From the NCBI GenBank assembly GCA_019115945.1, contig DXCO01000037.1, forward strand, positions 62,001 to 126,000: a stretch of DNA of 64,000 nucleotides, read 5' to 3'. This document shows positions 1 to 64,000 of the stretch, one piece after another. This DNA comes from Candidatus Borkfalkia excrementavium. GTDB taxonomy: Bacteria; Bacillota; Clostridia; Christensenellales; Borkfalkiaceae. The notes below the pieces were generated by a model. It saw only the letters and a program-made list of their open reading frames with translations. It made no database searches and was not told where the DNA came from. Position 1 is the first letter of the stretch; every line of letters starts with the position of its first letter. The position numbers and the translations under genes are program-made.

Positions 1-380
1 TCTCCGAAAGTTTCGAGTTTGCGGAAAAGATCACTCTGGGCGAAGAGATCACTCTGCCTTCCGTCACCGCGACGGATGACATCTCGCAGAATCTGACCGT
101 CAGCCTGAAGATCACGCTCGACGGGCAGGAAGTTGCCTATACGGGCACCGCGTTCAAACCCGAACAGGCGGGTACCTACACCTTCGAGTGGACGGTTTCC
201 GACGCGGCGGGCAATTCTGATAAAGTCACAAAAACGCTCGTCGTCAGCGAACCTGAGGACAACAACAATACCTGGATCTGGATCGTCGTCGGCGTTGTTG
301 CCGCCGTCGTCGTGATCGGCGCCGTGGTTGCGGTCGTTGTCGTTAAAAAGAAAAAGAACAATAACAACACGCGGGCATAA
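1..380 (+). CDS. C-terminal end of a membrane-anchored surface protein (partial)
   Basis: An open frame runs in from the left edge and stops at 378-380. About 125 residues are visible. They read as the end of an extracellular beta-sandwich (Ig/HYR-like) repeat, with the pattern GTAFKPEQAGTYTFEWTVSD, a short acidic and Asn-rich linker (EPEDNNNT), one strongly hydrophobic valine/alanine-rich membrane helix starting WIWIVVG, and a basic tail (KKKKNNNNTRA). This is the layout of a protein anchored by a C-terminal transmembrane helix with its bulk outside the cell; no LPXTG motif is present. Its substrate or partner cannot be inferred because the N-terminus is outside the window. A GC-rich terminator hairpin follows directly. 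Confidence 0.75.
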   Translation, partial: SESFEFAEKITLGEEITLPSVTATDDISQNLTVSLKITLDGQEVAYTGTAFKPEQAGTYTFEWTVSDAAGNSDKVTKTLVVSEPEDNNNTWIWIVVGVVAAVVVIGAVVAVVVVKKKKNNNNTRA

Positions 381-406
381 AAAACCTGATTAGAACTGTC
401 CGAAGG

Positions 407-431
407 GGCGGCGCGGTTTCGCGCCGCCTTT
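407..431 (+). terminator. Intrinsic terminator of the partial surface-protein gene
   Basis: A perfect 9-bp GC stem (407-415 with 420-428) has a 4-base loop and is followed by only three T residues. It ends about 30 bases before the next start codon, so it separates the surface-protein gene from the isomerase-like gene, perhaps leakily. Confidence 0.6.
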
Positions 432-459
432 CGCAGGGCAGACATGCGGAGGATCGATT

Positions 460-1263
460 ATGTACAGGCTCAGGCTGGGAAGCAGCATCAAATTTTCCGA
501 TACTGATTTTTACGAAAAACTTGCCGAAGCAAAAACGCTCGGCTTTGACGCGGTCGATTTCGATATCGCGGGCTTTTGCGACGAGCGCGAAAAAGAGATC
601 GAAAACTACAAACACCTTGCCGAGGGGCTTGCGGCTGTCAAAAACAGCGGTCTGTTCCTCAACGGCGTGCACCTTTCTTTCGGCGTAGACTGGAATTTTG
701 CCAATCCCGACGACGGGATACGCCTTGCGGCCGTCGCGCGCGCAAAGGAAGTGTTCGACGTCGTCGACCCCTTTTCGCCCTTCTGCTATATTTTTCACGG
801 GAGCCTCGAACCCATTCCCGACGAGCAGAGGGTGCTTTTTCTCGGCGCTCTGAAAAAGTCGCTCAAAGATCTCAGGCCGCTCACGAAAACGCGCCTCTGT
901 ATCGAAAATCTGCCCCGCACCTGTCTTCTGAATACCGCGAAAGAGGCGTGCGAGGTCGTAGACGGGGCGCAGGGCATCGATATTTGTGCAGACGTCAATC
1001 ATTTTTTGCAGGAAAAGACGGAGGATGCGCTTTTAGTTATGGGCGCGCGCGTCAAAACGCTGCATATCTCCGATTGCGACTACGTGAACGAGCGGCACTG
1101 GATGCCGCTGAAAGGCAAAATCGATTGGATGAAAGTGATCGGCTCGCTGGAAAAGATCGGGTACGGCGGCGTTTTCAATTACGAAACGGTCGGCGCATCC
1201 CTGCGCGAGATCAAAGAAAATTACGAAAAACTTTTCGCCATGTACAACGCCGCGCAAAACTGA
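460..1263 (+). CDS. Sugar phosphate isomerase/epimerase-like TIM-barrel protein
   Basis: 267 residues, the usual length of the AP-endonuclease-2 / xylose-isomerase-like family. The metal-binding residues expected of this fold are visible in order: Glu149 (CIENLP), Asp178 and His181 (ADVNHFL), His202 and Asp205 (LHISDCD) and Glu242 (NYETVG). His113 lies in a FHGS strand. Family members interconvert sugars or sugar phosphates, or cleave abasic DNA. The absence of the longer endonuclease IV zinc set and the LHISD pattern favour a sugar isomerase/epimerase. The start ATG has an AGCGGAGGA-like ribosome site (ATGCGGAGGATCG) just upstream. It lies alone between two terminators, so the substrate is unknown. 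Confidence 0.75.
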   Translation: MYRLRLGSSIKFSDTDFYEKLAEAKTLGFDAVDFDIAGFCDEREKEIENYKHLAEGLAAVKNSGLFLNGVHLSFGVDWNFANPDDGIRLAAVARAKEVFDVVDPFSPFCYIFHGSLEPIPDEQRVLFLGALKKSLKDLRPLTKTRLCIENLPRTCLLNTAKEACEVVDGAQGIDICADVNHFLQEKTEDALLVMGARVKTLHISDCDYVNERHWMPLKGKIDWMKVIGSLEKIGYGGVFNYETVGASLREIKENYEKLFAMYNAAQN

Positions 1264-1282
1264 CGGCGGCAGAGCGGACAAA

Positions 1283-1322
1283 AAGCGGGAGCAGGGCACA
1301 AAAATACCTTGCTCCCGCTTTT
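1283..1322 (+). terminator. Intrinsic terminator after the isomerase-like gene
   Basis: A near-perfect 14-bp inverted repeat (1283-1296 with 1307-1320) is followed by TTTT. The rest of the 312-bp gap to 1575 holds the natA promoter and no recognisable gene. Confidence 0.75.
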
Positions 1323-1433
1323 GCCTTCTGTCATTACTCGCTGCCCCGTTCCCGCTTTTGCGTATGCAAATCCGTTTTTAACAAGCGGCGCGCAGGATCC
1401 GCCAAAAAAGCCGTATTTTGTGTGCAAAAAAAC

Positions 1434-1460
1434 TTGACGGGGGGGGGTATGGTTTATAAT
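1434..1460 (+). promoter_or_regulatory. Promoter of the natAB-like operon, with G9 in the spacer
   Basis: TTGACG (1434-1439) and a perfect TATAAT (1455-1460) are separated by only 15 bases. The spacer begins with part of an uninterrupted run of nine G (1439-1447). A 15-base spacer is shorter than the 17-base optimum, so gain of G residues by slippage would be expected to strengthen the promoter. Confidence 0.65.
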
Positions 1461-1575
1461 GGATCTGTTCGGTCGGCGCAGGCAGAAAAATCCCGCTTGC
1501 GCCGCACGAACGCTTGACAGCGCGCCCGCCGATAGATTATGATAGACGGCGGAAATCATTCGGTTAAGGAGTATT

Positions 1576-2349
1576 ATGCAGGACATTATCCGCGCGGAAA
1601 ACGTGCGCAAGACGTTCAACCTGTCGCGAAAACAGCAAAAGATAGAAAAGAGCCCCGCGAACAAAAAAGTCGCGCTCGACGGGCTTTCCTTTACCGCAAG
1701 GGAAGGGGAGATCTACGGGCTTTTGGGGCCCAACGGTGCGGGCAAAACGACGATGCTCCGCATTCTTGCCACGCTCATCAAGGCGGATGCGGGCGATGCG
1801 TTCGTAGCCGGGCACTCCGTTTCGAAAGAGCCGGACAAAGTGCGCGCCTCCATCGGCTTTCTCACGAGCGAACTCAAACTGGAAGACTTTTTTACGCCCG
1901 CCTATCTTTTCGGCTTTTTCGGCCGGCTGCACGGGCTGTCGGACGAGGCGATCCGTCGGCGGCAGGACGATCTTTTCGGAAAATTCGGCATAGACCGCTT
2001 TGCGGAAGTGCGCGTGCGGGACCTCTCTACGGGCATGAAGCAAAAGGTCTCTCTCGTCATTTCCGTCGTGCACGATCCCGCCGTCATCGTGTTCGACGAG
2101 CCTACGAACGGGCTCGACGTTCTGACTGCGCGCGTCGTCACCGATTTTTTGGCGGAACTTAAATCGCAGGGGAAAAGCGTGGTCGTCTCCACGCATATTT
2201 TCTCCCTCGTCGAAAAACTGTGCGACCGCGTAGGCATCATCATCGGCGGCAGAATGGCGGCGGAGGGCACTTTGGCGGAAATTTCGGGCGGAAAATCTTT
2301 GGAAGACGCCTTTTTTGACTTGTACGAAAGGACGGTGGGCGGCCTATGA
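1576..2349 (+). CDS. ABC transporter ATP-binding protein, NatA-like
   Basis: 257 residues with all ABC ATPase motifs: Walker A GPNGAGKT (51-58), signature LSTGMKQK (150-157) and Walker B VIVFDEP (170-176), then the switch histidine in VVSTHIF. The 25-residue basic insert after the first strand is typical of the NatA/CcmA-type subfamily. It energises the permease encoded by the next gene, whose ATG overlaps this stop (ATGA). The pair resembles NatA/NatB sodium or drug efflux systems. The start has a good AAGGAG site. Expression probably comes from the unusual G9 promoter upstream. Confidence 0.85.
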   Translation: MQDIIRAENVRKTFNLSRKQQKIEKSPANKKVALDGLSFTAREGEIYGLLGPNGAGKTTMLRILATLIKADAGDAFVAGHSVSKEPDKVRASIGFLTSELKLEDFFTPAYLFGFFGRLHGLSDEAIRRRQDDLFGKFGIDRFAEVRVRDLSTGMKQKVSLVISVVHDPAVIVFDEPTNGLDVLTARVVTDFLAELKSQGKSVVVSTHIFSLVEKLCDRVGIIIGGRMAAEGTLAEISGGKSLEDAFFDLYERTVGGL

Positions 2350-3506
2350 AAAATATTCTGACGATCATGAAAAAAGAGTTTGCCCGCTTTTTCAAGGACA
2401 GGCGGCTCGTGCTCGGCACGCTGATTTTGCCGGGGCTTCTCATATTTGTGCTCTATACGCTCATCGGCACCGCCTTTGCGGACGGAAACGAGCGGTATAC
2501 GGCAAAGGTGATCAACCCGTCGCAGCAATTTTCCGTTGCCGTCGGCGCGGGTGGCGAAGACGCGGCCATGACCCTCGTTACGGCAGACGTATCCGAAAAA
2601 GAGGACGCAATAGGGGAGATCAGAGAGGGAAGCCTCGATCTTCTCATCGTGTTTCCCGAAAATTTCGACGGACTGCTCGCTGCGGGCGAAACGGACGCGC
2701 CGCCCAACGTGGAGATCTATTACGACTCCGCGTCCTCCTCTTCACTTTCGGCGTACGGCCTTGCCGTCAGTGCGCTGGATCTGCTGGAAGATATGGCGTC
2801 CAATCTCTTTAACGTAAACTTCGGCGCGGGCGGAGATCTTTCCACCGCGCAGGAGGCTGCCGCATCCTATTATGCGATGCTGCTGCCCTTTCTGATCCTC
2901 ACCTTCCTTTACAGCGGATGCATGGGCATCGCGCCCGAATCCATTGCAGGGGAAAAGGAGCGCGGCACGATCGCGACCCTTCTGGTCACGCCCGTCAGGC
3001 GCGGTCAGTTGGTCATCGGCAAAGTCATCTCTTTGTCGGTACTTGCAACGCTGTCCGCCGTCAGTTCGTTTATAGGCACTTTCCTTTCTCTGCCCAAACT
3101 GATGGGCGGCAGCATTGCGGATACGATCGGCAGTTATTCCGTGGGCCAGTACTTCGCGCTTTTTGCGGTCATGGTCACGGCGGTGCTTTTGATCGTTTCG
3201 CTCATTTCCATCATTTCTTCCTTTGCCAAGAGCGTAAAAGAGGCGACTTCCTTTTCCGTGCCGCTGATGATCGTCGTCATGCTCGTCGGGCTTTCTACCA
3301 TGCTCTTTACCGTCGGCCCGTCCGCGCATGCGGCGTTTCTGATCCCCATTTTCAACTGCGTGCAGGTGATGGCGGAAATTTTCTCGTCCGGGTTCGTGTT
3401 CGTCAATTTCCTGATCACCGTACTCAGCAATCTCGTCTATATCGTTCTGCTCGTCTTTTTGCTCACGAAAATGTTCAACAGCGAAAAGGTCATTTTCAAC
3501 AACTGA
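2346..3506 (+). CDS. ABC-2 type permease, NatB-like
   Basis: 386 residues. An N-terminal membrane helix (about 22-44) follows the amphipathic start MKNILTIMKKEFARFFKDRR, which is typical of NatB/YhaP permeases. Next comes a roughly 130-residue extracytoplasmic domain and then five or six C-terminal membrane helices from about residue 178 onward, with the conserved GEKERGT motif on the first cytoplasmic loop. It forms the membrane channel for the NatA-like ATPase and is translationally coupled to it by a 4-base overlap. The exported substrate (Na+, drug or peptide) cannot be told from sequence. Confidence 0.85.
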   Translation: MKNILTIMKKEFARFFKDRRLVLGTLILPGLLIFVLYTLIGTAFADGNERYTAKVINPSQQFSVAVGAGGEDAAMTLVTADVSEKEDAIGEIREGSLDLLIVFPENFDGLLAAGETDAPPNVEIYYDSASSSSLSAYGLAVSALDLLEDMASNLFNVNFGAGGDLSTAQEAAASYYAMLLPFLILTFLYSGCMGIAPESIAGEKERGTIATLLVTPVRRGQLVIGKVISLSVLATLSAVSSFIGTFLSLPKLMGGSIADTIGSYSVGQYFALFAVMVTAVLLIVSLISIISSFAKSVKEATSFSVPLMIVVMLVGLSTMLFTVGPSAHAAFLIPIFNCVQVMAEIFSSGFVFVNFLITVLSNLVYIVLLVFLLTKMFNSEKVIFNN

Positions 3507-3564
3507 TTTTCATGCGGCACGCCTGTCTCCCGTAAAATATTTATGTACGGGAAGGCGTTCCTCA

Positions 3565-3598
3565 AAAAAGCGCCCCGAACGTATTCGGGGCGCTTTTT
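3565..3598. terminator. Bidirectional terminator between convergent genes
   Basis: A 10-bp GC stem (3570-3579 with 3584-3593) is flanked by A5 on the left and T5 on the right. It can therefore end transcription of the natB-like gene on the plus strand and the amidase-like gene on the minus strand. Confidence 0.85.
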
Positions 3599-3632
3599 GC
3601 GCCTTCAATAAAATATATCGCCGCAAACGGGG

Positions 3633-4121
3633 TCAGTCCTCCGTTCTCACGCCTTCGATGTGCAAAAAACGCGCTTTTTCAAAGACGTACGAGGTCAGCG
3701 GTTTGTCGAATGCGTCGTAAGAATGCGCCGCCACGAGGGGCAGACCGAACAGGAATCCGGTTACGATGCAGGTATGGTAAAAATCGCCCGTTTCCCGCCC
3801 CAGTTGTATCACGTCGCCGAGCGCGAGCGAACGCATGTCCGTTTCCGCGGCGAACGGCCCCATACCCCGGTTTTGCGTCAGAAAATTATAAAAAAACTCC
3901 ACACCCGTCCAGGACGCCGTGCGTTCGTTCGCGCTCTTGTAAAACCAGCCGGTAACGGGCGTGAAATTCATGACGCCGCTGCCGGCAAACAGGCATTGCG
4001 ACACAAAATTCGTGCAGTCTCCGCCGATCCCGGAAAAATCGTAATAGGCGGGGTTGCGGCGGAACGCCCAAAGTTTCGCATAACGCACCGCCGCGTTTGC
4101 GTCATAAAATGCGGTCTTCAT
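3633..4121 (-). CDS. Amidase-domain (Amidase_6-like) protein
   Basis: 162 residues matching the putative amidase domain of PF12671. The tyrosine-rich N-terminus (AVRYAKLWAFRRNPAYYDF) leads to GGDCTNFVSQCL, whose Cys is the presumed nucleophile, and later come DVIQLG and FYHTCIVTG with the presumed catalytic His. In this family the domain often sits at the C-terminus of secreted or spore-cortex proteins. Here it stands alone, with no signal peptide or membrane helix, so it probably acts in the cytoplasm or is released at mother-cell lysis. The substrate, possibly peptidoglycan peptides, is an inference. It lies downstream of argH on the same strand but behind a terminator. Confidence 0.75.
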   Translation of the reverse strand: MKTAFYDANAAVRYAKLWAFRRNPAYYDFSGIGGDCTNFVSQCLFAGSGVMNFTPVTGWFYKSANERTASWTGVEFFYNFLTQNRGMGPFAAETDMRSLALGDVIQLGRETGDFYHTCIVTGFLFGLPLVAAHSYDAFDKPLTSYVFEKARFLHIEGVRTED

Positions 4122-4191
4122 ACCGCATTCTATTCCGATGCATGTCGGAAATGTGCGAGGCGGGAAGCGTAAATAGCATGATTCACCGCTG

Positions 4192-4231
4192 AAAAAATAA
4201 AATCGGGAAACGGCAGGGGCCGTTTCCCGAT
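4192..4231 (-). terminator. Intrinsic terminator of argH
   Basis: A perfect 13-bp stem (4202-4214 with 4219-4231) is followed on the minus strand by a T-rich tract (the A-rich run 4192-4200 on the plus strand). Confidence 0.8.
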
Positions 4232-4249
4232 CGGTTGTTTTTCAGAGCG

Positions 4250-5632
4250 TCAGTCTTTGAACATCCTGTTGAGCCGTCTCGTGATGGAGCGGATATTTTC
4301 GCGCACGGCGCTCCTTGCGGATCCGCCGATCATCTTTCTCGCCTCGACGGACTTGTTCACCTTCACGCGCTGGAGGATCTCCTCGTCGAAGAGAGAGGAA
4401 AAACTCTGGTACACGAACAGATCAAGTTTGTCGAGCGTCTTGTTGTTCTCGATGCAGTAGCGCACGATCTGCCCCGTAACGGCATGCGCGTCGCGGAAGG
4501 CCATGCCTTTCTGCACAAGGTAATCCGCCACGTCCGTCGCGGTAGAGAATCCGCCGCCCGCCGCAAAGCGCATCTTGCGGGTGTCGAAAGAGATATTCTG
4601 CAAAAGTTCGGTAAATATGGTCAGGCAACCGAGCACCGTTTCTTCCGCGTCGAAGAGCGCCTCTTTGTCTTCCTGCAGATCGTTGTTGTAAGAGGTGGGG
4701 ATCCCTTTGATGACGGTCAGAATCGCCGTCAGGTCGCCGTACACTCTGCCCGTCTTGCCGCGGATGAGTTCGGGGATGTCGGGGTTTTTCTTCTGCGGCA
4801 TGATGGAAGAGCCGGTGGAATAATTGTCCGCAATGTCAATGAATCCGAATTCGTCCGTCGAATAGATGATGAGGTCTTCGCAGAATCTGGACAGGTGAGA
4901 CATCAGGGTCGAGCAGCAGAAAATGTATTCCGCCACGAAATCCCTGTCGGATACCGCGTCGATGGAGTTTTGCGAGATCTCCGAAAAGGAGAGAAGGCTC
5001 GCGGTCATGCGCCTGTCGATGGGGAAGTCCGTTCCCGCAAGCGCGCAACTGCCGAGCGGCATCACGTCCGTGCGCTTATAGCAATCGGTAAAGCGTTCCA
5101 GATCGCGCAGGAACATTTCGCTGTATGCATTGATATATTGCGCGACGGATATCGGCTGCGCCTTGCGCATGTGCGTATAACCGGGCATGATGAACTGCAC
5201 GTTGTTGTTTGCGATCTCCAAAAGGGTCGTGATGAGCGATTTGATATGGTTGCTCACGTTTACGATGCTGTCCTTAACGTACAGCCGCATATCCGTGGCG
5301 ACCTGATCGTTGCGCGAACGGGCGGTGTGCATTTTTTTGCCTTTGACCCCGATCCGTTTGACGAGTTCGTTTTCCACGAACGTATGGATATCTTCCGCGC
5401 CCTCGATGGGGAGGTTGCCCTTTTCTATATCCGCAAGGATATTGACCAGCGCGTCGCTGATCGCTTCCGCTTCGTCCTTTGGTATGATCTGCGTTTCGCC
5501 GAGCATTTTGACGTGCGCGATGCTTGCCAGAATGTCATGCCAGTACAGTTTGTAGTCGAAAGACAGCGACTGGTTGAAATCGTCGGCGTTTTTCGCGCTC
5601 GGTTCGGTGAATCTTCCTTCCCACAGTTTCAT
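4250..5632 (-). CDS. argH: Argininosuccinate lyase
   Basis: 460 residues, full length for the fumarase/aspartase superfamily. It cleaves argininosuccinate to arginine and fumarate, the last step of arginine synthesis. The signature GSSIMPQKKNPD (274-285) carries the catalytic serine loop. TARSRNDQVATD (103-114) and GYTHMRKAQP (151-160, with the general-base His154) are intact. No argG lies nearby, so the gene is transcribed on its own. It has a consensus minus-strand promoter and an imperfect palindrome between promoter and start that could bind an arginine repressor-type protein. The start has an AGAAGGA ribosome site. Confidence 0.95.
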   Translation of the reverse strand: MKLWEGRFTEPSAKNADDFNQSLSFDYKLYWHDILASIAHVKMLGETQIIPKDEAEAISDALVNILADIEKGNLPIEGAEDIHTFVENELVKRIGVKGKKMHTARSRNDQVATDMRLYVKDSIVNVSNHIKSLITTLLEIANNNVQFIMPGYTHMRKAQPISVAQYINAYSEMFLRDLERFTDCYKRTDVMPLGSCALAGTDFPIDRRMTASLLSFSEISQNSIDAVSDRDFVAEYIFCCSTLMSHLSRFCEDLIIYSTDEFGFIDIADNYSTGSSIMPQKKNPDIPELIRGKTGRVYGDLTAILTVIKGIPTSYNNDLQEDKEALFDAEETVLGCLTIFTELLQNISFDTRKMRFAAGGGFSTATDVADYLVQKGMAFRDAHAVTGQIVRYCIENNKTLDKLDLFVYQSFSSLFDEEILQRVKVNKSVEARKMIGGSARSAVRENIRSITRRLNRMFKD

Positions 5633-5656
5633 AGAATCCTTCTCCGTGATTTTTTT

Positions 5657-5676
5657 AAGTCGATTTTAATTGACTT
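5657..5676. promoter_or_regulatory. Imperfect palindrome in the argH leader (candidate operator)
   Basis: A 20-bp inverted repeat, AAGTCGATTTTAATTGACTT, with 8 of 10 positions paired, lies between the argH promoter and start codon, about 25 bases from the ATG. Its AT-rich core resembles ArgR/AhrC-type boxes only loosely. Confidence 0.4.
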
Positions 5677-5760
5677 ATTGCGCCGAAACCCTTAAAATAA
5701 TGGGTATGGAAGCCGCGGTTTTTCCGCCGCGCGCCTCCGTTTCGGGCTCATGTCCCTTCT

Positions 5761-5789
5761 ATTGTAATACATTCGGTAAAAAAATTCAA
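5761..5789 (-). promoter_or_regulatory. argH promoter
   Basis: Read on the minus strand: TTGAAT (5784-5789), a 17-base spacer, then TACAAT (5761-5766). It is back to back with ruvC, whose own candidate -10 TATAAT lies at 5806-5811. Confidence 0.7.
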
Positions 5790-5825
5790 GTTATTTTATA
5801 AATTTTATAATAAAGAGAGAAAAAT

Positions 5826-6320
5826 TTGATTATTCTGGGGATCGACCCGGGCCTTGCCACGCTCGGCTACGGGGTTTTGCATAAGGATAAAAACGGAAAC
5901 GTCTCCGCGCAGGATTACGGCGTCGTGCTCACGCCCAAAGAAGAGCGTCTGCCCGTGCGCCTTGCCATGCTCGAGGAGGGCATCGGGAAAATTCTCGATA
6001 AATTTTCGCCCGACGAGGTCGCCGTCGAGGAACTGTTTTTCAGTAAAAACGTGACGACGGGCATCGCCGTCGCGCATGCGCGCGGCGTCGCGCTTTTAAC
6101 CTGCGTCAAGCGCTGCGGCAGGCTGTTCGAGTACACCCCCATGCAGATCAAGCAGGCGCTCACCGGATACGGCGGCGCGGACAAGCGGCAGATCCAGCAG
6201 GTGACGGCAAATCTTCTGCACCTGAAAGGGATCCCCCGTCCGGACGACGCGGCCGACGCGCTCGCCGTCGCGCTGTGTCATTCCTTTACGTCGCGGCTTT
6301 CCGCCCTGTACAGTATCTGA
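5826..6320 (+). CDS. ruvC: Holliday junction endonuclease RuvC
   Basis: 164 residues. It resolves Holliday junctions made by RuvAB during recombination. The RNase H-fold acidic residues are visible: Asp7 in MIILGIDPG, Glu68 in VAVEELFF, and Asp141/Asp144 in RPDDAADALAVA. The start is TTG. No ATG gives the conserved N-terminus, and the upstream AAAGAGAGA is a weak ribosome site. First gene of ruvC-ruvA-ruvB. A TATAAT at 5806-5811 is the likely -10. Confidence 0.93.
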   Translation: MIILGIDPGLATLGYGVLHKDKNGNVSAQDYGVVLTPKEERLPVRLAMLEEGIGKILDKFSPDEVAVEELFFSKNVTTGIAVAHARGVALLTCVKRCGRLFEYTPMQIKQALTGYGGADKRQIQQVTANLLHLKGIPRPDDAADALAVALCHSFTSRLSALYSI

Positions 6321-6346
6321 TTTTCCGTCCGTTACGGAGGTTTCTG

Positions 6347-6940
6347 ATGATCGGTTATTTGAAAGGAAAAGTATTATATTCGGACGCCGGCACGATCGTG
6401 CTCGAAACGGGCGGCGTCGGCTACGAAGTGCAGTGCTCGGGCGCGGCGTTTGCCAAACTCGTGACCGACGGGGCGGGGGAACTTTATACCTACCTGCAGG
6501 TGCGCGAAGACGGCGTATCGCTGTTCGGTTTCGTCTCCATGGAGGAGAAGAATATGTTCCTCAAACTCATCTCCGTTTCCGGCGTAGGGCCGAAAATGGG
6601 GATCGGGATCCTCTCGTCCATGAACGTGGGAGAACTTGCGGCGGCGATTGCCTCTTCCGACGTCAAAATGCTGAGCACCGTAAAGGGGCTGGGCAAAAAG
6701 ACGGCGGAGCGCATCGTATTGGAACTGCGCGAAAAAGTTTCCGCCGCGGCGCTGCCGTCTGCGGGGGCGGTGCAGGATATGCCGGCGGAAAAGGTGACGG
6801 ACAGGGAAGAGGACGCGATCGTCGGCCTCATGTCCCTCGGATATACGAGAAACGAAAGTCTGCGTGCGGTGCGCCGCGCGGTGGAAGGCGGCGCGGCCAG
6901 CGTGGAAGAGATCGTCATGTCCGCCCTGAAAAATATGTAA
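6347..6940 (+). CDS. ruvA: Holliday junction DNA-binding subunit RuvA
   Basis: 197 residues, starting at the ATG preceded by TTACGGAGG. Upstream in-frame codons belong to the intergenic region. The N-terminal OB domain begins MIGYLKGKV, the central helix-hairpin-helix pair contains VSGVGPKMGIGIL and VKGLGKKTAERIVLELR, and the C-terminal UBA-like domain (EDAIVGLMSLGYTRNES) binds RuvB. The RuvA tetramer holds the four-way junction while RuvB pumps DNA. It lies 26 bases after ruvC and is co-transcribed with it. Confidence 0.95.
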   Translation: MIGYLKGKVLYSDAGTIVLETGGVGYEVQCSGAAFAKLVTDGAGELYTYLQVREDGVSLFGFVSMEEKNMFLKLISVSGVGPKMGIGILSSMNVGELAAAIASSDVKMLSTVKGLGKKTAERIVLELREKVSAAALPSAGAVQDMPAEKVTDREEDAIVGLMSLGYTRNESLRAVRRAVEGGAASVEEIVMSALKNM

Positions 6941-6973
6941 AGCGCAAAAAAGGTTGCGCATTCGGTCAAAGAT

Positions 6974-8026
6974 ATGGATTTTGAAGAGGAATTTGAAAAC
7001 GAAAGGCTCGTGATGAGCACGAAGGGAGAATTCGACGCGGAAGAAAACGTCCTGCGCCCCAAAACGATGCGCGATTACGTCGGGCAGAGCAAGGTGAAGG
7101 AAAATCTGAACGTGTATATTTCCTCCGCAAAGATGCGCGGCGAGCCGCTCGATCACGTGCTGTTATACGGCCCTCCAGGGCTGGGCAAAACGACGCTCGC
7201 GCACATCATCGCCAACGAATTGGGGGTGCAGATCCGCCTTACGAGCGGCCCCGCCATCGAACGGAGCGGCGACCTCGCGGCGATCCTGACCAACCTGAAC
7301 GAAGGGGACGTCCTCTTTATCGACGAGATCCACCGGCTCAACCGCTCGGTGGAAGAGATCTTATATTCCGCGATGGAAGATTACGCGCTGGATATTATCG
7401 TGGGAAAGGGGCCTTCCGCGCGCAATATCCGCTTTTCGCTGAAAAAATTCACGCTCGTCGGCGCAACGACCAAGGCGGGCATGCTTGCGTCTCCTCTGCG
7501 CGACCGTTTCGGGGTCATGTGCCGTCTCGAAATGTATACGCCCGCGGAACTCGCCGAGATCGTAACGCGCTCGGCAAAAACGCTGGGGATCGGCATCGAT
7601 CCGAAAGCGGCGGAGGAGATCGCGCGCCGTTCGCGCGGCACGCCGAGAGTCGCAAACCGCCTTTTGAAGCGGGTGCGCGACTTTTCCGCGGTCAAGGGCA
7701 ACGAGATCGTATCTTTTGAAGACGCGCGTTACGCGCTCAAAAAAATGGATATCGACGATCTGGGGCTGGACGAAACGGACAGGGGGATTCTGCGCGCGCT
7801 CATCGAAAAATTCAACGGCGGCCCCGCGGGGCTTGAAACGCTGGCCGCCACCATCAACGATGACGCCAACACCATCGAAGACGTGTACGAGCCGTATCTT
7901 ATGCAACTCGGCTTTATCGCGCGCACGCCGCGCGGCAGGGTCTGTCTGAAGGGCGGTTACGAGCACATGGGCGTGAAGATGAGCGAAAAGCAAAAGGCGC
8001 AGATTTCCATGTTCGACAAAGACTGA
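6974..8026 (+). CDS. ruvB: Holliday junction branch-migration ATPase RuvB
   Basis: 350 residues. AAA+ ATPase with Walker A GPPGLGKT (66-73), Walker B FIDEIH (115-120), sensor 1 GATTKAG and arginine finger region [10 protein letters not shown]-terminal winged helix ([16 protein letters not shown] onward) follows. It drives branch migration with RuvA. The start at [13 protein letters not shown] is kept because ERLV matches the usual RuvB N-terminus; an ATG at 7013 is an alternative. It ends the ruvCAB operon. Confidence 0.95.
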
Positions 8027-8111
8027 TTTTACCGCATAACATTATTTTGAAAAACCCGTATTCGGGAGCGATACTGCTAAAGCACATCTTCCGTGTCGGC
8101 TTTTAGAGAAT

Positions 8112-8136
8112 AAAAAAAGCCTCACAAAAGTGAGGC
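8112..8136 (-). terminator. Terminator of the coiled-coil lipoprotein gene
   Basis: Read on the minus strand, a 7-bp stem GCCTCAC/GTGAGGC with a 4-base loop is followed by seven T. Confidence 0.75.
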
Positions 8137-8162
8137 AAAATATAAAGATGAGGAAATTGGTT

Positions 8163-8987
8163 TTAAGTTAACTTATATAAAACTATTTCAATCCAATCTA
8201 CTGTAACGGCACTAATATCTGTCGGTTTAATATCAGTTGTATAAGAACCCGAAACATTTCCGCTTTCATCGGCATTTTCTTTGACAATCGGAACGCTATA
8301 ATCGTATCTATTTTCTTCGTACGTTAAATTAACTTTACAAACGGCAAGATGATACGGGAAGAATGTTACGTTATAGTGGATAGCAGTAGTTAAGGAAACT
8401 GTTCCTGTCTTAGATGAGATTGTTGAGTATATCCGAACATCTTTGATAAGAGGATTTGTTTCAATATTTTCTTTTGTTACAACAACTCTTTCGATGTGTG
8501 TTGCGTTCTGAACACTGGTGGAAAGGCTGTTATAGTTAGAGGTGAGTTTGGCAAGGTCATCTGCGAACGTGTCGGACGAGGTATCCAAAGCGGCGAGTTG
8601 CTGCTGGAAGTTCGCATTTGCGGCTTCAAGTGCCTCTACCTTTGTTTTGAGGGCGGTGATTTCCGTTTTGTTAGCGGTATTGTCATCCTCTAACGAGGCT
8701 ATCTGTTTTTCCAATGTCGTTTTTGCCGTTTGCAACTCCGTTATGCTGGTTTGCAGCGCGGTGATCGCGGCGGCTTGGTTTTCAATGGTTTGCGACTGTT
8801 CGTCGATAGTATCCTGCTGGTTTTCGATTGTTTCACCCTGTTGGGCAATCTGATCTTCCAGCGCCTCGATGCGGTCGACGAGCGCCGAGTCATCGTAGCC
8901 GGAACCGTTGTCGCAGGCGGCAAAAGAGAACAAAGCAACGCAAGCGAACACGGCGAGTAATATGCAACTAAAAAGTTTCTTTTTCAT
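8163..8987 (-). CDS. Coiled-coil lipoprotein
   Basis: 274 residues. A type II signal peptide (MKKKLF plus a hydrophobic core) ends in the lipobox FAAC with the lipidated Cys at 25. Residues about 35-160 are a nearly continuous coiled coil of Glu/Gln/Thr/Ile heptads (IENQQDTIDEQSQTIENQ). The last 110 residues are a predicted beta-rich domain. The coil probably holds the C-terminal domain off the membrane; its ligand is unknown. The gene is more AT-rich than its neighbours and stands alone with its own promoter and terminator, which suggests it is an accessory or acquired gene. Confidence 0.75.
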   Translation of the reverse strand: MKKKLFSCILLAVFACVALFSFAACDNGSGYDDSALVDRIEALEDQIAQQGETIENQQDTIDEQSQTIENQAAAITALQTSITELQTAKTTLEKQIASLEDDNTANKTEITALKTKVEALEAANANFQQQLAALDTSSDTFADDLAKLTSNYNSLSTSVQNATHIERVVVTKENIETNPLIKDVRIYSTISSKTGTVSLTTAIHYNVTFFPYHLAVCKVNLTYEENRYDYSVPIVKENADESGNVSGSYTTDIKPTDISAVTVDWIEIVLYKLT

Positions 8988-9016
8988 TTTTATTTCTCCC
9001 TTTTTTTGGTAGTTAT

Positions 9017-9045
9017 ATTATACCATAAACGGGGATAGAAAGCAA
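9017..9045 (-). promoter_or_regulatory. Promoter of the coiled-coil lipoprotein gene
   Basis: On the minus strand: TTGCTT (9040-9045), 17 bases, TATAAT (9017-9022). The ribosome site AAAGGGAG and ATG follow about 30-40 bases downstream. Confidence 0.75.
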
Positions 9046-9100
9046 TAGTTTTTATAAATAGGATACCCTCGTACAAAATATCGATATTCAGAAACAGATC

Positions 9101-9895
9101 ATGCTTACAAATACAGAAATTTTACACATCGCCCTGCAGCAATCGGCCATCGAATCCTGTTGCGCGCCCGGTGATTTTCTGAAAAACGAAAACGTGGTGG
9201 CGGTATCGCGGGAGAACGCAGGGCGGCGGGCGTACCTTTCCGAGCCTTATGCGTTCGATCTCACGTCGTACGGCGGCAACGCGGTCGCCTGCGTGCGCGA
9301 AGATCTGCAAGAGGTTGCTTATTCTTATCTTGCAAAGCATTCCGTTGCGCATCTTTTCGAAACGCCCGCCCTGCACGAACTGGATGTAATGCTCGCCCCG
9401 TTCGGGCTGAAAACAAAATTTCAGGCGGAATATTTTTTGCCGGACGCAAGATATGTCCGCATTTGCGCCTCGCCTTACGAAACGCGCGTTTTGACGCCCG
9501 CCGCGTTCGGCGGACTGTATCGGACGGAGTGGGGCAACGCTTTATGCGCGGAAAGAAAGGAGCGGGATATGCTCTGCGTGGGCGCATACGACTGCGGCAG
9601 GCTTGTCGCATTGGCGGGCGCAAGCGCAGACTGCGATACCATGTGGCAGATCGGCGTGGACGTGCTGCCGGAATACAGGGGGCGCGGTCTGGCGAAAACC
9701 GTCACCTCGCGCCTGGCGCAGGAAGTGTTTGCGCGCGGCAAAGTTCCCTTTTATTGCGCGGCGTGGTCGAATCTTCCCTCCGTGCGGAACGCCCTGTCGT
9801 GCGGCTTCCGTCCCGCGTGGGTGCAGCTGACGGCAAGACCTGTCGAAAAAACCGAATCTCCCGCCGGTGCATTCGGATTTCCATCCCCGCATTGA
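9101..9895 (+). CDS. GNAT-family N-acetyltransferase
   Basis: 264 residues. The C-terminal third is a GNAT fold: the acetyl-CoA loop YRGRGLA (192-198) follows the strand WQIGVDVLPE, and the closing segment is CAAWSNLPSVRNALSCGF. Residues 1-150 form a second, degenerate domain, so the protein resembles tandem-GNAT proteins in which only one half binds acetyl-CoA. No clear ribosome site precedes the ATG. The acceptor is unknown. The next gene, queA, starts 32 bases downstream, so the two may be co-transcribed. Confidence 0.7.
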   Translation: MLTNTEILHIALQQSAIESCCAPGDFLKNENVVAVSRENAGRRAYLSEPYAFDLTSYGGNAVACVREDLQEVAYSYLAKHSVAHLFETPALHELDVMLAPFGLKTKFQAEYFLPDARYVRICASPYETRVLTPAAFGGLYRTEWGNALCAERKERDMLCVGAYDCGRLVALAGASADCDTMWQIGVDVLPEYRGRGLAKTVTSRLAQEVFARGKVPFYCAAWSNLPSVRNALSCGFRPAWVQLTARPVEKTESPAGAFGFPSPH

Positions 9896-9927
9896 AAGTC
9901 TTACGAACGAACAAAGAAGGTCAAATT

Positions 9928-10950
9928 ATGCTGAAAAAATCCGATTATTATTACGATCTGCCCGAAGAACTCATCGCGCAGACGCCCGCCGAGCCGAGGG
10001 ATTCTTCCCGGCTTCTCGTCTACGACAGAAAGACGGGCGGCGTACAGCACAGAATATTCCGCGACATTGCGGAGTATCTGCATGCGGGAGACGTCCTCGT
10101 TATCAATAATACAAAAGTACTGCCCGCGCGCATGTACGGTTATACGGCAAACGGCGGCAAAGTGGAAGTGCTTTTGCTCAAGCGCCTTTCCATCAGCGAA
10201 TGGGAAGTTTTAGTCAAGCCCGGCAAAAAGGCGAGGGAGGGGACGTCGCTGAAAATTTCGGACGAACTTTCTCTCACCGTAAAATCCAGGACGGAGACGG
10301 GCGAACGGATCGTCGAATTTCATTATGACGGCGTGTTCGAAGATATCCTTTCCCGCGTGGGGAGCATGCCGCTTCCCCCGTATATCCACGAAAAGCCGAA
10401 AGACCCGAACCGCTACCAGACCGTTTACTGCAAGACGGACGGGTCCGCCGCCGCACCGACCGCCGGACTGCATTTTACGAAAGAATTGTTGGAAACCCTC
10501 AAAAGTCGGGGCGTGCAGATCGCGGAAGTCCTTCTGCACGTGGGGCTCGGGACCTTCCGCCCCGTAAAGGAGGAAGATCTTACAGAACACAAGATGCACT
10601 CCGAATATTACATGGTGGATGAAAAGGCGGCCGAGATCGTGAATGCCGCCAAACGGGAAGGGCGGCGGGTGATTGCCGTCGGCACCACGTCCGTGCGCAC
10701 GCTGGAAACGGTCGCCGACGAAAACGGCTTTCTGCACCCGTGCAGCGGAAACACCGAGATCTTTATTTATCCGCCTTACCGATTCAAATGCGTGGATGCG
10801 CTGATCACCAACTTTCATCTGCCCGAAAGCACGCTGATCATGCTCGTATCCGCCCTGATCGGCAGAGAGGAGTGCCTGCGCATTTATAAGGAAGCGGTAG
10901 AGGAGCGGTATCGTTTTTTCAGTTTCGGCGACGCGTGTTTGCTCTTATAA
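9928..10950 (+). CDS. queA: S-adenosylmethionine:tRNA ribosyltransferase-isomerase
   Basis: 340 residues, the normal QueA length, beginning MLKKSDYYYDLPEELIAQTP after an AAGAAGG ribosome site. It transfers the ribosyl part of SAM onto preQ1 in tRNA to make epoxyqueuosine. Conserved blocks include VINNTKVLPARMYG, TAAPTAGLHFT (as AAPTAGLHFT), LHVGLGTFRPV, GTTSVRTLE and TNFHLPESTLIMLVSA. The queuosine enzyme tgt follows after one unknown gene. Confidence 0.95.
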   Translation: MLKKSDYYYDLPEELIAQTPAEPRDSSRLLVYDRKTGGVQHRIFRDIAEYLHAGDVLVINNTKVLPARMYGYTANGGKVEVLLLKRLSISEWEVLVKPGKKAREGTSLKISDELSLTVKSRTETGERIVEFHYDGVFEDILSRVGSMPLPPYIHEKPKDPNRYQTVYCKTDGSAAAPTAGLHFTKELLETLKSRGVQIAEVLLHVGLGTFRPVKEEDLTEHKMHSEYYMVDEKAAEIVNAAKREGRRVIAVGTTSVRTLETVADENGFLHPCSGNTEIFIYPPYRFKCVDALITNFHLPESTLIMLVSALIGREECLRIYKEAVEERYRFFSFGDACLLL

Positions 10951-11095
10951 GCGGCGCATCTCTTTGTCGCGGTTACGGTTCCGCTCAGTCATGTACGTCT
11001 AAGTACACTCCTTCGCGGCTTCCGCCCGCTCCTCGACCTGCTTGCTTCTAAAAGCAAACGACAGAACTTTTTAAATATTTTTAGGGTGGGGATTT
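10951..11095. repeat. Possible extragenic palindromic element
   Basis: The 145-base gap after queA contains a GTAC-centred interrupted repeat (GTACGTCTAAGTAC), alternating CG-rich blocks and then a weak hairpin and T-rich run (TTGCTTCTAAAAGCAA, CTTTTT). It resembles the extragenic palindrome-type elements scattered in many Bacillota genomes. I found no second copy in this window, so this is a tentative label. Confidence 0.3.
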
Positions 11096-12690
<1,595 letters not shown>

Positions 12691-12737
12691 AAATTGTGAA
12701 AAATTCCTGCGGTTTCCGATTTTTGCCTCGCAAACAC

Positions 12738-12766
12738 TTGCAAAAATCCGCCGAAAAAGTTAATAT
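12738..12766 (+). promoter_or_regulatory. yajC promoter
   Basis: TTGCAA (12738-12743), 17 bases, TAATAT (12761-12766). The AAAAGGAG ribosome site follows about 15 bases later. Confidence 0.65.
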
Positions 12767-12795
12767 ATAAGCATACTTTGAAAAGGAGATTTTCC

Positions 12796-13215
12796 ATGGC
12801 AACGAATTTATTGGCGAGCAACGGTGCGATGAGTTGGATCTTTATCGGCATTATTGCCGCGCTCCTCATCGCTTTCTTCGTTTGGTCGTACATCTCTCAG
12901 AAGAAAAAACAGAAGAATTTCAACGAAACCATCAACGCGATCAAACCGGGCAGCAAGGTCAAAACGATCGGCGGCGTGTGCGGCGAGGTCGTGGAGATCA
13001 ACGACGACGAGAATACCTTTGTCCTGAAAACGGGCACGTCCGACGGGGAATACAGTTATCTGAAGTTCGACAAACAGGCGATCTATCAGACGGATGCAAA
13101 ACCCGAACCCGCCGCTCCCGCAGCGCCCGCGGCTGCTGCCGCGCCCGCCGAGGAAAAGAAAGCGGACGAGGAAAAGCCTGCCGAAGAGAAGAGCGAAGAG
13201 GAAGAAAACAAATAA
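12796..13215 (+). CDS. yajC: Preprotein translocase accessory subunit YajC
   Basis: 139 residues, starting at the ATG after AAAAGGAG. A single N-terminal membrane helix (about 14-33, WIFIGIIAALLIAFFVWSYI) is followed by the YajC hallmark sequence KKKQKNFNETINAIKPGSKV and VKTIGGVCGEVVEI. The tail is an unusually long, low-complexity Ala/Pro then Glu/Lys stretch. YajC joins SecDF in the Sec holotranslocon; secD and secF lie 3 kb downstream in the same orientation. Confidence 0.9.
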   Translation: MATNLLASNGAMSWIFIGIIAALLIAFFVWSYISQKKKQKNFNETINAIKPGSKVKTIGGVCGEVVEINDDENTFVLKTGTSDGEYSYLKFDKQAIYQTDAKPEPAAPAAPAAAAAPAEEKKADEEKPAEEKSEEEENK

Positions 13216-13277
13216 ATGTAGCATAACGGAAGAAACCTCCGCATACGATAGAATAAATCGTGCGGAGGTCTTTTGTT

Positions 13278-13661
13278 ATGAGCGGAGAAAAAAAGAGCGC
13301 GTTTGCCCAGATCGGCAAGAGCGCGGGCGTGTCGGTCGTATTTACGCTTGCGGCCGTGCTCGTGTTTGCGCTTTTTATCAAGTTGTTTTCCATCGGTTCG
13401 TCCGTCATCATGCCCGTCAATCAGGTGATCAAACTGTTGGCGATCTTTGTGGGCTGTTTTTTCTGCATAAAACCCGGCAAAGCGTTTTTTAAGGGGATCG
13501 CGAGCGGTATTCTGGTCGTTTTGCTCACCTATTTCATTTTTGCCATACTGGCGGGCGAGATCTCTTTCGGCTGGAGCAACGTCCTCGACCTGCTTTTCGG
13601 CGCGATCGCGGGCGGCATCAGTGCGCTGATCTCGGCAACGGTCAGAAGCAAGGCTTCCTGA
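13278..13661 (+). CDS. Small four-helix membrane protein, TIGR04086-like
   Basis: 127 residues from the ATG after CGGAGG. Four hydrophobic segments (about 17-37, 43-63, 70-92 and 100-120) alternate with short charged loops. Length, topology and position between yajC and the SCIFF peptide match the clostridial TIGR04086/DUF3792 membrane family as I recall it. The function of that family is unknown to me. Confidence 0.6.
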   Translation: MSGEKKSAFAQIGKSAGVSVVFTLAAVLVFALFIKLFSIGSSVIMPVNQVIKLLAIFVGCFFCIKPGKAFFKGIASGILVVLLTYFIFAILAGEISFGWSNVLDLLFGAIAGGISALISATVRSKAS

Positions 13662-13717
13662 TCCGCCCCGCCGTTCGGGCGGAAATTCTGCAAACAAAGA
13701 TTGCAGGCGGAAAACGC

Positions 13718-13746
13718 TTGCAATTTTTTTTGCGTTATATTATAAT
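13718..13746 (+). promoter_or_regulatory. scfA promoter
   Basis: TTGCAA (13718-13723), 17 bases, perfect TATAAT (13741-13746). AAAGGAG follows before the scfA ATG. Confidence 0.8.
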
Positions 13747-13781
13747 ATTTTTATAAACAGGTTGTAAAGGAGATTATTTTT

Positions 13782-13943
13782 ATGAACAAGATCAAGACGA
13801 TAGCGCGTCCCATGGACAGAAAGATCACGGGTTGCGGCGAATGCAGAAGCACCTGCCAGTCCGCATGCAAAACGAGTTGCACGGTGGGCAATCAGTCCTG
13901 CGAGCGTATTTCCAGAGAAAATAATCCCGAAAAAAATAACTGA
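13782..13943 (+). CDS. scfA: SCIFF six-cysteine peptide precursor
   Basis: 53 residues. The N-terminus MNKIKTIARPMDRK and the six cysteines at 18, 21, 25, 29, 33 and 40 match the SCIFF family (six cysteines in forty-five residues), a ribosomally made peptide nearly universal in Clostridia. Established work shows its maturase introduces a Cys-to-Thr thioether. The Thr24 and Thr31 region between the cysteines supplies possible acceptors. The tail after the last Cys is 13 residues and Asn/Lys rich. It has its own strong promoter and a terminator before scfB, which should make the peptide message more abundant than the enzyme message. Confidence 0.95.
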   Translation: MNKIKTIARPMDRKITGCGECRSTCQSACKTSCTVGNQSCERISRENNPEKNN

Positions 13944-13946
13944 TCG

Positions 13947-13979
13947 TTTAAGGAGCAGAAACCCTGCTCCTTAAATTTT
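13947..13979 (+). terminator. Terminator/attenuator between scfA and scfB
   Basis: A perfect 12-bp stem (13947-13958 with 13964-13975) and a 5-base loop are followed by TTTT. Read-through would still feed scfB, which has no obvious promoter of its own. Confidence 0.8.
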
Positions 13980-14082
13980 GTCGGGAGCCGGGCGCGGGCA
14001 CGGGGTTTGCCCCGGCGGCAGAATTTTACGTTTTTCGTTCTCTTGCCCGTTTTTGAGGGTTGCGAAAGAAGAGAGGTTATTT

Positions 14083-15432
14083 ATGGTACACGTTTTCCGC
14101 TGTGCGGATCATTATTATATTTTCGATACGGGCAGTTCCGCCCTGCACGAATGCGACGAAAAAGCGGCGCTTCTTATGCGCGAAAAATTGGGGGAAAAGG
14201 TCGACGTTTCTTCCGTTTCGCCCGAAGAGCGCGCTCAGTACGAGGAAGATTTTGCGGAACTTGAACGGGAAGGGCTGCTCTTTCAGGAGGAGGTCAGGGC
14301 CGCGCCCGCCAAATCGAACGAGGTCAAGGCGCTGTGCCTGCATATCTGCCACGACTGCAACCTCCGCTGCCGATATTGTTTTGCGGACGAGGGGGCGTAT
14401 CATTCCCGCCGCGAATTCATGAGTTTGGAAACGGCCAAACGCGCCATCGATTTTCTCATTGAAAATTCGGGAAACAGAAAGATCCTCGAAACGGACTTTT
14501 TCGGCGGCGAGCCGCTCATGAATTTCGACGTCGTTAAAGAGACGGTGTATTACGCCAAGGCGCGCGCGGCGGAACGCGGCAAAAAATTCCTCTTCACGCT
14601 CACGACGAACGGTCTCCTTCTCAAAGACGATATCGCGAAGTTTCTCAACGAGGAGATGGAAAACGTCGTGCTCAGCCTGGACGGCCGCAAAGAAGTGCAC
14701 GACACCGTCCGGAAAACGGCGAACGGCAAGGGCAGTTTCGACCTTGTGATCGACAATCTGAAAAATTTTGTCAAGATCCGCGGCGATAAAAGTTATTACG
14801 TCCGCGGCACGTTCACCGCGAAAAATCTCGATTTTTCAAAGGACGTGCTGTTTATCGCGGACAGCGGATTCGACAGCATATCGATGGAACCCGTCGTCAC
14901 GGACATTCCCGATCTTGCGATCACAAAAGAACATCTGAAAACCATTTCAGACGAGTACGACAGGCTCTGCGACAAATATCTCGAATATTATGCCGCGGGA
15001 AAGGGATTCAACTTTTTCCACTTCAACGTGGATCTGGAAGGGGGACCGTGCCTGTCGAAGCGCGTGAGCGCATGCGGCGCGGGGAACGAATATTTTTCCG
15101 TCGTGCCGAACGGCGACATTTATCCCTGCCACCAGTTCGCGGGAGACGCGGATTTTTGCATGGGCAACGTGTTCGAGGGCAAACTCGACGAAAAGATACG
15201 CAGCCGTTTCAAAAATTCCTGCCTTTTCACGCGCAAAAAGTGCGGCGATTGCTTTGCAAAGTTTATCTGCAGCGGCGGCTGCAGCGCCAACAACTACCAC
15301 TATAACGGAGACATTGACCAGCCCTACGAAATGACCTGCGAGATGATGCGCAAGCGTATAGAAAACGCCATGCACATTCTTGCGGAAAAAAAGCGCATCG
15401 ACGGGGCAAAAAAGGAGAACTGCGGTGAATAA
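14083..15432 (+). CDS. scfB: Radical SAM SCIFF maturase
   Basis: 449 residues, starting at MVHVFRCADHYYIF. The first 80 residues form a RiPP-recognition-like domain. The radical SAM cluster CNLRCRYC has Cys92, Cys96 and Cys99. A C-terminal SPASM domain carries further cysteines (CGAGNEYFSVVPNGDIYPCHQF, CGDCFAKFICSGGCSANNYH and a final TCEMM) for two auxiliary 4Fe-4S clusters. It installs the thioether on the SCIFF peptide encoded just upstream. Its end overlaps the next gene by 8 bases, indicating translational coupling. Confidence 0.95.
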   Translation: MVHVFRCADHYYIFDTGSSALHECDEKAALLMREKLGEKVDVSSVSPEERAQYEEDFAELEREGLLFQEEVRAAPAKSNEVKALCLHICHDCNLRCRYCFADEGAYHSRREFMSLETAKRAIDFLIENSGNRKILETDFFGGEPLMNFDVVKETVYYAKARAAERGKKFLFTLTTNGLLLKDDIAKFLNEEMENVVLSLDGRKEVHDTVRKTANGKGSFDLVIDNLKNFVKIRGDKSYYVRGTFTAKNLDFSKDVLFIADSGFDSISMEPVVTDIPDLAITKEHLKTISDEYDRLCDKYLEYYAAGKGFNFFHFNVDLEGGPCLSKRVSACGAGNEYFSVVPNGDIYPCHQFAGDADFCMGNVFEGKLDEKIRSRFKNSCLFTRKKCGDCFAKFICSGGCSANNYHYNGDIDQPYEMTCEMMRKRIENAMHILAEKKRIDGAKKENCGE

Positions 15433-15925
15433 GATTGAGAGGGGCGAGGGTTCGTTTATCCATAAGCGCGCGTACATCGCCGGCGACGTGACGCTGGGCG
15501 AAGGCGCGAATGTCTGGTGCGGCGCGTGCATCCGCGGGGATATCGCGCCCGTAAAGATCGGCAGAAATACGAACGTGCAGGACAATGCGACCGTGCACGT
15601 GGGCTGGCAGCGCCCCGCGGTGCTGGGCGACAACGTGACCGTCGGTCACAATGCGGTCGTGCACGGCTGCACGGTGGGTAACAACGTGCTGATCGGCATG
15701 GGAGCGATCCTTCTCGACGGTTCGGAGATCGGAGACGGCTGTATCATCGGTGCGGGCACGCTGATCCCGCAGAACAAAAAGATCCCTGCGGGCAGCGTCG
15801 TGTACGGCAATCCGTATAAGATCGCGCGCACCGCCACGGAAGACGACCTGAAGGGCGTTCTTCTCAACGCGCAGGCGTACCTGAAACTTGCAAAAGCGTA
15901 CGAAGAGGAAGGGGAGGGCGTATGA
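15425..15925 (+). CDS. Gamma-carbonic anhydrase-like left-handed beta-helix protein
   Basis: 166 residues from GTG, overlapping scfB by 8 bases. Hexapeptide repeats (IAGDVTLGEGANVWCGACIRGD and so on) build a left-handed beta helix. The three zinc histidines of the gamma-CA/YrdA family are visible in ATVHVG and VGHNAVVHGC. A C-terminal helix (LNAQAYLKLAKAYEEE) closes the fold. Such proteins bind zinc, iron or cobalt, and many lack proven carbonic anhydrase activity. Coupling to scfB may be operon convenience rather than shared function. Confidence 0.85.
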   Translation: MNKIERGEGSFIHKRAYIAGDVTLGEGANVWCGACIRGDIAPVKIGRNTNVQDNATVHVGWQRPAVLGDNVTVGHNAVVHGCTVGNNVLIGMGAILLDGSEIGDGCIIGAGTLIPQNKKIPAGSVVYGNPYKIARTATEDDLKGVLLNAQAYLKLAKAYEEEGEGV

Positions 15926-16037
15926 ACTCCCATGCCGGCCCGTCACGGGGCGGCCGCGCGCGGTTTTGCGGGGGCGCATTTTTTCTGCGGATTTTGTGAA
16001 TAAAAGATAAAATCCGTAAAAAAAGAATCATTTACGC

Positions 16038-16066
16038 TTGACGAAACTTTCAATCTTTTATATAAT
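16038..16066 (+). promoter_or_regulatory. secDF promoter
   Basis: TTGACG (16038-16043), 17 bases, TATAAT (16061-16066), followed by a leader of about 120 bases before the AGGAGG of secD. The gap 15926-16190 shows no other gene. Confidence 0.85.
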
Positions 16067-16190
16067 TATTGAGTATATTCGAGATTCTGTCCGTCGCGGC
16101 ATGCGGAGGAGGGGCTTTTGCGCATGCGGCGCGTTTTTTCGGCAGGATCGCTTATCTCGTTAAGAAACTTATTGATTGCAGGAGGATGCA

Positions 16191-17711
16191 ATGGGCAAGA
16201 AGAAATCGGTTGTACTGATCGTGCTGTTCACGCTCGCGCTGGCGGCGCTGCTCTTTTTGTGCTTCGCGCCGGCGTTTCCCGTTCAGGACGGTATCGGCAG
16301 TTACAGATCGATGATAAAATGGGTGAAACAGGGGTCCGATCTCGACGGAGGATATTATTCCGTCTATTATCCCGAGGGCGTGATCTCCAAAGAAGAGTAC
16401 GAAACTCTCGTGGTCGAATACGCTTACGCGCAGGAAGAGGCCGAAGAGACGGGAGAACCTTCCGATCTGGAAGATCCCGCGGCAAATTACAAGGCTTATA
16501 AAGGGCTGTATCTTTCCACCGATATTTATTCGGAAGAAACGGGGGTTTCCCAGTCTTTTCAGGACGAATTTGCCAAAGCGTTCCGCGCGGTTCGGGCACG
16601 GTACGAAGATATGGGGTATTCCGATTATTCGGTGCGCCTGCAGGACGACTATGCGATCCGCGTAGAGATCCCCAAGCCCGAAGACGATGCGGGTACCGGC
16701 GTGAATGCGACCGCGCAGTCGATTTTTGAAACTTTTGCTTCTTCCGGCGGACTGATCTTCAGCGATTCCGATTCGACAGTCGCAAGCAAAAACGTGCTCA
16801 TGGAAGGGACAAGCCGTTATATCGAAAGGGCGTCCGTGGGCAACAATCCCTCCGGATCCGGTTATGCCGTGGTCCTGCATTTTACGAAAGAGGGCAGGCA
16901 AAGATTTGCGGAAATCACCGCAGAACTTGCCTCTTCCGCTTCCGACGGGTCGACCGCAACGCTGTACGTTTATGTCGGTGACGATCAATTGATGGGGGCT
17001 GGGGTTGAAGGTGAACTCAATCAGGATACCGTTTCCATTTCGGGCCAGTACACCACGCGCGAGAGCGCGGCGGCGGATGCGGCGGTCATCAATTCCGTTC
17101 TCGATGAAGACGACGTGTTCGATCTGAAGTTCGAAGCGCCCGAATATTATTCCATGACGCCCACCTCGGGAGATTATACGGCGCTTGCCGCCGCGATCGC
17201 GTTCGGCGTGCTCGTGCTCGGCATGCTCGTGTTCTCTCTCGTCAAATATAAGGGGATGGGGCTTGCGCATCTGTACGGTTTTCTGACGTTTATTCTCGCG
17301 CTCATCCTCTGCCTTGCATTGATTCCGGGGATCGAAGTTACCACCGGCGGGATCTTGGCCATCACTTTGGTTTCCGCCATCATGGTCTCCTGCAACTACT
17401 TCGCGTTCGGAAATATCAAAAAAGAATTTGCGACCGGCAAGACGCTCACCGCCTCTGTCAAAGCGGGATATAAAAAGAGCATGGCGTTTACGATCGACGT
17501 GCACATCATCCTCTTCCTCGCGTCTTTGGCAATGTATCTGATCGCGACGGGAACGGTGAAGTTCCTCGCCCTGATCTTTACGCTCGGCATCGTCGCGTCT
17601 GCGGCCTGCACGCTTGCGGTCACGAGGTTCTGCCTGTATGTGTTTATGGCACAGCCTAAAAACAAAATAGCCTTCGTCGGGTTCAAGAGGGAGGAAACGG
17701 AAGATGAGTAA
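16191..17711 (+). CDS. secD: Protein translocase subunit SecD
   Basis: 506 residues from the ATG after GCAGGAGG. The architecture is one N-terminal helix (about 9-29), a large extracytoplasmic P1-like domain, then five C-terminal helices (from about 327) of the RND/SecDF fold. The final domain has the expected VVLHFTKEGRQRFAEIT and ALAAAIAFGVLVLGMLV blocks. With SecF it uses the proton motive force to finish protein export. The usual GLDLxGG motif after the first helix is replaced by GSDLDGGYYSVYYPEG, so this SecD is divergent. secF starts inside its last codons. Confidence 0.88.
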   Translation: MGKKKSVVLIVLFTLALAALLFLCFAPAFPVQDGIGSYRSMIKWVKQGSDLDGGYYSVYYPEGVISKEEYETLVVEYAYAQEEAEETGEPSDLEDPAANYKAYKGLYLSTDIYSEETGVSQSFQDEFAKAFRAVRARYEDMGYSDYSVRLQDDYAIRVEIPKPEDDAGTGVNATAQSIFETFASSGGLIFSDSDSTVASKNVLMEGTSRYIERASVGNNPSGSGYAVVLHFTKEGRQRFAEITAELASSASDGSTATLYVYVGDDQLMGAGVEGELNQDTVSISGQYTTRESAAADAAVINSVLDEDDVFDLKFEAPEYYSMTPTSGDYTALAAAIAFGVLVLGMLVFSLVKYKGMGLAHLYGFLTFILALILCLALIPGIEVTTGGILAITLVSAIMVSCNYFAFGNIKKEFATGKTLTASVKAGYKKSMAFTIDVHIILFLASLAMYLIATGTVKFLALIFTLGIVASAACTLAVTRFCLYVFMAQPKNKIAFVGFKREETEDE

Positions 17712-18759
17712 AATCACCGGTAAAAAATGTCTCCTCATCAGCCTCGCAGTGAGCCTTGCGCTCATTATTGCGGGCGCGTTCGTGTTCGGGTTTATCGGAT
17801 TCAATCCCGATTCCGTCACGAAAGATTATTCCAAAGTAGAAGTTTCCTACTACGGCAACCAACTCAACAGCGACGATTTTCTCGCGGAGATCGAAAGCCT
17901 GTGCGCCGATACGATCGAAGACGGCGGATATAAAATATCCGAAACGCGCCGTTCGGACGAAGCGTCGGGCAGCAAGCGCCTGTTCGAGTTTATTCTCGGC
18001 AGCGATCTTACCGCGGAACAGTCGGCGTCTCTCGTGTCCGATCTGGAAACGGCATTGCGCGCGAAAACAGTGAGCGGCGATGTCACCGTGGCCGAGGACG
18101 ACGACGTGACGGTCGCATATATTTCAGACGTCGAATATGTTCCTCATTACGAATATATCTGGCGCACGGCGATCGGCGGAGGGGCCGCGCTCGTCCTGCT
18201 CTTCGCGTATGTTGCCATCCGCTTTAAGGTCGGCATGGGCGTAACGTCGCTCGTCGCCGCCGTGCATGACGTTCTTCTGACGCTTGCCCTCATTGCGCTT
18301 TTCAGGATCCCGATGAGCACGGCAGTGATCGGCATCGCGGCATGTTCGCTGCTCCTGTCTGTGTTTATGAACCTTTTCGTATTCGGCAGAATGCGCAAGG
18401 ATTTCAAATTAGAAGAGAGAAAAGATCTTCCCGCGCGCGAAAACGTGGAACTTTCCGCGGCGGAAAGCAGAAAGGGCATCTGTATTACGGCGATCCTTGC
18501 GGCGTCCGTTTTCGTGGTGCTGGGCGTGATCGGCGCGATCACCGGACTGAACCTGCTTTGGTTCATGCTCGGTTCGCTCGTGGCGGTAGGCGTATCGGTC
18601 TATTCCTCGCTCGTACTGTCTCCCGCGATCTATGCGCGCATCAAAGAAAAATCAGACGCTGCCCGCGCAAGAAAAGCGAAATACAATTACGAATCTGAAA
18701 AGAAAAACAAAAAGGCCGCAAAATCCGCCGAGAAAGCGGAGCCGGTCAGCGAATCTTAA
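17704..18759 (+). CDS. secF: Protein translocase subunit SecF
   Basis: 351 residues, overlapping secD by 8 bases. One N-terminal helix (about 10-33), an extracytoplasmic domain, and five helices from about residue 150 with the SecF motif LVAAVHDVLLTLALIALFRI. The early GIDFxGG motif is degenerate (GFNPDSVTKDYSKVEV). A 40-residue basic tail (RARKAKYNYESEKKNKKAAK) follows the last helix and may touch the ribosome or membrane surface. It forms the SecDF complex with the preceding gene and acts with YajC. Confidence 0.9.
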   Translation: MSKITGKKCLLISLAVSLALIIAGAFVFGFIGFNPDSVTKDYSKVEVSYYGNQLNSDDFLAEIESLCADTIEDGGYKISETRRSDEASGSKRLFEFILGSDLTAEQSASLVSDLETALRAKTVSGDVTVAEDDDVTVAYISDVEYVPHYEYIWRTAIGGGAALVLLFAYVAIRFKVGMGVTSLVAAVHDVLLTLALIALFRIPMSTAVIGIAACSLLLSVFMNLFVFGRMRKDFKLEERKDLPARENVELSAAESRKGICITAILAASVFVVLGVIGAITGLNLLWFMLGSLVAVGVSVYSSLVLSPAIYARIKEKSDAARARKAKYNYESEKKNKKAAKSAEKAEPVSES

Positions 18760-18769
18760 ATTACGGCAT

Positions 18770-18802
18770 AAAAGGGCGGGCGGTTGACCCGCCCTTTTGT
18801 TT
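18770..18802 (+). terminator. Intrinsic terminator after secF
   Basis: An 11-bp stem (18770-18780 with 18788-18798) ends in a T-rich run. recJ starts 34 bases later. Confidence 0.75.
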
Positions 18803-18835
18803 TGATTTGCCCGCGTCGGGCAAAGGGGCTCTGCC

Positions 18836-21148
18836 ATGAAACGGATCGTCCCGGAATTTACCTTTTCCGACGAACAACTGGATAGAGTGAAGGCAGTCGC
18901 CGCCGCCTGCAACGTACGGGAACTGACGGCGAAGATCCTGTTTGCCCGCGGCGCGGATACGCCCGAAAAGGCGGAGAGGTTTCTTTCTCCGTCCAAAAAA
19001 CATTTTCTTTCTCCCTTTCTGATGAGCGGCATGCGCGAACTGGTCGATGCGATCGGCCGCGTAAAGGAAAAGGGCGGGTTGATCGCGGTGTTCGGAGATT
19101 ACGATGCGGACGGCATCTGCGCGGCCTCTATTCTGACTTCCTCGCTCAAGGCTGCGGGGGCGAACTGCTTTGCCTATATTCCCGAGCGGGAAGAGGGCTA
19201 CGGCATGCGCCGCGAGTCTTTGGAAAAAATCATTTCCGAACGGACGCCCGATCTGTTCGTCACGGTCGACTGCGGCGTGAGCAACCGGGAAGAGGTCGCC
19301 TTCATCCGGTCTCGCGGCATTCCCGTCATCGTGACCGATCATCACGAGTTGCCCCCTTCGCTTCCCGATTGTACGATCGTCAATCCGAAAATAGAGGACG
19401 ATTATCCCTACGACAATCTTTGCGGCGCGGGTGTCGCGTTCAAGATCGCCTGCGCGCTTTTGGGCGAAAAGGCATACAGTCTGCTCGATCTTGCGGCGAT
19501 CGCTACGGTTGCGGACAGCGTTCCTCTCACGGGCGAAAACAGAGACATCGTGGCCGAAGGCCTCAGGCTGATCAACAGGAAACCCCGCCTTGCCGTCAAA
19601 TATCTGTTCGGCGGAAAATCGGGAGACGTCACGGCGCAATCGCTCGCATTCACAGTCGCGCCGCGCATCAACGCGGCGGGCAGGATGGGGGACGCGAATT
19701 GTGCGCTCAGGCTGTTCACGAGCGAAGATTCCGCCGAAATTTATGATCTTGCGTCCAGGCTCAACGCCTTCAACATCGAACGCCAGCAAGTGTGCGACGA
19801 GGTATATAAGAGCGCAAAGCGAAGGCTGGAAGAGGGGGGCGCGTACGAAAGCGCCATCCTGCTCGCGGACGAATCGTGGAGCACGGGGCTGGTGGGCATC
19901 GTCGCGGCGAAACTTGCGGAAGAATTCAACCGCCCCTGCATCCTGTTCGTGAAAAACGGCGATATTCTCAAAGGGTCCGCGCGCACGAACGAAAACGTGA
20001 ATATTTACGAGGCGCTCAAGGCGTGTTCCGGACTTCTCGCCGAATTCGGCGGCCATGCGCAGGCGGCGGGCGTGAAGGTCACGGAAGAAAATTTCCCCGT
20101 TTTCAGGCAGGCGTTTTGCCGCTATATCGACGAGCATTACAGCGCGGAGGATTTTATTCCCTCGATCGGCGTCGCCGCAGAGGCCGATTTCGTATTCGAT
20201 ACGGCGCTGGCGCGCGAGATCGAGCGGCTGGAACCGTTCGGGGTGGGGAATAAAAAGCCGCTGTTTTCGCTTGCCGCGGGCGCGTTGCCTGCGCGCAGGC
20301 TCAGGGACGGCTCTCCGCATATCTCCGTCGGGGCGAAGCAGTTGGAACTGATCTGGTTCGGGGGAGAGCGGGCTCTTCCTCTGATCGAAGCGGATCTGAA
20401 AAAGACGTTCGTTTTCGAATGCGGCGTCTCTTCTTTCCGCGGAGAATCGCATGCCCGCGGGATCGTAAAAGACATGATCTGCGCGCCGCACGGCGCAGAG
20501 AACGCCCGGCTGTATCTGTTCCGCAACGAACTTCTGCGGCTGAAAAGCGCGCCGGCAGAAGTCTCGCCCGAATACCTTTCTGCAAAAGATCTTCGGGAGG
20601 AGATCCTGCGCCGGCGATCTGCGTGCAGATACGGGCTTCTGCTGATCGCAAGCGAGAAGGTCCCCGAAGAATTCAAAGAGGCCGCAGCGGGGCTGGATGC
20701 GGATATTTTCCGCCTTTCCACCTCCAATGCGGGGAACGCGGTGCTCATTTCGCCCGCCGCGGACGCCGCGCTCGACTACTATCGTTGCGTCGCCTATCTG
20801 GACGAGCCCGCCGATTTCAACGTGGCGGCTCTTACAGGAAAACGCGTATTGGTCAACGGAGAGCGTTGCGGCTACGGATCTTTGGCCGCGCTCGATGTAT
20901 CCCGCAGTACGATGGGGGAGATCTATCGGGCTCTGCGCAGCGGCCCGACGGGGGAAAACAGCATAGCGCTCGCCCTTTCTTCCGATAGCGGGTTTTCGCC
21001 CGAGCAGGTGATTTTTGCGGCGGAAGTGTTTGCCGAACTCGGCCTGATCCGCTTCGGCGGAGGAAAAATGTCGGTCGTGAAGAACAGGAAATCCGACCTT
21101 GCCCTGTCAGCGATCTACAGGAGCGTATGCGCATTGAAGGAGAGATGA
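18836..21148 (+). CDS. recJ: Single-stranded-DNA-specific exonuclease RecJ
   Basis: 770 residues. A DHH phosphoesterase with the manganese motifs DYDADG (88-93), VDCGVSN (144-150) and DHH (168-170). The DHHA1 half contains the conserved GRMGDAN and FGGHAQAAGV blocks. An OB domain and a roughly 200-residue C-terminal extension, as in Bacillus-type long RecJ, follow. It degrades single-stranded DNA 5'-3' in recombination and mismatch repair. relA begins 2 bases after its stop, so the two are co-transcribed. Confidence 0.93.
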   Translation: MKRIVPEFTFSDEQLDRVKAVAAACNVRELTAKILFARGADTPEKAERFLSPSKKHFLSPFLMSGMRELVDAIGRVKEKGGLIAVFGDYDADGICAASILTSSLKAAGANCFAYIPEREEGYGMRRESLEKIISERTPDLFVTVDCGVSNREEVAFIRSRGIPVIVTDHHELPPSLPDCTIVNPKIEDDYPYDNLCGAGVAFKIACALLGEKAYSLLDLAAIATVADSVPLTGENRDIVAEGLRLINRKPRLAVKYLFGGKSGDVTAQSLAFTVAPRINAAGRMGDANCALRLFTSEDSAEIYDLASRLNAFNIERQQVCDEVYKSAKRRLEEGGAYESAILLADESWSTGLVGIVAAKLAEEFNRPCILFVKNGDILKGSARTNENVNIYEALKACSGLLAEFGGHAQAAGVKVTEENFPVFRQAFCRYIDEHYSAEDFIPSIGVAAEADFVFDTALAREIERLEPFGVGNKKPLFSLAAGALPARRLRDGSPHISVGAKQLELIWFGGERALPLIEADLKKTFVFECGVSSFRGESHARGIVKDMICAPHGAENARLYLFRNELLRLKSAPAEVSPEYLSAKDLREEILRRRSACRYGLLLIASEKVPEEFKEAAAGLDADIFRLSTSNAGNAVLISPAADAALDYYRCVAYLDEPADFNVAALTGKRVLVNGERCGYGSLAALDVSRSTMGEIYRALRSGPTGENSIALALSSDSGFSPEQVIFAAEVFAELGLIRFGGGKMSVVKNRKSDLALSAIYRSVCALKER

Positions 21149-21149
21149 T

Positions 21150-23291
21150 ATGAATACCGTATTGCAGACGATATATGACAATTATACGGGAAAAGACCGC
21201 GAACTGCTCGTCCGCGCGTATCATTTTGCCGAAGAGGCGCACAGCGGCCAGAAACGCGCGTCCGGAGAGGCTTATTTTATCCATCCGTGCGCGGTTGCGC
21301 AGATTTTGATCGAGTTGGGGCTGGACAGCGCGACCGTGGCCGCCGCATTCCTGCACGACGTCATCGAAGATACGCCCGTTTCCGAAGAGGACATCCGCAA
21401 AGAGTTCGGAGAAGAGATCCTCGGCCTCGTCGCGGGCGTGACGAAACTGGATAAGATCGTTTTCAAATCGCAGGAGGAGGAAGAGGCGGAAAATTTCCGC
21501 AAGATCTTCGTTGCGATGGCAAAGGATATCCGCGTGATCATCATCAAACTTGCCGACCGCCTGCACAATATGCGCTCGCTGAATTTTCTTTCCAAAGAGC
21601 GGCAGGTGCGCATGGCGCGGGAAACGCTGGATATTTATACTCCGCTCGCCGGCAGGCTCGGTATTTCGCAGATCAAGTGCGAACTTGAAGACCTGTGCCT
21701 GAAATATCTCGAACCGGAAGCGTACGAATTTCTCGTGGAAAACATTCATCAGAAGTTGTACGAGCGGCATAATTTCGTCGATTCCGTCGTCAAAGAGATC
21801 AAGGGGATCCTTGAAGAGAGCAAGATAGAGGGAGAAGTGTTCGGCAGGCCCAAACATTTTTATTCCATCTATAAAAAAATGAAGACGCAGAACAAGACGC
21901 TCGATCAGATCTACGACCTGACGGCGGTGCGCGTCATCGTAGGTACGGTGGACGAATGTTACGAGGTGTTCGGCAAGATCCATAAAAAGTGGAAGCCCAT
22001 TCCCGGGCGCATCAAAGATTACATCGCCACGCCCAAGGCGAACATGTATCAGTCGCTGCACACGACCGTCGTGACCAATTTCGGCCAGCCGTTCGAAATA
22101 CAGATCCGCACCTTCGAAATGCACCGCGTCGCCGAATTCGGTATCGCGGCGCACTGGAAGTATAAAGAAAAAAAGTCGGAGGATTCTACCTTCACCGAAC
22201 GGCTTTCGTGGATCCGCGAGGTGCTCGACTGGGAGGGCGGGCTCAAGGATTCGAAAGAGTTCATGCAGTCGCTTAAAACGGAACTTTACAGCAACGAACT
22301 TTTAGTGTTCACGCCGAAGGGTAAGGTCATTTCTCTCCCGAAAGACGCCACGCCCATCGATTTTGCCTACGCCATACACAGCGAGATCGGCAACCGCTGC
22401 ACGGGCGCGCGCGTCAACGGAAAGATCGTACCGCTCAACTCCGCTCTGCAGACGGGCGACGTCGTGGAGATCATCACCTCCGCAAGTTCGAAGGGCCCTT
22501 CTTGGGACTGGCTGAAGATCGTCAAATCTTCCAGCGCCCGCGCGAAGATCAAGCAGTTCTTCAAGCGCGAAATGAAGGAGGAAAACGTAAAACTCGGCAA
22601 GAGCATGCTCGAGCAGGAGGCGAAGCGGCGCGGGTACAATCTTTCGGATATCCTCACCGAGCAAAGTTTTCAGAAGGTGTCCGAAAAGTTCTCCTTTGCC
22701 AGCCACGACGAGATGTTTGCGTCCGTCGGTTACGGCGCCGTAACGGTCAATCAGGTCTTATACAAACTGATCGACTTTTATAAAAAAGAAATTCCGAAAG
22801 AGGTTGTCTATCGCGGCAGCAATCTTCCCAACGATTCGGGCGGCGTTGTCGTAAAGGGGATGAGCGGACTTCTGACGCGCTTTGCGGGGTGCTGCAACCC
22901 CGTACCCGGCGACGAGATCGTGGGGTTCGTGTCCAGGGGGCGCGGCGTGGTCATACACCGTGCCGACTGCCCGAACGTGAAAGATCTGGAAAAGGAAGAG
23001 GGCAGGCTCCTGCCCGCCGAATGGTCCGCCGCCGCGCAGGAGGGCAGGTTCGTCGCGGGCATCGTGATCAAGGCGAAAGATCAGGGCGTTGCTCTTTCCG
23101 TGCTCACGAGCGTGGTCGCCGACATGCGCCTCGTCATTACGGGCGTGACCTCCCGTTTCGATAAAAACAAAGACGCCGTGATCGAGGCGAACATCCGCCT
23201 GAACGGAAAGCAGGATATCGATCTTCTCATCAAAAAGATCAACGCCGACGAGCGCATCGACGAGGTGTACCGCACGGCGACCAACCAGTAA
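21150..23291 (+). CDS. relA: Bifunctional (p)ppGpp synthetase/hydrolase RelA/SpoT (Rel)
   Basis: 713 residues, the size of a Gram-positive Rel. The HD hydrolase domain is intact (HDVIED, 69-74; LADRLHNM). The synthetase domain carries GRPKHFYSIYKKM, YDLTAVRVIV and YQSLHTTVV. A TGS domain (VFTPKGKVISLPKDATPIDFAYAIH), a zinc-finger/RIS region (AGCCNPVPGDEIVGFVSRGRGVVIHRADC) and a C-terminal ACT domain follow. It sets alarmone levels in amino acid starvation. The order recJ-relA-hydrolase-hemZ is a familiar Bacillota arrangement. Confidence 0.95.
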   Translation: MNTVLQTIYDNYTGKDRELLVRAYHFAEEAHSGQKRASGEAYFIHPCAVAQILIELGLDSATVAAAFLHDVIEDTPVSEEDIRKEFGEEILGLVAGVTKLDKIVFKSQEEEEAENFRKIFVAMAKDIRVIIIKLADRLHNMRSLNFLSKERQVRMARETLDIYTPLAGRLGISQIKCELEDLCLKYLEPEAYEFLVENIHQKLYERHNFVDSVVKEIKGILEESKIEGEVFGRPKHFYSIYKKMKTQNKTLDQIYDLTAVRVIVGTVDECYEVFGKIHKKWKPIPGRIKDYIATPKANMYQSLHTTVVTNFGQPFEIQIRTFEMHRVAEFGIAAHWKYKEKKSEDSTFTERLSWIREVLDWEGGLKDSKEFMQSLKTELYSNELLVFTPKGKVISLPKDATPIDFAYAIHSEIGNRCTGARVNGKIVPLNSALQTGDVVEIITSASSKGPSWDWLKIVKSSSARAKIKQFFKREMKEENVKLGKSMLEQEAKRRGYNLSDILTEQSFQKVSEKFSFASHDEMFASVGYGAVTVNQVLYKLIDFYKKEIPKEVVYRGSNLPNDSGGVVVKGMSGLLTRFAGCCNPVPGDEIVGFVSRGRGVVIHRADCPNVKDLEKEEGRLLPAEWSAAAQEGRFVAGIVIKAKDQGVALSVLTSVVADMRLVITGVTSRFDKNKDAVIEANIRLNGKQDIDLLIKKINADERIDEVYRTATNQ

Positions 23292-23303
23292 AGAGGGCGC
23301 AAT

Positions 23304-23906
23304 ATGAAAATATACACCATTCCGGCGGGCGTTCTGCGGGCGAATTCCTACCTTTTGACAAAAGACGGAGAGAGCGGCGTTCTGATCGACTGCGGCGGGC
23401 CCGAACCCGTCGCGTTCGCAACAGAAAAGAAGATAAAAATCGAATACGTGCTTTTGACGCACGGGCATTTCGATCATATCGGCGGCTGCGCGGCCGCCCG
23501 ACGCGCCGGGGCGAAAATAGGGTGTTCGGAAAAAGAGCGGCCGCTCGTGTTTTCGGCAGCAAATCTGGCTGGCATATCGGGCGTGCGCGTTCCCGATTTT
23601 GCCATTGATTTTACTTTCCGCGGCGGCGATTGTCTGTCTTTGTGCGGTATGGACTTTCAGGTGATCGAAACGCCCGGGCACACGCCGGGCGGCGCGTGTT
23701 TTCTTGCGGAAAACGCCCTTTTCACGGGCGACACGCTGTTTTGCCGCAGCGTGGGCAGAACGGACTTTCCCGGCGGGGATGCGGGCGCGCTCCGCGAAAG
23801 CCTGCGCACGCTGTTTGCGCTTTCGGGCGATCCGGAAGTATATCCGGGACACGACGAGCAGACTTCTCTGGAAGAAGAGCGCCTGCACAATCCTTACGCG
23901 ATGTAA
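23304..23906 (+). CDS. Metallo-beta-lactamase-fold hydrolase (glyoxalase II-like)
   Basis: 200 residues. The zinc motif THGHFDHIGG (52-61), the third-ligand block IETPGHTPGGACF, the TGDTLFCRSVGRTDF segment and the final PGHDEQTSLEEE define the glyoxalase II/YqgX-type branch of the fold. The substrate is probably a thioester or similar small ester. It lies 12 bases after relA and 30 before hemZ in a conserved Bacillota neighbourhood, which suggests housekeeping detoxification. No signal peptide. Confidence 0.85.
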   Translation: MKIYTIPAGVLRANSYLLTKDGESGVLIDCGGPEPVAFATEKKIKIEYVLLTHGHFDHIGGCAAARRAGAKIGCSEKERPLVFSAANLAGISGVRVPDFAIDFTFRGGDCLSLCGMDFQVIETPGHTPGGACFLAENALFTGDTLFCRSVGRTDFPGGDAGALRESLRTLFALSGDPEVYPGHDEQTSLEEERLHNPYAM

Positions 23907-23936
23907 CGTGATTCTGCTGTGCAGAAAGGTTGAAAT

Positions 23937-25307
23937 ATGGTTGCGACGAATACCGAATTTTTACAGAACGAACTCAACGACGTGGCGCGCCTCTTCGATC
24001 GCGCGCCCGATATCGCGCACAATTTTCTGTATGCGGACGGAAATTTTCTGAATACCGTCATTGCGGAGGGAAAGGAATATACCTTTCGGGAAACGTGCGC
24101 CTGCAAAGACGAGGTGGAATTCAGGCGCTACGCAAAGCGCTTTGCAAAACTTGCCGTCTACGAGGTGCTCAGCGGCCTTTGCGGCAAGCGGATGCCGTGG
24201 GGGAGCCTGACGGGCATCCGCCCCACGAAACTTGCCTATTCCGAACTTGCGGCGGGCAGAGATTTCCGCCCCCTGTTCCGCAAATTCGGCGTGAGCGAGG
24301 AAAATATTTCTCTCATATCCGACGTGCTTTGTTCGCAGGAAGGCATTTACGGCGAAAAAGAGGGGGACGCCGATTTGTACATAGGGATCCCGTTTTGTCC
24401 CACAAAGTGCAATTACTGTTCTTTTATCACGGCGGATATCCGCTATACGGAAAAATTTCTGCCCGACTATCTGTCCGCTCTGGAAGAGGAGATCTATGCC
24501 TGCAAGGGGCTTTTCAAGCGGCTGAAAAGCGCGTATATAGGGGGCGGAACGCCGCTCGTGCTTGAAGCGAACCAACTCGAGCGCGTCCTGCGCGCCGCAG
24601 CGTCGCTGATCCCCGAAGGGACGGAATACACCGTAGAGGCAGGGCGGCCGGACGTTTTTACCGATGAAAAACTCGCCCTTTTGCGCGATTACGGCGTAAC
24701 CCGCGTTTGCGTCAATCCGCAGACCTTTTCCGACGCCACGCTCGAGCGTATCGGCAGAAAGCACACGGCGGCGGATGTCTGCCGCGCGTTCGGAATGGCT
24801 GCAAAATACAATTTTCAGATCAACTGCGATCTCATCGCGGGGCTGACGGGCGAAACGGTCGCCGAATTTTCGGACAGCGTGGACAGGGCGATCTCCCTTT
24901 CTCCCGACAATATCACCGTGCATACGCTTTGCCTGAAAAAGGGCGCGAAACTCAAAGAGGAAGAGAGCCGCCTGAACGTCGACGGCATTGAAAAGATGAT
25001 CGCTCTTTCCCGCGAAAAACTGTATGCGGCGGGGTATAAGCCCTATTATCTGTATCGCCAGAAGTACATGGCGGGCAACTGCGAAAACACGGGCTGGACG
25101 AAGCAAGGCGCCGCCTGCATCTATAACGTAGACGTCATGGAAGAGATCACGGACAATATCGCATGCGGCGCGAACGCGGTGTCAAAGCGCGTATGGTTCG
25201 AAGAAAATCGCATAGAGCGCATCGGCTCGCCCAAAGACATTCCCACTTATATCGCGAAAATCCGAAAGATTATCGAGGACAAACGCGCACTGTTTGGGCT
25301 GGGGTAA
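23937..25307 (+). CDS. hemZ: Oxygen-independent coproporphyrinogen dehydrogenase-like radical SAM protein HemZ
   Basis: 456 residues. The N-terminal 140 residues are the HemZ-specific domain. The radical SAM cluster is CPTKCNYC (Cys154, 158, 161). GGGTP, TVEAGRPD and NPQTFSDATL follow as in HemN-like enzymes, and the C-terminus has the HemZ pattern YLYRQKYMAGNCENTGW. It may oxidise coproporphyrinogen III without oxygen. No other heme genes are visible here, so a different anaerobic substrate is possible. It closes the relA-linked operon. Confidence 0.88.
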   Translation: MVATNTEFLQNELNDVARLFDRAPDIAHNFLYADGNFLNTVIAEGKEYTFRETCACKDEVEFRRYAKRFAKLAVYEVLSGLCGKRMPWGSLTGIRPTKLAYSELAAGRDFRPLFRKFGVSEENISLISDVLCSQEGIYGEKEGDADLYIGIPFCPTKCNYCSFITADIRYTEKFLPDYLSALEEEIYACKGLFKRLKSAYIGGGTPLVLEANQLERVLRAAASLIPEGTEYTVEAGRPDVFTDEKLALLRDYGVTRVCVNPQTFSDATLERIGRKHTAADVCRAFGMAAKYNFQINCDLIAGLTGETVAEFSDSVDRAISLSPDNITVHTLCLKKGAKLKEEESRLNVDGIEKMIALSREKLYAAGYKPYYLYRQKYMAGNCENTGWTKQGAACIYNVDVMEEITDNIACGANAVSKRVWFEENRIERIGSPKDIPTYIAKIRKIIEDKRALFGLG

Positions 25308-25330
25308 AAGAAACGCAGAATGTGGAACGG

Positions 25331-26062
25331 TTATTTCTTTTTGTTTTTGTTGCTATAATAAATAGCCCCAAATGTACAAATTATACTTACTGATATAACT
25401 CCAAAAATTAAGATTATTGAGCATATACGGAAAAGTGACAAATTGTTGGTCGCAAAGGAAACCATGTAACAAATGAGAAAAATTAAACATGCGCAGCAAA
25501 TAATCAGTAGACGGATGTTCTTTCTTCGTTTCTTTTTCTTTAACTGCTGTTGCTTTTCGTTTTCAATGCGCTCTAATTCCAAACGTCTGTCTTTTTCTAA
25601 TTGATTGCGCTTTGTCTGATACGGAAGATAAATTTCGTCAATCTTCTCTCGCTGTTCCCGCGAAGCTACTTTTTTAGCCTTTGCATAGTAATTGTAATGG
25701 GTGATATCTTCCAAGTCGGTAAAATTTTTAGTGGCCACTTTTACAAGCCCGAACCAGGCAAAACAGTCTGCGGGGTTGAGTTCTATCGCCTTTGAGTACG
25801 CCTCTTTTGCCTTATTAAAATCACTCAGCGATATAAAAATATCGCCGTTTTTTATGTATTCTTCCGCTTCCAGCGCGCTGCTGCCGTTAATATTTTTTGT
25901 TACATATTGAACGGTGCTGTAATTGTTGTTGATTTGGTAATTGTTGACGATATCCTGCGTCGTAAATTCCGATCCGCAAAATTCACATTTGCCTGTTTTG
26001 CTGTCGCTGTCGACCTGAATGGGTGCGCCGCAATTCGTGCAGTTTGTAGAAATTAAACTCAT
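25331..26062 (-). CDS. Zinc-ribbon, TPR and two-helix membrane protein
   Basis: 243 residues starting at MSLISTNCTNC, the ATG with an AGAGGTAG site; a longer upstream frame would overlap a terminator. A treble-clef zinc ribbon has Cys8, 11, 26 and 29 (CTNCGAP, CEFCGSEF). Residues about 66-110 form tetratricopeptide-like helices (SDFNKAKEAYSKAIELNPADCFAW). A highly charged helix (155-181) leads to two membrane helices (about 183-204 and 211-236). The ribbon and TPR face the cytoplasm, so it is probably a scaffold or sensor. The gene is AT-rich and is preceded by a structured leader with switchable terminator. Confidence 0.65.
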   Translation of the reverse strand: MSLISTNCTNCGAPIQVDSDSKTGKCEFCGSEFTTQDIVNNYQINNNYSTVQYVTKNINGSSALEAEEYIKNGDIFISLSDFNKAKEAYSKAIELNPADCFAWFGLVKVATKNFTDLEDITHYNYYAKAKKVASREQREKIDEIYLPYQTKRNQLEKDRRLELERIENEKQQQLKKKKRRKNIRLLIICCACLIFLICYMVSFATNNLSLFRICSIILIFGVISVSIICTFGAIYYSNKNKKK

Positions 26063-26078
26063 AATACTACCTCTGTAT

Positions 26079-26226
26079 AAAAAAATGCGCCCCATTGAGA
26101 GGCGCACCGAAAAATGCATCTCCCAATGTTGCTACACATCTTCGCCTATACAAGGAGAGTAGGAGAATACATTTTTACCAAAAGGGCAGTATTCTCCTTA
26201 TATAGGCGTATTCAGATGCGTAGCAA
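26079..26226 (-). promoter_or_regulatory. Structured leader RNA with terminator/antiterminator switch
   Basis: Transcription from the promoter at 26231-26259 should start at the base of a long imperfect hairpin (arms 26189-26226 and 26129-26170, loop 26171-26188). After it, an antiterminator stem (26115-26128 with 26093-26106, 13 of 14 positions paired) shares bases with a terminator stem (26099-26106 with 26086-26093, 5-base loop) followed by seven U (26079-26085). The two stems cannot coexist. This is the layout of a riboswitch or protein-controlled attenuator. No known aptamer signature (T-box, SAM, TPP and so on) is recognisable. It could also yield a roughly 145-nt small RNA. Confidence 0.7.
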
Positions 26227-26230
26227 AGTC

Positions 26231-26259
26231 AGTATAGCATAATCCGCATAAAAATTCAA
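26231..26259 (-). promoter_or_regulatory. Promoter of the structured leader and zinc-ribbon gene
   Basis: On the minus strand: TTGAAT (26254-26259), 17 bases, TATACT (26231-26236). The predicted start site coincides with the first bases of the leader hairpin. Confidence 0.8.
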
Positions 26260-26346
26260 CTTTTTATAAATAAAAACCAATTAATTCTTCAATATTGACC
26301 GGTACGGCCCTCTCCAAAAATATTTTCTCGTGCGGGGCATATTTTG

Positions 26347-26375
26347 TTTACTTTTCTTCCTGTTTGTGGTAAACT
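26347..26375 (+). promoter_or_regulatory. Probable rpsO promoter
   Basis: TTTACT (26347-26352), 17 bases, TAAACT (26370-26375). The roughly 75-base leader to rpsO contains small CG-rich hairpins (CGCGCTTTGTTTGCGCG), possibly an S15 autoregulatory site. Confidence 0.5.
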
Positions 26376-26456
26376 ATATGACGTACGTAATCAAGGCCGA
26401 GCGGATCTCCTCGCCGCGCTTTGTTTGCGCGAATAAAATTTCCAAGGAGTAAAACA

Positions 26457-26720
26457 ATGGAAAAGGAAAAGAAAACACAGATCATCAACGAGTACAAGCG
26501 TCACGACGGAGACACGGGGTCTTCCGAAGTGCAGATCGCGCTTCTCACCGAGCGCATCAATCATCTGAACGAGCATCTCAAAGAGCATCCGCACGACAAT
26601 CACAGCCGTCGCGGGCTTTTGAAAATGGTCGGGCAGCGCCGCGGACTTCTCGATTATATCAAATCGAAAGATATCGAAAAGTACAGGGACATTATCGCGC
26701 GTCTCGATTTAAGGAAATAA
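26457..26720 (+). CDS. rpsO: 30S ribosomal protein S15
   Basis: 87 residues from the ATG after CCAAGGAG. Classic S15 sequence: [53 protein letters not shown]. It binds the central 16S rRNA junction early in 30S assembly and usually represses its own message. It is followed by a terminator and then pnp, the conserved rpsO-pnp pair. Confidence 0.97.
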
Positions 26721-26727
26721 GCGTATT

Positions 26728-26756
26728 AAAGGGCGGAGCAGGTGCTCGGCCCTTTT
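26728..26756 (+). terminator. Partial terminator between rpsO and pnp
   Basis: Stem AAAGGGC...GCCCTTT with an inner GAGCA/TGCTC extension is followed by TTTT. A short GGGGG/CCCCC hairpin (26767-26782) lies before the pnp ribosome site and could be an RNase processing target. Confidence 0.65.
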
Positions 26757-26804
26757 ATCGAATATAGGGGGTACAAGCCCCCGGAAAACGTAAGGAGTTA
26801 GAGA

Positions 26805-28901
26805 ATGACAAAAAATTTCAGACAGTTTGAAACAGAGATCGGCGGAAGAAAGGTCGTCGTCGAAACGGGGAAATATGCCGAGCAGGCAAACGGTTCCTGC
26901 GTCGTGCGCTGCGGCGACACGGTCGTCATGGTCAACGTGACCATGTCCGAAACGCCGAGAGACGGCATGGACTTTTTCCCTCTTCAGGTCGATTATGAAG
27001 AAAAGATGTATGCCGTGGGCAAGATCCCCGGCGGCTTCAAAAAGCGCGAGGGCAGAGCGAGCGACAAGGCGATCCTCACTTCCCGTCTCATCGACAGGCC
27101 TATCCGCCCCCTCTTCCCGAAAGGGCTGTATAACGACGTAGTCGTCATCGCCACCGCTCTTTCCGTAGACACGAACATCCCTCCCGAACCGTTCGCAATG
27201 CTGGGCAGTTCCATTGCCCTGAGCATTTCCGATATTCCCTGGGCGGGCCCTACGGGTTCCGTGCAGGTGGGCTGCGTGGACGGGCAGTATATCATCAATC
27301 CCGATAACGCGCAGCGCGAAAAGAGCACGATCGCTCTGAGCCTTGCCGGCACGAAGGACGCGATCATGATGGTGGAAGCGGGCGCAAAGGAAGTTTCCGA
27401 CGAGGAAATGGTCGGTGCGATCCTGTTCGGCCATGAAGAGATCAAAAAACAGTGCGCGTTTGTGGAATCCATCCAGAAAGAGATCGGCAAACCCAAACGC
27501 GAAATGGAATTTTATCACGTTCCCGAGGACATCGACGCTGCGGTGCGCGCTTTTGCGTCCGCGAAACTGGATGCGGCCCTCGAAGAGTACGAAAGGGCTG
27601 CCCGCGAAGAAAAGCAGGCGGAAGTCGAGGCGGAGACCCTCGCCCATTTTGCCGAAACGTATCCCGACAAAGCGCGCGAGATCAAGGACGCCCTCTATTA
27701 TCTGACGAAAGAAAAAGTCCGCGCGAAGATTCTCGACAAGGGGATCCGCCCCGACGGGAGGTCTCTCAAAGAGATCCGTCCCATCTGGTGCGAAGTCGGC
27801 GTATTGCCGAGGGTGCACGGCTCCGGCGTGTTCACGAGGGGCCAGACGCAGGTTCTGACCACCTGCACGCTCGGCACGCTGAGCGAGGTGCAGAAACTCG
27901 ACGGATTGGACGACGAAGTGTCCAAAAGATATATGCATCAGTATAATTTCCCCGGCTATTCCACGGGCGAAGCGAAGGGCCTGAGAAGCCCCAGCCGCCG
28001 CGAGATCGGGCACGGCGCCCTTGCAGAGCGCGCGCTTGAACCCGTCGTGCCGGATGCCGACACGTTCCCGTATGCGATCCGCATGGTCTCCGACGTCATG
28101 AGTTCCAACGGCTCGACCTCTCAGGCGAGCGTGTGCGGTTCTACGCTTGCCCTGATGGATGCGGGCGTGCCCATCAAAGCGCCCGTTGCCGGCTGCGCGA
28201 TGGGTCTGATCAAAGATACGAACAGCGACAGAGTCGCGATCCTTACGGATATTCAGGGGCTCGAGGACTTCCTCGGCGACATGGACTTCAAGGTGGCCGG
28301 TACCGAAAAGGGCATCACCGCCATTCAGATGGACATCAAGATCAAGGGGATCTCCGAAGATATTCTCCGCCGCGCCATCGCGCAGGCGAACGAGGGCCGT
28401 CAGTTTATTCTGCACAAGATGCTCGACGTGCTCCCCGCACCCCGCAAAGAATTGTCCAAATACGCGCCCAAGATCATTTCCTTCAATATTGATCCCGAAA
28501 AGATCCGCGAGGTCATCGGCAGCGGCGGCAAGGTCATCAATAAGATCATCGAGGAAACGAACGTCAAGATCGATATCGATGACGACGGAAAAGTGTGCAT
28601 CGCGACCTACGGCGAAAACACGGAAAACGCAGACCGCGCCAAAGCGATCATTCTCTCCATTGCGCGCGATCCCGAAGTGGGAGATATGTTTATCGGTTCC
28701 GTCGTTCGCGTGCTCTCCAAAATGGGCGCTTTCGTGGAACTCGCTCCGGGCAAAGACGGCATGATCCATATTTCCAAACTGAGCGACAAACGCGTCAATC
28801 AGGTGGAAGACGTTCTCAACGTCGGCGACACGGTAAAAGTGGAGATCATCAAGATTGGCGAGAAGGGCATCGACCTCAAACTCCTCGAAAAGATGGACTG
28901 A
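26805..28901 (+). CDS. pnp: Polyribonucleotide nucleotidyltransferase (PNPase)
   Basis: 698 residues. Two RNase PH domains (from FETEIGGRKVVVETGKYA and from RPDGRSLKEIRPIWCEVG) flank an all-helical linker. The active-site block GSSIALSISDIPWAGPTGSVQVG and the phosphate-binding SNGSTSQASVCGSTLALMDAG are present, followed by a KH domain (VIGSGGKVINKIIEET) and an S1 domain (GDMFIGSVVRVLSKMGAFVEL). It degrades RNA 3'-5' by phosphorolysis, as part of the degradosome. Start after AAGGAG. Confidence 0.97.
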   Translation: MTKNFRQFETEIGGRKVVVETGKYAEQANGSCVVRCGDTVVMVNVTMSETPRDGMDFFPLQVDYEEKMYAVGKIPGGFKKREGRASDKAILTSRLIDRPIRPLFPKGLYNDVVVIATALSVDTNIPPEPFAMLGSSIALSISDIPWAGPTGSVQVGCVDGQYIINPDNAQREKSTIALSLAGTKDAIMMVEAGAKEVSDEEMVGAILFGHEEIKKQCAFVESIQKEIGKPKREMEFYHVPEDIDAAVRAFASAKLDAALEEYERAAREEKQAEVEAETLAHFAETYPDKAREIKDALYYLTKEKVRAKILDKGIRPDGRSLKEIRPIWCEVGVLPRVHGSGVFTRGQTQVLTTCTLGTLSEVQKLDGLDDEVSKRYMHQYNFPGYSTGEAKGLRSPSRREIGHGALAERALEPVVPDADTFPYAIRMVSDVMSSNGSTSQASVCGSTLALMDAGVPIKAPVAGCAMGLIKDTNSDRVAILTDIQGLEDFLGDMDFKVAGTEKGITAIQMDIKIKGISEDILRRAIAQANEGRQFILHKMLDVLPAPRKELSKYAPKIISFNIDPEKIREVIGSGGKVINKIIEETNVKIDIDDDGKVCIATYGENTENADRAKAIILSIARDPEVGDMFIGSVVRVLSKMGAFVELAPGKDGMIHISKLSDKRVNQVEDVLNVGDTVKVEIIKIGEKGIDLKLLEKMD

Positions 28902-28933
28902 TCCGATCAAAACATTTAGAAGTATAAAAAAGT

Positions 28934-28969
28934 TGCGGCGTCCGCATTCAGCGGGCGCCGCAGTTTTTT
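28934..28969 (+). terminator. Intrinsic terminator after pnp
   Basis: A 12-bp stem with one mismatch (28934-28945 with 28951-28962) is followed by six T. The A-run on its left means it may also work on the minus strand for the NYN-domain gene. Confidence 0.85.
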
Positions 28970-29003
28970 AACTGATTCCGATCTGATCGGGCAGTTTTTG
29001 CCG

Positions 29004-29825
29004 TCATTGCGAAGCGATCCTGATCTTGTCTACGCTGTTCTTTTTTTCGAGCGTAAAGACAGGTTTGCCTCCCACTTTGAGCGATTTGAAAAAGGAGGTG
29101 GGCTTGCTGTTCCGGTACCCGTACAGTTTGGGGTTGAACGAGTTTTCCTCCCTGTACAGTTCGGAAACAAAGTTTGACATGAGCATCCAGCCGTCCGCAT
29201 CCGCCCCTTCGCTGATGATGGACTTGGAGATCTCGATGATCTTATGCAGGGGAGTGGGCACGTTGCCGTCCTCCGCCTCCTCCGCCTTTTGTTCCGCCTT
29301 CGGTTTTTCCTCCTTTGCGGGTTTGTTTTTGGCGCGTTTCTGTTTCTCCTCGTTCTCCTGTTGTTTCGTTTCGGCAAGCAGCGCGTCCATCAGGATAAAT
29401 CTGTGGCAGGCGGCGCGGAAGGCCTGCGGCGTCTTTTTTTCGCCCGCCCCGATGACGACAAAATTCTGGTTGCGGTAGCGCATGGCAAGTTTTGTAAAGT
29501 CGCTGTCGCTCGTGGCCAGGCAGATGCAGTCCACTTTTCCGGTATACAGAATATCCATCGCGTCGATGATCATTGCCGAATCGGTGATGTTGAAAGATTC
29601 CTTGTTGTTCTTTTTCACCAGCAAATATTGCTGAATGGGTTCGACCGCAAATTCAAGCAGAAGAGGCCGCCAACTTGCAAGTTTCGGCGTGGTAAAATCC
29701 CCGTAAATGCGTTTATAGGTGATATTTCCGTACTTGCTCACTTCGTCGATGAGGATTTTCAGATATTGTTTGGAGATGTTGTCCGAATCGATCAGCAGGG
29801 CGATCGTCCTGTTTTCTATTTCCAA
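29004..29825 (-). CDS. NYN (PIN-like) nuclease-domain protein with a C-terminal OST-HTH/LOTUS-like domain
   Basis: 273 residues from a TTG start, chosen because the AAAGGAGG ribosome site lies just upstream inside a longer open frame. The NYN fold is clear: IALLIDSDN (Asp13, Asp15), TDSAMIIDAMD (Asp82, Asp88) and CLATSDSDF (Asp107, Asp109) supply the acidic metal-binding pocket. A charged Lys/Glu linker (150-185) joins a C-terminal helix-turn-helix (about 190-273) like the OST-HTH/LOTUS RNA-binding domain. LabA/NYN proteins are presumed RNases. It is divergent from the TetR operon. Confidence 0.8.
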   Translation of the reverse strand: MEIENRTIALLIDSDNISKQYLKILIDEVSKYGNITYKRIYGDFTTPKLASWRPLLLEFAVEPIQQYLLVKKNNKESFNITDSAMIIDAMDILYTGKVDCICLATSDSDFTKLAMRYRNQNFVVIGAGEKKTPQAFRAACHRFILMDALLAETKQQENEEKQKRAKNKPAKEEKPKAEQKAEEAEDGNVPTPLHKIIEISKSIISEGADADGWMLMSNFVSELYREENSFNPKLYGYRNSKPTSFFKSLKVGGKPVFTLEKKNSVDKIRIASQ

Positions 29826-29848
29826 AATAGGTAGCCTCCTTTTTTTAT

Positions 29849-29877
29849 ATTGTACCATATTGCCGGAATTTTGTCAA
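29849..29877 (-). promoter_or_regulatory. Promoter of the NYN-domain gene
   Basis: On the minus strand: perfect TTGACA (29872-29877), 17 bases, TACAAT (29849-29854). Confidence 0.8.
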
Positions 29878-29931
29878 AGGAGATAAATTTTTCCTTTTTT
29901 CGCCTTTGTAAAAAAATTTTTCATTTTGCTA

Positions 29932-29960
29932 TTGACAAAGAGGACAAACGGGTGTACAAT
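29932..29960 (+). promoter_or_regulatory. Promoter of the TetR-redox operon
   Basis: Perfect TTGACA (29932-29937), 17 bases, TACAAT (29955-29960). A 14-bp perfect palindrome begins 12 bases downstream of the -10. Confidence 0.85.
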
Positions 29961-29972
29961 AATATTCGTTAT

Positions 29973-29986
29973 ATAACATATGTTAT
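29973..29986. promoter_or_regulatory. Palindromic operator for the TetR-family regulator
   Basis: ATAACATATGTTAT is a perfect 14-bp palindrome at about +7 to +20 relative to the predicted start site. It is placed to block transcription if bound, which suggests autorepression by the regulator encoded next. Confidence 0.6.
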
Positions 29987-30011
29987 GTATCGTCCGTAGG
30001 AGGAAGCGCAA

Positions 30012-30575
30012 ATGCCGCCGAAAGCGAAAATTACAAAAGAGGAGATCCTTTCAAAAGCGGTCGCGCTCGTCAGGGAAGAGGGCGTCGGCGCGCTGACGGC
30101 AAAATCTCTCGCCGCAAAACTCGGCTGTTCCACGCAGCCGATCTTCTGGCACTATTCGGGCATGGACGAGATCCGCAGTCAGGTCTGCGAACAGGCGCTG
30201 CGCCTGTTCGATCGTTTTATCCGTTCGGGCGGCGAAAACGTATCGCCGTATAAGGCGATCGGCCTGAACTATATCCGTTTTGCCGAGGAAGAAAAGGAGT
30301 TGTTCAAATTGCTTTTCATGAGCGAAAACGAGCGCGGGAACATATTGTCCGAGCATGCCGAAATGCCGTATATTCTGAACGTATTGAAGGAAACTGAAAA
30401 TATCGGGGGAGACGCGGCCCGCGCCGTTTACGAAGAGATGTGGCTGTTTTCGCACGGCATCGCCACGATGATCGCCACGGGTACCGCTCGTTTTTCCCGC
30501 GAAAAGATCGACAAAATGCTGAGCGACGTCTATCGCGGCCTTGTGAAAAATCTCGGCAGCGAACATATTTTGTAA
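30012..30575 (+). CDS. TetR-family transcriptional regulator
   Basis: 187 residues. The N-terminal helix-turn-helix (KITKEEILSKAVALVREEGVGALTAKSLAAKLGCSTQPIFWHY, about 7-50) is typical TetR. The C-terminal ligand domain looks like the WHG/TetR_C type (YIRFAEEEKELFKLLFMSE). It probably represses itself and the two redox genes that follow (22-base gap) by binding the palindrome at 29973-29986. The inducer is unknown. Confidence 0.88.
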   Translation: MPPKAKITKEEILSKAVALVREEGVGALTAKSLAAKLGCSTQPIFWHYSGMDEIRSQVCEQALRLFDRFIRSGGENVSPYKAIGLNYIRFAEEEKELFKLLFMSENERGNILSEHAEMPYILNVLKETENIGGDAARAVYEEMWLFSHGIATMIATGTARFSREKIDKMLSDVYRGLVKNLGSEHIL

Positions 30576-30596
30576 AATAAAAAAAGGGAGGTTATT

Positions 30597-32123
30597 ATGA
30601 AAAAGTACGATGCTGTTGTGATCGGCGCCGGAAACGGCGGCCTGACGGCGGCTGTGCGGCTCTTGCAGGGCGGCGCGAAAGTGCTGTTGGTGGAAAAGCA
30701 CAATCTGCCCGGCGGGTTTGCCACCAGTTTCCGCCGCGGAAGATTTGAATTTGAGGCGTCATTGCACGAACTGAACGACTTCGGCACCCCCGACAATGCG
30801 GGGGACGTGCGCGTTCTGTTCGACGAGTTGGGCGTGACCGACAAGATCGAGTGGACGTCCATTCCCGACGCATACCGCGTCATCTCGCGCGAAGAAAAGA
30901 TCGACGCCACGATGCCGTTCGGCGTCAAAGAATTCATCGACCGCATGGAACGGTATGTGCCCGGATGCAGGCTTTCGGTCGAACGGTTTTTCGATCTTGC
31001 CGAAGAGGTGCGCCTCGCGCAGGCTTACAGTTCTTCGGTGAACGGGAAGACGGATTCCAAAGTCATGGTGGGCAAATACGGCAATTTCGTGCGCAGCGGA
31101 TCTTATTCGGTGAACGAAGTCCTCAAAGCCCTGAAGATGCCCAAGCGTGCCAAAGACATTCTCAACGCATACTGGTGTTATCTCGGCGCGCACTGCGACG
31201 ATCTGAGTTTTGCGCACTATGCCTCCATGGTCAACCGCTATATCCGCCGCGGGGTGCTGATGCCGAAAATGCGTTCGCACGAGATCTCTCTCGCCTTTAT
31301 CGAGCGTATCCGCGAATTGGGCGGCGACGTTCTGATGAATACCGAAGCGGTCAGGATCCTGACCGATCCTTCCGACGGGGGCGTTGCGGGCGTGATCCTC
31401 GATGACGGAACGCAGATCCAAACGCGCCACGTCGTGGCCAACTGTGCGCCGCACCTCGTTTTCGGAAAAATGATGGACAAAGTTTCCGAAGAGGTCGTCC
31501 GCGCGACCAACGCGCGCAAGTTTTCGGGCAGGGGATTTACGATGTTCCTCGGGCTGGACAAACCTGCGGAGGAACTCGGCATAGAAAATCATAACTATTT
31601 CCTCTACGATACGATGGATACGGCTCGTCAGTACGATATGATGCGCACCATCGAGGGCAACAATGTGCAGGCGACCGTCTGCCTCAACCGCGCATATCCC
31701 GAATGTTCCCCGAAGGGTACGTGCATGCTGTACTTTACCACGCTCTACATGTCCGACGATTGGGCAAACGTGACGCCCGAAAATTATTATAAGACGAAAA
31801 ATTACGTCGCGAATAAGATGATCGACCGTTTCGAGCGGGATACGGGCGCAAAACTGCGCGGCAGTATCGAAGAGATCTCCGTAGCGACGCCCATGACGTA
31901 CGCCCGTTATTGCGGGCACCCGCAGGGGGTGATCTACGGCTACGAATCGCAGTATTGGGACGGCCTGATGCCCCGACTGCAGATGATGGCGGAAGATCAT
32001 AAGGTGCGCGGCCTGCGGTTTGCGGGCGGCTATGCGATGCGCCTTTCCGGCTATTCGAGCGCATATTTTTCGGGCGACATTTCCGGCCGTCAGACGGTCG
32101 GCGACATCAAAAGGGAGGGTTGA
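30597..32123 (+). CDS. Phytoene desaturase-like FAD-dependent oxidoreductase
   Basis: 508 residues. An N-terminal Rossmann FAD motif GAGNGG (10-15) with VEKHNLPGG and the C-terminal GGYAMRLSGYSSAYFSG block place it in the CrtI/carotenoid-isomerase/retinol-saturase family. No other carotenoid genes are present, so the substrate may be another lipid or quinone-like compound. Coupled (2-base gap) to a flavin/2Fe-2S reductase and controlled with a TetR regulator, it probably takes part in an inducible reduction or desaturation. GGGAGG precedes the ATG. Confidence 0.82.
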   Translation: MKKYDAVVIGAGNGGLTAAVRLLQGGAKVLLVEKHNLPGGFATSFRRGRFEFEASLHELNDFGTPDNAGDVRVLFDELGVTDKIEWTSIPDAYRVISREEKIDATMPFGVKEFIDRMERYVPGCRLSVERFFDLAEEVRLAQAYSSSVNGKTDSKVMVGKYGNFVRSGSYSVNEVLKALKMPKRAKDILNAYWCYLGAHCDDLSFAHYASMVNRYIRRGVLMPKMRSHEISLAFIERIRELGGDVLMNTEAVRILTDPSDGGVAGVILDDGTQIQTRHVVANCAPHLVFGKMMDKVSEEVVRATNARKFSGRGFTMFLGLDKPAEELGIENHNYFLYDTMDTARQYDMMRTIEGNNVQATVCLNRAYPECSPKGTCMLYFTTLYMSDDWANVTPENYYKTKNYVANKMIDRFERDTGAKLRGSIEEISVATPMTYARYCGHPQGVIYGYESQYWDGLMPRLQMMAEDHKVRGLRFAGGYAMRLSGYSSAYFSGDISGRQTVGDIKREG

Positions 32124-32125
32124 TC

Positions 32126-33274
32126 ATGTCTTACAAATTCAAAAAACAGATCTTCGGATTCATGGACCTGCTCCGTTTCAAAAAAATGGTGCCCAAGCGC
32201 CGCGCGCGGCTTGCGGAGGGTTCTCCCGAACGCCTCCCCGTGACCTATACGGTGAACGAAACGGCGAAAATTCTGCACCCCGGCTATCAGACGGCGGTGC
32301 TCAGAAAAATAGAGCAGAACACGCCGGATACAAAGACGTATACGTTTGAAACGGAACGCCCGCTGTATTTCAGAGCGGGGCAGTATCTTACGGTCGGCTG
32401 TCGGGTGGGGGAAAGCGTTGTTTCCCGACCCTACGCGCTCTCTTCCGCGCCCCGCGCCGCGCTGAATAAACAGATCTCCGTCACCGTCAAAAAGTGCGGA
32501 TTTTTCAGCGGATATCTCTTCGATCGGGCAAAGGAGGGTGATTCGTTTACCGTCGGTGATCCCTCCGGCGAATTCTGCTATGAACCCGTCAAGGACAGCT
32601 CCCGCATCCTTGCGATCGCGGGCGGCAGCGGCATCACGCCCTTTTACAGTATGGCGCAGGCGATCGCGGACGGAACGGAAGACTTTAATCTCACCATCCT
32701 GTACGGCGCAGAAAAAGAGGAAGATCTGATTTTCAGAAAGCAACTGGACGATCTTTGTTCGGACAAGATCAAAGTCGTTTACGTCCTGCACGGCGAGAAA
32801 AAGGAAGGATACGAACACGGGTTTATTACCAAAGAGATCATAGAAAAATACGTTTCGGGCGATTTTACCGTCATGATGTGCGGCCCGGGCGGAATGTATG
32901 AATTTGTTTCGAAAGAACTGGAAGCATGGCACCTGCCTTTGCGCCGCGTGAAAAAGGAAGCGAACTGCGTGGGAGTGCGCGACGTGCAGGATGCGGAATA
33001 CGATCTTACGGTGCACATCGGGTTCGATACGTATACGGTGCGCGCGTCCGCCAACGAGACGATCCTCACCGCGATGGAGCGCGCGGGGCTGTCCGTGCCC
33101 GCAAAATGCCGCGCGGGCGGCTGCGGGTTCTGCCACAGCAAACTTGTTTCGGGCAGGTATTCGCTCGCGGGGGCGGATAAGCGCAGGCTCGCGGATCTGA
33201 AATTCGGATATATCCATCCCTGCTGTTCCTATCCCGATTCGGATATGGAGATCATCGTACCCAAAGCGCAGTAA
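32126..33274 (+). CDS. Ferredoxin-NAD(P) reductase-like protein with C-terminal 2Fe-2S domain
   Basis: 382 residues. The N-terminal 50 residues are a basic leader. The FAD domain has RPYALSSAP (101-109), the NAD(P) domain GGSGITPFY (166-174) and MMCGPGGMYEF (250-260). The C-terminal plant-type ferredoxin domain has Cys328, Cys333, Cys336 and Cys366 or 367. It moves electrons from NAD(P)H via FAD to 2Fe-2S and presumably on to the FAD oxidoreductase encoded immediately upstream. This domain order matches oxygenase or NqrF-type reductases. Start after GGGAGGGT. Confidence 0.88.
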   Translation: MSYKFKKQIFGFMDLLRFKKMVPKRRARLAEGSPERLPVTYTVNETAKILHPGYQTAVLRKIEQNTPDTKTYTFETERPLYFRAGQYLTVGCRVGESVVSRPYALSSAPRAALNKQISVTVKKCGFFSGYLFDRAKEGDSFTVGDPSGEFCYEPVKDSSRILAIAGGSGITPFYSMAQAIADGTEDFNLTILYGAEKEEDLIFRKQLDDLCSDKIKVVYVLHGEKKEGYEHGFITKEIIEKYVSGDFTVMMCGPGGMYEFVSKELEAWHLPLRRVKKEANCVGVRDVQDAEYDLTVHIGFDTYTVRASANETILTAMERAGLSVPAKCRAGGCGFCHSKLVSGRYSLAGADKRRLADLKFGYIHPCCSYPDSDMEIIVPKAQ

Positions 33275-33285
33275 ACAGAAGATCT

Positions 33286-33312
33286 GCCCGCCGGAATCCG
33301 GCGGGCTTTTTT
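33286..33312 (+). terminator. Terminator of the TetR-redox operon
   Basis: A perfect 9-bp GC stem with a 3-base loop (33286-33306) is followed by six T. Confidence 0.9.
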
Positions 33313-33455
33313 CGCGCAAAATAAAAATTTTATTCGGTCATGCAGGTAAAAATTCGCCAAAAAACTCCCTCTTTCGCGGAAAATGGATATTTATTTCAAA
33401 ATATATTCCTTTATAATAAAGCCGTGAATGCGCGCCGATAGGGCGGAGGTAAACT

Positions 33456-34229
33456 ATGGCAAGAAAAATCGTCTTTACGTCCGGTAAGGGCGGCGTCGGC
33501 AAAACGACCGTTGCGGCAAATCTCGGCATGCGGCTTGCGGCGGCGGGGGAAAGCGTCGTTTTGGCGGATACCGACTTCGGACTGAACAACATAGACGTCG
33601 TCTGCGGCGTAGAAAATCTTATCCGATACGACATCGTAGACGCGATCGAGGGGCGATGCCGCGCCAAGCAGGCGCTCGTGCGGCACCCCGTATATCCGAA
33701 TCTGAATATCCTCGCATCCAACCGCGCCGACCCTGACCGCTACGTATCGCCGCAGGCGGTGCGGCTGATCCTAGACAATCTGTCTCCCCGCTTCGATTAC
33801 ATCCTCATCGACTGCCCCGCGGGCATAGAGGGTGGATTTCACCGTGCGGTCGCGGCGGCAGAGGAGGCGGTCGTCGTTACGACGCCGCACATATCCTCTC
33901 TGCGCGATGCGGATAAGGTCATTTCCGTGCTGAAAAGTTATCGCCTTAAAAGCGTGGAACTCGTCATCAATATGGTGCGCGGAGATATGATCGTGGACGG
34001 GGAGACCCTTGCCCCTGCGGAGATCGCGGATATTTTGAAGATCCCGCTGCTCGGCGTCATTCCGCAGGATGACGGCGTGTTCCTCGGCGAGCGCGGCGGA
34101 GATGCGCGCAAGGCATTCCGCCTTTTGGCCAACAACCTGGCAAAGGGAACGCGGAAGGTCTATAACGCCACGGGCAAATACCACGGATTTTTCGGCAGTA
34201 TCAGAAGAAGCCTGAAAAAAAGCCTGTGA
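33456..34229 (+). CDS. minD: Septum-site determining ATPase MinD
   Basis: 257 residues. Deviant Walker A GKGGVGKTT (10-18), switch I/II blocks LADTDFGLNNID and YILIDCPAGIE, and a C-terminal amphipathic membrane-targeting helix (FFGSIRRSLKKSL). It binds the membrane in the ATP state and, with MinC, blocks division at poles. minE follows 72 bases later. minC is not in this window. Confidence 0.95.
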   Translation: MARKIVFTSGKGGVGKTTVAANLGMRLAAAGESVVLADTDFGLNNIDVVCGVENLIRYDIVDAIEGRCRAKQALVRHPVYPNLNILASNRADPDRYVSPQAVRLILDNLSPRFDYILIDCPAGIEGGFHRAVAAAEEAVVVTTPHISSLRDADKVISVLKSYRLKSVELVINMVRGDMIVDGETLAPAEIADILKIPLLGVIPQDDGVFLGERGGDARKAFRLLANNLAKGTRKVYNATGKYHGFFGSIRRSLKKSL

Positions 34230-34301
34230 CCGATGCGTAGGCCGCGGGTCGGACGGCAAAAATTCCTTTCAGAATGGTTTTATGTACGGTAAGGAGAAGG
34301 T

Positions 34302-34532
34302 ATGCGAAAACTGACGGACAACGCGCTCCGCGCACGGAATTTACTCTCCCGAGAAAAATCGCCCCTGTCCCCCGAATGCGAACGGGTGGTCGTCCGCGAT
34401 CTCGAACGTACCTTGTCGGGATATTTCAAACTTTCGGGCGGGATCACGCTGAAAGTGGAAAGGGGCAAAAAACTTTCCGTAACGATACAGGCCGAGGCGG
34501 ACGAGGTCAAACCGTTCGGCATCGTTACGTGA
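34302..34532 (+). CDS. minE: Cell division topological specificity factor MinE
   Basis: 76 residues, slightly shorter than usual MinE. The MinD-interacting N-terminal helix region (ALRARNLLSREK) is followed by the topological specificity domain (VVRDLERTLSGYFKLSGGITLKVERGKKLSVTI). It stimulates MinD ATPase and drives Min pattern formation. GGAGAAGG precedes the ATG. Pairing with minD and the presence of sporulation genes is a pattern of some Clostridia that use MinE rather than only DivIVA. Confidence 0.88.
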   Translation: MRKLTDNALRARNLLSREKSPLSPECERVVVRDLERTLSGYFKLSGGITLKVERGKKLSVTIQAEADEVKPFGIVT

Positions 34533-34550
34533 GTAAATTTCGTAAGACAC

Positions 34551-34579
34551 TTGACTAAATGCGTATTATCTGATATGAT
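34551..34579 (+). promoter_or_regulatory. Promoter of the candidate small RNA
   Basis: TTGACT (34551-34556), 17 bases, TATGAT (34574-34579), directly downstream of minE. Confidence 0.8.
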
Positions 34580-34585
34580 ATTTAT

Positions 34586-34816
34586 ATTCTGTTCGACTTT
34601 AACAGACAATCTGTATCGGCTCATGAGCCGATACGCCGAAAAAGAGGCCTCTTTTTCGTTGCTTTAGAGCAACGAAAGCGGTTTAGAGGCAATATGCTGC
34701 GAGCGGAGATGTGAGAGAATATTTATTTTACGAAAGTAAAAATTAAAAGCATAAAGGGAACTTGAATGAAATGCTCCTGCACGGTAAATACCGTGAAAAC
34801 AGGGGCATTTTATTTT
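34586..34816 (+). ncRNA. Candidate structured non-coding RNA (about 230 nt)
   Basis: Between a strong promoter and a strong terminator there is no open frame. In order there are a perfect 22-bp palindrome (34613-34634), a second perfect 22-bp palindrome (34637-34658), a 7-bp hairpin (34657-34674) overlapping the last two bases of the second, an unpaired purine-rich region, a TTTTAC-GAAA-GTAAAA tetraloop hairpin (34726-34741) and the terminator. The region does not match tmRNA, RNase P, SRP or 6S landmarks that I can recall. A raiA-type or other Bacillota 200-nt RNA class is possible but unverified. It might also be a long leader for the acyltransferase genes if the terminator is regulated. 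Confidence 0.6.
34771..34816 (+). terminator. Terminator of the candidate small RNA
   Basis: A two-part stem (TGCTCCTG/CAGGGGCA enclosing CACGGT/ACCGTG) is followed by TTTTATTTT. Confidence 0.85.
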
Positions 34817-34928
34817 CATAGGAAAAAGTCGAACGGATAACGCGCGGCACAAAGTCGGAAAACCGACGGGTGCCGTACGTGCGGCGAATCGGTCGCCGGA
34901 AACTCTGCTCATAATGAGGTGTTGCACA

Positions 34929-36191
34929 ATGGAAGAAGAAGTTGTCTGCGCGGAGGGGCAACCCGCGAAAGCGGGATACGGCCCCGCGGCGCATCCGGAA
35001 GAATATAAACGCATAAAAAGCATCGATCGTTTCCGCGGCTTTTGCGTCGCGTGCATGCTGATTTTCCAGTTTATGTATCATTTCCCCAGTCTCGGCTTTC
35101 TGCAAAGGATCGCGAGCCATTATCCGGAAACGGGATACGTGCTCCTGCCGACGATGACGATCGCCGATATCATCGCGCCTGCATTTATTTTTGCGATCGG
35201 TCTGACGTTCGCGCTATCCTTCAAAAGGCGTCAGGCGCTTTTCGGAACGAAGCGAGCCGTCGTCCATTTTGTCGAAAGGTCGCTGGCGATCGTCGGCCTC
35301 GGGACGTTCATGGACCTTTCCGAAATCGTGATCGAGTCCTTTTCAGATCGGCCGATGAACGCCGTGGACTGGGTGCTGTTTGCGGTAAGCGCCGTTATGC
35401 TGATCGGGCTGGTGCTCCGTATTCTTCCTTTCGGCAAAAAGTCGAAAACATGGAAAGAAGTCGCGGAACAGATTTTTTATATTTCGATCTCTGTTTTAGG
35501 GCTGATCAATATCGTCGTGGCATTCGTGGACTATGCGACCATTGAGCCGGGGAAATATTGGTATTGGTCCGTTCTGCAGGGGATCGGGTTTGCGGTTCTG
35601 ATCGCGCTGCCGTTTGTCCGTACCAAACCGTGGCTGAAACTGACGGGCGCGCTCGTGATCGGAACGGCGTATTCCGTTTACCATCAGATCGGAAACCATA
35701 AAGAATTGCTGGATATCATGGTACACGGAGGCGTCGTCGGTTCTTTCGGCTGGGCGGCGATGCTCTTGCTCGATATGTTTGTCGCGGATATGTATTTTAA
35801 GAATAAGTATACTTCTTTCGCGCTCTCTGCCGGCATCGCCGCGATCGGCGTCTTTGCGATCCAATGGCTCGGCGACGTGAATATGGGAAGTTGCAGTCCG
35901 ACATTTATTCTGGTGGGAACGGGGCTTCCGGGCGTGCTGTTCATGCTGTTCGATTGTCTTGACCGTTTCCATCGCTCGTCGTTTGACCCGTTGGTCTGGT
36001 GGGGCAAAAATCCGCTCATCATGTTCGTTCTGCAATTTTTTGTCATCGGCATCTATACGATGCTCGCGCCGGATTCTCTGATAAAGGACGCGCCGTTATG
36101 GTCGGCCGCTTTGCAGAGCGTGATACTCATCGCGGCCTTGACGCTATTCGTGTATTGGCTGGCAAAACGTAAAAAAAGCATCCGACTGTAA
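34929..36191 (+). CDS. Multi-pass membrane acyltransferase-like protein (HGSNAT/COG4299-type)
   Basis: 420 residues from the ATG after GAGGTG. About ten to twelve membrane helices follow a 30-residue cytoplasmic start. The family hallmark SIDRFRGFCVACML (R/K-x-x-SxDxxRG) appears at about residues 31-45, then DIIAPAFIFAIGLTFALS. Relatives of heparan-alpha-glucosaminide N-acetyltransferase move acetyl groups from acetyl-CoA across the membrane onto sugars. The catalytic histidine cannot be assigned with certainty. A closely related paralogue follows 35 bases downstream, so the two may form one complex or have divided substrates. Confidence 0.7.
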   Translation: MEEEVVCAEGQPAKAGYGPAAHPEEYKRIKSIDRFRGFCVACMLIFQFMYHFPSLGFLQRIASHYPETGYVLLPTMTIADIIAPAFIFAIGLTFALSFKRRQALFGTKRAVVHFVERSLAIVGLGTFMDLSEIVIESFSDRPMNAVDWVLFAVSAVMLIGLVLRILPFGKKSKTWKEVAEQIFYISISVLGLINIVVAFVDYATIEPGKYWYWSVLQGIGFAVLIALPFVRTKPWLKLTGALVIGTAYSVYHQIGNHKELLDIMVHGGVVGSFGWAAMLLLDMFVADMYFKNKYTSFALSAGIAAIGVFAIQWLGDVNMGSCSPTFILVGTGLPGVLFMLFDCLDRFHRSSFDPLVWWGKNPLIMFVLQFFVIGIYTMLAPDSLIKDAPLWSAALQSVILIAALTLFVYWLAKRKKSIRL

Positions 36192-36226
36192 ATCCGGATT
36201 TATTTTTAACAAAAGGAGAATTTGAA

Positions 36227-37639
36227 ATGAAAGGTTTTGAAAAATTCAGGCTTTGGCTGCGCAGGCATTGTTTGGATACAGACGTCCCCGCTGTCGCCGC
36301 GGCGGAAGCAGGGCCCGTTCCGGAAACGGCCGAGCCCGCCGTGCAGGCGGAGGCTCCCGCTTCGGAGGAGGGCGCGGAAAATTCCGTCAAGCCGGAGAAA
36401 AAAGAGAGGATATTGTCCATTGACCGTTTCCGCGGCCTGTGTATTTTGGGAATGGTCTGCCAGTTCATCATGCCGCTGTTTGCGTCGCTCGCGCCCCTCG
36501 CCCCGATTTTTGAACATGACGCCGACGGGTTTCAGATTTTGCCGGGCGTTTCCTTTGCGGATCTGTTCGCGGCAATGTTTATTTTCGTCGTAGGATTGAC
36601 GATGGTCAGAAGTTTTCAGTCCCGCGCGGCAAAGTACGGCACGGGGAGAGCATATTTTCAACTTGCCGTGCGTTTTTTGGCGCTGATCGGGCTGGGTGCC
36701 GCTCTCGACGGGTTTGAAATGGGCTGGATCTACGTTTTTACAACGGACGGCGGCTCCTATTCCGCAACCATCCGCGACAACGTAAAACCCTTTGCGATCG
36801 AATTCTGGATCGTGGTCGGCCTTGCAGTGCTCGCGCTCCTTCTCTATATCTGCCGGCTGAAAAAACTGTCAGGCTATACGGGTTCTCTGCTCAAGTACGT
36901 CCTTGCCGTTTACGGCGTCTATCTGTTTTTCATGTTGCTTGTGTATACGGCGGAATATATAGGGCACGGGCAGTACGATCCGATCCCTTCCGAAGGGTAT
37001 ATGTTCGGTTTCAAAAAGCCGATCTGGGCGACGCTGGAAAATATCGGGCTTGCCGGTCTCCTTTCCCTGCCGTTCGTTCGGCTGGGCAAATGGGAACGGC
37101 TGACCGTTGTCGGCGTTACCTATGCCGTCATGACCGTTTTGATGCAAAACGGTCTGTATCCCGTCGCAAAAATTCTGATCGAAGGCGGCCTGATCGGCGG
37201 TGTCGGCTGGGCGGGCGTTTTGCTTTTGGGTACTTTTTTTGCGGATATGAAAGACGATAAAAGGTATTGGATCTTTTCCTGTATTTTCCTGCTGATCTCA
37301 ATCGTTTGTTCGGTTTCGTTCGGATGGATCGCGGCCAAGCGGGGAGGAACGCCCGTGTACGGGCTGTTCTGTGCCAGCATAGCGTCGATGATCTGGGGCG
37401 GGCTGAATTTCCTGAACGGCTGGAAACCGAAGTTCGATTTCTTTGCGATATGGGGCAGCAACGCGATCTTAATGTACGTGGTCGTAACCTTTGTCAAACT
37501 GCTGCTTGCCTTCTATGCGGAAACGGCCCTTGCCAAAATGTCGGTCGCGGTGGCTTTGCTTATCACGCTTGCATTCCTGGCCGCGTTTACGCTTTGCAAT
37601 TGGGTAATGCGCCGCAAAAAGGTATATATCAAAATATAG
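36227..37639 (+). CDS. Second HGSNAT/COG4299-type membrane acyltransferase-like protein
   Basis: 470 residues, a tandem paralogue of the preceding gene. Shared blocks are ILSIDRFRGLCILGMVCQF, ADLFAAMFIFVVGLTMVRSFQSR, GGLIGGVGWAGVLLLGTFFADM and the C-terminal WGSNAILMYVV. It differs by an N-terminal cytoplasmic Ala/Pro/Glu-rich segment (about residues 15-60). Eleven or twelve membrane helices are predicted. Probably acetylates an envelope glycan, an inference from family only. GGAG precedes the ATG, and a terminator follows. Confidence 0.7.
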   Translation: MKGFEKFRLWLRRHCLDTDVPAVAAAEAGPVPETAEPAVQAEAPASEEGAENSVKPEKKERILSIDRFRGLCILGMVCQFIMPLFASLAPLAPIFEHDADGFQILPGVSFADLFAAMFIFVVGLTMVRSFQSRAAKYGTGRAYFQLAVRFLALIGLGAALDGFEMGWIYVFTTDGGSYSATIRDNVKPFAIEFWIVVGLAVLALLLYICRLKKLSGYTGSLLKYVLAVYGVYLFFMLLVYTAEYIGHGQYDPIPSEGYMFGFKKPIWATLENIGLAGLLSLPFVRLGKWERLTVVGVTYAVMTVLMQNGLYPVAKILIEGGLIGGVGWAGVLLLGTFFADMKDDKRYWIFSCIFLLISIVCSVSFGWIAAKRGGTPVYGLFCASIASMIWGGLNFLNGWKPKFDFFAIWGSNAILMYVVVTFVKLLLAFYAETALAKMSVAVALLITLAFLAAFTLCNWVMRRKKVYIKI

Positions 37640-37660
37640 AAAACGTCTCAAAAAAACGGC

Positions 37661-37694
37661 AACTCCGCGGAACGATCGCGTTCTGCGGAGTTTT
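37661..37694 (+). terminator. Terminator of the acyltransferase pair
   Basis: AACTCCGC/GCGGAGTT stem with an inner GAACG/CGTTC extension, followed by TTTT. Confidence 0.8.
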
Positions 37695-37743
37695 GTCGTA
37701 TAAACGCGCTTTTCCACATATGGGCGTAAAGTTTGTGCAATCT

Positions 37744-37759
37744 ACACAATATATTGTGT
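37744..37759. promoter_or_regulatory. NrdR box upstream of nrdD
   Basis: ACACAATATATTGTGT is a perfect 16-bp palindrome that fits the NrdR consensus (acaCwAtATaTwGtgt). A degenerate copy (12 of 16 matches, 37807-37822) lies exactly 63 bases downstream, six helical turns, and covers the -10 TATAAT at 37808-37813. NrdR, a zinc-ribbon/ATP-cone repressor, senses dATP and controls ribonucleotide reductase genes. Confidence 0.8.
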
Positions 37760-37848
37760 CCGCGCACAAAATGTTGCAAATACGACAGTTTTTTTCGGCG
37801 AAGGTGATATAATATATTGCGAATAAAAAGACAGGGGTAAAAAGTCAT

Positions 37849-39972
37849 ATGCAGGTCATCAAGAGAGACGGCGCCGTAGCCGAATATGACAGGAAGAAAA
37901 TCGAGATCGCCATCGGCAAGGCGAATGCGGAGATGGAGCCGGAGGAAAGGGCTTCCGCCGCGGAGATCGAGCATATCCTCGAATACATCGAGGGAAAAAA
38001 GAAAAAGCGCATGCTCGTCGAGGATATCCAGGATATCATCGAGCAAAAACTGATGGAAGCGGGGCATTACGAACTTGCCAAAACTTATATCATTTACCGC
38101 TATAACCGCGCGCTTGTCAGAAAGGCGAATACTACGGACGAGGCGATCCTGAGCCTGATCAGCAATTCCAATAAGGACGTGATGGAGGAGAACTCCAACA
38201 AAAACGCGCTTGCGGCGGCGACGCAGCGCGACCTGATCGCCGGCGAGGTCTCCAAAGATCTCACCAAACGTATCCTTTTGCCCGAAAAGATCTCCAAGGC
38301 GCACGAAGAGGGCATTCTGCATTTTCACGATGCGGATTACTTTATTCAGCCCATTTTCAATTGCTGTCTGATCAATATCGGGGACATGCTGGACAACGGC
38401 ACCGTCATGAACGGAAAAATGATCGAAAGCCCCAAAAGTTTTCAGGTCGCCTGCACGGTGGTCACGCAGATCATCGCCGCGGTCGCCTGTTCTCAGTACG
38501 GCGGGCAGTCGGTGGATATCCGCCATTTGGGCAAATATCTGCGCAAGAGCCGCGAAAAGTTTGAAAGACATTTCCGCGAGGCCTGCCCCGAACTTACCGA
38601 TAAAGAGGTGCAGGCGCTCGTCGAAGACCGCCTGCAAGACGAACTCAAGAGCGGCGTGCAGACGATCCAGTATCAGATCAACACGCTTATGACCACGAAC
38701 GGGCAGTCTCCGTTCGTCACGCTCTTCCTGTATCTGGACAAGGACGATGAATATATCGAAGAAAACGCGATGATCATCACCGAGATCCTGCGCCAGCGCT
38801 ACGAGGGGATCAAGAACGAAAAGGGAGTATATATCACCCCTGCGTTCCCCAAACTCGTGTACGTTCTCGACGAGATCAACTGCCTGAAAGGCGGCAAGTA
38901 CGATTATGTGACCGAACTTGCGGTAAAATGTTCGTCCAAGCGGCTGTATCCCGACTATATTTCCGCCAAAAAGATGCGCGAAATTTACGAGGGCAACGTA
39001 TTCAGTCCCATGGGCTGCCGCAGTTTTCTTTCCCCGTGGAAGGATGAAAACGGCAATTATAAATTTGAAGGAAGGTTCAATCAGGGCGTCGTCTCCATCA
39101 ATCTGCCGCAGATCGGCCTGATCGCGCGCGGAGACGAGGAAAAATTCTGGAAACTTTTCGACGAACGGCTGGAACTCTGCCGCGAGGCCCTGATGTGCCG
39201 CCACCGCGCTCTTCTCGGCGTCAAGTCGGACGTATCTCCCATTCACTGGCAGTACGGTGCCATCGCCAGGCTCGACAAGGGTGAGCCGATCGACAAATTG
39301 CTGTTCGGCGGCTATTCCACCCTGTCGCTCGGCTATATCGGGCTGTACGAGGTGACAAAACTGATGAAGGGCACCTCTCACACGACCAAAGAGGGGAGCG
39401 AGTTTGCCCTCAAAGTCATGCAGCACATGCGCGACAAGACGGATGCGTGGAAAAAAGAGACCGGTCTCGGGTTTGCGCTCTACGGCACGCCGGCGGAATC
39501 GCTTTGCTACCGTTTCGCCCGCATCGACAAAGAGCGTTTCGGCACGGTGGAAGACGTTACGGACAAGGGGTATTATACAAACTCCTATCACGTGGACGTG
39601 CGCGAACATATCGACGCGTTCTCCAAATTTTCATTTGAAGCGGAATTCCAGAAGATCTCTTCGGGCGGCTGCATCTCTTATGTAGAGATCCCCAATATGC
39701 AGAACAACCTCGAGGCGATGGAAGAGGTCGTGCGCTATATCTACGACAACATTCAGTATGCCGAATTCAATACGAAAAGCGACTACTGCCACGTCTGCGG
39801 CTGGGACGGCGAGATCATCATCAACGACGACAACGAATGGGAATGCCCTAACTGCCACAACAAAGACCACCGCAAGATGAACGTGACCCGCCGCACGTGC
39901 GGATATCTCGGCGAAAATTTCTGGAATCTCGGCAAGACCAAAGAGATCAAAGCGAGAGTCCTGCATCTGTAA
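37849..39972 (+). CDS. nrdD: Anaerobic ribonucleoside-triphosphate reductase
   Basis: 707 residues. An N-terminal ATP-cone (VIKRDGAVAEYDRKKIEIAIGKA, about 3-90) precedes the ten-stranded barrel. The catalytic cysteine region and the zinc site CHVCGW/CPNCHNKD (near 645-675) precede the glycyl-radical loop RRTCGYLGENFWN near the C-terminus. It makes all four dNTPs anaerobically, with the radical generated by NrdG encoded 30 bases downstream. An NrdR box controls the promoter. Confidence 0.97.
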   Translation: MQVIKRDGAVAEYDRKKIEIAIGKANAEMEPEERASAAEIEHILEYIEGKKKKRMLVEDIQDIIEQKLMEAGHYELAKTYIIYRYNRALVRKANTTDEAILSLISNSNKDVMEENSNKNALAAATQRDLIAGEVSKDLTKRILLPEKISKAHEEGILHFHDADYFIQPIFNCCLINIGDMLDNGTVMNGKMIESPKSFQVACTVVTQIIAAVACSQYGGQSVDIRHLGKYLRKSREKFERHFREACPELTDKEVQALVEDRLQDELKSGVQTIQYQINTLMTTNGQSPFVTLFLYLDKDDEYIEENAMIITEILRQRYEGIKNEKGVYITPAFPKLVYVLDEINCLKGGKYDYVTELAVKCSSKRLYPDYISAKKMREIYEGNVFSPMGCRSFLSPWKDENGNYKFEGRFNQGVVSINLPQIGLIARGDEEKFWKLFDERLELCREALMCRHRALLGVKSDVSPIHWQYGAIARLDKGEPIDKLLFGGYSTLSLGYIGLYEVTKLMKGTSHTTKEGSEFALKVMQHMRDKTDAWKKETGLGFALYGTPAESLCYRFARIDKERFGTVEDVTDKGYYTNSYHVDVREHIDAFSKFSFEAEFQKISSGGCISYVEIPNMQNNLEAMEEVVRYIYDNIQYAEFNTKSDYCHVCGWDGEIIINDDNEWECPNCHNKDHRKMNVTRRTCGYLGENFWNLGKTKEIKARVLHL

Positions 39973-40002
39973 GATACTTAAAAAAATTCGGGAGGTCGCG
40001 CC

Positions 40003-40539
40003 GTGAACTATGCGAACATAAAAAAATTCGACGTGGCGAACGGCGTCGGCGTGCGCGTTTCCCTGTTCGTCAGCGGATGCACGCATCGCTGCAAGGGCTG
40101 TTTCAATGCCGAAGCATGGGATTTTTCTTACGGCGAACCGTATACGGAGAAGACGGAAGAGGAGATCCTGGAAGCGCTCGATAAAAATTTTATTGCGGGG
40201 CTGTCCCTGCTCGGCGGAGAACCTTTCGAGCCGTGCAACCAGCGCGCGATCCTGCCCTTGGTGCGCAAGGCGCGCGAGCGGTTTCCCGCAAAGACGATCT
40301 GGTGCTATACGGGCTATACGTACGATAAAGATCTGGTCGCGGGCGGCAGGGCGCACTGCGAAGTCACGGACGAACTTCTTTCGCTGATCGACATACTTGT
40401 CGACGGCGAATTCGTGGAGGAACTGAAAGATCTGAAACTCAGATTCAGGGGGTCTTCCAATCAGAGGATCATCGATCTTGCGGCCACCGCGTCGGCGGGA
40501 AAAATCGTACTTTGGTCCGGAATGATTTCCGATAAATAA
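40003..40539 (+). CDS. nrdG: Anaerobic ribonucleotide reductase activating protein
   Basis: 178 residues from a GTG preceded by GGGAGG. Radical SAM cluster CTHRCKGC (Cys26, 30, 33) and the GGEPFEP block. It uses SAM to create the glycyl radical on NrdD. The frame starts 30 bases after nrdD, and dut follows 21 bases later, giving a compact dNTP operon. Confidence 0.95.
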   Translation: MNYANIKKFDVANGVGVRVSLFVSGCTHRCKGCFNAEAWDFSYGEPYTEKTEEEILEALDKNFIAGLSLLGGEPFEPCNQRAILPLVRKARERFPAKTIWCYTGYTYDKDLVAGGRAHCEVTDELLSLIDILVDGEFVEELKDLKLRFRGSSNQRIIDLAATASAGKIVLWSGMISDK

Positions 40540-40560
40540 AACCATACGGGAGAAAATGAC

Positions 40561-41004
40561 ATGCAAACTGCAAAATTAAAGATCAAAAAACTCGATCCGC
40601 AGGCCAAAATGCCCACATACGGCAGCGAATTTTCCGCCGGAGCGGATCTTTATGCCCTGGCGGAAACCTCCATCCGCATAGCCCCCGGCGAAACGGCCAT
40701 CGTGCATACCGGCCTTGCGGCAGAGATCCCCGAGGGACTCGTCGGGCTTATCTATGCGCGCAGCGGGCTGGCTACGAAAAAAGGGCTGGCGCCCGCGAAC
40801 AAAGTGGGCGTGATCGACAGCGATTACCGCGGCGAGATCCGCGTGGCGCTCCACAACCACTCCGCGCAGCAGCAGACGATCGAACCTTTCGAGCGCGTTG
40901 CGCAGTTCGTGCTCGCACCGTACATTCAGGCAGAGTTTGAAGAGACGGATGCGCTGTCCGATACGGTCCGCGGAGAGGGCGGATTCGGTTCGACGGGAAA
41001 ATAG
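40561..41004 (+). CDS. dut: Deoxyuridine triphosphate nucleotidohydrolase (dUTPase)
   Basis: 147 residues with the five dUTPase motifs in order: SAGADLYA, ARSGLATKKG, GVIDSDYRGEI, RVAQFVL and the C-terminal GRGEGGFGSTG-like RGEGGFGSTGK. It hydrolyses dUTP to dUMP, keeping uracil out of DNA and feeding dTMP synthesis. It completes the nrdDG-dut operon. Confidence 0.97.
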   Translation: MQTAKLKIKKLDPQAKMPTYGSEFSAGADLYALAETSIRIAPGETAIVHTGLAAEIPEGLVGLIYARSGLATKKGLAPANKVGVIDSDYRGEIRVALHNHSAQQQTIEPFERVAQFVLAPYIQAEFEETDALSDTVRGEGGFGSTGK

Positions 41005-41025
41005 ATACAAAATTTCGCAAAAGAC

Positions 41026-41053
41026 TTGTAATTCAGGAAATATTTGGTATAAT
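41026..41053 (+). promoter_or_regulatory. Rubredoxin promoter
   Basis: TTGTAA (41026-41031), 16 bases, TATAAT (41048-41053). The AAAGGAG site follows. Confidence 0.7.
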
Positions 41054-41085
41054 AATAGTAACAACCAAAAAGGAGAGTGAACAAC

Positions 41086-41244
41086 ATGGCAAAATACGTA
41101 TGCAGCATCTGCGGTTATGAATATGACGAAGCGGTCGGCGATCCCGATAACGGCATTGCGCCCGGCACGAAATGGGAAGATATTCCCGACGATTTTACCT
41201 GCCCCATCTGCGGCGTCGGTAAAGATCAGTTCAACGAAGCGTAA
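41086..41244 (+). CDS. Rubredoxin
   Basis: 52 residues: [20 protein letters not shown], then [13 protein letters not shown]. The two CxxCG knuckles (Cys6, Cys9, Cys39, Cys42) bind one iron. Rubredoxin carries single electrons, usually for superoxide or peroxide reduction in anaerobes, but no partner oxidase or reductase is adjacent. It has its own promoter and a weak terminator. Confidence 0.96.
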
Positions 41245-41251
41245 AAAGGGG

Positions 41252-41285
41252 AGGGGACCGGCCGTAAAGGCAGGTCCCCTGTCAA
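41252..41285 (+). terminator. Weak terminator after rubredoxin
   Basis: An 8-bp stem AGGGGACC/GGTCCCCT (41252-41280) with a short imperfect T-rich tail. Confidence 0.45.
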
Positions 41286-41366
41286 TTTGCGCAAAGAGGG
41301 AAAGAGCGGATTTTTCAAAAAATAGGCGATAAAGAAAAAATTTTTTCTATTTCGGCATAAAAACGA

Positions 41367-41395
41367 TTGAAAAATTTTTTATTTTTTTATATACT
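41367..41395 (+). promoter_or_regulatory. tRNA-Ala promoter
   Basis: TTGAAA (41367-41372), 17 A/T bases, TATACT (41390-41395), about 30 bases before the tRNA. Confidence 0.75.
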
Positions 41396-41426
41396 ATTAG
41401 AGCGTTCCGCAAAGAAATCGAATAAC

Positions 41427-41502
41427 GGGGATGTAGCTCACCCGGTAGAGCGATACGTTCGCAACGTATAGGTAGTCAGTTCGAGTCTGATCATCTCCAC
41501 CA
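41427..41502 (+). tRNA. tRNA-Ala(CGC), CCA encoded
   Basis: A full cloverleaf can be drawn: 7-bp acceptor stem GGGGATG/CATCTCC with the alanine identity pair G3-U70, D arm GCTC/GAGC, anticodon stem ATACG/CGTAT with loop TTCGCAA (anticodon CGC, reading GCG), T arm GTCAG/CTGAT with loop TTCGAGT, then A73 and genomic CCA. The 3' end is one copy of a 17-bp direct repeat bounding a small island. Confidence 0.92.
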
Positions 41503-41511
41503 TAAAAAAGC
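41495..41511 (+). repeat. Left 17-bp direct repeat (att-like, in tRNA-Ala 3' end)
   Basis: CTCCACCATAAAAAAGC spans the last 8 bases of the tRNA gene and the start of its terminator. An identical copy lies 989 bases downstream at 42484-42500 without a tRNA body. Confidence 0.75.
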
Positions 41512-41544
41512 ACGGTGCAAAAGTACCGTGCTTTTTTATGGTGG
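41497..41544. terminator. 20-bp inverted-repeat terminator at the tRNA 3' end
   Basis: 41497-41516 and 41525-41544 are perfect 20-base inverted repeats with an 8-base loop. The stem includes the tRNA CCACCA end. T6 and A6 tracts make it bidirectional, serving the tRNA and the minus-strand gene ending at 41586. Confidence 0.8.
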
Positions 41545-41585
41545 GCATAATGGGAAAATCAATTAAGTTCACCACGATGCTATTA

Positions 41586-41840
41586 TCAGTAATCGCAATT
41601 ATAAAATATTCGCTCAAGTTCTTCCAAATCTTTTACCACTATGTCAAGGTGTTCAACCGTCACAGTTTTTTCTCTTTGCGGTCTGTATTTATATGAACCG
41701 CATTTATCGTTTTCGTATACCGCTTTTTGTTGTTGCGTACAAAATCCCGCTTTATGTTTATGAAAAGAATATGCGCTTTTTATATAAAACACGTTGTAAT
41801 AACGGCACCCTTTACAGGTATGTAAATTTTGTGTGTTCAT
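41586..41840 (-). CDS. CX2CX21CX12C mini-protein B
   Basis: 84 residues starting MNTQNLHTCKGC, preceded by AGGAGGAAAG. Four cysteines at 9, 12, 34 and 47 form CX2CX21CX12C, which probably binds one zinc. A C-terminal acidic helix (EHLDIVVKDLEELERIF) follows. The start codon shares one base with the stop of its upstream paralogue (TAATG), so the two are translationally coupled. Motif spacing is identical in both. I recognise no family. Function unknown; location in a small island with an XRE regulator hints at a regulated accessory role. Confidence 0.65.
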   Translation of the reverse strand: MNTQNLHTCKGCRYYNVFYIKSAYSFHKHKAGFCTQQQKAVYENDKCGSYKYRPQREKTVTVEHLDIVVKDLEELERIFYNCDY

Positions 41841-42127
41841 TATAAATTTTTTCTTTCCTCCTGTTCTTCCTGAATGATTTGGCGGATTGCAGATATATCC
41901 ATCAGCATTTCGTATAAAGCTCTTGAAATTACTCTTTTCCGAAAATAAAATCGATGGCGGTTTGTTTCCCAACAATCACAAGTATCTCCATTGTTTACTA
42001 CCTTGTTATGTTGTTCGCAAAAGCCTTGCTTTGTGCGTTCAAAACAATGCAATCCTTTTGTGTAATAGCCTTCATAATGTCCGCAGTATACACATTTTGT
42101 ACTTTTCTTTGCTTTCTCGTTTTCCAT
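41840..42127 (-). CDS. CX2CX21CX12C mini-protein A
   Basis: 95 residues: MENEKAKKSTKCVYCGHYEG onward. Cysteines at 12, 15, 37 and 50 have the same CX2CX21CX12C spacing as protein B, plus extra Cys28 and Cys52. Shared residues include YYTKG/FYIKS, F-x-x-x-K-x-GFC and Q-x-x-K-x-V. A C-terminal helix (ALYEMLMDISAIRQIIQEEQEE) may mediate dimerisation between the two. CCGGAGG lies before the ATG. It is transcribed from a consensus promoter whose spacer holds inverted operator motifs. Confidence 0.65.
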   Translation of the reverse strand: MENEKAKKSTKCVYCGHYEGYYTKGLHCFERTKQGFCEQHNKVVNNGDTCDCWETNRHRFYFRKRVISRALYEMLMDISAIRQIIQEEQEERKNL

Positions 42128-42159
42128 TTGAATTTACCTCCGGTTCATCCTATAAAATT

Positions 42160-42188
42160 ATTATATAGCTCTTTTCGAGCTAAGTCAA
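42160..42188 (-). promoter_or_regulatory. Promoter of the mini-protein operon
   Basis: On the minus strand: TTGACT (42183-42188), 17 bases, TATAAT (42160-42165). The spacer contains TAGCTC and GAGCTA half-sites. Confidence 0.8.
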
Positions 42189-42203
42189 GCAATTTAGCTC
42201 GAA
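42166..42203. promoter_or_regulatory. Inverted-repeat operator array for the XRE regulator
   Basis: TTCGAGCTAA (42174-42183) and TTAGCTCGAA (42194-42203) are perfect inverted repeats 10 bases apart. A further TAGCTC lies at 42166-42171, so three half-sites cover the minus promoter and the upstream region of the regulator gene. Confidence 0.7.
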
Positions 42204-42221
42204 TTGTGCTAAAATATACCT

Positions 42222-42446
42222 ATGATTTTATTTAAGAGCCGATTAAAACAATTAAGAACAGAAAAAAATCTTTCGCAAACAGAACTTGCAAAAGTTTTAA
42301 ACGTCAGTCAAAGAAGTATCAGCAGTTGGGAGACGGGATTCAGACAACCCGATTTTGAAACTTTGGAACGAATCGCTAAATTTTTTGAAGTGACGACAGA
42401 TTATCTTCTTGGCTTAGAGGACGAAACAGGTACAAAATTGCAATAG
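42222..42446 (+). CDS. XRE-family helix-turn-helix regulator
   Basis: 74 residues, almost entirely one Cro/CI-type HTH domain: KQLRTEKNLSQTELAKVLNV, SQRSISSWETGFRQPDFETL and ERIAKFFEVTTDYLLG. No ribosome site is visible. An extended -10 (TGC-TAAAAT, ending at 42215) would start transcription at or next to the A of the ATG, so the mRNA may be leaderless. It is divergent from the two mini-proteins and presumably represses both promoters through the GAGCTA motifs between them. Confidence 0.85.
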   Translation: MILFKSRLKQLRTEKNLSQTELAKVLNVSQRSISSWETGFRQPDFETLERIAKFFEVTTDYLLGLEDETGTKLQ

Positions 42447-42483
42447 TTAAAAATAACTTATTGTTCAACTTATATTACAGGCA

Positions 42484-42500
42484 CTCCACCATAAAAAAGC
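42484..42500 (+). repeat. Right 17-bp direct repeat (att-like)
   Basis: CTCCACCATAAAAAAGC, identical to 41495-41511 but with no tRNA upstream. It is followed directly by a GC-rich terminator that may be the original tRNA-Ala terminator. Confidence 0.75.
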
Positions 42501-42519
42501 CGCCCTTCGGGGCGGTTTT
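42494..42519 (+). terminator. Terminator at the right edge of the island
   Basis: CCGCCC-TTCG-GGGCGG stem (42500-42515) is flanked by A6 and T4. Confidence 0.8.
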
Positions 42520-42742
42520 ATGATCGGTCGGGATTTTGTATATAAAATAAAAGTTTTGTCTGAAAATTCAGGGAGGGGCGAAATATTCCGAGACCGGTTT
42601 TTTACGGCCGATGTATAAAACGGTCGCCGCCGGTCAAAAAATAATAACGGAAAGCATCCCCGAACAAGGCCGCTTGCGCAATACATATAATGAATAGAAG
42701 GGGAGGCGTTTCCGAAAGAAAAATTTTTTGGAGATCAACAAA

Positions 42743-43093
42743 ATGGACATCAAAAGGGGAGAACTTTACTATGCTGACCTGAGCCCCGTTGTCGGCAGCG
42801 AACAGGGCGGGGTGCGCCCCGTACTGGTGGTGCAGAACGACATCGGCAACAAATACTCCCCGACGATCATAGCCGCCGCGGTGACGAGCAAGATCAATAA
42901 AGCGAAACTTCCCACCCACATCGAACTGCCTTCCGCAAGTTACGGGCTTGCAAAGGATTCGGTGATCTTGCTTGAGCAGATTCGTACGCTCGACAAGCGT
43001 CGGCTGAAAGAGCGCATCGGCGAACTTCCCGAAAACACGATGCGTCGGGTAGACGGGGCGCTTCTCATCAGTCTCGGCTGTAAAGTAAACTGA
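42743..43093 (+). CDS. MazF/NdoA-type endoribonuclease toxin
   Basis: 116 residues: [56 protein letters not shown], and [15 protein letters not shown]. This is the close Bacillota NdoA (EndoA) branch, which cuts single-stranded RNA at UACAU-like sites. The start follows TTTGGAG. The cognate antitoxin (NdoAI/MazE) normally sits immediately upstream, but the roughly 220 bases before this gene contain no such frame. The antitoxin must be elsewhere or absent. Confidence 0.9.
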
Positions 43094-43104
43094 ACGCAAG
43101 CGGA

Positions 43105-43145
43105 GCGGATCTTCTGTTTTGGAGGATCCGCTTCTTTACTGTTTT
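43105..43145 (+). terminator. Terminator after mazF
   Basis: Stem GCGGATCTTC/GAGGATCCGC (43105-43114 with 43122-43131, one G-U pair), followed by a T-rich stretch. Confidence 0.65.
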
Positions 43146-43347
43146 TCTCGCAATGCGGCGGGTAAAGGCGCAATGATCGGCGCGTGAAAAGCGCCCTCCA
43201 AAATTTTACGCGAGGGGAGGCGGAAAAGCCTTTCCCTTTTTGTTCAAATATGATATAATAATTTCGTATACAATAAAGAAAGGCGGGCAAAGCCCCGCCC
43301 GACCCGCTCTCCGCCAAAATGCGCGGAGGGGATTGCAAGGAGGCGGA

Positions 43348-44307
43348 ATGAATTTTTCTCTGCTCAATCCGGGGATAACGATCGGCGGATTTACCATCTA
43401 TTACTACGCCATTATTATCGTATCCGGCATCATCATTGCAAGCATACTCGGCGGCATCATGTTCAAGCATCGCAATATCCCCGCCGACTGGCTGCTCGAT
43501 TTTCTGATCTGTATCCTGCCGCTGGGCATCATCGGCGCGCGCGTATATTATTGCGCGTTCGATCCTGACATGAAGACGCTGGCAGACTGGTTCAGTTTCG
43601 AGTCGATACGGCAGGGCGGGCTCGCGATCTACGGCGGTATCATCGGCGGCGCGATCGGCGTGGTCATCTTCTGCCTGATCCATAAGATCAACTTCCTGCG
43701 GGTCGCAGACTGTGCGATCCCTTCCGTCGTGCTCGCGCAGGGCATCGGCAGGTGGGGGAATTTCGCCAATCAGGAGGCGTACGGCAACCTCGTTACCAAC
43801 CCCGACTTGCAATGGTTTCCCTACGCCGTTTATATCGACGAACAGGGCGCGTGGTATCAGGCGACTTTCTTTTACGAAAGCATGTCCTGCATTTTGATTT
43901 TCCTGATCCTCTATACGTTTGCCTGGAAGTTCAAGAAAAAGCCGCACGGCCTCGTTTTCTGCGGATATCTGATCCTCTACGGGATCGAGCGTTCCATCGT
44001 GGAAGGGTTGCGTTCGGACAGCCTCTGGACGGGCAATCTCCGCGTTTCGCAGGTCCTGTCCATCGTTCTGATCATTTGCGGTGTTGCGCTCGCGCTGATC
44101 GTAATGTATCTGAACCGCAAAAAACACGGCAGCCTGATCGGCGCAAAAATCGGCGAACCGCTCGCGATCCTGCCGAAATATTATACCAAAGACCAACTGA
44201 AAAAAATGGAAGAGGCGCGGCTCGCGAAAATACGCGCCGCCGGCGCCAAAGAGGCTTCGGAAGGCGTACAGAAGCCTCCCGAAGAAAAGGATAAAAAAGA
44301 GGAATAG
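43348..44307 (+). CDS. lgt: Prolipoprotein diacylglyceryl transferase
   Basis: 319 residues from the ATG after AAGGAGG. Seven membrane helices with the Lgt signature GRWGNFANQEAYG and the conserved RQGGLAIYGGIIGG. It attaches diacylglycerol to the lipobox cysteine. A 55-residue basic/acidic tail (GEPLAILPKYYTKDQLKK onward) extends past the usual end. It heads a tight run with pncB (3-base gap); lspA, the next lipoprotein-processing enzyme, is three genes downstream. Confidence 0.95.
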   Translation: MNFSLLNPGITIGGFTIYYYAIIIVSGIIIASILGGIMFKHRNIPADWLLDFLICILPLGIIGARVYYCAFDPDMKTLADWFSFESIRQGGLAIYGGIIGGAIGVVIFCLIHKINFLRVADCAIPSVVLAQGIGRWGNFANQEAYGNLVTNPDLQWFPYAVYIDEQGAWYQATFFYESMSCILIFLILYTFAWKFKKKPHGLVFCGYLILYGIERSIVEGLRSDSLWTGNLRVSQVLSIVLIICGVALALIVMYLNRKKHGSLIGAKIGEPLAILPKYYTKDQLKKMEEARLAKIRAAGAKEASEGVQKPPEEKDKKEE

Positions 44308-44310
44308 GTT

Positions 44311-45750
44311 ATGCGCAATCTGACACTTTTGACGGACCTGTATCAACTGACGATGATGAACGGTTATCTTGAAAACGGCAAGGAAAAAGACGTGGCCGTT
44401 TTCGACCTGTTTTTCCGCAGGAACGGCATCATCACCTATTCGGTCGTCGCTGGTTTGGAACAGGCCGTCGATTACATTCTGAATCTTCGTTTTGAAGAGG
44501 AAGATATCGAGTATCTGCGCTCCCTCTCTCTGTTCAGCGAAAAATTCCTCGAAAGCCTGAAAAATTTCCGCTTTACGGGTGACGTGTACGCCGTGCCGGA
44601 GGGCACCGTCGTCTTCCCCGAAGAGCCCATCCTCACGGTCAAGGCTCCCTTATGCGAGGCACAACTTTTAGAGACGGCGCTTTTGAATATCGTCAATCAT
44701 CAGACGCTGATCGCCACAAAGGCGGCAAAGGTGACCTATGCGGCAAAAGGGGACAGCGTCATGGAATTCGGCCTTCGCCGCGCGCAGGGCCCCGACGCGG
44801 GCATTTACGGCGCGCGCGCCGCGGTGATCGGCGGCTGCGGCTCTACGTCCGATGTGCTCGCGGGCAAACAGTTCGGGATACCCGTATCGGGCACGCACGC
44901 GCACAGTTGGGTCATGAATTTCCCCTCCGAATACGAGGCATTCGAAGCGTATGCAAAATGTTATCCGGACGCCTGCCTGCTTCTCGTGGACACCTACGAT
45001 ACGCTGCACAGCGGGGTGCCGAACGCGATCAAAGTGTTCGACAAACTGCGCGCGGCCGGGCATGAACCCAAAGGGATCCGCCTTGACAGCGGAGATCTCG
45101 CCTATCTTTCCAAGCGCGCCCGCGAAATGCTGGATGCGGCAGGGTATCCCGATGCGATCATCTGCGCTTCGGGGGATCTGGACGAATATCTCATCACCTC
45201 GCTGAAAAATCAGGGCGCGAAGATAGACCTTTGGGGCGTGGGCACGAAACTGATCACGAGTGCCGATATGCCCGCGCTCGGCGGCGTTTACAAACTGTCC
45301 GCACTGTATCCGAAAGAGGGCGGAGAGATCCCGAAGATCAAACTGTCCGACAATTCGGACAAGATCACCAATCCCGGGTTCAAGCAGATTTACCGCATTT
45401 ACGACAACAAGACGGGCAAAGCGGAGGCGGACCTCATCGCCCTGCGGGAGGAAAAGATCGACGAGAGCGAACCGCTGACCATATTCCACCCGAAAGAGAC
45501 GTGGAAAAAGACGACGTTTACCGATTTTACCGCGCGGCCGCTGTCCGTAAAGGTGATCGAAAACGGAAAACTGATCGGGCGGCTCCCTTCTCTGGGCGAG
45601 ATCGAGGCGTATGCCGCGCGTGAAAAGGAGACGTTCTGGGACGAATATAAGCGCCTGGACAATCCTCACGTATATAAAGTAGACCTTTCGAAAAAACTTT
45701 TCGATATCAAAAACGAACTCATTTCGGAAATAAGAGGGAAAAATGGGTAA
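44311..45750 (+). CDS. pncB: Nicotinate phosphoribosyltransferase
   Basis: 479 residues. NAPRTase type: [50 protein letters not shown], the active-site [10 protein letters not shown] and [14 protein letters not shown], then [12 protein letters not shown]. It makes nicotinate mononucleotide from nicotinate and PRPP in NAD salvage. Starts 3 bases after lgt and overlaps the next gene by 8 bases. Confidence 0.95.
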
Positions 45751-46327
45751 AATATCGCAGAGAGAGATGGAAAAACTCATCGGCGGCATCCGCGAGGCGT
45801 ATGAAATGAAAATACGCCAACTGGAAAACCGCATCGACGCGCTGAACGTGGAGAACAGGAACCTCCGCGCGAGCGTCGCGGAATATAAAAGCCGCGAAGG
45901 GCATGTCGGCAGGGCGATCGTAGACGCCGAATGCAAGGGGGAGGAGATCCGCGAATTTTACCGCCTCACCGCAGAGACGGAACTCAAAACATTGCAGGTC
46001 TTTGCGGAAAAATGGAGAAAACTTGCCGAACAGATGATCGGCATTTTCCCCGACAACGAGGCGGAGCGGTATGTCGATTTTGCGGACAGCCTGTCCGCGC
46101 TGCTCGGCAAAGATCCCGATTATTTTCTTCCCAAAGAGGAAAAGGCGCCCGCGGCCGAAGAGGAAAAATTCGATCCGCAGGCGGTCATCGGCAAGTACAT
46201 AGAGAACGAGGAAGAGGAGGAAAACGGATTTAACCTCGACGACGTTCTCAACCCGAAAGGCGGGTTGGATCTGGAAAAACTCTGCCGCAATCTGGGCCTG
46301 ATGGACGATGGCCCGCAGACAAAGTAA
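45743..46327 (+). CDS. Coiled-coil protein of unknown function
   Basis: 194 residues, overlapping pncB by 8 bases. Residues about 5-110 are highly helical with heptads (REMEKLIGGIREAYEMKIRQ, LENRIDALNVENRNLRASVA) and the AECKGEEIREFYRLTAETEL segment that faintly recalls DivIVA-type coils. The C-terminal half is acidic and disordered (EEEKFDPQAVIGKYIENEEEEE) and ends in a short helix. No membrane helix. It may be a septum- or envelope-associated scaffold, but the evidence is only coil shape. Confidence 0.55.
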   Translation: MGKISQREMEKLIGGIREAYEMKIRQLENRIDALNVENRNLRASVAEYKSREGHVGRAIVDAECKGEEIREFYRLTAETELKTLQVFAEKWRKLAEQMIGIFPDNEAERYVDFADSLSALLGKDPDYFLPKEEKAPAAEEEKFDPQAVIGKYIENEEEEENGFNLDDVLNPKGGLDLEKLCRNLGLMDDGPQTK

Positions 46328-46345
46328 ATTTATAGGACGGTACGC

Positions 46346-46969
46346 ATGGTTTACGCTCTCATCTTTTTCGCGCTCCTGTTCGTCGATCAGATCAGCAAGG
46401 CGCTCGCCTATGCTTTCGACATCGAAAACATTACGATCATTCCGAATATTCTGAGCCTCGAAAAACTCCGCAATCCCGCGACGGGAGATCTGAACACGGG
46501 CATGGCGTACGGCTTGGGGAGCGATCAGCCTTGGGCTCTTCCGGTCTTTATCGCGCTCACTTGCGTGGCGCTGCTCATATTTCTGATCGCGCTGGTCAAA
46601 ATTTCCAAAAGGAAGCGCTTTCTCCGCGTTTCGCTCGTGCTGATCATGGTAGGGGCGGCGGGCAATCTGATCGACCGCATCGTGCTCGGCGGCGTGCGCG
46701 ATTTCATCCACGTATCCATAGGGGATCTGTCCCTGTTCAATTATTACTGCAACGTGGCGGACGTGGCGATCACCGTGGGAGCCATAATGTTTATTCTCGC
46801 CCTTCTGTTCGTGGACGACGATGCTCTGTTCCGTTTCCATAAAAAGAAAGAGGAGCAGGTCACGGAAAACGCTTCGGCGGAATTGGCCGCGGGCGCAAAG
46901 GAACCGGACAACGACCTCGGCGCCGAAATTTCCGGCGTCGGGCAGGAACATACCGATAAGAGAGAATGA
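46346..46969 (+). CDS. lspA: Lipoprotein signal peptidase (signal peptidase II)
   Basis: 207 residues, four membrane helices. The catalytic aspartates are in GAAGNLIDRIVLGGVRDFI and YYCNVADVAITVG. FVDQISKALA near the start is typical. It removes signal peptides from lipidated prolipoproteins made by Lgt. A 45-residue hydrophilic tail (KKEEQVTENASAEL) exceeds the usual length, and the protein is divergent in loop 1 (LRNPATGDLNTGMAYG). Its stop overlaps the rluD start. Confidence 0.9.
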   Translation: MVYALIFFALLFVDQISKALAYAFDIENITIIPNILSLEKLRNPATGDLNTGMAYGLGSDQPWALPVFIALTCVALLIFLIALVKISKRKRFLRVSLVLIMVGAAGNLIDRIVLGGVRDFIHVSIGDLSLFNYYCNVADVAITVGAIMFILALLFVDDDALFRFHKKKEEQVTENASAELAAGAKEPDNDLGAEISGVGQEHTDKRE

Positions 46970-47886
46970 GATCTTTGGAATTTTACGCGGAAACTCCTTC
47001 CGAACGGCTGGACGTATTGCTTTCGGAAAAGATGGAGATCACCCGTTCCGCGGCAAAAAAACTGATCGACGGCGGGTTCGCTCTCGTCAACGGAAAAGAG
47101 GCGAAAAGTTCCCGTCCCGTGCGTGCAGGCGATCTGATATGTGCGCAGATCCCCGCCCCGCGCGAGGCGGATCTTACGCCCGAAGACATCCCTGTCTCCA
47201 TCGTATACGAAGACGACGATATCGCCGTCGTGAACAAGCCGCAGGGGCTCACGGTGCATGCGGGCAACGGCAATCTTTCGGGTACGCTCGTGAACGCGCT
47301 GCTCTTTCGCCTGAAAAATCTGAGTTCGATCGGCGGCGTCGTGCGGCCCGGCATCGTGCACCGCATCGATAAAGACACTTCCGGGCTGTTGGTCGTCGCA
47401 AAGAACGACGCCGCGCATCTGTCCCTGTCCGAACAGATCAAAAACAAGACCTGCGCGCGCGAATATCTTGCCCTGTGCGAGGGGATCTTCAAAGAGGACC
47501 GCGGCAGGGTGGAGACGTTTATCGGCAGGCATCCGACGGACAGGGTGAAAATGGCCGTCGTGCCGGAGGGCAGGGGACGCCGCGCGGCTACGCGTTTTGA
47601 AGTGGTTTCCCGTTTCGCCGAAGGATATACGCTCGTCCGTTTTTCTCTGGAAACGGGCAGAACGCATCAGATCCGCGTGCACTGCGCGTATATGGGGCAT
47701 CCCGTCGTCGGAGATCCCGTGTACGGATACAAAAAACAGAAATTCCGCCTCAACGGGCAGTTGCTGCACGCATTCCGCCTCTCTCTCGATCATCCGAAAA
47801 CGGGAGAAAGGATGACGTTTGAAGCCCCTCTTCCCGATTATTTCGAAAGGGTGCTTGAAACGCTCGGAAAGGGCGGGGTCGTTTGA
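46966..47886 (+). CDS. 23S rRNA pseudouridine synthase, RluD family
   Basis: 306 residues, ATGA overlap with lspA. An N-terminal S4 RNA-binding domain (RLDVLLSEKMEITRSAAKKL) is followed by the catalytic HRIDKDTSGLLVVAKN with the essential Asp, then RPTDRVKMAVV-like GRHPTDRVKMAVVPEGRGRRAAT and TGRTHQIRVHCAYMGHPVVGD. It isomerises uridines in 23S rRNA; the exact site (RluD-like or YlyB-like) cannot be decided. Next to lspA in many Bacillota. Confidence 0.92.
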   Translation: MRSLEFYAETPSERLDVLLSEKMEITRSAAKKLIDGGFALVNGKEAKSSRPVRAGDLICAQIPAPREADLTPEDIPVSIVYEDDDIAVVNKPQGLTVHAGNGNLSGTLVNALLFRLKNLSSIGGVVRPGIVHRIDKDTSGLLVVAKNDAAHLSLSEQIKNKTCAREYLALCEGIFKEDRGRVETFIGRHPTDRVKMAVVPEGRGRRAATRFEVVSRFAEGYTLVRFSLETGRTHQIRVHCAYMGHPVVGDPVYGYKKQKFRLNGQLLHAFRLSLDHPKTGERMTFEAPLPDYFERVLETLGKGGVV

Positions 47887-47924
47887 CGGGCGGCAAGATA
47901 GAGGGCGCCCGTCGGGAGGATATT

Positions 47925-48458
47925 ATGAAAATCAAAGGAACGCTCATGGATGCCGAGGGGATGAAAAGTACCTTCCGCAGGCTCGCGCATCAGGTGATCG
48001 AACGAAACGACGGGGTGAAAAATCTCGTCCTGATCGGCATTAAGACGCGCGGCGTCACGGTCGCGGAGCGCATCCTTGCGGAATTGAAGAATATCGAGGG
48101 GGAGCAGGTCCCCATGGGGGCGTTCGACATTGCGCTCTACCGCGACGATCTCGGCGAAAATTCCGACATCGCTTTTTTGGGCAGCGAGATCGACTTTCCG
48201 CTGGACGGCAAAGACGTTCTGATCTGCGACGACGTGATTTATACGGGCAGGACGGTCCGCGCGGCGATCTCGGAGATCATGCAGTTGGGCAGACCGAAGA
48301 GCGTGCAACTTCTCGCGCTGATCGACCGCGGCCACAGGGAACTCCCTTTCCGTGCGGACTATACGGGGAAGAATGTTCCCACGTCGCATAAAGAGGGGAT
48401 CGCGGTACGTTTTGTCGAAAACGATGGCGAAGATTGCGTACTCATTTATGAAAAATAA
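47925..48458 (+). CDS. pyrR: PyrR bifunctional regulator / uracil phosphoribosyltransferase
   Basis: 177 residues from the ATG after GGGAGG. PRPP motif VLICDDVIYTGRT (about 94-106), the PyrR-specific N-terminus (MKSTFRRLAHQVIERNDGV) and the VLIGIKTRGVTVAERI strand. In Bacillota PyrR attenuates pyr operons by binding UMP-dependent leader RNA and has weak UPRTase activity. No pyr genes or PyrR-binding loop are visible here, so its targets are elsewhere. Confidence 0.93.
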   Translation: MKIKGTLMDAEGMKSTFRRLAHQVIERNDGVKNLVLIGIKTRGVTVAERILAELKNIEGEQVPMGAFDIALYRDDLGENSDIAFLGSEIDFPLDGKDVLICDDVIYTGRTVRAAISEIMQLGRPKSVQLLALIDRGHRELPFRADYTGKNVPTSHKEGIAVRFVENDGEDCVLIYEK

Positions 48459-48477
48459 AAAAAATTTTTCTGAATAC

Positions 48478-48506
48478 TTGCTAAAAATCGGCAGGCGTGG
48501 TAAAAT
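48478..48506 (+). promoter_or_regulatory. Promoter of the small membrane protein gene
   Basis: TTGCTA (48478-48483), 17 bases, TAAAAT (48501-48506); AAAGGAG precedes the ATG. Confidence 0.65.
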
Positions 48507-48539
48507 ATAGGTAAATAAATCCCAAAGGAGACTTTTGTT

Positions 48540-48836
48540 ATGGCTAACAGGCAAAGGACGGAAGGTCAGGCCCGGAGAGATTTTATTAAACTCTGCGCGT
48601 TTATCGCTCTGATCATTTCCGCATTCACGTTTGTTTTCGGCGGTTTGTTCAGCGGCTCGCTTATCGGCCGTATCCTCGATCTGATCGCAAAGATCGCATT
48701 GCTCGTCGCGATCGCATTCCCCGCATATTATTACAGCCGCGGCTGCGGCAAGGTGTGGCGCATCGTTTTCTGGGTCGCGCTGGTCATCTATATCGCGGGT
48801 TGCGTACTGGGCGTACTCAATATCAATATTTCCTGA
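48540..48836 (+). CDS. Small three-helix membrane protein
   Basis: 98 residues. A basic start (MANRQRTEGQARRDFIK) leads to three hydrophobic segments at about 18-40, 45-66 and 72-95. I do not recognise the family. It has its own promoter and terminator and so is monocistronic between pyrR and der. Confidence 0.6.
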   Translation: MANRQRTEGQARRDFIKLCAFIALIISAFTFVFGGLFSGSLIGRILDLIAKIALLVAIAFPAYYYSRGCGKVWRIVFWVALVIYIAGCVLGVLNINIS

Positions 48837-48847
48837 TTTACGTTCAC

Positions 48848-48882
48848 AAAAAAACGGTTTGCGGTCACGCAGGCCGTTTTTT
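48848..48882 (+). terminator. Terminator of the small membrane protein gene
   Basis: Imperfect stem ACGGTTTGC/GCAGGCCGT with flanking A7 and T6 tracts. Confidence 0.7.
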
Positions 48883-48883
48883 C

Positions 48884-48912
48884 TTTACAAACGCGGTCAA
48901 AAATTGTATAAT
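48884..48912 (+). promoter_or_regulatory. der promoter
   Basis: TTTACA (48884-48889), 17 bases, TATAAT (48907-48912), beginning directly at the preceding terminator. Confidence 0.75.
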
Positions 48913-48941
48913 GACCATAAAAAAGAAATCGGTTTTATGGT

Positions 48942-50264
48942 ATGGCAAATCCACTGATAGCGATCGTAGGGCGGCCCAATGTGGGCAAAAGCACCCTTTT
49001 CAATAAAATAGCGGGAAGACGGATCTCCATCACGGAAAACAGGCCGGGCGTCACGCGCGACAGGCTGTATGCCGATGCCGAGTGGCGCGGCAAAAAGTTT
49101 ACCGTCGTGGACACGGGCGGCATCGAGTTGGGCTCCGAAGACAATATGTGGCGCGAGATCCTGCGTCAGGCGGACACGGCCATCGACATGGCGGACGTCA
49201 TTCTTTTGGTCGTGGACGGGAAGGAAGAACTGACTTCTTCCGATTACGACGTTGCGGACAAACTCCGCCGTTCGAAAAAGCCCGTGCTTCTGGCAGTCAA
49301 TAAGGTGGACAATTTTTCCCCCGACAAACTGTTCGAGTACTATGCTTTGGGGCTGGGCGAACCTTACGCGGTTTCGGCGGAACATTCGCAGGGGATCGGG
49401 GACCTTCTCGACGAGGCGGTCGCCTTTTTCGGCGAGGGGGAAGCGGAGGATGCGGACCGGCTGAAGATCGCGCTCGTCGGCAAGCCGAACGCGGGCAAAA
49501 GCAGCCTTACCAACAGGCTGCTCGGTTTTGAGCGGACCATCGTTACGGACGTTGCCGGCACGACGCGCGACGCGATCGATACGCCCTTCGAATACGACGG
49601 AAAAAAATACACTCTCATCGATACGGCGGGCATCCGCAGGAAAAAGAATGTTTCCGACGATGTGGAGTATTACAGCGTCATGCGCGCATTCGACGCGGTG
49701 CGCCGCGCCGACGTGTGCCTTTTAGTGGTGGACAGCGCGGAAGGTCTGACCGAACAGGACGTGAAAATCGCGGGCTATATCCACGAGCAGGGGAAACCCT
49801 CTCTGATCGTGATGAACAAATGGGATCTGATCGAGAAGGACACGAATACGATCAACCGTTTCGAGGCGAAACTGAAAGAAGATCTCAAATTTATGGATTA
49901 TTATAAATCCGTCTATATTTCGGCAAAGACGGGGCGCAGGGCGGAAAAGATCCTTTCGCTTGCGGAGGAAGTCTACGCGCATGCGAATTTCCGCGTCTCC
50001 ACGGGCGCGCTGAACGATCTCGTGCTCGACGCGGTGCGCGCCAACGAACCGCCCGCATACGGCGGCAGAAGGCTGAAAGTCTATTATTGCAGCCAACCCT
50101 CCGTTTGTCCGCCCACCTTCGTGATGTTCGTAAACGACGGAGAACTGATGCATTTTTCCTACAAGCGCTATCTTGAAAACGTGCTGCGGAACAGTTTTGA
50201 TTTTTCCGGCACACCCGTCAGGATCGTGGCGCGCAACCGCGGCGAAGGGGAAACGGTATTATGA
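48942..50264 (+). CDS. der: Ribosome-assembly GTPase Der (EngA)
   Basis: 440 residues. Two tandem G domains: GRPNVGKST (10-18) with DTGG, and GKPNAGKSS with DTAGIRRK; NKxD motifs NKVD and NKWD. A KH-like C-terminal domain (PPAYGGRRLKVYYCSQPSVCPPTFVMFVN) follows. Essential for 50S assembly. plsY follows 30 bases later, as in many Bacillota. Confidence 0.97.
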   Translation: MANPLIAIVGRPNVGKSTLFNKIAGRRISITENRPGVTRDRLYADAEWRGKKFTVVDTGGIELGSEDNMWREILRQADTAIDMADVILLVVDGKEELTSSDYDVADKLRRSKKPVLLAVNKVDNFSPDKLFEYYALGLGEPYAVSAEHSQGIGDLLDEAVAFFGEGEAEDADRLKIALVGKPNAGKSSLTNRLLGFERTIVTDVAGTTRDAIDTPFEYDGKKYTLIDTAGIRRKKNVSDDVEYYSVMRAFDAVRRADVCLLVVDSAEGLTEQDVKIAGYIHEQGKPSLIVMNKWDLIEKDTNTINRFEAKLKEDLKFMDYYKSVYISAKTGRRAEKILSLAEEVYAHANFRVSTGALNDLVLDAVRANEPPAYGGRRLKVYYCSQPSVCPPTFVMFVNDGELMHFSYKRYLENVLRNSFDFSGTPVRIVARNRGEGETVL

Positions 50265-50294
50265 CCGCTTCGCATCATTCGGGAGGAAGGCAGG

Positions 50295-51026
50295 ATGCTT
50301 TATTTTTCTGAAATCTGGTACTGGTTTGTGATCATGGCGATCGTCTCCTATTTTATAGGGTGCTTCAACTTTGCGATGCTCATTTCCAGGATCAAACATA
50401 AAGACGTGCGCAAGATGGGCAGCGGCAACCCGGGCACGATGAACATGAGCCGCCAATTCGGGCTGAAGATCGGCGCGCTGACCCTCTTTCTGGACATGAT
50501 CAAAGCGGGCGTGCCCCTCATGATCGCGTACTTTATTTTCCGCGGAAAGGTTTTTGCGGGCACAGACGTGCTCGTATCCGATCTCGCGCGCTACGTGTGC
50601 GGCGTGTCCGTCATCATCGGGCATATCTATCCGGTTACGATGCGTTTCCGCGGCGGAAAGGGGATCGCCTCCACGCTCGGCATGTACTCGTTCGCGCTCT
50701 GCTGCGAAACGGAGTATCCGTGGATGATCGGGCTGGTGCTCGGCATTCTCGTGCTCACATTATTTTATATATGGGCGAGCGAATGGGGTTCGATGGGCTC
50801 CCTTTTGGGCGTCAGCCTTTTGGCGATCGCGCAGGCCGTCGTATTTTATTTCCGTTACCGCGCGGAACTTGCGAACGCGTTTGTGATCGCGCTGTTCATG
50901 CTTTTGCTGTTCGATTGTTTCCTGACCTGGTTCGCGCACCGGAAAAATATTGTGGCGCTCCTTTCGGGAGAAGAACACCACACTTCCGTCAAAAAACTCT
51001 CGCACGGAAAAAAAGACGCGCAATAA
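50295..51026 (+). CDS. plsY: Acyl-phosphate glycerol-3-phosphate acyltransferase PlsY
   Basis: 243 residues. Membrane enzyme with the three PlsY motifs: GSGNPGTMNMSR, GHIYPVTMRFRGGKGIA, and a degenerate third loop near GSMGSLLG. It starts phospholipid synthesis by acylating glycerol-3-phosphate. The C-terminus has an extra soluble tail (HRKNIVALLSGEEHHTSVKK). Downstream of der, with spoIVA beginning 67 bases later, the classic der-plsY-spoIVA order. Confidence 0.93.
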   Translation: MLYFSEIWYWFVIMAIVSYFIGCFNFAMLISRIKHKDVRKMGSGNPGTMNMSRQFGLKIGALTLFLDMIKAGVPLMIAYFIFRGKVFAGTDVLVSDLARYVCGVSVIIGHIYPVTMRFRGGKGIASTLGMYSFALCCETEYPWMIGLVLGILVLTLFYIWASEWGSMGSLLGVSLLAIAQAVVFYFRYRAELANAFVIALFMLLLFDCFLTWFAHRKNIVALLSGEEHHTSVKKLSHGKKDAQ

Positions 51027-51093
51027 AAGTACTAAACGAAAAACTGCCTTCATATACTAAACTGTAACAAGCGTATATGGAGGCTTTTTCTAT

Positions 51094-52569
51094 ATGTTGA
51101 ATCGGGAAGTGTACGAAGATATCGCGGAGCGCACGGGCGGCGATATCTATATCGGGGTCGTGGGGCCGGTGCGTACGGGCAAATCGACGTTTATCAGGCG
51201 GTTTGCCGAACAGATGATCCTGCCCAATATGCAGGAATCCGGCCGCAAATCCGTGCTGACCGACGAACTTCCGCAGGCGGCGGAGGGGAGGACCGTCATG
51301 ACGACGGAACCCAAATTCGTTCCGGGCGAGGCGGCGCGCGTGAGCCTTTCGGAAAACGCTTCCGTCAATGTAAAACTCATCGACTGCGTCGGTTTTCCCG
51401 TCGACGGCGCGGTGCCCGAAGAGGACGGAAAGCCGCGCATGGTCAGTACGCCGTGGAGCGATACGCCCATGCCCTTTGCGGATGCGGCGGAACTTGGCAC
51501 CCAAAAAGTCATACGCGAACACGCCACCATCGCCGTGATGGTCACTTCCGACGGCACGATCGCGGATATCCCGCGCAGCGCTTACATAACCGCGGAAGAA
51601 AGGACGGTCAGGGAACTGAAAGGGATCGGCAAACCGTTCGTCATCCTGTTGAACAGCAGAAAGGTCGATTCGCCGGAAGTCAGCGCCATGTGCGCATCGC
51701 TCGAACAGAAATACGGCGCGCCCGTACTGCCGTTTGACTGCGAACATGCGGATGCGGAGGGCTTTTCTTCCGTGCTCGAAAGCGTGCTGTTTGAATTCCC
51801 CGTCGTGAGCATCGACGTGAAGATCCCCGAATGGATGCGCGTACTGCCCGAGGACAATGCCATGATCTCGGAAGCGCTCGAAAAGATCCGCTCCGTTTCC
51901 GCGGGCATCTTCAAAATGAGAGACTGCTCCTGCATGGAGCATGTATTCGACGGAAGCGAGTATTTTGAAAGCACCGTTTCGGGAACCCTGAGACCGGGAG
52001 AGGGCAGGGCGGAATACGAAGTGACCGCCAAAGAGGGCCTTTTCTACCGCGTTCTGAGCGAAGAGTGCGGCGCGGATATTTCGGACGATTTCCGCCTGAT
52101 GGCGTACGTCAAATCGCTTGGAGCGGCGAAAGCCTTTCACGATAAATTCGAAAGCGCTTTGCGCGACGCGGACGAAAGCGGCTACGGGATCGTAATGCCC
52201 GCAGAATCCGATCTCGTGCTCGGTTCCCCCGAACTGACGAGGCAGGGCGGCCGCTGCGCCATCCGCCTGAAAGCGGACGCAGGCAGTTACCACATCATCC
52301 GCGTGGACGTACACAGCGAGGTGAGCCCCGTCGTGGGAGACGCCGCGCACGGGGAAGAGATCGTAAAAGGTATGCTCGAAAGTTACGAAAAGGATCCCGA
52401 AACCCTTTGGAATACAGACCTGTTCGGCAGGACTTTCAAAGATATGGTGCGCGAGGGGCTGGATTCGAAAGCGGGCGGCATGCCCGAAGGGGTGAGAAAA
52501 AAGATGAAAAGGACGGTCACGCGCATCGTGAACGAGGCGCGCGGCGGGGTGATCTGCATATTGCTGTAA
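51094..52569 (+). CDS. spoIVA: Stage IV sporulation protein A (spore coat basement ATPase)
   Basis: 491 residues, full length. The N-terminal TRAFAC-type ATPase domain has Walker A GPVRTGKST (24-32). LIDCVGFPVDGAVPE corresponds to the switch region, and the C-terminal domain ends in GGVICILL, which targets the forespore membrane through SpoVM. It polymerises irreversibly by ATP hydrolysis to form the basement layer of the coat. A sigma-E-like element could be drawn at 51049-51079 (TTCATATA...CGTATATG), but the match is weak. Its presence is strong evidence for an endospore former. Confidence 0.97.
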   Translation: MLNREVYEDIAERTGGDIYIGVVGPVRTGKSTFIRRFAEQMILPNMQESGRKSVLTDELPQAAEGRTVMTTEPKFVPGEAARVSLSENASVNVKLIDCVGFPVDGAVPEEDGKPRMVSTPWSDTPMPFADAAELGTQKVIREHATIAVMVTSDGTIADIPRSAYITAEERTVRELKGIGKPFVILLNSRKVDSPEVSAMCASLEQKYGAPVLPFDCEHADAEGFSSVLESVLFEFPVVSIDVKIPEWMRVLPEDNAMISEALEKIRSVSAGIFKMRDCSCMEHVFDGSEYFESTVSGTLRPGEGRAEYEVTAKEGLFYRVLSEECGADISDDFRLMAYVKSLGAAKAFHDKFESALRDADESGYGIVMPAESDLVLGSPELTRQGGRCAIRLKADAGSYHIIRVDVHSEVSPVVGDAAHGEEIVKGMLESYEKDPETLWNTDLFGRTFKDMVREGLDSKAGGMPEGVRKKMKRTVTRIVNEARGGVICILL

Positions 52570-52576
52570 TTTGAAA

Positions 52577-52602
52577 AAAAGGCGCCCGTTCGGGCGCCTT
52601 TT
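52577..52602. terminator. Bidirectional terminator after spoIVA
   Basis: GGCGCCCG/CGGGCGCC (52581-52598) stem with a 2-base loop is flanked by an A-run and T4. It sits between convergent spoIVA and the SIMPL-domain gene. Confidence 0.8.
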
Positions 52603-52678
52603 CTGCTTTTTTCAGCCGGCCGTTGCGCCTCTCTGCCGGATATGCAGGGAGGCGATTTTTTATAAAACGATTCAGATT

Positions 52679-53425
52679 TTATACCGAGAAGCGGGCGCGC
52701 ACGGTCGCTTCAACTACGATCATGCCCTTTTGTTCGCAATCGGAATAGTCGTACACGCACTGTTCGGTAACGCTCTTGGGCGCGGACGCAATGCCGAGCA
52801 GAACTTCCGCTTTCTGTTCCGCGTTGGCCTTTGCTTCGGAAAGCGCGCGGTTGTATGCGTCCTTTTTGTCCTCGAGCAGGTAGAATACGTTGCAGCAGTG
52901 GCCGCCCGCGTCCTTTCCGGCGTTGCAGATCTGCTCTGCCTTTTCGGGCGTCTTGCATTTGATCGCCATCTCTCTGCTCGCTTCGAACATGGCGGTGTCC
53001 TTTTCCCAAACGGGATATACGAACACGCGGTCGGCGGTATCTTTCGCCTCGGGATCGATCTTATGAACGGCGTCCATGATCTCGTCCGCCTTTTCCGTCA
53101 GGGATTTTTCCGCATCCGCGGCGCTGCCCGCCCGCGCATCCAGGCTGATGCGTACGATCGCGGCGTCGGCAGATACGGTGATCTTTGCGCGTCCGTATAC
53201 GGTCGCTTTGCCGGCGGATCCGCTTTCGCGCGGGGTGGGCTTGACCTGCGCGGGATCGTCCGTTTGCGCAGAGCCGGCAGACGTCTGTCCGTCCCGTTCT
53301 TCCGCAGGCGTTTCCGTGCGGGAAGGTTCGCTTGTTTCCGTTTCCGCCGAAGCGGGGATCGCTGCGGCAACGGCAAGGCAAGTCAGTGAGAGAGTGAGAA
53401 ACAACAGTAAAAGTTTCTTTTTCAT
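52679..53425 (-). CDS. Secreted SIMPL-domain (DUF541) protein
   Basis: 248 residues starting at MKKKLLLLFL, the ATG with a GGAGG site 8 bases upstream. A cleavable signal peptide (AIPASA before ETE) is followed by a low-complexity Thr/Glu/Pro stretch and then one SIMPL/DUF541 fold: VYGRAKITVSADAAIVRISL, SLTEKADEIMDAVHKI and NRALSEAKANAEQKAEVL. The cysteines HCC and CVYDYSDC are unusual for the family and may form disulfides. Function unknown. Bacterial SIMPL proteins are often envelope stress- or calcium-linked. Confidence 0.82.
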   Translation of the reverse strand: MKKKLLLLFLTLSLTCLAVAAAIPASAETETSEPSRTETPAEERDGQTSAGSAQTDDPAQVKPTPRESGSAGKATVYGRAKITVSADAAIVRISLDARAGSAADAEKSLTEKADEIMDAVHKIDPEAKDTADRVFVYPVWEKDTAMFEASREMAIKCKTPEKAEQICNAGKDAGGHCCNVFYLLEDKKDAYNRALSEAKANAEQKAEVLLGIASAPKSVTEQCVYDYSDCEQKGMIVVEATVRARFSV

Positions 53426-53530
53426 GATGATTACCTCCGTAGATGGAATACGCTTACTTTGCGCAGGCCGCGGAAAAATATGCGCGCGTTGCCAAAAATT
53501 GTAAAAGGTCCCGTCCGCGGCTGATTTTGC

Positions 53531-53559
53531 TTGCGTTATTTCCCGCAAAAACATATAAT
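53531..53559 (+). promoter_or_regulatory. Promoter of the ABC exporter operon
   Basis: TTGCGT (53531-53536), 17 bases, TATAAT (53554-53559). Confidence 0.75.
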
Positions 53560-53587
53560 AGATGAAAGACTGAATTCGAGAGAGCGC

Positions 53588-55309
53588 ATGTTAAAAAGTT
53601 ATTATCCTTATTTGAAAAAATATAAATGGTCGTGCATTTTCGGCGCCGTTTCCAAATGGATCGAAGCGGTGCTGGAACTTCTGGTGCCGCTCGTCATGGC
53701 AAACGTCATCGACGAGGGCGTCGCGCGCGGGCAGGCGGGCATCGGCTACGTGCTTTGGGGCGGTGCGCTCATGCTCGTCATGGGCGCGGTGGGGTTCGGC
53801 TGCGCCGTCTTTTGTCAGAGAAGCGCCTCCATCGCCTCGCAGGGGTTCGGCACAAACGTCCGCAACGCCCTCTTTGCGCACATCAATACTCTTTCATACC
53901 GCGAGATCGACAAGATCGGCTCCGCCTCTCTCGTGACGCGCGTCGCGAACGACGTGAACCAGATGCAGAGTGCGGTCGCCATGTTCATCCGTCTGGTCGT
54001 GCGGGCGCCGTTTATCGCCGCAGGGTCGGTGATTTTGTGCCTGATCCTCGACTGGCAGATCGGTCTGATCGTATTCGGCGCGACCGTGCTCGTTGCGCTC
54101 GTGCTTTTGGTGATCATGAAAAAGAGCGTCCCGTACTATTCGCGCAATCAGAAAAAACTTGACAGGCTCGCCCAGATCACGAACGAAAACCTGGAAGGCG
54201 CGCGCGTCGTACGTGCCTTTTCCAAGCGGGAAAAGGAGCGCGCCCGCTTTGACGGTGCCGCCGAGGATATGCTCGGCAACTCTCTCGTGATCGGAAAGAT
54301 CACCGCGTGGCTGAACCCGCTCACGTACGCCATCGTCAATTTTGCGGTCGCGGGGATCCTGCTTCTGAGCGGATATAAAGTCAATACGGGCGGCTTTTCG
54401 AGCGGAGAGGTGATCGCCGTCATCAACTACATGATGCAGATCCTCAACGCGATGATCGTGATCTCCAACCTCGTCTCGCTCTTTACGAAGGCGCACGCTT
54501 CCATGCTCCGCGTGGACGAAGTGTTCGGGCTTCGCCCGAGCGTAGACGAAGGGGGAGAGGCGGAACCAGACTATTCCGCGCCCGCCTTTGAATTTTGCGG
54601 CGTCAGTTTTTCGTATGCGGGCAACGAGCGCTACTCTCTTTCCGATATCGACCTCTGCGTGCAGCGCGGCAAAACGGTCGGCATCATCGGGGGAACGGGC
54701 AGCGGCAAATCCACCCTCGTCAATCTTCTGCCGCGCCTGTATGACGCGACGGTAGGGGAAGTGAAAGTGTTCGGGCATAACGTAAAAGAGTACCCCGTGC
54801 GGTCGCTCCGCTTTCTGTTCGGCGTCGTGCCGCAGAATGCCACCCTGTTTTCGGGCACCGTCCGTTCCAACCTCTTTTGGGGGAACGACAAGGCGACGGA
54901 CGAAGAGTTTGAACGCGCGCTGGAAACTGCCTGCGCCCGCGATTTTGTGTTCGAAAAGGGCGGGCTGGACGAACCCGTTTCCGAGGGCGGCAAAAACTTT
55001 TCGGGCGGCCAGCGCCAGCGCCTTACCATCGCGCGCGCGCTTGCGGCAAAGCCGGAGATCCTGATCCTGGACGACAGTTGCTCCGCCCTCGACTTTGCGA
55101 CGGACGCAAAGGTGCGGGAAAATATCGCGCGGCTAAAAAACGTAACGACGGTCATCATTTCCCAGCGCGCGTCCTCCATCCGCAGCGCGGATGAGATCTT
55201 TGTGCTCGAAGACGGGAAGATCGTCGGCAGAGGAAAACACGAAGAACTGTACGCTTCCTGCGGCGTTTACAGGGAGATCTGCGATTCGCAGACGAGGGCG
55301 GAAGTATGA
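53588..55309 (+). CDS. Heterodimeric ABC exporter subunit with degenerate Walker B
   Basis: 573 residues: six membrane helices (about 15-310) then the ATPase. Walker A GGTGSGKST, signature FSGGQRQR and D-loop SALD are present. Walker B is LILDDS, with Asp where the catalytic Glu normally stands. That is the mark of the inactive-site half in BmrCD/LmrCD-type exporters. It pairs with the next gene (4-base overlap). No ribosome site beyond GAGAG. The substrate is probably a drug or lipid and is not determinable here. Confidence 0.9.
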   Translation: MLKSYYPYLKKYKWSCIFGAVSKWIEAVLELLVPLVMANVIDEGVARGQAGIGYVLWGGALMLVMGAVGFGCAVFCQRSASIASQGFGTNVRNALFAHINTLSYREIDKIGSASLVTRVANDVNQMQSAVAMFIRLVVRAPFIAAGSVILCLILDWQIGLIVFGATVLVALVLLVIMKKSVPYYSRNQKKLDRLAQITNENLEGARVVRAFSKREKERARFDGAAEDMLGNSLVIGKITAWLNPLTYAIVNFAVAGILLLSGYKVNTGGFSSGEVIAVINYMMQILNAMIVISNLVSLFTKAHASMLRVDEVFGLRPSVDEGGEAEPDYSAPAFEFCGVSFSYAGNERYSLSDIDLCVQRGKTVGIIGGTGSGKSTLVNLLPRLYDATVGEVKVFGHNVKEYPVRSLRFLFGVVPQNATLFSGTVRSNLFWGNDKATDEEFERALETACARDFVFEKGGLDEPVSEGGKNFSGGQRQRLTIARALAAKPEILILDDSCSALDFATDAKVRENIARLKNVTTVIISQRASSIRSADEIFVLEDGKIVGRGKHEELYASCGVYREICDSQTRAEV

Positions 55310-57105
55310 AAGAAGTCAAAAGTATCAAAAAAGGAATCTCCCGCCGCCTTTTAACCTATCTTTCCCCTTATAAGGGATATGTTGCGGGGGCGTTTCTGTT
55401 CAGTATCTTTTATGTCGCGTTCGTTCTTCTCGGGCCCGTGCTTTACGGTTTTGCGATCGACAACATGGTCGGTCGGGGCGAAGTGGATTTTGCCGCTGTG
55501 ACCGGAATGGTCGCAGGCTTTGCCGGATGCGTGCTTTTGGCGGCGCTTTCGCAAAAATTTCTCAACAACTGCGTGAACAGCCTTTGCTATAAACTCGTGC
55601 GGGATCTGCGGCGCGAGGCGTTCATCGGCCTTACGGCGGCAAAGATCAAATACGTCGATACGCACGCGCAGGGAGACGTGATGAGCCGTATCGTCAACGA
55701 CGTGGATATCATATCCGACGGGCTTTTACAGGGCGTGGCGCAACTTTTTACGGGCGTGATGACCATCGTGGCGACGCTCGTGGTCATGTTTGTCATCAAC
55801 TATATCATCGCGCTCGTGGTATTCATCCTCACGCCGCTGTCCCTGTTCGTCGCGGCGTTCATCACGAAAAACACCTTCAAAAATTTCAGCCGTCAGGTGA
55901 AAGTGCAGGGAGAACTCGTCGCACATACCAAAGAGATGATCGCGGGGCAGAAAACGGTCATTCTCTTCAACGAGGAGGAGTATTCCCGACAGAAATTCGA
56001 ACAGATCGATCAGCGCCTGTACGATATAGGCTGGCGCGCGCAGTATTTTTCCGCTCTGACAAATCCGAGCACGCGGTTTGTGAACGCCGTCATCACGGCG
56101 GTCGTGGGTGTGCTGGGCACCATATTCTGCATTCTGAGCGCGGACGGCGCTCTGAAATTGGGCGCGCTGTCCCTCGGCACGTTCAGCGTGGGCATGCTCT
56201 CCACGTTTCTGAGTTATGCCAACCAATATACGAAGCCGTTCAACGAAGTCTCCAATGTGGTCACGCAGTTGCAGAACGCATTTGCCTCCGCCGCGCGCGT
56301 GTTCGAGGTGATCGACGAGGAGCCGGAGCGGCTGAGCGGGGAAAAGCATATTGAAAAGTGCCGCGGGGATATCTGTATCCGCAACGCCTCCTTTTCCTAT
56401 TCGCCCGAGCAGAAACTGATCGAAAATCTCAACGTCAGCGTACAGGCGGGCAGCAAGATCGCAATCGTGGGCCCCACGGGCTGCGGCAAGACCACGCTGA
56501 TCAACCTTCTGATGCGTTTTTACGATCTGGATGCGGGCGAGATCACCGTAGACGGCGTCAATATACGCGACATACCGCTCGACGAATACAGGAAATTGTT
56601 CGGCATGGTCCTGCAGGAAAGTTTTCTGAGCAACGAGACGGTCGCCTATAATATCTCTTACGGCGCGGAACACGCGTCGCGCGAAGAGATCGAGGCGGCC
56701 GCGAAAGCGGCGTACTGCGACTTTTTCATCCGCAACCTTGAAAACGGATACGATACCGTATTATCGGGCAAGGTCAACATTTCGCAGGGCGAAAAACAGT
56801 TGCTCTGTATCGCGCGGGTGATGCTCGTGGATCCGCCCATGCTGATCCTCGACGAAGCGACGAGCAATATCGACACGATGACGGAAATGCGCATTCAGAA
56901 GGCGTTCCGCAAGATCATGAAGGGAAGGACGAGTTTTATCGTAGCGCACAGGCTTTCGACCATTTTGGATGCGGATCTGATTCTGGTCATGAATCACGGC
57001 AGCGTCATAGAGCAGGGCACGCATGCGCAACTGATGGAAAAGAAAGGCTTTTATTACGATCTGTATAATTCTCAGTTTTCCGCGGCCGAACGCGCCGACG
57101 TGTAA
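55306..57105 (+). CDS. Heterodimeric ABC exporter subunit with canonical Walker B
   Basis: 599 residues, translationally coupled (ATGA). Six helices, Walker A GPTGCGKTT, Walker B MLILDEATSNID with the catalytic Glu, and an atypical signature ISQGEKQLL in place of LSGGQ. Together with the previous subunit's LDDS, this builds one intact and one degenerate ATP site, as in BmrC/BmrD. The degenerate site pairs this subunit's ISQGE with the partner's Walker A/B. A terminator follows. Confidence 0.9.
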   Translation: MKEVKSIKKGISRRLLTYLSPYKGYVAGAFLFSIFYVAFVLLGPVLYGFAIDNMVGRGEVDFAAVTGMVAGFAGCVLLAALSQKFLNNCVNSLCYKLVRDLRREAFIGLTAAKIKYVDTHAQGDVMSRIVNDVDIISDGLLQGVAQLFTGVMTIVATLVVMFVINYIIALVVFILTPLSLFVAAFITKNTFKNFSRQVKVQGELVAHTKEMIAGQKTVILFNEEEYSRQKFEQIDQRLYDIGWRAQYFSALTNPSTRFVNAVITAVVGVLGTIFCILSADGALKLGALSLGTFSVGMLSTFLSYANQYTKPFNEVSNVVTQLQNAFASAARVFEVIDEEPERLSGEKHIEKCRGDICIRNASFSYSPEQKLIENLNVSVQAGSKIAIVGPTGCGKTTLINLLMRFYDLDAGEITVDGVNIRDIPLDEYRKLFGMVLQESFLSNETVAYNISYGAEHASREEIEAAAKAAYCDFFIRNLENGYDTVLSGKVNISQGEKQLLCIARVMLVDPPMLILDEATSNIDTMTEMRIQKAFRKIMKGRTSFIVAHRLSTILDADLILVMNHGSVIEQGTHAQLMEKKGFYYDLYNSQFSAAERADV

Positions 57106-57132
57106 ACAAAGGCAAAATTTATAAACGTATGC

Positions 57133-57167
57133 AAAACCCCCTCCGCGGTTTCTGCGGAGGGGGTTTT
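57133..57167. terminator. Bidirectional terminator after the ABC exporter
   Basis: A 10-bp GC stem (57137-57146 with 57154-57163) is flanked by A4 and T4, serving the exporter operon and the small minus-strand gene. Confidence 0.8.
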
Positions 57168-57176
57168 GTTGCCCGA

Positions 57177-57308
57177 TTATTTTTGCGGGCGGCGTTTGCC
57201 ATCCTTGTCGATCAGCATGGTAGGGCGCTCGTCTTTCAGAGCCATCAGGTAATCGTTGTACTGTTCGTCGGTCAGCGTTCTGACTTTCGTCTTTTTCTTT
57301 TTCGACAT
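57177..57308 (-). CDS. 43-residue basic protein
   Basis: MSKKKKTKVRTLTDEQYNDY leads to LMALKDERPTMLIDKDGKRR and ends PQK. The AAAAAGGAGA site lies 8 bases upstream of the ATG on the minus strand and the stop is next to a shared terminator. Very basic at both ends with a central amphipathic helix (DEQYNDYLMALKDE). I know no family. Gene reality rests on ribosome site, stop-terminator spacing and codon bias. Confidence 0.6.
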   Translation of the reverse strand: MSKKKKTKVRTLTDEQYNDYLMALKDERPTMLIDKDGKRRPQK

Positions 57309-57516
57309 GGATCAGGTCTCCTTTTTGGTTTATTGTCTTTAATATGCCCGACTTTGCGACAAATCATACCGTCCGTACGGCTTTCTTTCCGCGCGTTTGC
57401 AAAGTCCGCGGGCGTTCGATCCGTCAAAAGTTTGCAAAAACGGCATGGTTTTGTCGAATTTTCGGGCATAAGACGGCAGATTTTTATAGGCGGCGGATTC
57501 ATTGCGGAAGAAATCC

Positions 57517-57545
57517 TTGCCCTTTGCGCGCGGATCTGATATAAT
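57517..57545 (+). promoter_or_regulatory. Promoter of the small gene at 57625
   Basis: TTGCCC (57517-57522), 17 bases, TATAAT (57540-57545). The remaining sequence between 57309 and 57624 holds no gene that I can support. Confidence 0.6.
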
Positions 57546-57624
57546 AAAGACGTACAGGAAAGCAAGATTTTTCTGCATGCAATTTTATGGGGCTTATATC
57601 AATTTTTGTTCGGGAGGTCAAACA

Positions 57625-57858
57625 ATGAAGAAAACCGTACGAGGAAAAGTATACGATACGGCCGAAATGAGCGTCGTAAAAAAGGTGACGAGCGGTTATT
57701 TCGGGGACCCCGCGGGATACGAAGAGACGCTTTACGTGACGGAAAGCGGCGGTTATTTTCTGTATACGAACGGCGGAGCGCAGTCTCCGTACAAGACGAA
57801 AAAACTGGTCGCCCTCTCCAAGGCAAAGGCCGAAGCGTGGGAAAAAGAAAAAGCCTGA
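57625..57858 (+). CDS. Small hypothetical protein
   Basis: 77 residues from the ATG after CGGGAGG: MKKTVRGKVYDTAEMSVVKK, then VTSGYFGDPAGYEETLYVTE, a GGYFLYTNGG turn and an Ala/Lys helix at the end. Predicted small beta sheet plus helix with no membrane segment. The aromatic strand pattern (GYFGDPAGYEETLYVTESGGYFLY) recalls small proteins of mobile elements and Gram-positive accessory loci, but I cannot name a family. Confidence 0.6.
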   Translation: MKKTVRGKVYDTAEMSVVKKVTSGYFGDPAGYEETLYVTESGGYFLYTNGGAQSPYKTKKLVALSKAKAEAWEKEKA

Positions 57859-57872
57859 ATTGTCAGGGAATG

Positions 57873-57912
57873 AAAGCGGCAGAGTTCCGAAAGGAAATTC
57901 TGCCGCTTTTTG
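57873..57912 (+). terminator. Terminator of the small gene
   Basis: AAAGCGGCAGA/TCTGCCGCTTT stem with an inner TCC/GGA pair, followed by T5. Confidence 0.85.
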
Positions 57913-57998
57913 TTTCCGATAAAATTTTTGCGCCCCTGATTTTTGCCGCATAAAGCGCGCGCAAATGCGGCAAACTTCCTGTAAAGGAAATTTTTGTT

Positions 57999-59009
57999 AT
58001 GCAGGGACAGACGATCTACTTCAAAAACAAACCGAAAATCATTTCCGCCGCGGCGATCGCGGGGCCGAAAGAATGCGAGGGCGTTCTGCGCGAATACGTC
58101 GACTGCGCCCTTTCCGACGATATGTTCGGGGAAAAGACCTTTGAACGCGCGGAGCGGAAAATGCTGCTTTACGCGGTGAATACCTGTATCGAAAAGGCGG
58201 GGTTCACCCCGAAAAAGATCGACGCATTCATTTCGGGCGACCTTCTCAACCAGATCATTTCCGCAAGTTTTACGGCAAGGGAGATCGGCATCCCGTTTTT
58301 GGGCATTTACAGCGCATGTTCGACGATGAGCGAAGGGTATCTGCTCGGCGCGGCCCTCACGGACGGGGGATTTGCCCGCAACGTGGTCGCGGCCACGGGC
58401 AGTCACTTCTCCTCCGCAGAAAGGCAGTACCGCTATCCGCTCGAGCAGGGAACGACGCGCCCGCCGCAATCGCAGTGGACGGTGACCGGCGCGGGCGGTG
58501 CCGTCATCTCCTCGGAAGGGAAGGGCCCGGCCATCACTTCCGCCACGATCGGGCGCGTGATCGATTACGGCGTTTCGGACGTCAACAATATGGGTGCCGC
58601 AATGGCTCCCGCGGCCGCGGATACCATTCTGGCGCACCTTCGCGACACGGGCAGAAGCCCCGATTATTACGATCTGATCATTACGGGCGATCTCGGCGCG
58701 CTCGGCAGCAGGCTGGTAAAGGATCTCGTATGGGAGCGCGGGGCGGACATTTCCGCCAATCACGTGGACTGCGGCGAGATCGTGTATAAGGTGATCGAGG
58801 ACGAGTTTCAGGGAGGAAGCGGCGCCGGCTGCAGCGCCGTCGTCATGAATTCTTACATCTACGATAAAATGACGCGGGGCGGCGGGATCCGGAAGGTGCT
58901 TTTTGCGGCGACGGGCGCGCTTCTCTCCACCGTTTCTTCGGGGCAGGGGGAAACGATCCCCTGCATTTCGCACGCGGTTTCCATCGAAAATTGGGGGGAA
59001 GAAGACTGA
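57999..59009 (+). CDS. spoVAD: Stage V sporulation protein AD
   Basis: 336 residues. Thiolase-fold protein of the SpoVA dipicolinic-acid channel: ACSTMSEGYLLGAAL, ATGSHFSSAERQYRYPLEQG, WTVTGAGGAVISSE, DMGAAMAPAAAD-like NMGAAMAPAAADTI and the GDLGALGSRLVKDL block. It binds DPA during uptake into the spore. The AAAGGAAA site precedes the ATG. spoVAE follows with a 1-base gap. The usual upstream partner spoVAC is missing from this locus. Confidence 0.96.
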   Translation: MQGQTIYFKNKPKIISAAAIAGPKECEGVLREYVDCALSDDMFGEKTFERAERKMLLYAVNTCIEKAGFTPKKIDAFISGDLLNQIISASFTAREIGIPFLGIYSACSTMSEGYLLGAALTDGGFARNVVAATGSHFSSAERQYRYPLEQGTTRPPQSQWTVTGAGGAVISSEGKGPAITSATIGRVIDYGVSDVNNMGAAMAPAAADTILAHLRDTGRSPDYYDLIITGDLGALGSRLVKDLVWERGADISANHVDCGEIVYKVIEDEFQGGSGAGCSAVVMNSYIYDKMTRGGGIRKVLFAATGALLSTVSSGQGETIPCISHAVSIENWGEED

Positions 59010-59010
59010 A

Positions 59011-59391
59011 ATGGACAAATATATCGATATACTTCTGATGTTCGTAAAGGCGTTCGCGGTAGGCGGCATCATCTGCACGATCGCGCAGGTCATCATCAAC
59101 TGCACCAAACTTACGGCGGGCAAAATACTTGTGTATTTCATGCTGTCGGGGGTGGTGCTGCAGGCGCTGGGGCTGTACCAGTATCTCGTCGATTTTGCGG
59201 GCGCGGGCGCGACCGTTCCCATTTCGGGGTTCGGATATCTGCTCGCTCGCGGCGCCATGCGCGGCGCACAGAAAGGGATCTTTTACGCGGTGACAGGCCC
59301 GCTCGCGGCGGCGAGCGCGGGCGTTTCGGCCGCAGTCATCTTTTCCTTTCTCTTTGCCCTCATCTTCCGTCCGAAAAGCAAAAAAAACTGA
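59011..59391 (+). CDS. spoVAE: Stage V sporulation protein AE (AEB)
   Basis: 126 residues, four membrane helices. Conserved KAFAVGGIICTIAQVIINCTK, GAGATVPISGFGYLLARGAM and GPLAAASAGVSAAVIFSF. Integral part of the SpoVA channel. GGGGGGAAG precedes the ATG, and the gene is co-transcribed with spoVAD. Confidence 0.93.
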   Translation: MDKYIDILLMFVKAFAVGGIICTIAQVIINCTKLTAGKILVYFMLSGVVLQALGLYQYLVDFAGAGATVPISGFGYLLARGAMRGAQKGIFYAVTGPLAAASAGVSAAVIFSFLFALIFRPKSKKN

Positions 59392-59401
59392 TCTTTTTGC
59401 C

Positions 59402-59431
59402 GTCATAAAATCAGGCGTGCGGGCATAAAAT
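59402..59431 (+). promoter_or_regulatory. Sigma-E-like promoter of the yunB-like gene
   Basis: GTCATAAA (59402-59409), 14 bases, CATAAAAT (59424-59431) fits the mother-cell sigma-E pattern (GTCATATT, 14, CATACAAT). The predicted start site is only a few bases before the ATG at 59442. Confidence 0.5.
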
Positions 59432-59441
59432 GTACTGAATT

Positions 59442-60123
59442 ATGTCTTATCCCGCAAGTTACCGCTACAAGCGGAAAAGAGTGCCGAAAAAGGCAAAAAT
59501 ACTCATCATTGTCGGGGCCGTGCTTGCCGCCGTGATCGTCGCGGTCGTTTTTTTTTCAGAAAAACGTGACCAAGATCCTGTACAGGCTGAGCGAGGCGAG
59601 CGTGCAGTCCATGACGGTCATCTCCGTCAACGAGGCGGTGTCCGAGACGCTGGAACGCATCGATTACGATTCGCTGGTCACCGTGACGCACGGCAGCGAC
59701 GGCGCCGTGACGGAGATCTCGGCAAATGCGCAAAAGGTAAATCTGTTGGCGCGGACGACGGCCACCCTCTCCATGGCGAACCTTTCCGCGCGGAGCGAAA
59801 ACGGGATCAAAGTGCCCGTGGGCGCGTTCACGGGGATAGAATTTCTTGCGGGCTTCGGCCCCAAAGTGACCTTCAAGATCATATCGGTGAGCAGGGTATC
59901 CTGCGAATTTGAATCCGCCTTTTCGAGCGCGGGCGTCAACCAGACGCGCCACAGCGTCTATATGGACGTAGAGGCGACGGTGACCGTCGTCATGCCGTCC
60001 GGCTCCAAAGAGATCTCTTCGGTGACGGAAGTGCTGGTCGCCGAAAGCGTCATCGTGGGGGAAGTGCCCGATGTGTTTTTGCAGGGGGATATTTTCGGCG
60101 AAAGGTACGATCTCGTGCCCTGA
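59442..60123 (+). pseudogene. YunB-like sporulation protein, frameshifted at a T9 tract
   Basis: The 5' frame (from ATG 59442) encodes a basic start and one membrane helix (IVGAVLAAVIVAVVFF). The 3' frame, open through 59566-60123, encodes the YunB domain: LYRLSEASVQSMTVISVNEA, GVNQTRHSVYMDVEATVTVV and the end VFLQGDIFGERYDLVP. The two frames meet at nine T (59548-59556). Removing one T would join VVFF directly to QKNVTKILYRL, the expected YunB arrangement. Either a frameshift mutation, a sequencing error at a homopolymer, or slippage during expression. YunB is a sigma-E-controlled spore protein in Bacillus. Confidence 0.75.
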
Positions 60124-60156
60124 TGAAATTTATTTTGCGGCGGGCCCGTTTTTTTG

Positions 60157-60185
60157 TTGACATTTTTCGGGGATTCGGTTATATT
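60157..60185 (+). promoter_or_regulatory. pheST promoter
   Basis: Perfect TTGACA (60157-60162), 17 bases, TATATT (60180-60185). Confidence 0.8.
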
Positions 60186-60191
60186 TATAGC

Positions 60192-60443
60192 ATACAGAAA
60201 GGCTGTGATAAAGACAGACGGACGAACCGTTTTTCCAAGAGAGGGAAGCCCGCCGGCTGAAAAGTTTCCCGTCAAGCGCGTCCGTTATTCCCTTTGGAGC
60301 CGCCGCACGAACCCCGAACGGCAAGTAGTGCGCGCCGTATTCCGCGCGTTAAGCGGACAACGAGGCGGAATTTTATTCCGCGAACATAGGTGGTACAGCG
60401 CGAACGGCGCCCTGTGATTTTTCACGGGGCGCTTATTTTTTAT
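60192..60443 (+). promoter_or_regulatory. T-box leader of pheST (Phe-specific)
   Basis: The 250-base leader has a stem I with distal CGGCTGAAAAG, a specifier loop containing UUC (60288-60290, a Phe codon), and the T-box antiterminator sequence AGGTGGTACAGCGCG (60388-60402). Its UGGU bulge can pair with the tRNA-Phe ACCA end. A terminator (60407-60417 with 60421-60431, one G-U pair, then a T-rich run) follows. Uncharged tRNA-Phe should stabilise the antiterminator and turn on pheST. Confidence 0.9.
60407..60443 (+). terminator. T-box-controlled terminator
   Basis: Stem GCGCCCTGTGA/TCACGGGGCGC followed by TTATTTTTTATT; competes with the antiterminator just upstream. Confidence 0.85.
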
Positions 60444-60479
60444 TCGATTCCGCCGCGCGGCGGAAACAGCGGAGGCAAT

Positions 60480-61508
60480 ATGACGGAAAATCTCGAGATC
60501 CTGAAAGAGGAGATCGCCGCCCGCCTGCAGGCGGGGGCAGACATGACGAGGAAAGATCTTTTCGACGTCAAAATGGAGTATCTGGGCAAAACGGGCAAAA
60601 TATCGGCCCTGTCCAAGGGCATGCGCGACGTGCCTGCGGAGGAGCGTCCCGCACTCGGCAAGCGCATCAACGAGGTGCGCGTCTGGGCGGAAGAGACGTT
60701 TGCCGCCAAGGAAGAGGAACTGAAAAAGAAAGAACTCGCCGCAAAGTACAGTGCGGAGCGGGTAGACGTAACGATGCCCGCCGATTTTTCCGGGACGGGC
60801 ACGCAGCACCCCATCAGCATCGTGAAAAAAGAGATCATCGAATGCTTTGCCGGCATGGGATTCGAAATTTACGAAGGGCCGGAGATCGAAAAGGATTATT
60901 ATAATTTTCAGGCGCTAAACATCCCCGCCGATCATCCCGCGCGCGATATGCAGGATACTTTTTTCATTACCGAAGAATTGCTCCTGCGTTCGCAGACGTC
61001 GTCGGGGCAGATCCGCGTAATGGAAAACAAAAAACCTCCCATCAAGGTGCTCAGCCCCGGGCGAGTGTACCGTTCGGACAGCGACGCGACGCATTCTCCC
61101 ATGTTCCATCAGATGGAGGGGCTGGTCGTGGACAAGGGCATCACGCTGTGCGATCTTAAAGGAATCCTCGACGTGTTTGCGAAAAAAATGTTCACGTCCG
61201 AGACCAAAACGCGCCTGCGCCCCTCTTACTTTCCGTTTACGGAGCCGAGCGTGGAAGTCGATCTTTCCTGCCACAACTGCGGCGGAAAGGGCTGCCGCAT
61301 CTGCAAGGGCACCGGCTGGATCGAAATTCTGGGCGCTGGCATGGTCAACCGCAGGGTGCTCGAAAATTGCGGCGTCGATCCCGACGTATATACGGGTTTT
61401 GCGTTCGGCATGGGGCTGGAACGCATCGCGATGATCAAATTCGGCATCAACGACATGCGCTATCTGTTTGAAAACGACGTGCGCCTTTTGAAGCAGTTCA
61501 GAGATTAA
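60480..61508 (+). CDS. pheS: Phenylalanyl-tRNA synthetase alpha subunit
   Basis: 342 residues from the ATG after GCGGAGG. An N-terminal coiled coil (1-85) recruits tRNA. The class II catalytic core follows, with motif 2 [21 protein letters not shown], the Phe pocket [11 protein letters not shown], the CxxC zinc-like loop ([17 protein letters not shown]) and motif 3 [13 protein letters not shown]. Controlled by the T-box leader and co-transcribed with pheT 17 bases downstream. Confidence 0.97.
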
Positions 61509-61525
61509 AGGAGGAACATCGGATT

Positions 61526-63913
61526 ATGAAAGTGCCTTTCAGTTGGCTCAAAGATTACGTGGATATAGACGTTTCCGCCGAAGAACTCAAAGACAGGCTG
61601 TTTTCCTGCGGCTTCGAGGTGGAAGAACTCGTTTACGTGGGTGCGGAGATCGACCGCTGCGTTGTCGGCAGGATCACTTCCGTCGTCAAACACCCCGACG
61701 CGGATAAACTGAAGATCTGTAAACTCGACTGCGGCGAATACGGCGCGGATATACAGATCGTCACGGGTGCGGACAATATTGCGGAAGGGGACCTCGTTCC
61801 GGTGGCTCTGGACGGTTCTTCCCTGCACGGCGGCGTAAAGATCAAAAAGGGGAAACTGCGCGGCGTCGAGTCGTGCGGCATGCTCTGTTCGGGCGAAGAA
61901 CTGGGCATCAGCGACGATTGGTACGACGGCGCGGACGTGTACGGGATCCTGATCCTCAAAGAGGATATTTCCCTCGGTACGGATATCAAAAAGGTCGTGG
62001 GGCTGGACGATTATATTTTCGACATTGCCGTGACCGCCAACCGGCCCGACTGCCAGAGCATCTACGGGATCGCGCGGGAAGTCGCCGCTCTCTTGAAAAA
62101 GCCGTTGCGCGCGCTGGATCTGACCTATGCCGCAGATACGTTTACCACGAGCGGCAGAGTCAGCGTGAGCGTAGAGGCTCCCGACCTTTGCCCCCGCTAT
62201 ATCGCGCATTACGTGCGCGATCTGAAGATCGAAAAATCTCCCCTTTGGATGCGCCGCAGGCTGGCGCTTGCGGGGCTGCGTTCCATCAGCAATGTGGTCG
62301 ACATCACCAATTTTGTGCTTTTGGAACTCGGTCAGCCCATGCATGCGTTTGATCTCGGCCGCATTGCGCAGAGCCGCATCTGCGTGCGCCGCGCGGCGGA
62401 AGGAGAAAAGATCGTCACGCTCGACGAAAAGGAGTTCAAACTCAACGAAAACACCCTCGTCATCGCGGACGGCAGCAAACCGGTCGCTCTTGCGGGGATC
62501 ATGGGCGGCTTAAACAGCGGCATCGGAGAGGAAACGGGAGAAGTGCTCTTCGAGAGCGCGAAATTCGAACGCGCGAATATCCGCCGCACCTCCCGCAGGC
62601 TCGGCCAGAAGAGCGATTCTTCCGCCCGTTTTGAAAAGGGCGTCGACGCTTATACGACGGGCGTAGCGATCAACCGCGCGCTCAACCTCATCGAGGAACT
62701 CGGCTGCGGCAGGATTGCCTGCGACAGGTATGACCTCGAGGCGGAGACCCCGCCCCCCGTCAAAATAGAAACTTCTTATTCTCAGATCAACGCGCTCTTG
62801 GGGATCGAGGTGCCCAAAGCGGAGATCAAGGGCATCCTCGAACGCCTCAACTTCAACGTCCGCGCAAAGGGCGACGCGATCAGCGTGACTGCGCCCGCCT
62901 ACAGAGAGGACGTGGAAGGGTATCCCGATCTTGCGGAGGAAGTCATCCGCATGTACGGCTACGATCATATCGAGGGGACCTTTATGCCGACGGCCGAGAT
63001 CACGGACGGCGGCCTGACCGAGGCACAGAGGGAAGAGGAGCGCGTCAGGCGGATCGTGCGCGGCCAGAATTACGACGAGATCGTGACCTATTCCTTTATT
63101 TCTCCCAAAGATTACGAACTTTTGCGGCTGGACGAAGAAGGGAAAAGGGCGATCCGCATCCTGAACCCCATCGGCGAGGATCTGAGCCTGATGCGTACGA
63201 CGCTTGCACCCTCCATGTTGCAGACGATCGTCCGCAATCTCCGTCGCGGCAATGCGTCGGCACGGTTTTTCGAACTTGCGAACGCATATCTTGCGGAGGA
63301 ACTTCCCTTAAAGGATCTTCCCAAGGAGGAAAAGATCCTCGCAACGGGCGTGTTCGGGGCAAAGGAAACTTTCTTTACGGCAAAGGGCGTCTATGAGGCG
63401 GTCGCCGCGCAGTACGGGCTGCGGTTCGGTTACGAACCCTGCGAAAAGCCTTTCCTTCATCCGGGAAAATGCGCAAAGATCCTTCTCGGAGAGGAGGAGA
63501 TCGGGTATTTCGGCGAACTCGCTCCCGATATTGCGGAACAGTTGGCGATCGAAACGAACGTCTATCTCGGCGAACTCGATTACGGAAAACTGGAAAAAAA
63601 TCTTTCGTCGGCGATCAGGTTCTCGCCGCTGCCCAAATTTCCGGAAACGGTGCGCGACCTCGCGCTGATCGTCGGGGAAGAAGTGACGTGCGCCGAAGCG
63701 GAACGCGAGATCCGCGAGGGCAGCAAATACGTGACTTCGGTAAAACTGTTCGACGTTTACCGCGGCAGTCAGATCGGTGAGGGCAAAAAGAGCATGGCAT
63801 TTTCCGTCACGTTCACGCCGCGCGAAAAGGCGCTTTCGCCCGAAGACGTGGACGGGAACGTCAAACGCATCCTCAAACGCCTGTCCGAAAAACTGGGCGC
63901 GGAACTCCGCTGA
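61526..63913 (+). CDS. pheT: Phenylalanyl-tRNA synthetase beta subunit
   Basis: 795 residues, full length. N-terminal OB/EMAP domain (VGRITSVVKHPDADKLKICKLDCG), B3/B4 editing domain (SISNVVDITNFVLLELGQPMHAFD), B5 helix-turn-helix, a catalytic-like core and the C-terminal ferredoxin-fold anticodon-binding domain (FSPLPKFPETVRDLALIVGEE). It binds tRNA-Phe and edits mischarged Tyr. GGAGGAAC precedes the ATG. Confidence 0.97.
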   Translation: MKVPFSWLKDYVDIDVSAEELKDRLFSCGFEVEELVYVGAEIDRCVVGRITSVVKHPDADKLKICKLDCGEYGADIQIVTGADNIAEGDLVPVALDGSSLHGGVKIKKGKLRGVESCGMLCSGEELGISDDWYDGADVYGILILKEDISLGTDIKKVVGLDDYIFDIAVTANRPDCQSIYGIAREVAALLKKPLRALDLTYAADTFTTSGRVSVSVEAPDLCPRYIAHYVRDLKIEKSPLWMRRRLALAGLRSISNVVDITNFVLLELGQPMHAFDLGRIAQSRICVRRAAEGEKIVTLDEKEFKLNENTLVIADGSKPVALAGIMGGLNSGIGEETGEVLFESAKFERANIRRTSRRLGQKSDSSARFEKGVDAYTTGVAINRALNLIEELGCGRIACDRYDLEAETPPPVKIETSYSQINALLGIEVPKAEIKGILERLNFNVRAKGDAISVTAPAYREDVEGYPDLAEEVIRMYGYDHIEGTFMPTAEITDGGLTEAQREEERVRRIVRGQNYDEIVTYSFISPKDYELLRLDEEGKRAIRILNPIGEDLSLMRTTLAPSMLQTIVRNLRRGNASARFFELANAYLAEELPLKDLPKEEKILATGVFGAKETFFTAKGVYEAVAAQYGLRFGYEPCEKPFLHPGKCAKILLGEEEIGYFGELAPDIAEQLAIETNVYLGELDYGKLEKNLSSAIRFSPLPKFPETVRDLALIVGEEVTCAEAEREIREGSKYVTSVKLFDVYRGSQIGEGKKSMAFSVTFTPREKALSPEDVDGNVKRILKRLSEKLGAELR

Positions 63914-63960
63914 CGGCAAGGGCAATTTTGCGCGCTTTTTCGGAAAAGGCGCGAATAAGA

Positions 63961-63989
63961 TTGCAAGCGTCTGCAAAATGTGATAAAAT
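63961..63989 (+). promoter_or_regulatory. Promoter for a gene beyond the right edge
   Basis: TTGCAA (63961-63966), 17 bases, TAAAAT (63984-63989). The gene itself is outside the window. Confidence 0.6.
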
Positions 63990-64000
63990 AATCGTCAATA

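Follow-up and report, generated by a model that had tools for sequence, protein, structure and literature searches.

How does a one-kilobase island of AT-rich DNA come to lie behind a tRNA gene, between two copies of the end of that gene, when no recombinase is found among its own genes? The locus raising this question belongs to what we call the window, i.e., the whole 64,000-nucleotide stretch of DNA analysed here, where a repeat search finds two exact + strand copies of the 17-bp sequence CTCCACCATAAAAAAGC, at 41495-41511 and 42484-42500, 989 bp apart. The left copy takes in the CCA end of tRNA-Ala(CGC) (41427-41502, + strand), the sole tRNA that ARAGORN predicts in the window, together with a terminator start; the island is thus located directly 3' of a tRNA CCA end, and a second copy of that end closes it. 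When up to three mismatches are tolerated, the only third match in the window is an inverted arm with two mismatches, at 41530-41546 in the left hairpin; the chance expectation is 0.14 matches, and three were never reached in 100 shuffles. One has to keep in mind that only CTCCACCA is the tRNA part of the repeat; its remaining 9 bp, TAAAAAAGC, belong in each copy to the beginning of a different terminator hairpin. GC content is about 34% in the island (33-35%) versus about 53% outside (50-57%). The original prediction had described the repeat and its spacing, the AT-rich content and three small genes in a two-way layout with no recombinase among them, and all of this holds.

Two of these genes overlap on the minus strand, namely gene B (41586-41840), coding for an 84-aa Cys-rich protein, and gene A (41840-42127), coding for a 95-aa protein with a CxxC...GxC...CxxW pattern and a predicted C-terminal helix; sequence comparison makes their products paralogous small Cys-rich proteins of pattern CxxC..GxC..C. 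On the plus strand, a 74-aa XRE/HTH_3 repressor (42222-42446; HTH_3 E 2e-19) is separated from A by a divergent promoter/operator region delineated by alignment (42128-42221; AGCTC..GAGCTAAGTCAA..TTTAGCTC). A and B are under purifying selection, with dN/dS of 0.09-0.20 for A and 0.18-0.27 for B (about 0.09-0.27 for the pair), and XRE compared with its homologue in the congeneric genome G034 gives a dN of 0.125 with dS saturated; all three island genes behave as real genes. No function was obtained for A or B from NCBIfam, PHROGs, PADLOC or Pfam, Ribosomal_S14 and other matches being sub-threshold and dismissed, and AlphaFold gave a weak model for A (pLDDT 66), to which no fold could be matched. 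The PHROGs search of the island returned a clear match for XRE only, plasmid and phage collections contained no DNA or protein match to the island, and IMG/VR no relative of the A family. XRE and its operator have counterparts elsewhere in the genus: the window XRE shares 79% identity with the XRE that, in G034 (locus L076), stands divergently to the gene for a large serine recombinase (LSR), and the window operator is homologous to the one preceding that serine-recombinase operon. Next to the island, and not part of it, is a PemK/MazF-like gene (42743-43093), kept in 37 of 40 congeners.

The cargo is found elsewhere. The A family is patchy, with members in 37 of 396 genomes and 22 of 142 genera across the order, often in several copies, and an XRE gene divergent from A(-B) is a recurrent layout across about 60 A-family loci. 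Modules of this family are found behind tRNA-Tyr in G002, close to the 3' end of tRNA-Tyr in G033 and, in another genus, behind tRNA-Ala(CGC) (G085). In a distant genome, an A-B block behind tRNA-Ala(GGC) (L230) is 83% identical in nucleotides over 554 bp, with unrelated flanks; since A is 84% identical but a Mur-ligase-like protein of the same contig and its window-genome counterpart share just 39%, the block has moved horizontally. A further case comes from another family (L209, genome G312), where a 708-bp unit made of A and XRE lies behind tRNA-Ser(GCT) with both arms intact and ends, directly after XRE, with an exact 10-bp copy of the end of that very tRNA-Ser; its two ends are arms inverted with respect to each other: AACCTAAATCGAA follows the tRNA and TTCGTTTTAGGTT precedes the tRNA copy. 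Of 61 A-family loci, five are located at most 600 bp 3' of a predicted tRNA where about one would be expected (1.7% of random positions, same loci), and most have no adjoining predicted tRNA. A search for the three-gene cassette at other tRNA genes, as had been proposed, brought out the A-family module behind Ala-CGC, Ala-GGC, Ser-GCT and Tyr, and these comparisons support a module that is horizontally mobile and settles 3' of different tRNAs.

The arms themselves are spread over the order. The left-arm pattern CCA-N5-AACCTAAAWCGAAC occurs at about 112 sites in 75 of the 396 genomes, against none for the reversed-pattern control. Of 30 such sites that were retrieved, 19 adjoin the CCA end of a predicted tRNA (Glu, Ala, Ser, Tyr, Val) without a gap, and the rest are preceded by tRNA-end scars, a cassette junction (L282) or apparent tmRNA 3' ends. 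Such tmRNA-like ends, recognised by eye and not predicted, precede the left arm in L384, L337 and L338, so that tmRNA genes seem to be targets too. The right arm lies exactly 28 nt before a CCA end at 25 sites without mismatch and at 35 with at most one (reversed control, 0); at two mismatches, there are 42 sites versus 20 in the reversed control (28,137 CCAs; about 7e-4 per CCA), and a right arm of that quality is consequently moderate evidence only. Eight IMG/VR contigs (L371-L378) carry the exact left-arm motif, which puts some of the elements, or tRNA sites belonging to their hosts, among contigs classed as viral. One unit of 1.06 kb (L335, 5043-6106) has long perfect terminal inverted repeats around the palindromic core TGGTGCACCA and no tRNA, possibly reflecting orientation-free insertion.

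Both ends could be assigned for 24 units, three of which encode an LSR and 21 (363 bp to 5.2 kb) do not. Units of 363, 660 and 708 bp are among them; the window island, thought at first to be among the smallest tRNA-targeted cassettes, is thus small without being the smallest. The 21 recombinase-less units carry, among others, a GmrSD-type and a NERD nuclease, an RNase_T exonuclease, GIY-YIG-like proteins, an N6/N4 methylase, acetyltransferases, a TrkH transporter and unknown proteins. The three recombinase-bearing units (5.4-6.9 kb) also encode a REP_ORF2-G2P replication protein and cargo (HNH, AIPR, methylase); this common protein, 300 aa long (L303 2647-3546, L301 6807-7706, L302 6217-7116), suggests a stage of rolling-circle replication. 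In five loci with the motif, an LSR gene lies 0.3-1.2 kb 3' of the tRNA and points towards it, and the recombinase of L303 has Resolvase, Recombinase and zinc-ribbon domains.

The 24 units also suggest where the ends join. Identity between attL and attR begins abruptly at positions -6/-5 from the tRNA 3' A, with a dinucleotide (CC, TC, CT or GC) that is the same on both sides in 23 of the 24 units (shuffled mean 11, maximum 18 in 5000 shuffles), and most bases upstream of it match at chance level only. A two-base crossover is a hallmark of serine integrases, and we read the shared dinucleotide, on sequence grounds, as a serine-recombinase signature. An integron-like reading, prompted by left-end hairpins with an internal loop, was set aside, because tRNA sequence is present in the ends and a dinucleotide marks the boundary.

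In the genus of the window genome, the arm has a version of its own, CCA-N5-GAACTATCCGAAC, which 17 of 40 congeners carry (control, 0). Its sites lie behind the tRNAs Ala(GGC), Ala(CGC) and Glu and behind an apparent tmRNA end, and the window genome has one such arm, behind tRNA-Glu (L379). In G034, this arm lies inside the 3' end of the serine-recombinase gene, whose last 28 codons recur behind several tRNAs with 82-89% identity. The attP thus seems to lie within the recombinase gene (L387; L076, 7524-7745, where the attachment site is apparently inside the 3' end of the LSR gene), and integration would then split off the last 28 codons. A sister species (G007) shows, at the syntenic locus (NrdG-dUTPase-rubredoxin-tRNA-Ala), an ORF for an LSR C-terminus abutting tRNA-Ala(CGC); its Pfam zinc-ribbon match is just below the cutoff, and a longer homologue at tRNA-Ala(GGC) of the same genome passes it. 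Copies of tRNA end plus terminator are frequent behind tRNA-Ala in the genus. Palindromic units without coding sequence, about 120-190 bp long, were also observed behind tRNA-Ala(CGC) (L081, L084, L086, L092, L093); they consist in order of a terminator hairpin, an inverted tRNA 3' half, a GC-rich hairpin and a forward tRNA end; up to three stand in tandem, often between the tRNA and a left end of the recombinase type.

How does the window copy compare? Its right end reads TTCAACTTATATT-ACAGGCACTC|CACCA, a candidate right-end arm (TTCAACTTATATT-ACAGGCA-CTCCACCA, 42464-42491, + strand) with the exact 28-nt spacing and two mismatches to the consensus TTCGNTTTANRTT, for which the chance level is about 7e-4. 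The right repeat is not the remnant of a deleted second tRNA gene, since the bases preceding CTCCACCA form an attR-like arm and not a T-arm. The predicted crossover dinucleotide, positioned by reference to the 24 related units, is CC at both 41497-41498 and 42486-42487, an identity at -6/-5 that is weak by itself because CC is the commonest dinucleotide. The terminator hairpin after the right repeat (42492-42524, + strand) resembles the tRNA-Ala flank in G017, and we propose that it is the displaced original 3' flank of the tRNA. The left arm CCA-N5-..GAAC was not found at the window tRNA, where TAAAAAAGCACGGTG stands instead, and the search for this missing arm returned only a short AATTAAGTT match. 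Its expected place is occupied by a perfect, terminator-like 20-bp inverted repeat (CCACCATAAAAAAGCACGGT/ACCGTGCTTTTTTATGGTGG, 41497-41544, + strand) that begins in the tRNA CCA, and the tRNA is followed by a terminator hairpin like those after tRNA-Ala in some relatives; one may speculate that a later event at the tRNA 3' end, e.g., the insertion of a palindromic non-coding unit, replaced the left arm. An empty tRNA-Ala site with a single repeat, which would have supported insertion, was not found in 40 congeneric genomes because none of the congeners examined has the mazF-lgt right flank next to the tRNA; G017 was considered and rejected as an empty site, its downstream genes being different. 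No LSR was detected in the island or in the 1.55-Mb MAG to which it belongs (89.8% complete). The original prediction had read the locus as a footprint of site-specific integration: it was right about the kind of event, and what it had before it is probably a fossil, a decayed and now immobile copy deprived of its left arm.

The shared ends, the dinucleotide, the horizontal transfer, the several tRNA targets and the recombinase-bearing relatives are computational observations, and the reading that we build on them, and consider reasonably probable, is that the island is a non-autonomous cassette of an LSR family targeting tRNA 3' ends, now probably immobile. It would most likely be a worn-out member of a large gut-bacterial family of tiny cassettes found behind almost any tRNA. 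The recombinase would be encoded by the larger elements (5.4-6.9 kb, LSR plus rolling-circle Rep) and would take the near-universal tRNA T-arm GGTTCGA as one half-site (in the window, the GTTCGA of tRNA-Ala(CGC) is the proposed host half-site), with strand exchange at a dinucleotide lying five to six positions ahead of the tRNA 3' A. The element's own arm would then supply the last bases (..CCA) and a terminator, so that the tRNA would survive integration; as only the dinucleotide must match, the same ends could target many tRNA and tmRNA genes. One- or few-gene cassettes with the two arms could be inserted by this LSR in trans, the window cargo being an XRE-controlled pair of Cys-rich proteins that probably shares its regulation with the helper, given the homology of XRE and operator to those divergent from the congener's LSR operon. 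The idea of a recombinase-less cassette moved by another element's enzyme thus gains a large class of units sharing arms with LSR-encoding elements, and its trans component is inferred from them. Against our reading stand the missing left arm, the two mismatches of the right arm, the lack of a detected LSR in the MAG, the failure to find a clean empty site and the many A-family loci with no predicted tRNA beside them; the exact repeat, moreover, runs 9 bp past the CCA, which the model neither needs nor explains.

The most serious competitor, which we nevertheless hold to be unlikely, is that of a CIME-like deletion remnant: a full LSR element at tRNA-Ala would have lost its recombinase and replication genes in place, and the cassette would never have moved by itself. 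The lack of a detected LSR in the window genome and the missing left arm would fit, as would the homology of XRE and operator to the LSR-adjacent ones, by which A and B could fill the place of a lost operon, and L322 still has a truncated LSR. However, the compact A-B(-XRE) unit is found behind other tRNAs and in other genera without LSR remnants, and 21 of the 24 complete units have no LSR and yet keep both arms. As these 21 carry diverse cargo between intact arms, we favour trans-mobilisation over deletion for such cassettes.

A tyrosine integrase acting in trans on a 17-bp identity core at the 3' end of tRNA-Ala, as in a classic tRNA island, was our first idea, drawn from inverted GAAC motifs; it was dropped on account of the LSR genes and the dinucleotide signature, and we now regard it as very improbable. 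The long exact repeat does take in the tRNA end, and tyrosine recombinases are common in the genus, the only one that a PF00589 search finds in the window genome being beside tRNA-Arg(CCT) (the same search did not recover from the window MAG the Xer-like recombinase that most members of the genus have; the core Xer-type recombinase was also weighed as a possible driver). However, a pattern screen, which can miss divergent members, detects no tyrosine integrase to a distance of about 7 kb around the roughly 60 A-family loci, related units agree only from the dinucleotide onward, and the recombinase of the family is an LSR. Chance, i.e., older events leaving near tRNAs two terminators whose A-rich starts happen to be alike, with unrelated genes accumulating between them, is hardly credible: half of the 17 bp is terminator start and tRNA-end copies are frequent behind tRNA-Ala in the genus, but the AT-rich content lies exactly between the repeats, an attR-like arm stands at exact spacing and the same module has tRNA-end boundaries elsewhere.

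A wider proposal, which we put forward tentatively and with rather less confidence than our reading of the island, is that one LSR clade reads the universal T-arm and CCA end and thereby sustains an order-wide, integron-like traffic of cassettes of about 1 kb among tRNA and tmRNA genes, with nucleases, methylases, acetyltransferases and unknown genes as cargo, most of them mobilised in trans and some carrying a repressor matched to the operator of the helper's recombinase. If this were true, a recombinase for which a T-arm, a CCA end and a dinucleotide suffice would find targets in all genomes, behind many tRNAs, and the spread of single small genes without a recombinase of their own, several of them nuclease-, restriction- or methylase-like, would be explained. 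It would also provide a compact setting in which to study how satellites depend on helpers, together with natural serine recombinases whose landing site is universal, and it would make testable the long-standing doubt as to whether islands without an integrase are cassettes mobilised in trans or dead remnants.

Several known systems come close to these cassettes, a family that apparently is undescribed, a provisional statement for the part of the literature covered. Tycheposons are tyrosine-recombinase elements at tRNAs, some of them without recombinase; they are likewise tRNA-linked small cargo elements, and the recombinase class differs. PICIs and other phage satellites share tRNA targeting and helper dependence, but carry their own integrase and phage-related genes (PMC10111431); the window island has neither an integrase nor phage-interference or packaging genes. 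The SCC and pseudo-SCC elements of staphylococci also combine a serine recombinase, recombinase-less cassettes and composite arrays (PMC6450365, PMC3637587), and the LSR of L076 resembles CcrB, below the NCBIfam cutoff. However, Ccr inserts SCC at rlmH, whereas the window island lies at tRNA-Ala and the present cassettes use many tRNA targets, are far smaller and have autonomous members with a G2P-family Rep. CIMEs and tandem accretion at tRNA 3' ends similarly leave attL and attR without integration genes, and tandem arrays (PMC5704250); unlike CIMEs, the units described here measure about 1 kb, carry one or a few genes of diverse kinds between intact arms and occur behind many tRNAs, and their attL and attR share a dinucleotide and not a long core, the window island having kept an attR-like arm without an attL arm. 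As for serine recombinases, the main text of a large survey leaves tRNA unmentioned (PMC10083194), and in a review of IMEs it is the tyrosine-type elements that are reported at tRNA 3' ends, the site-specific serine-type ones disrupting genes (PMC5704250). The Tn4451 (TndX) serine IMEs resemble the cassettes in having a large serine recombinase and a very short end identity and in being small elements of Firmicutes (PMC5704250). An autonomous IME of this kind encodes its LSR, which the window island, like most cassette units here, does not; and where site-specific serine IMEs are reported to disrupt dispensable genes (PMC5704250), the cassettes target and restore the 3' ends of tRNA and tmRNA genes.
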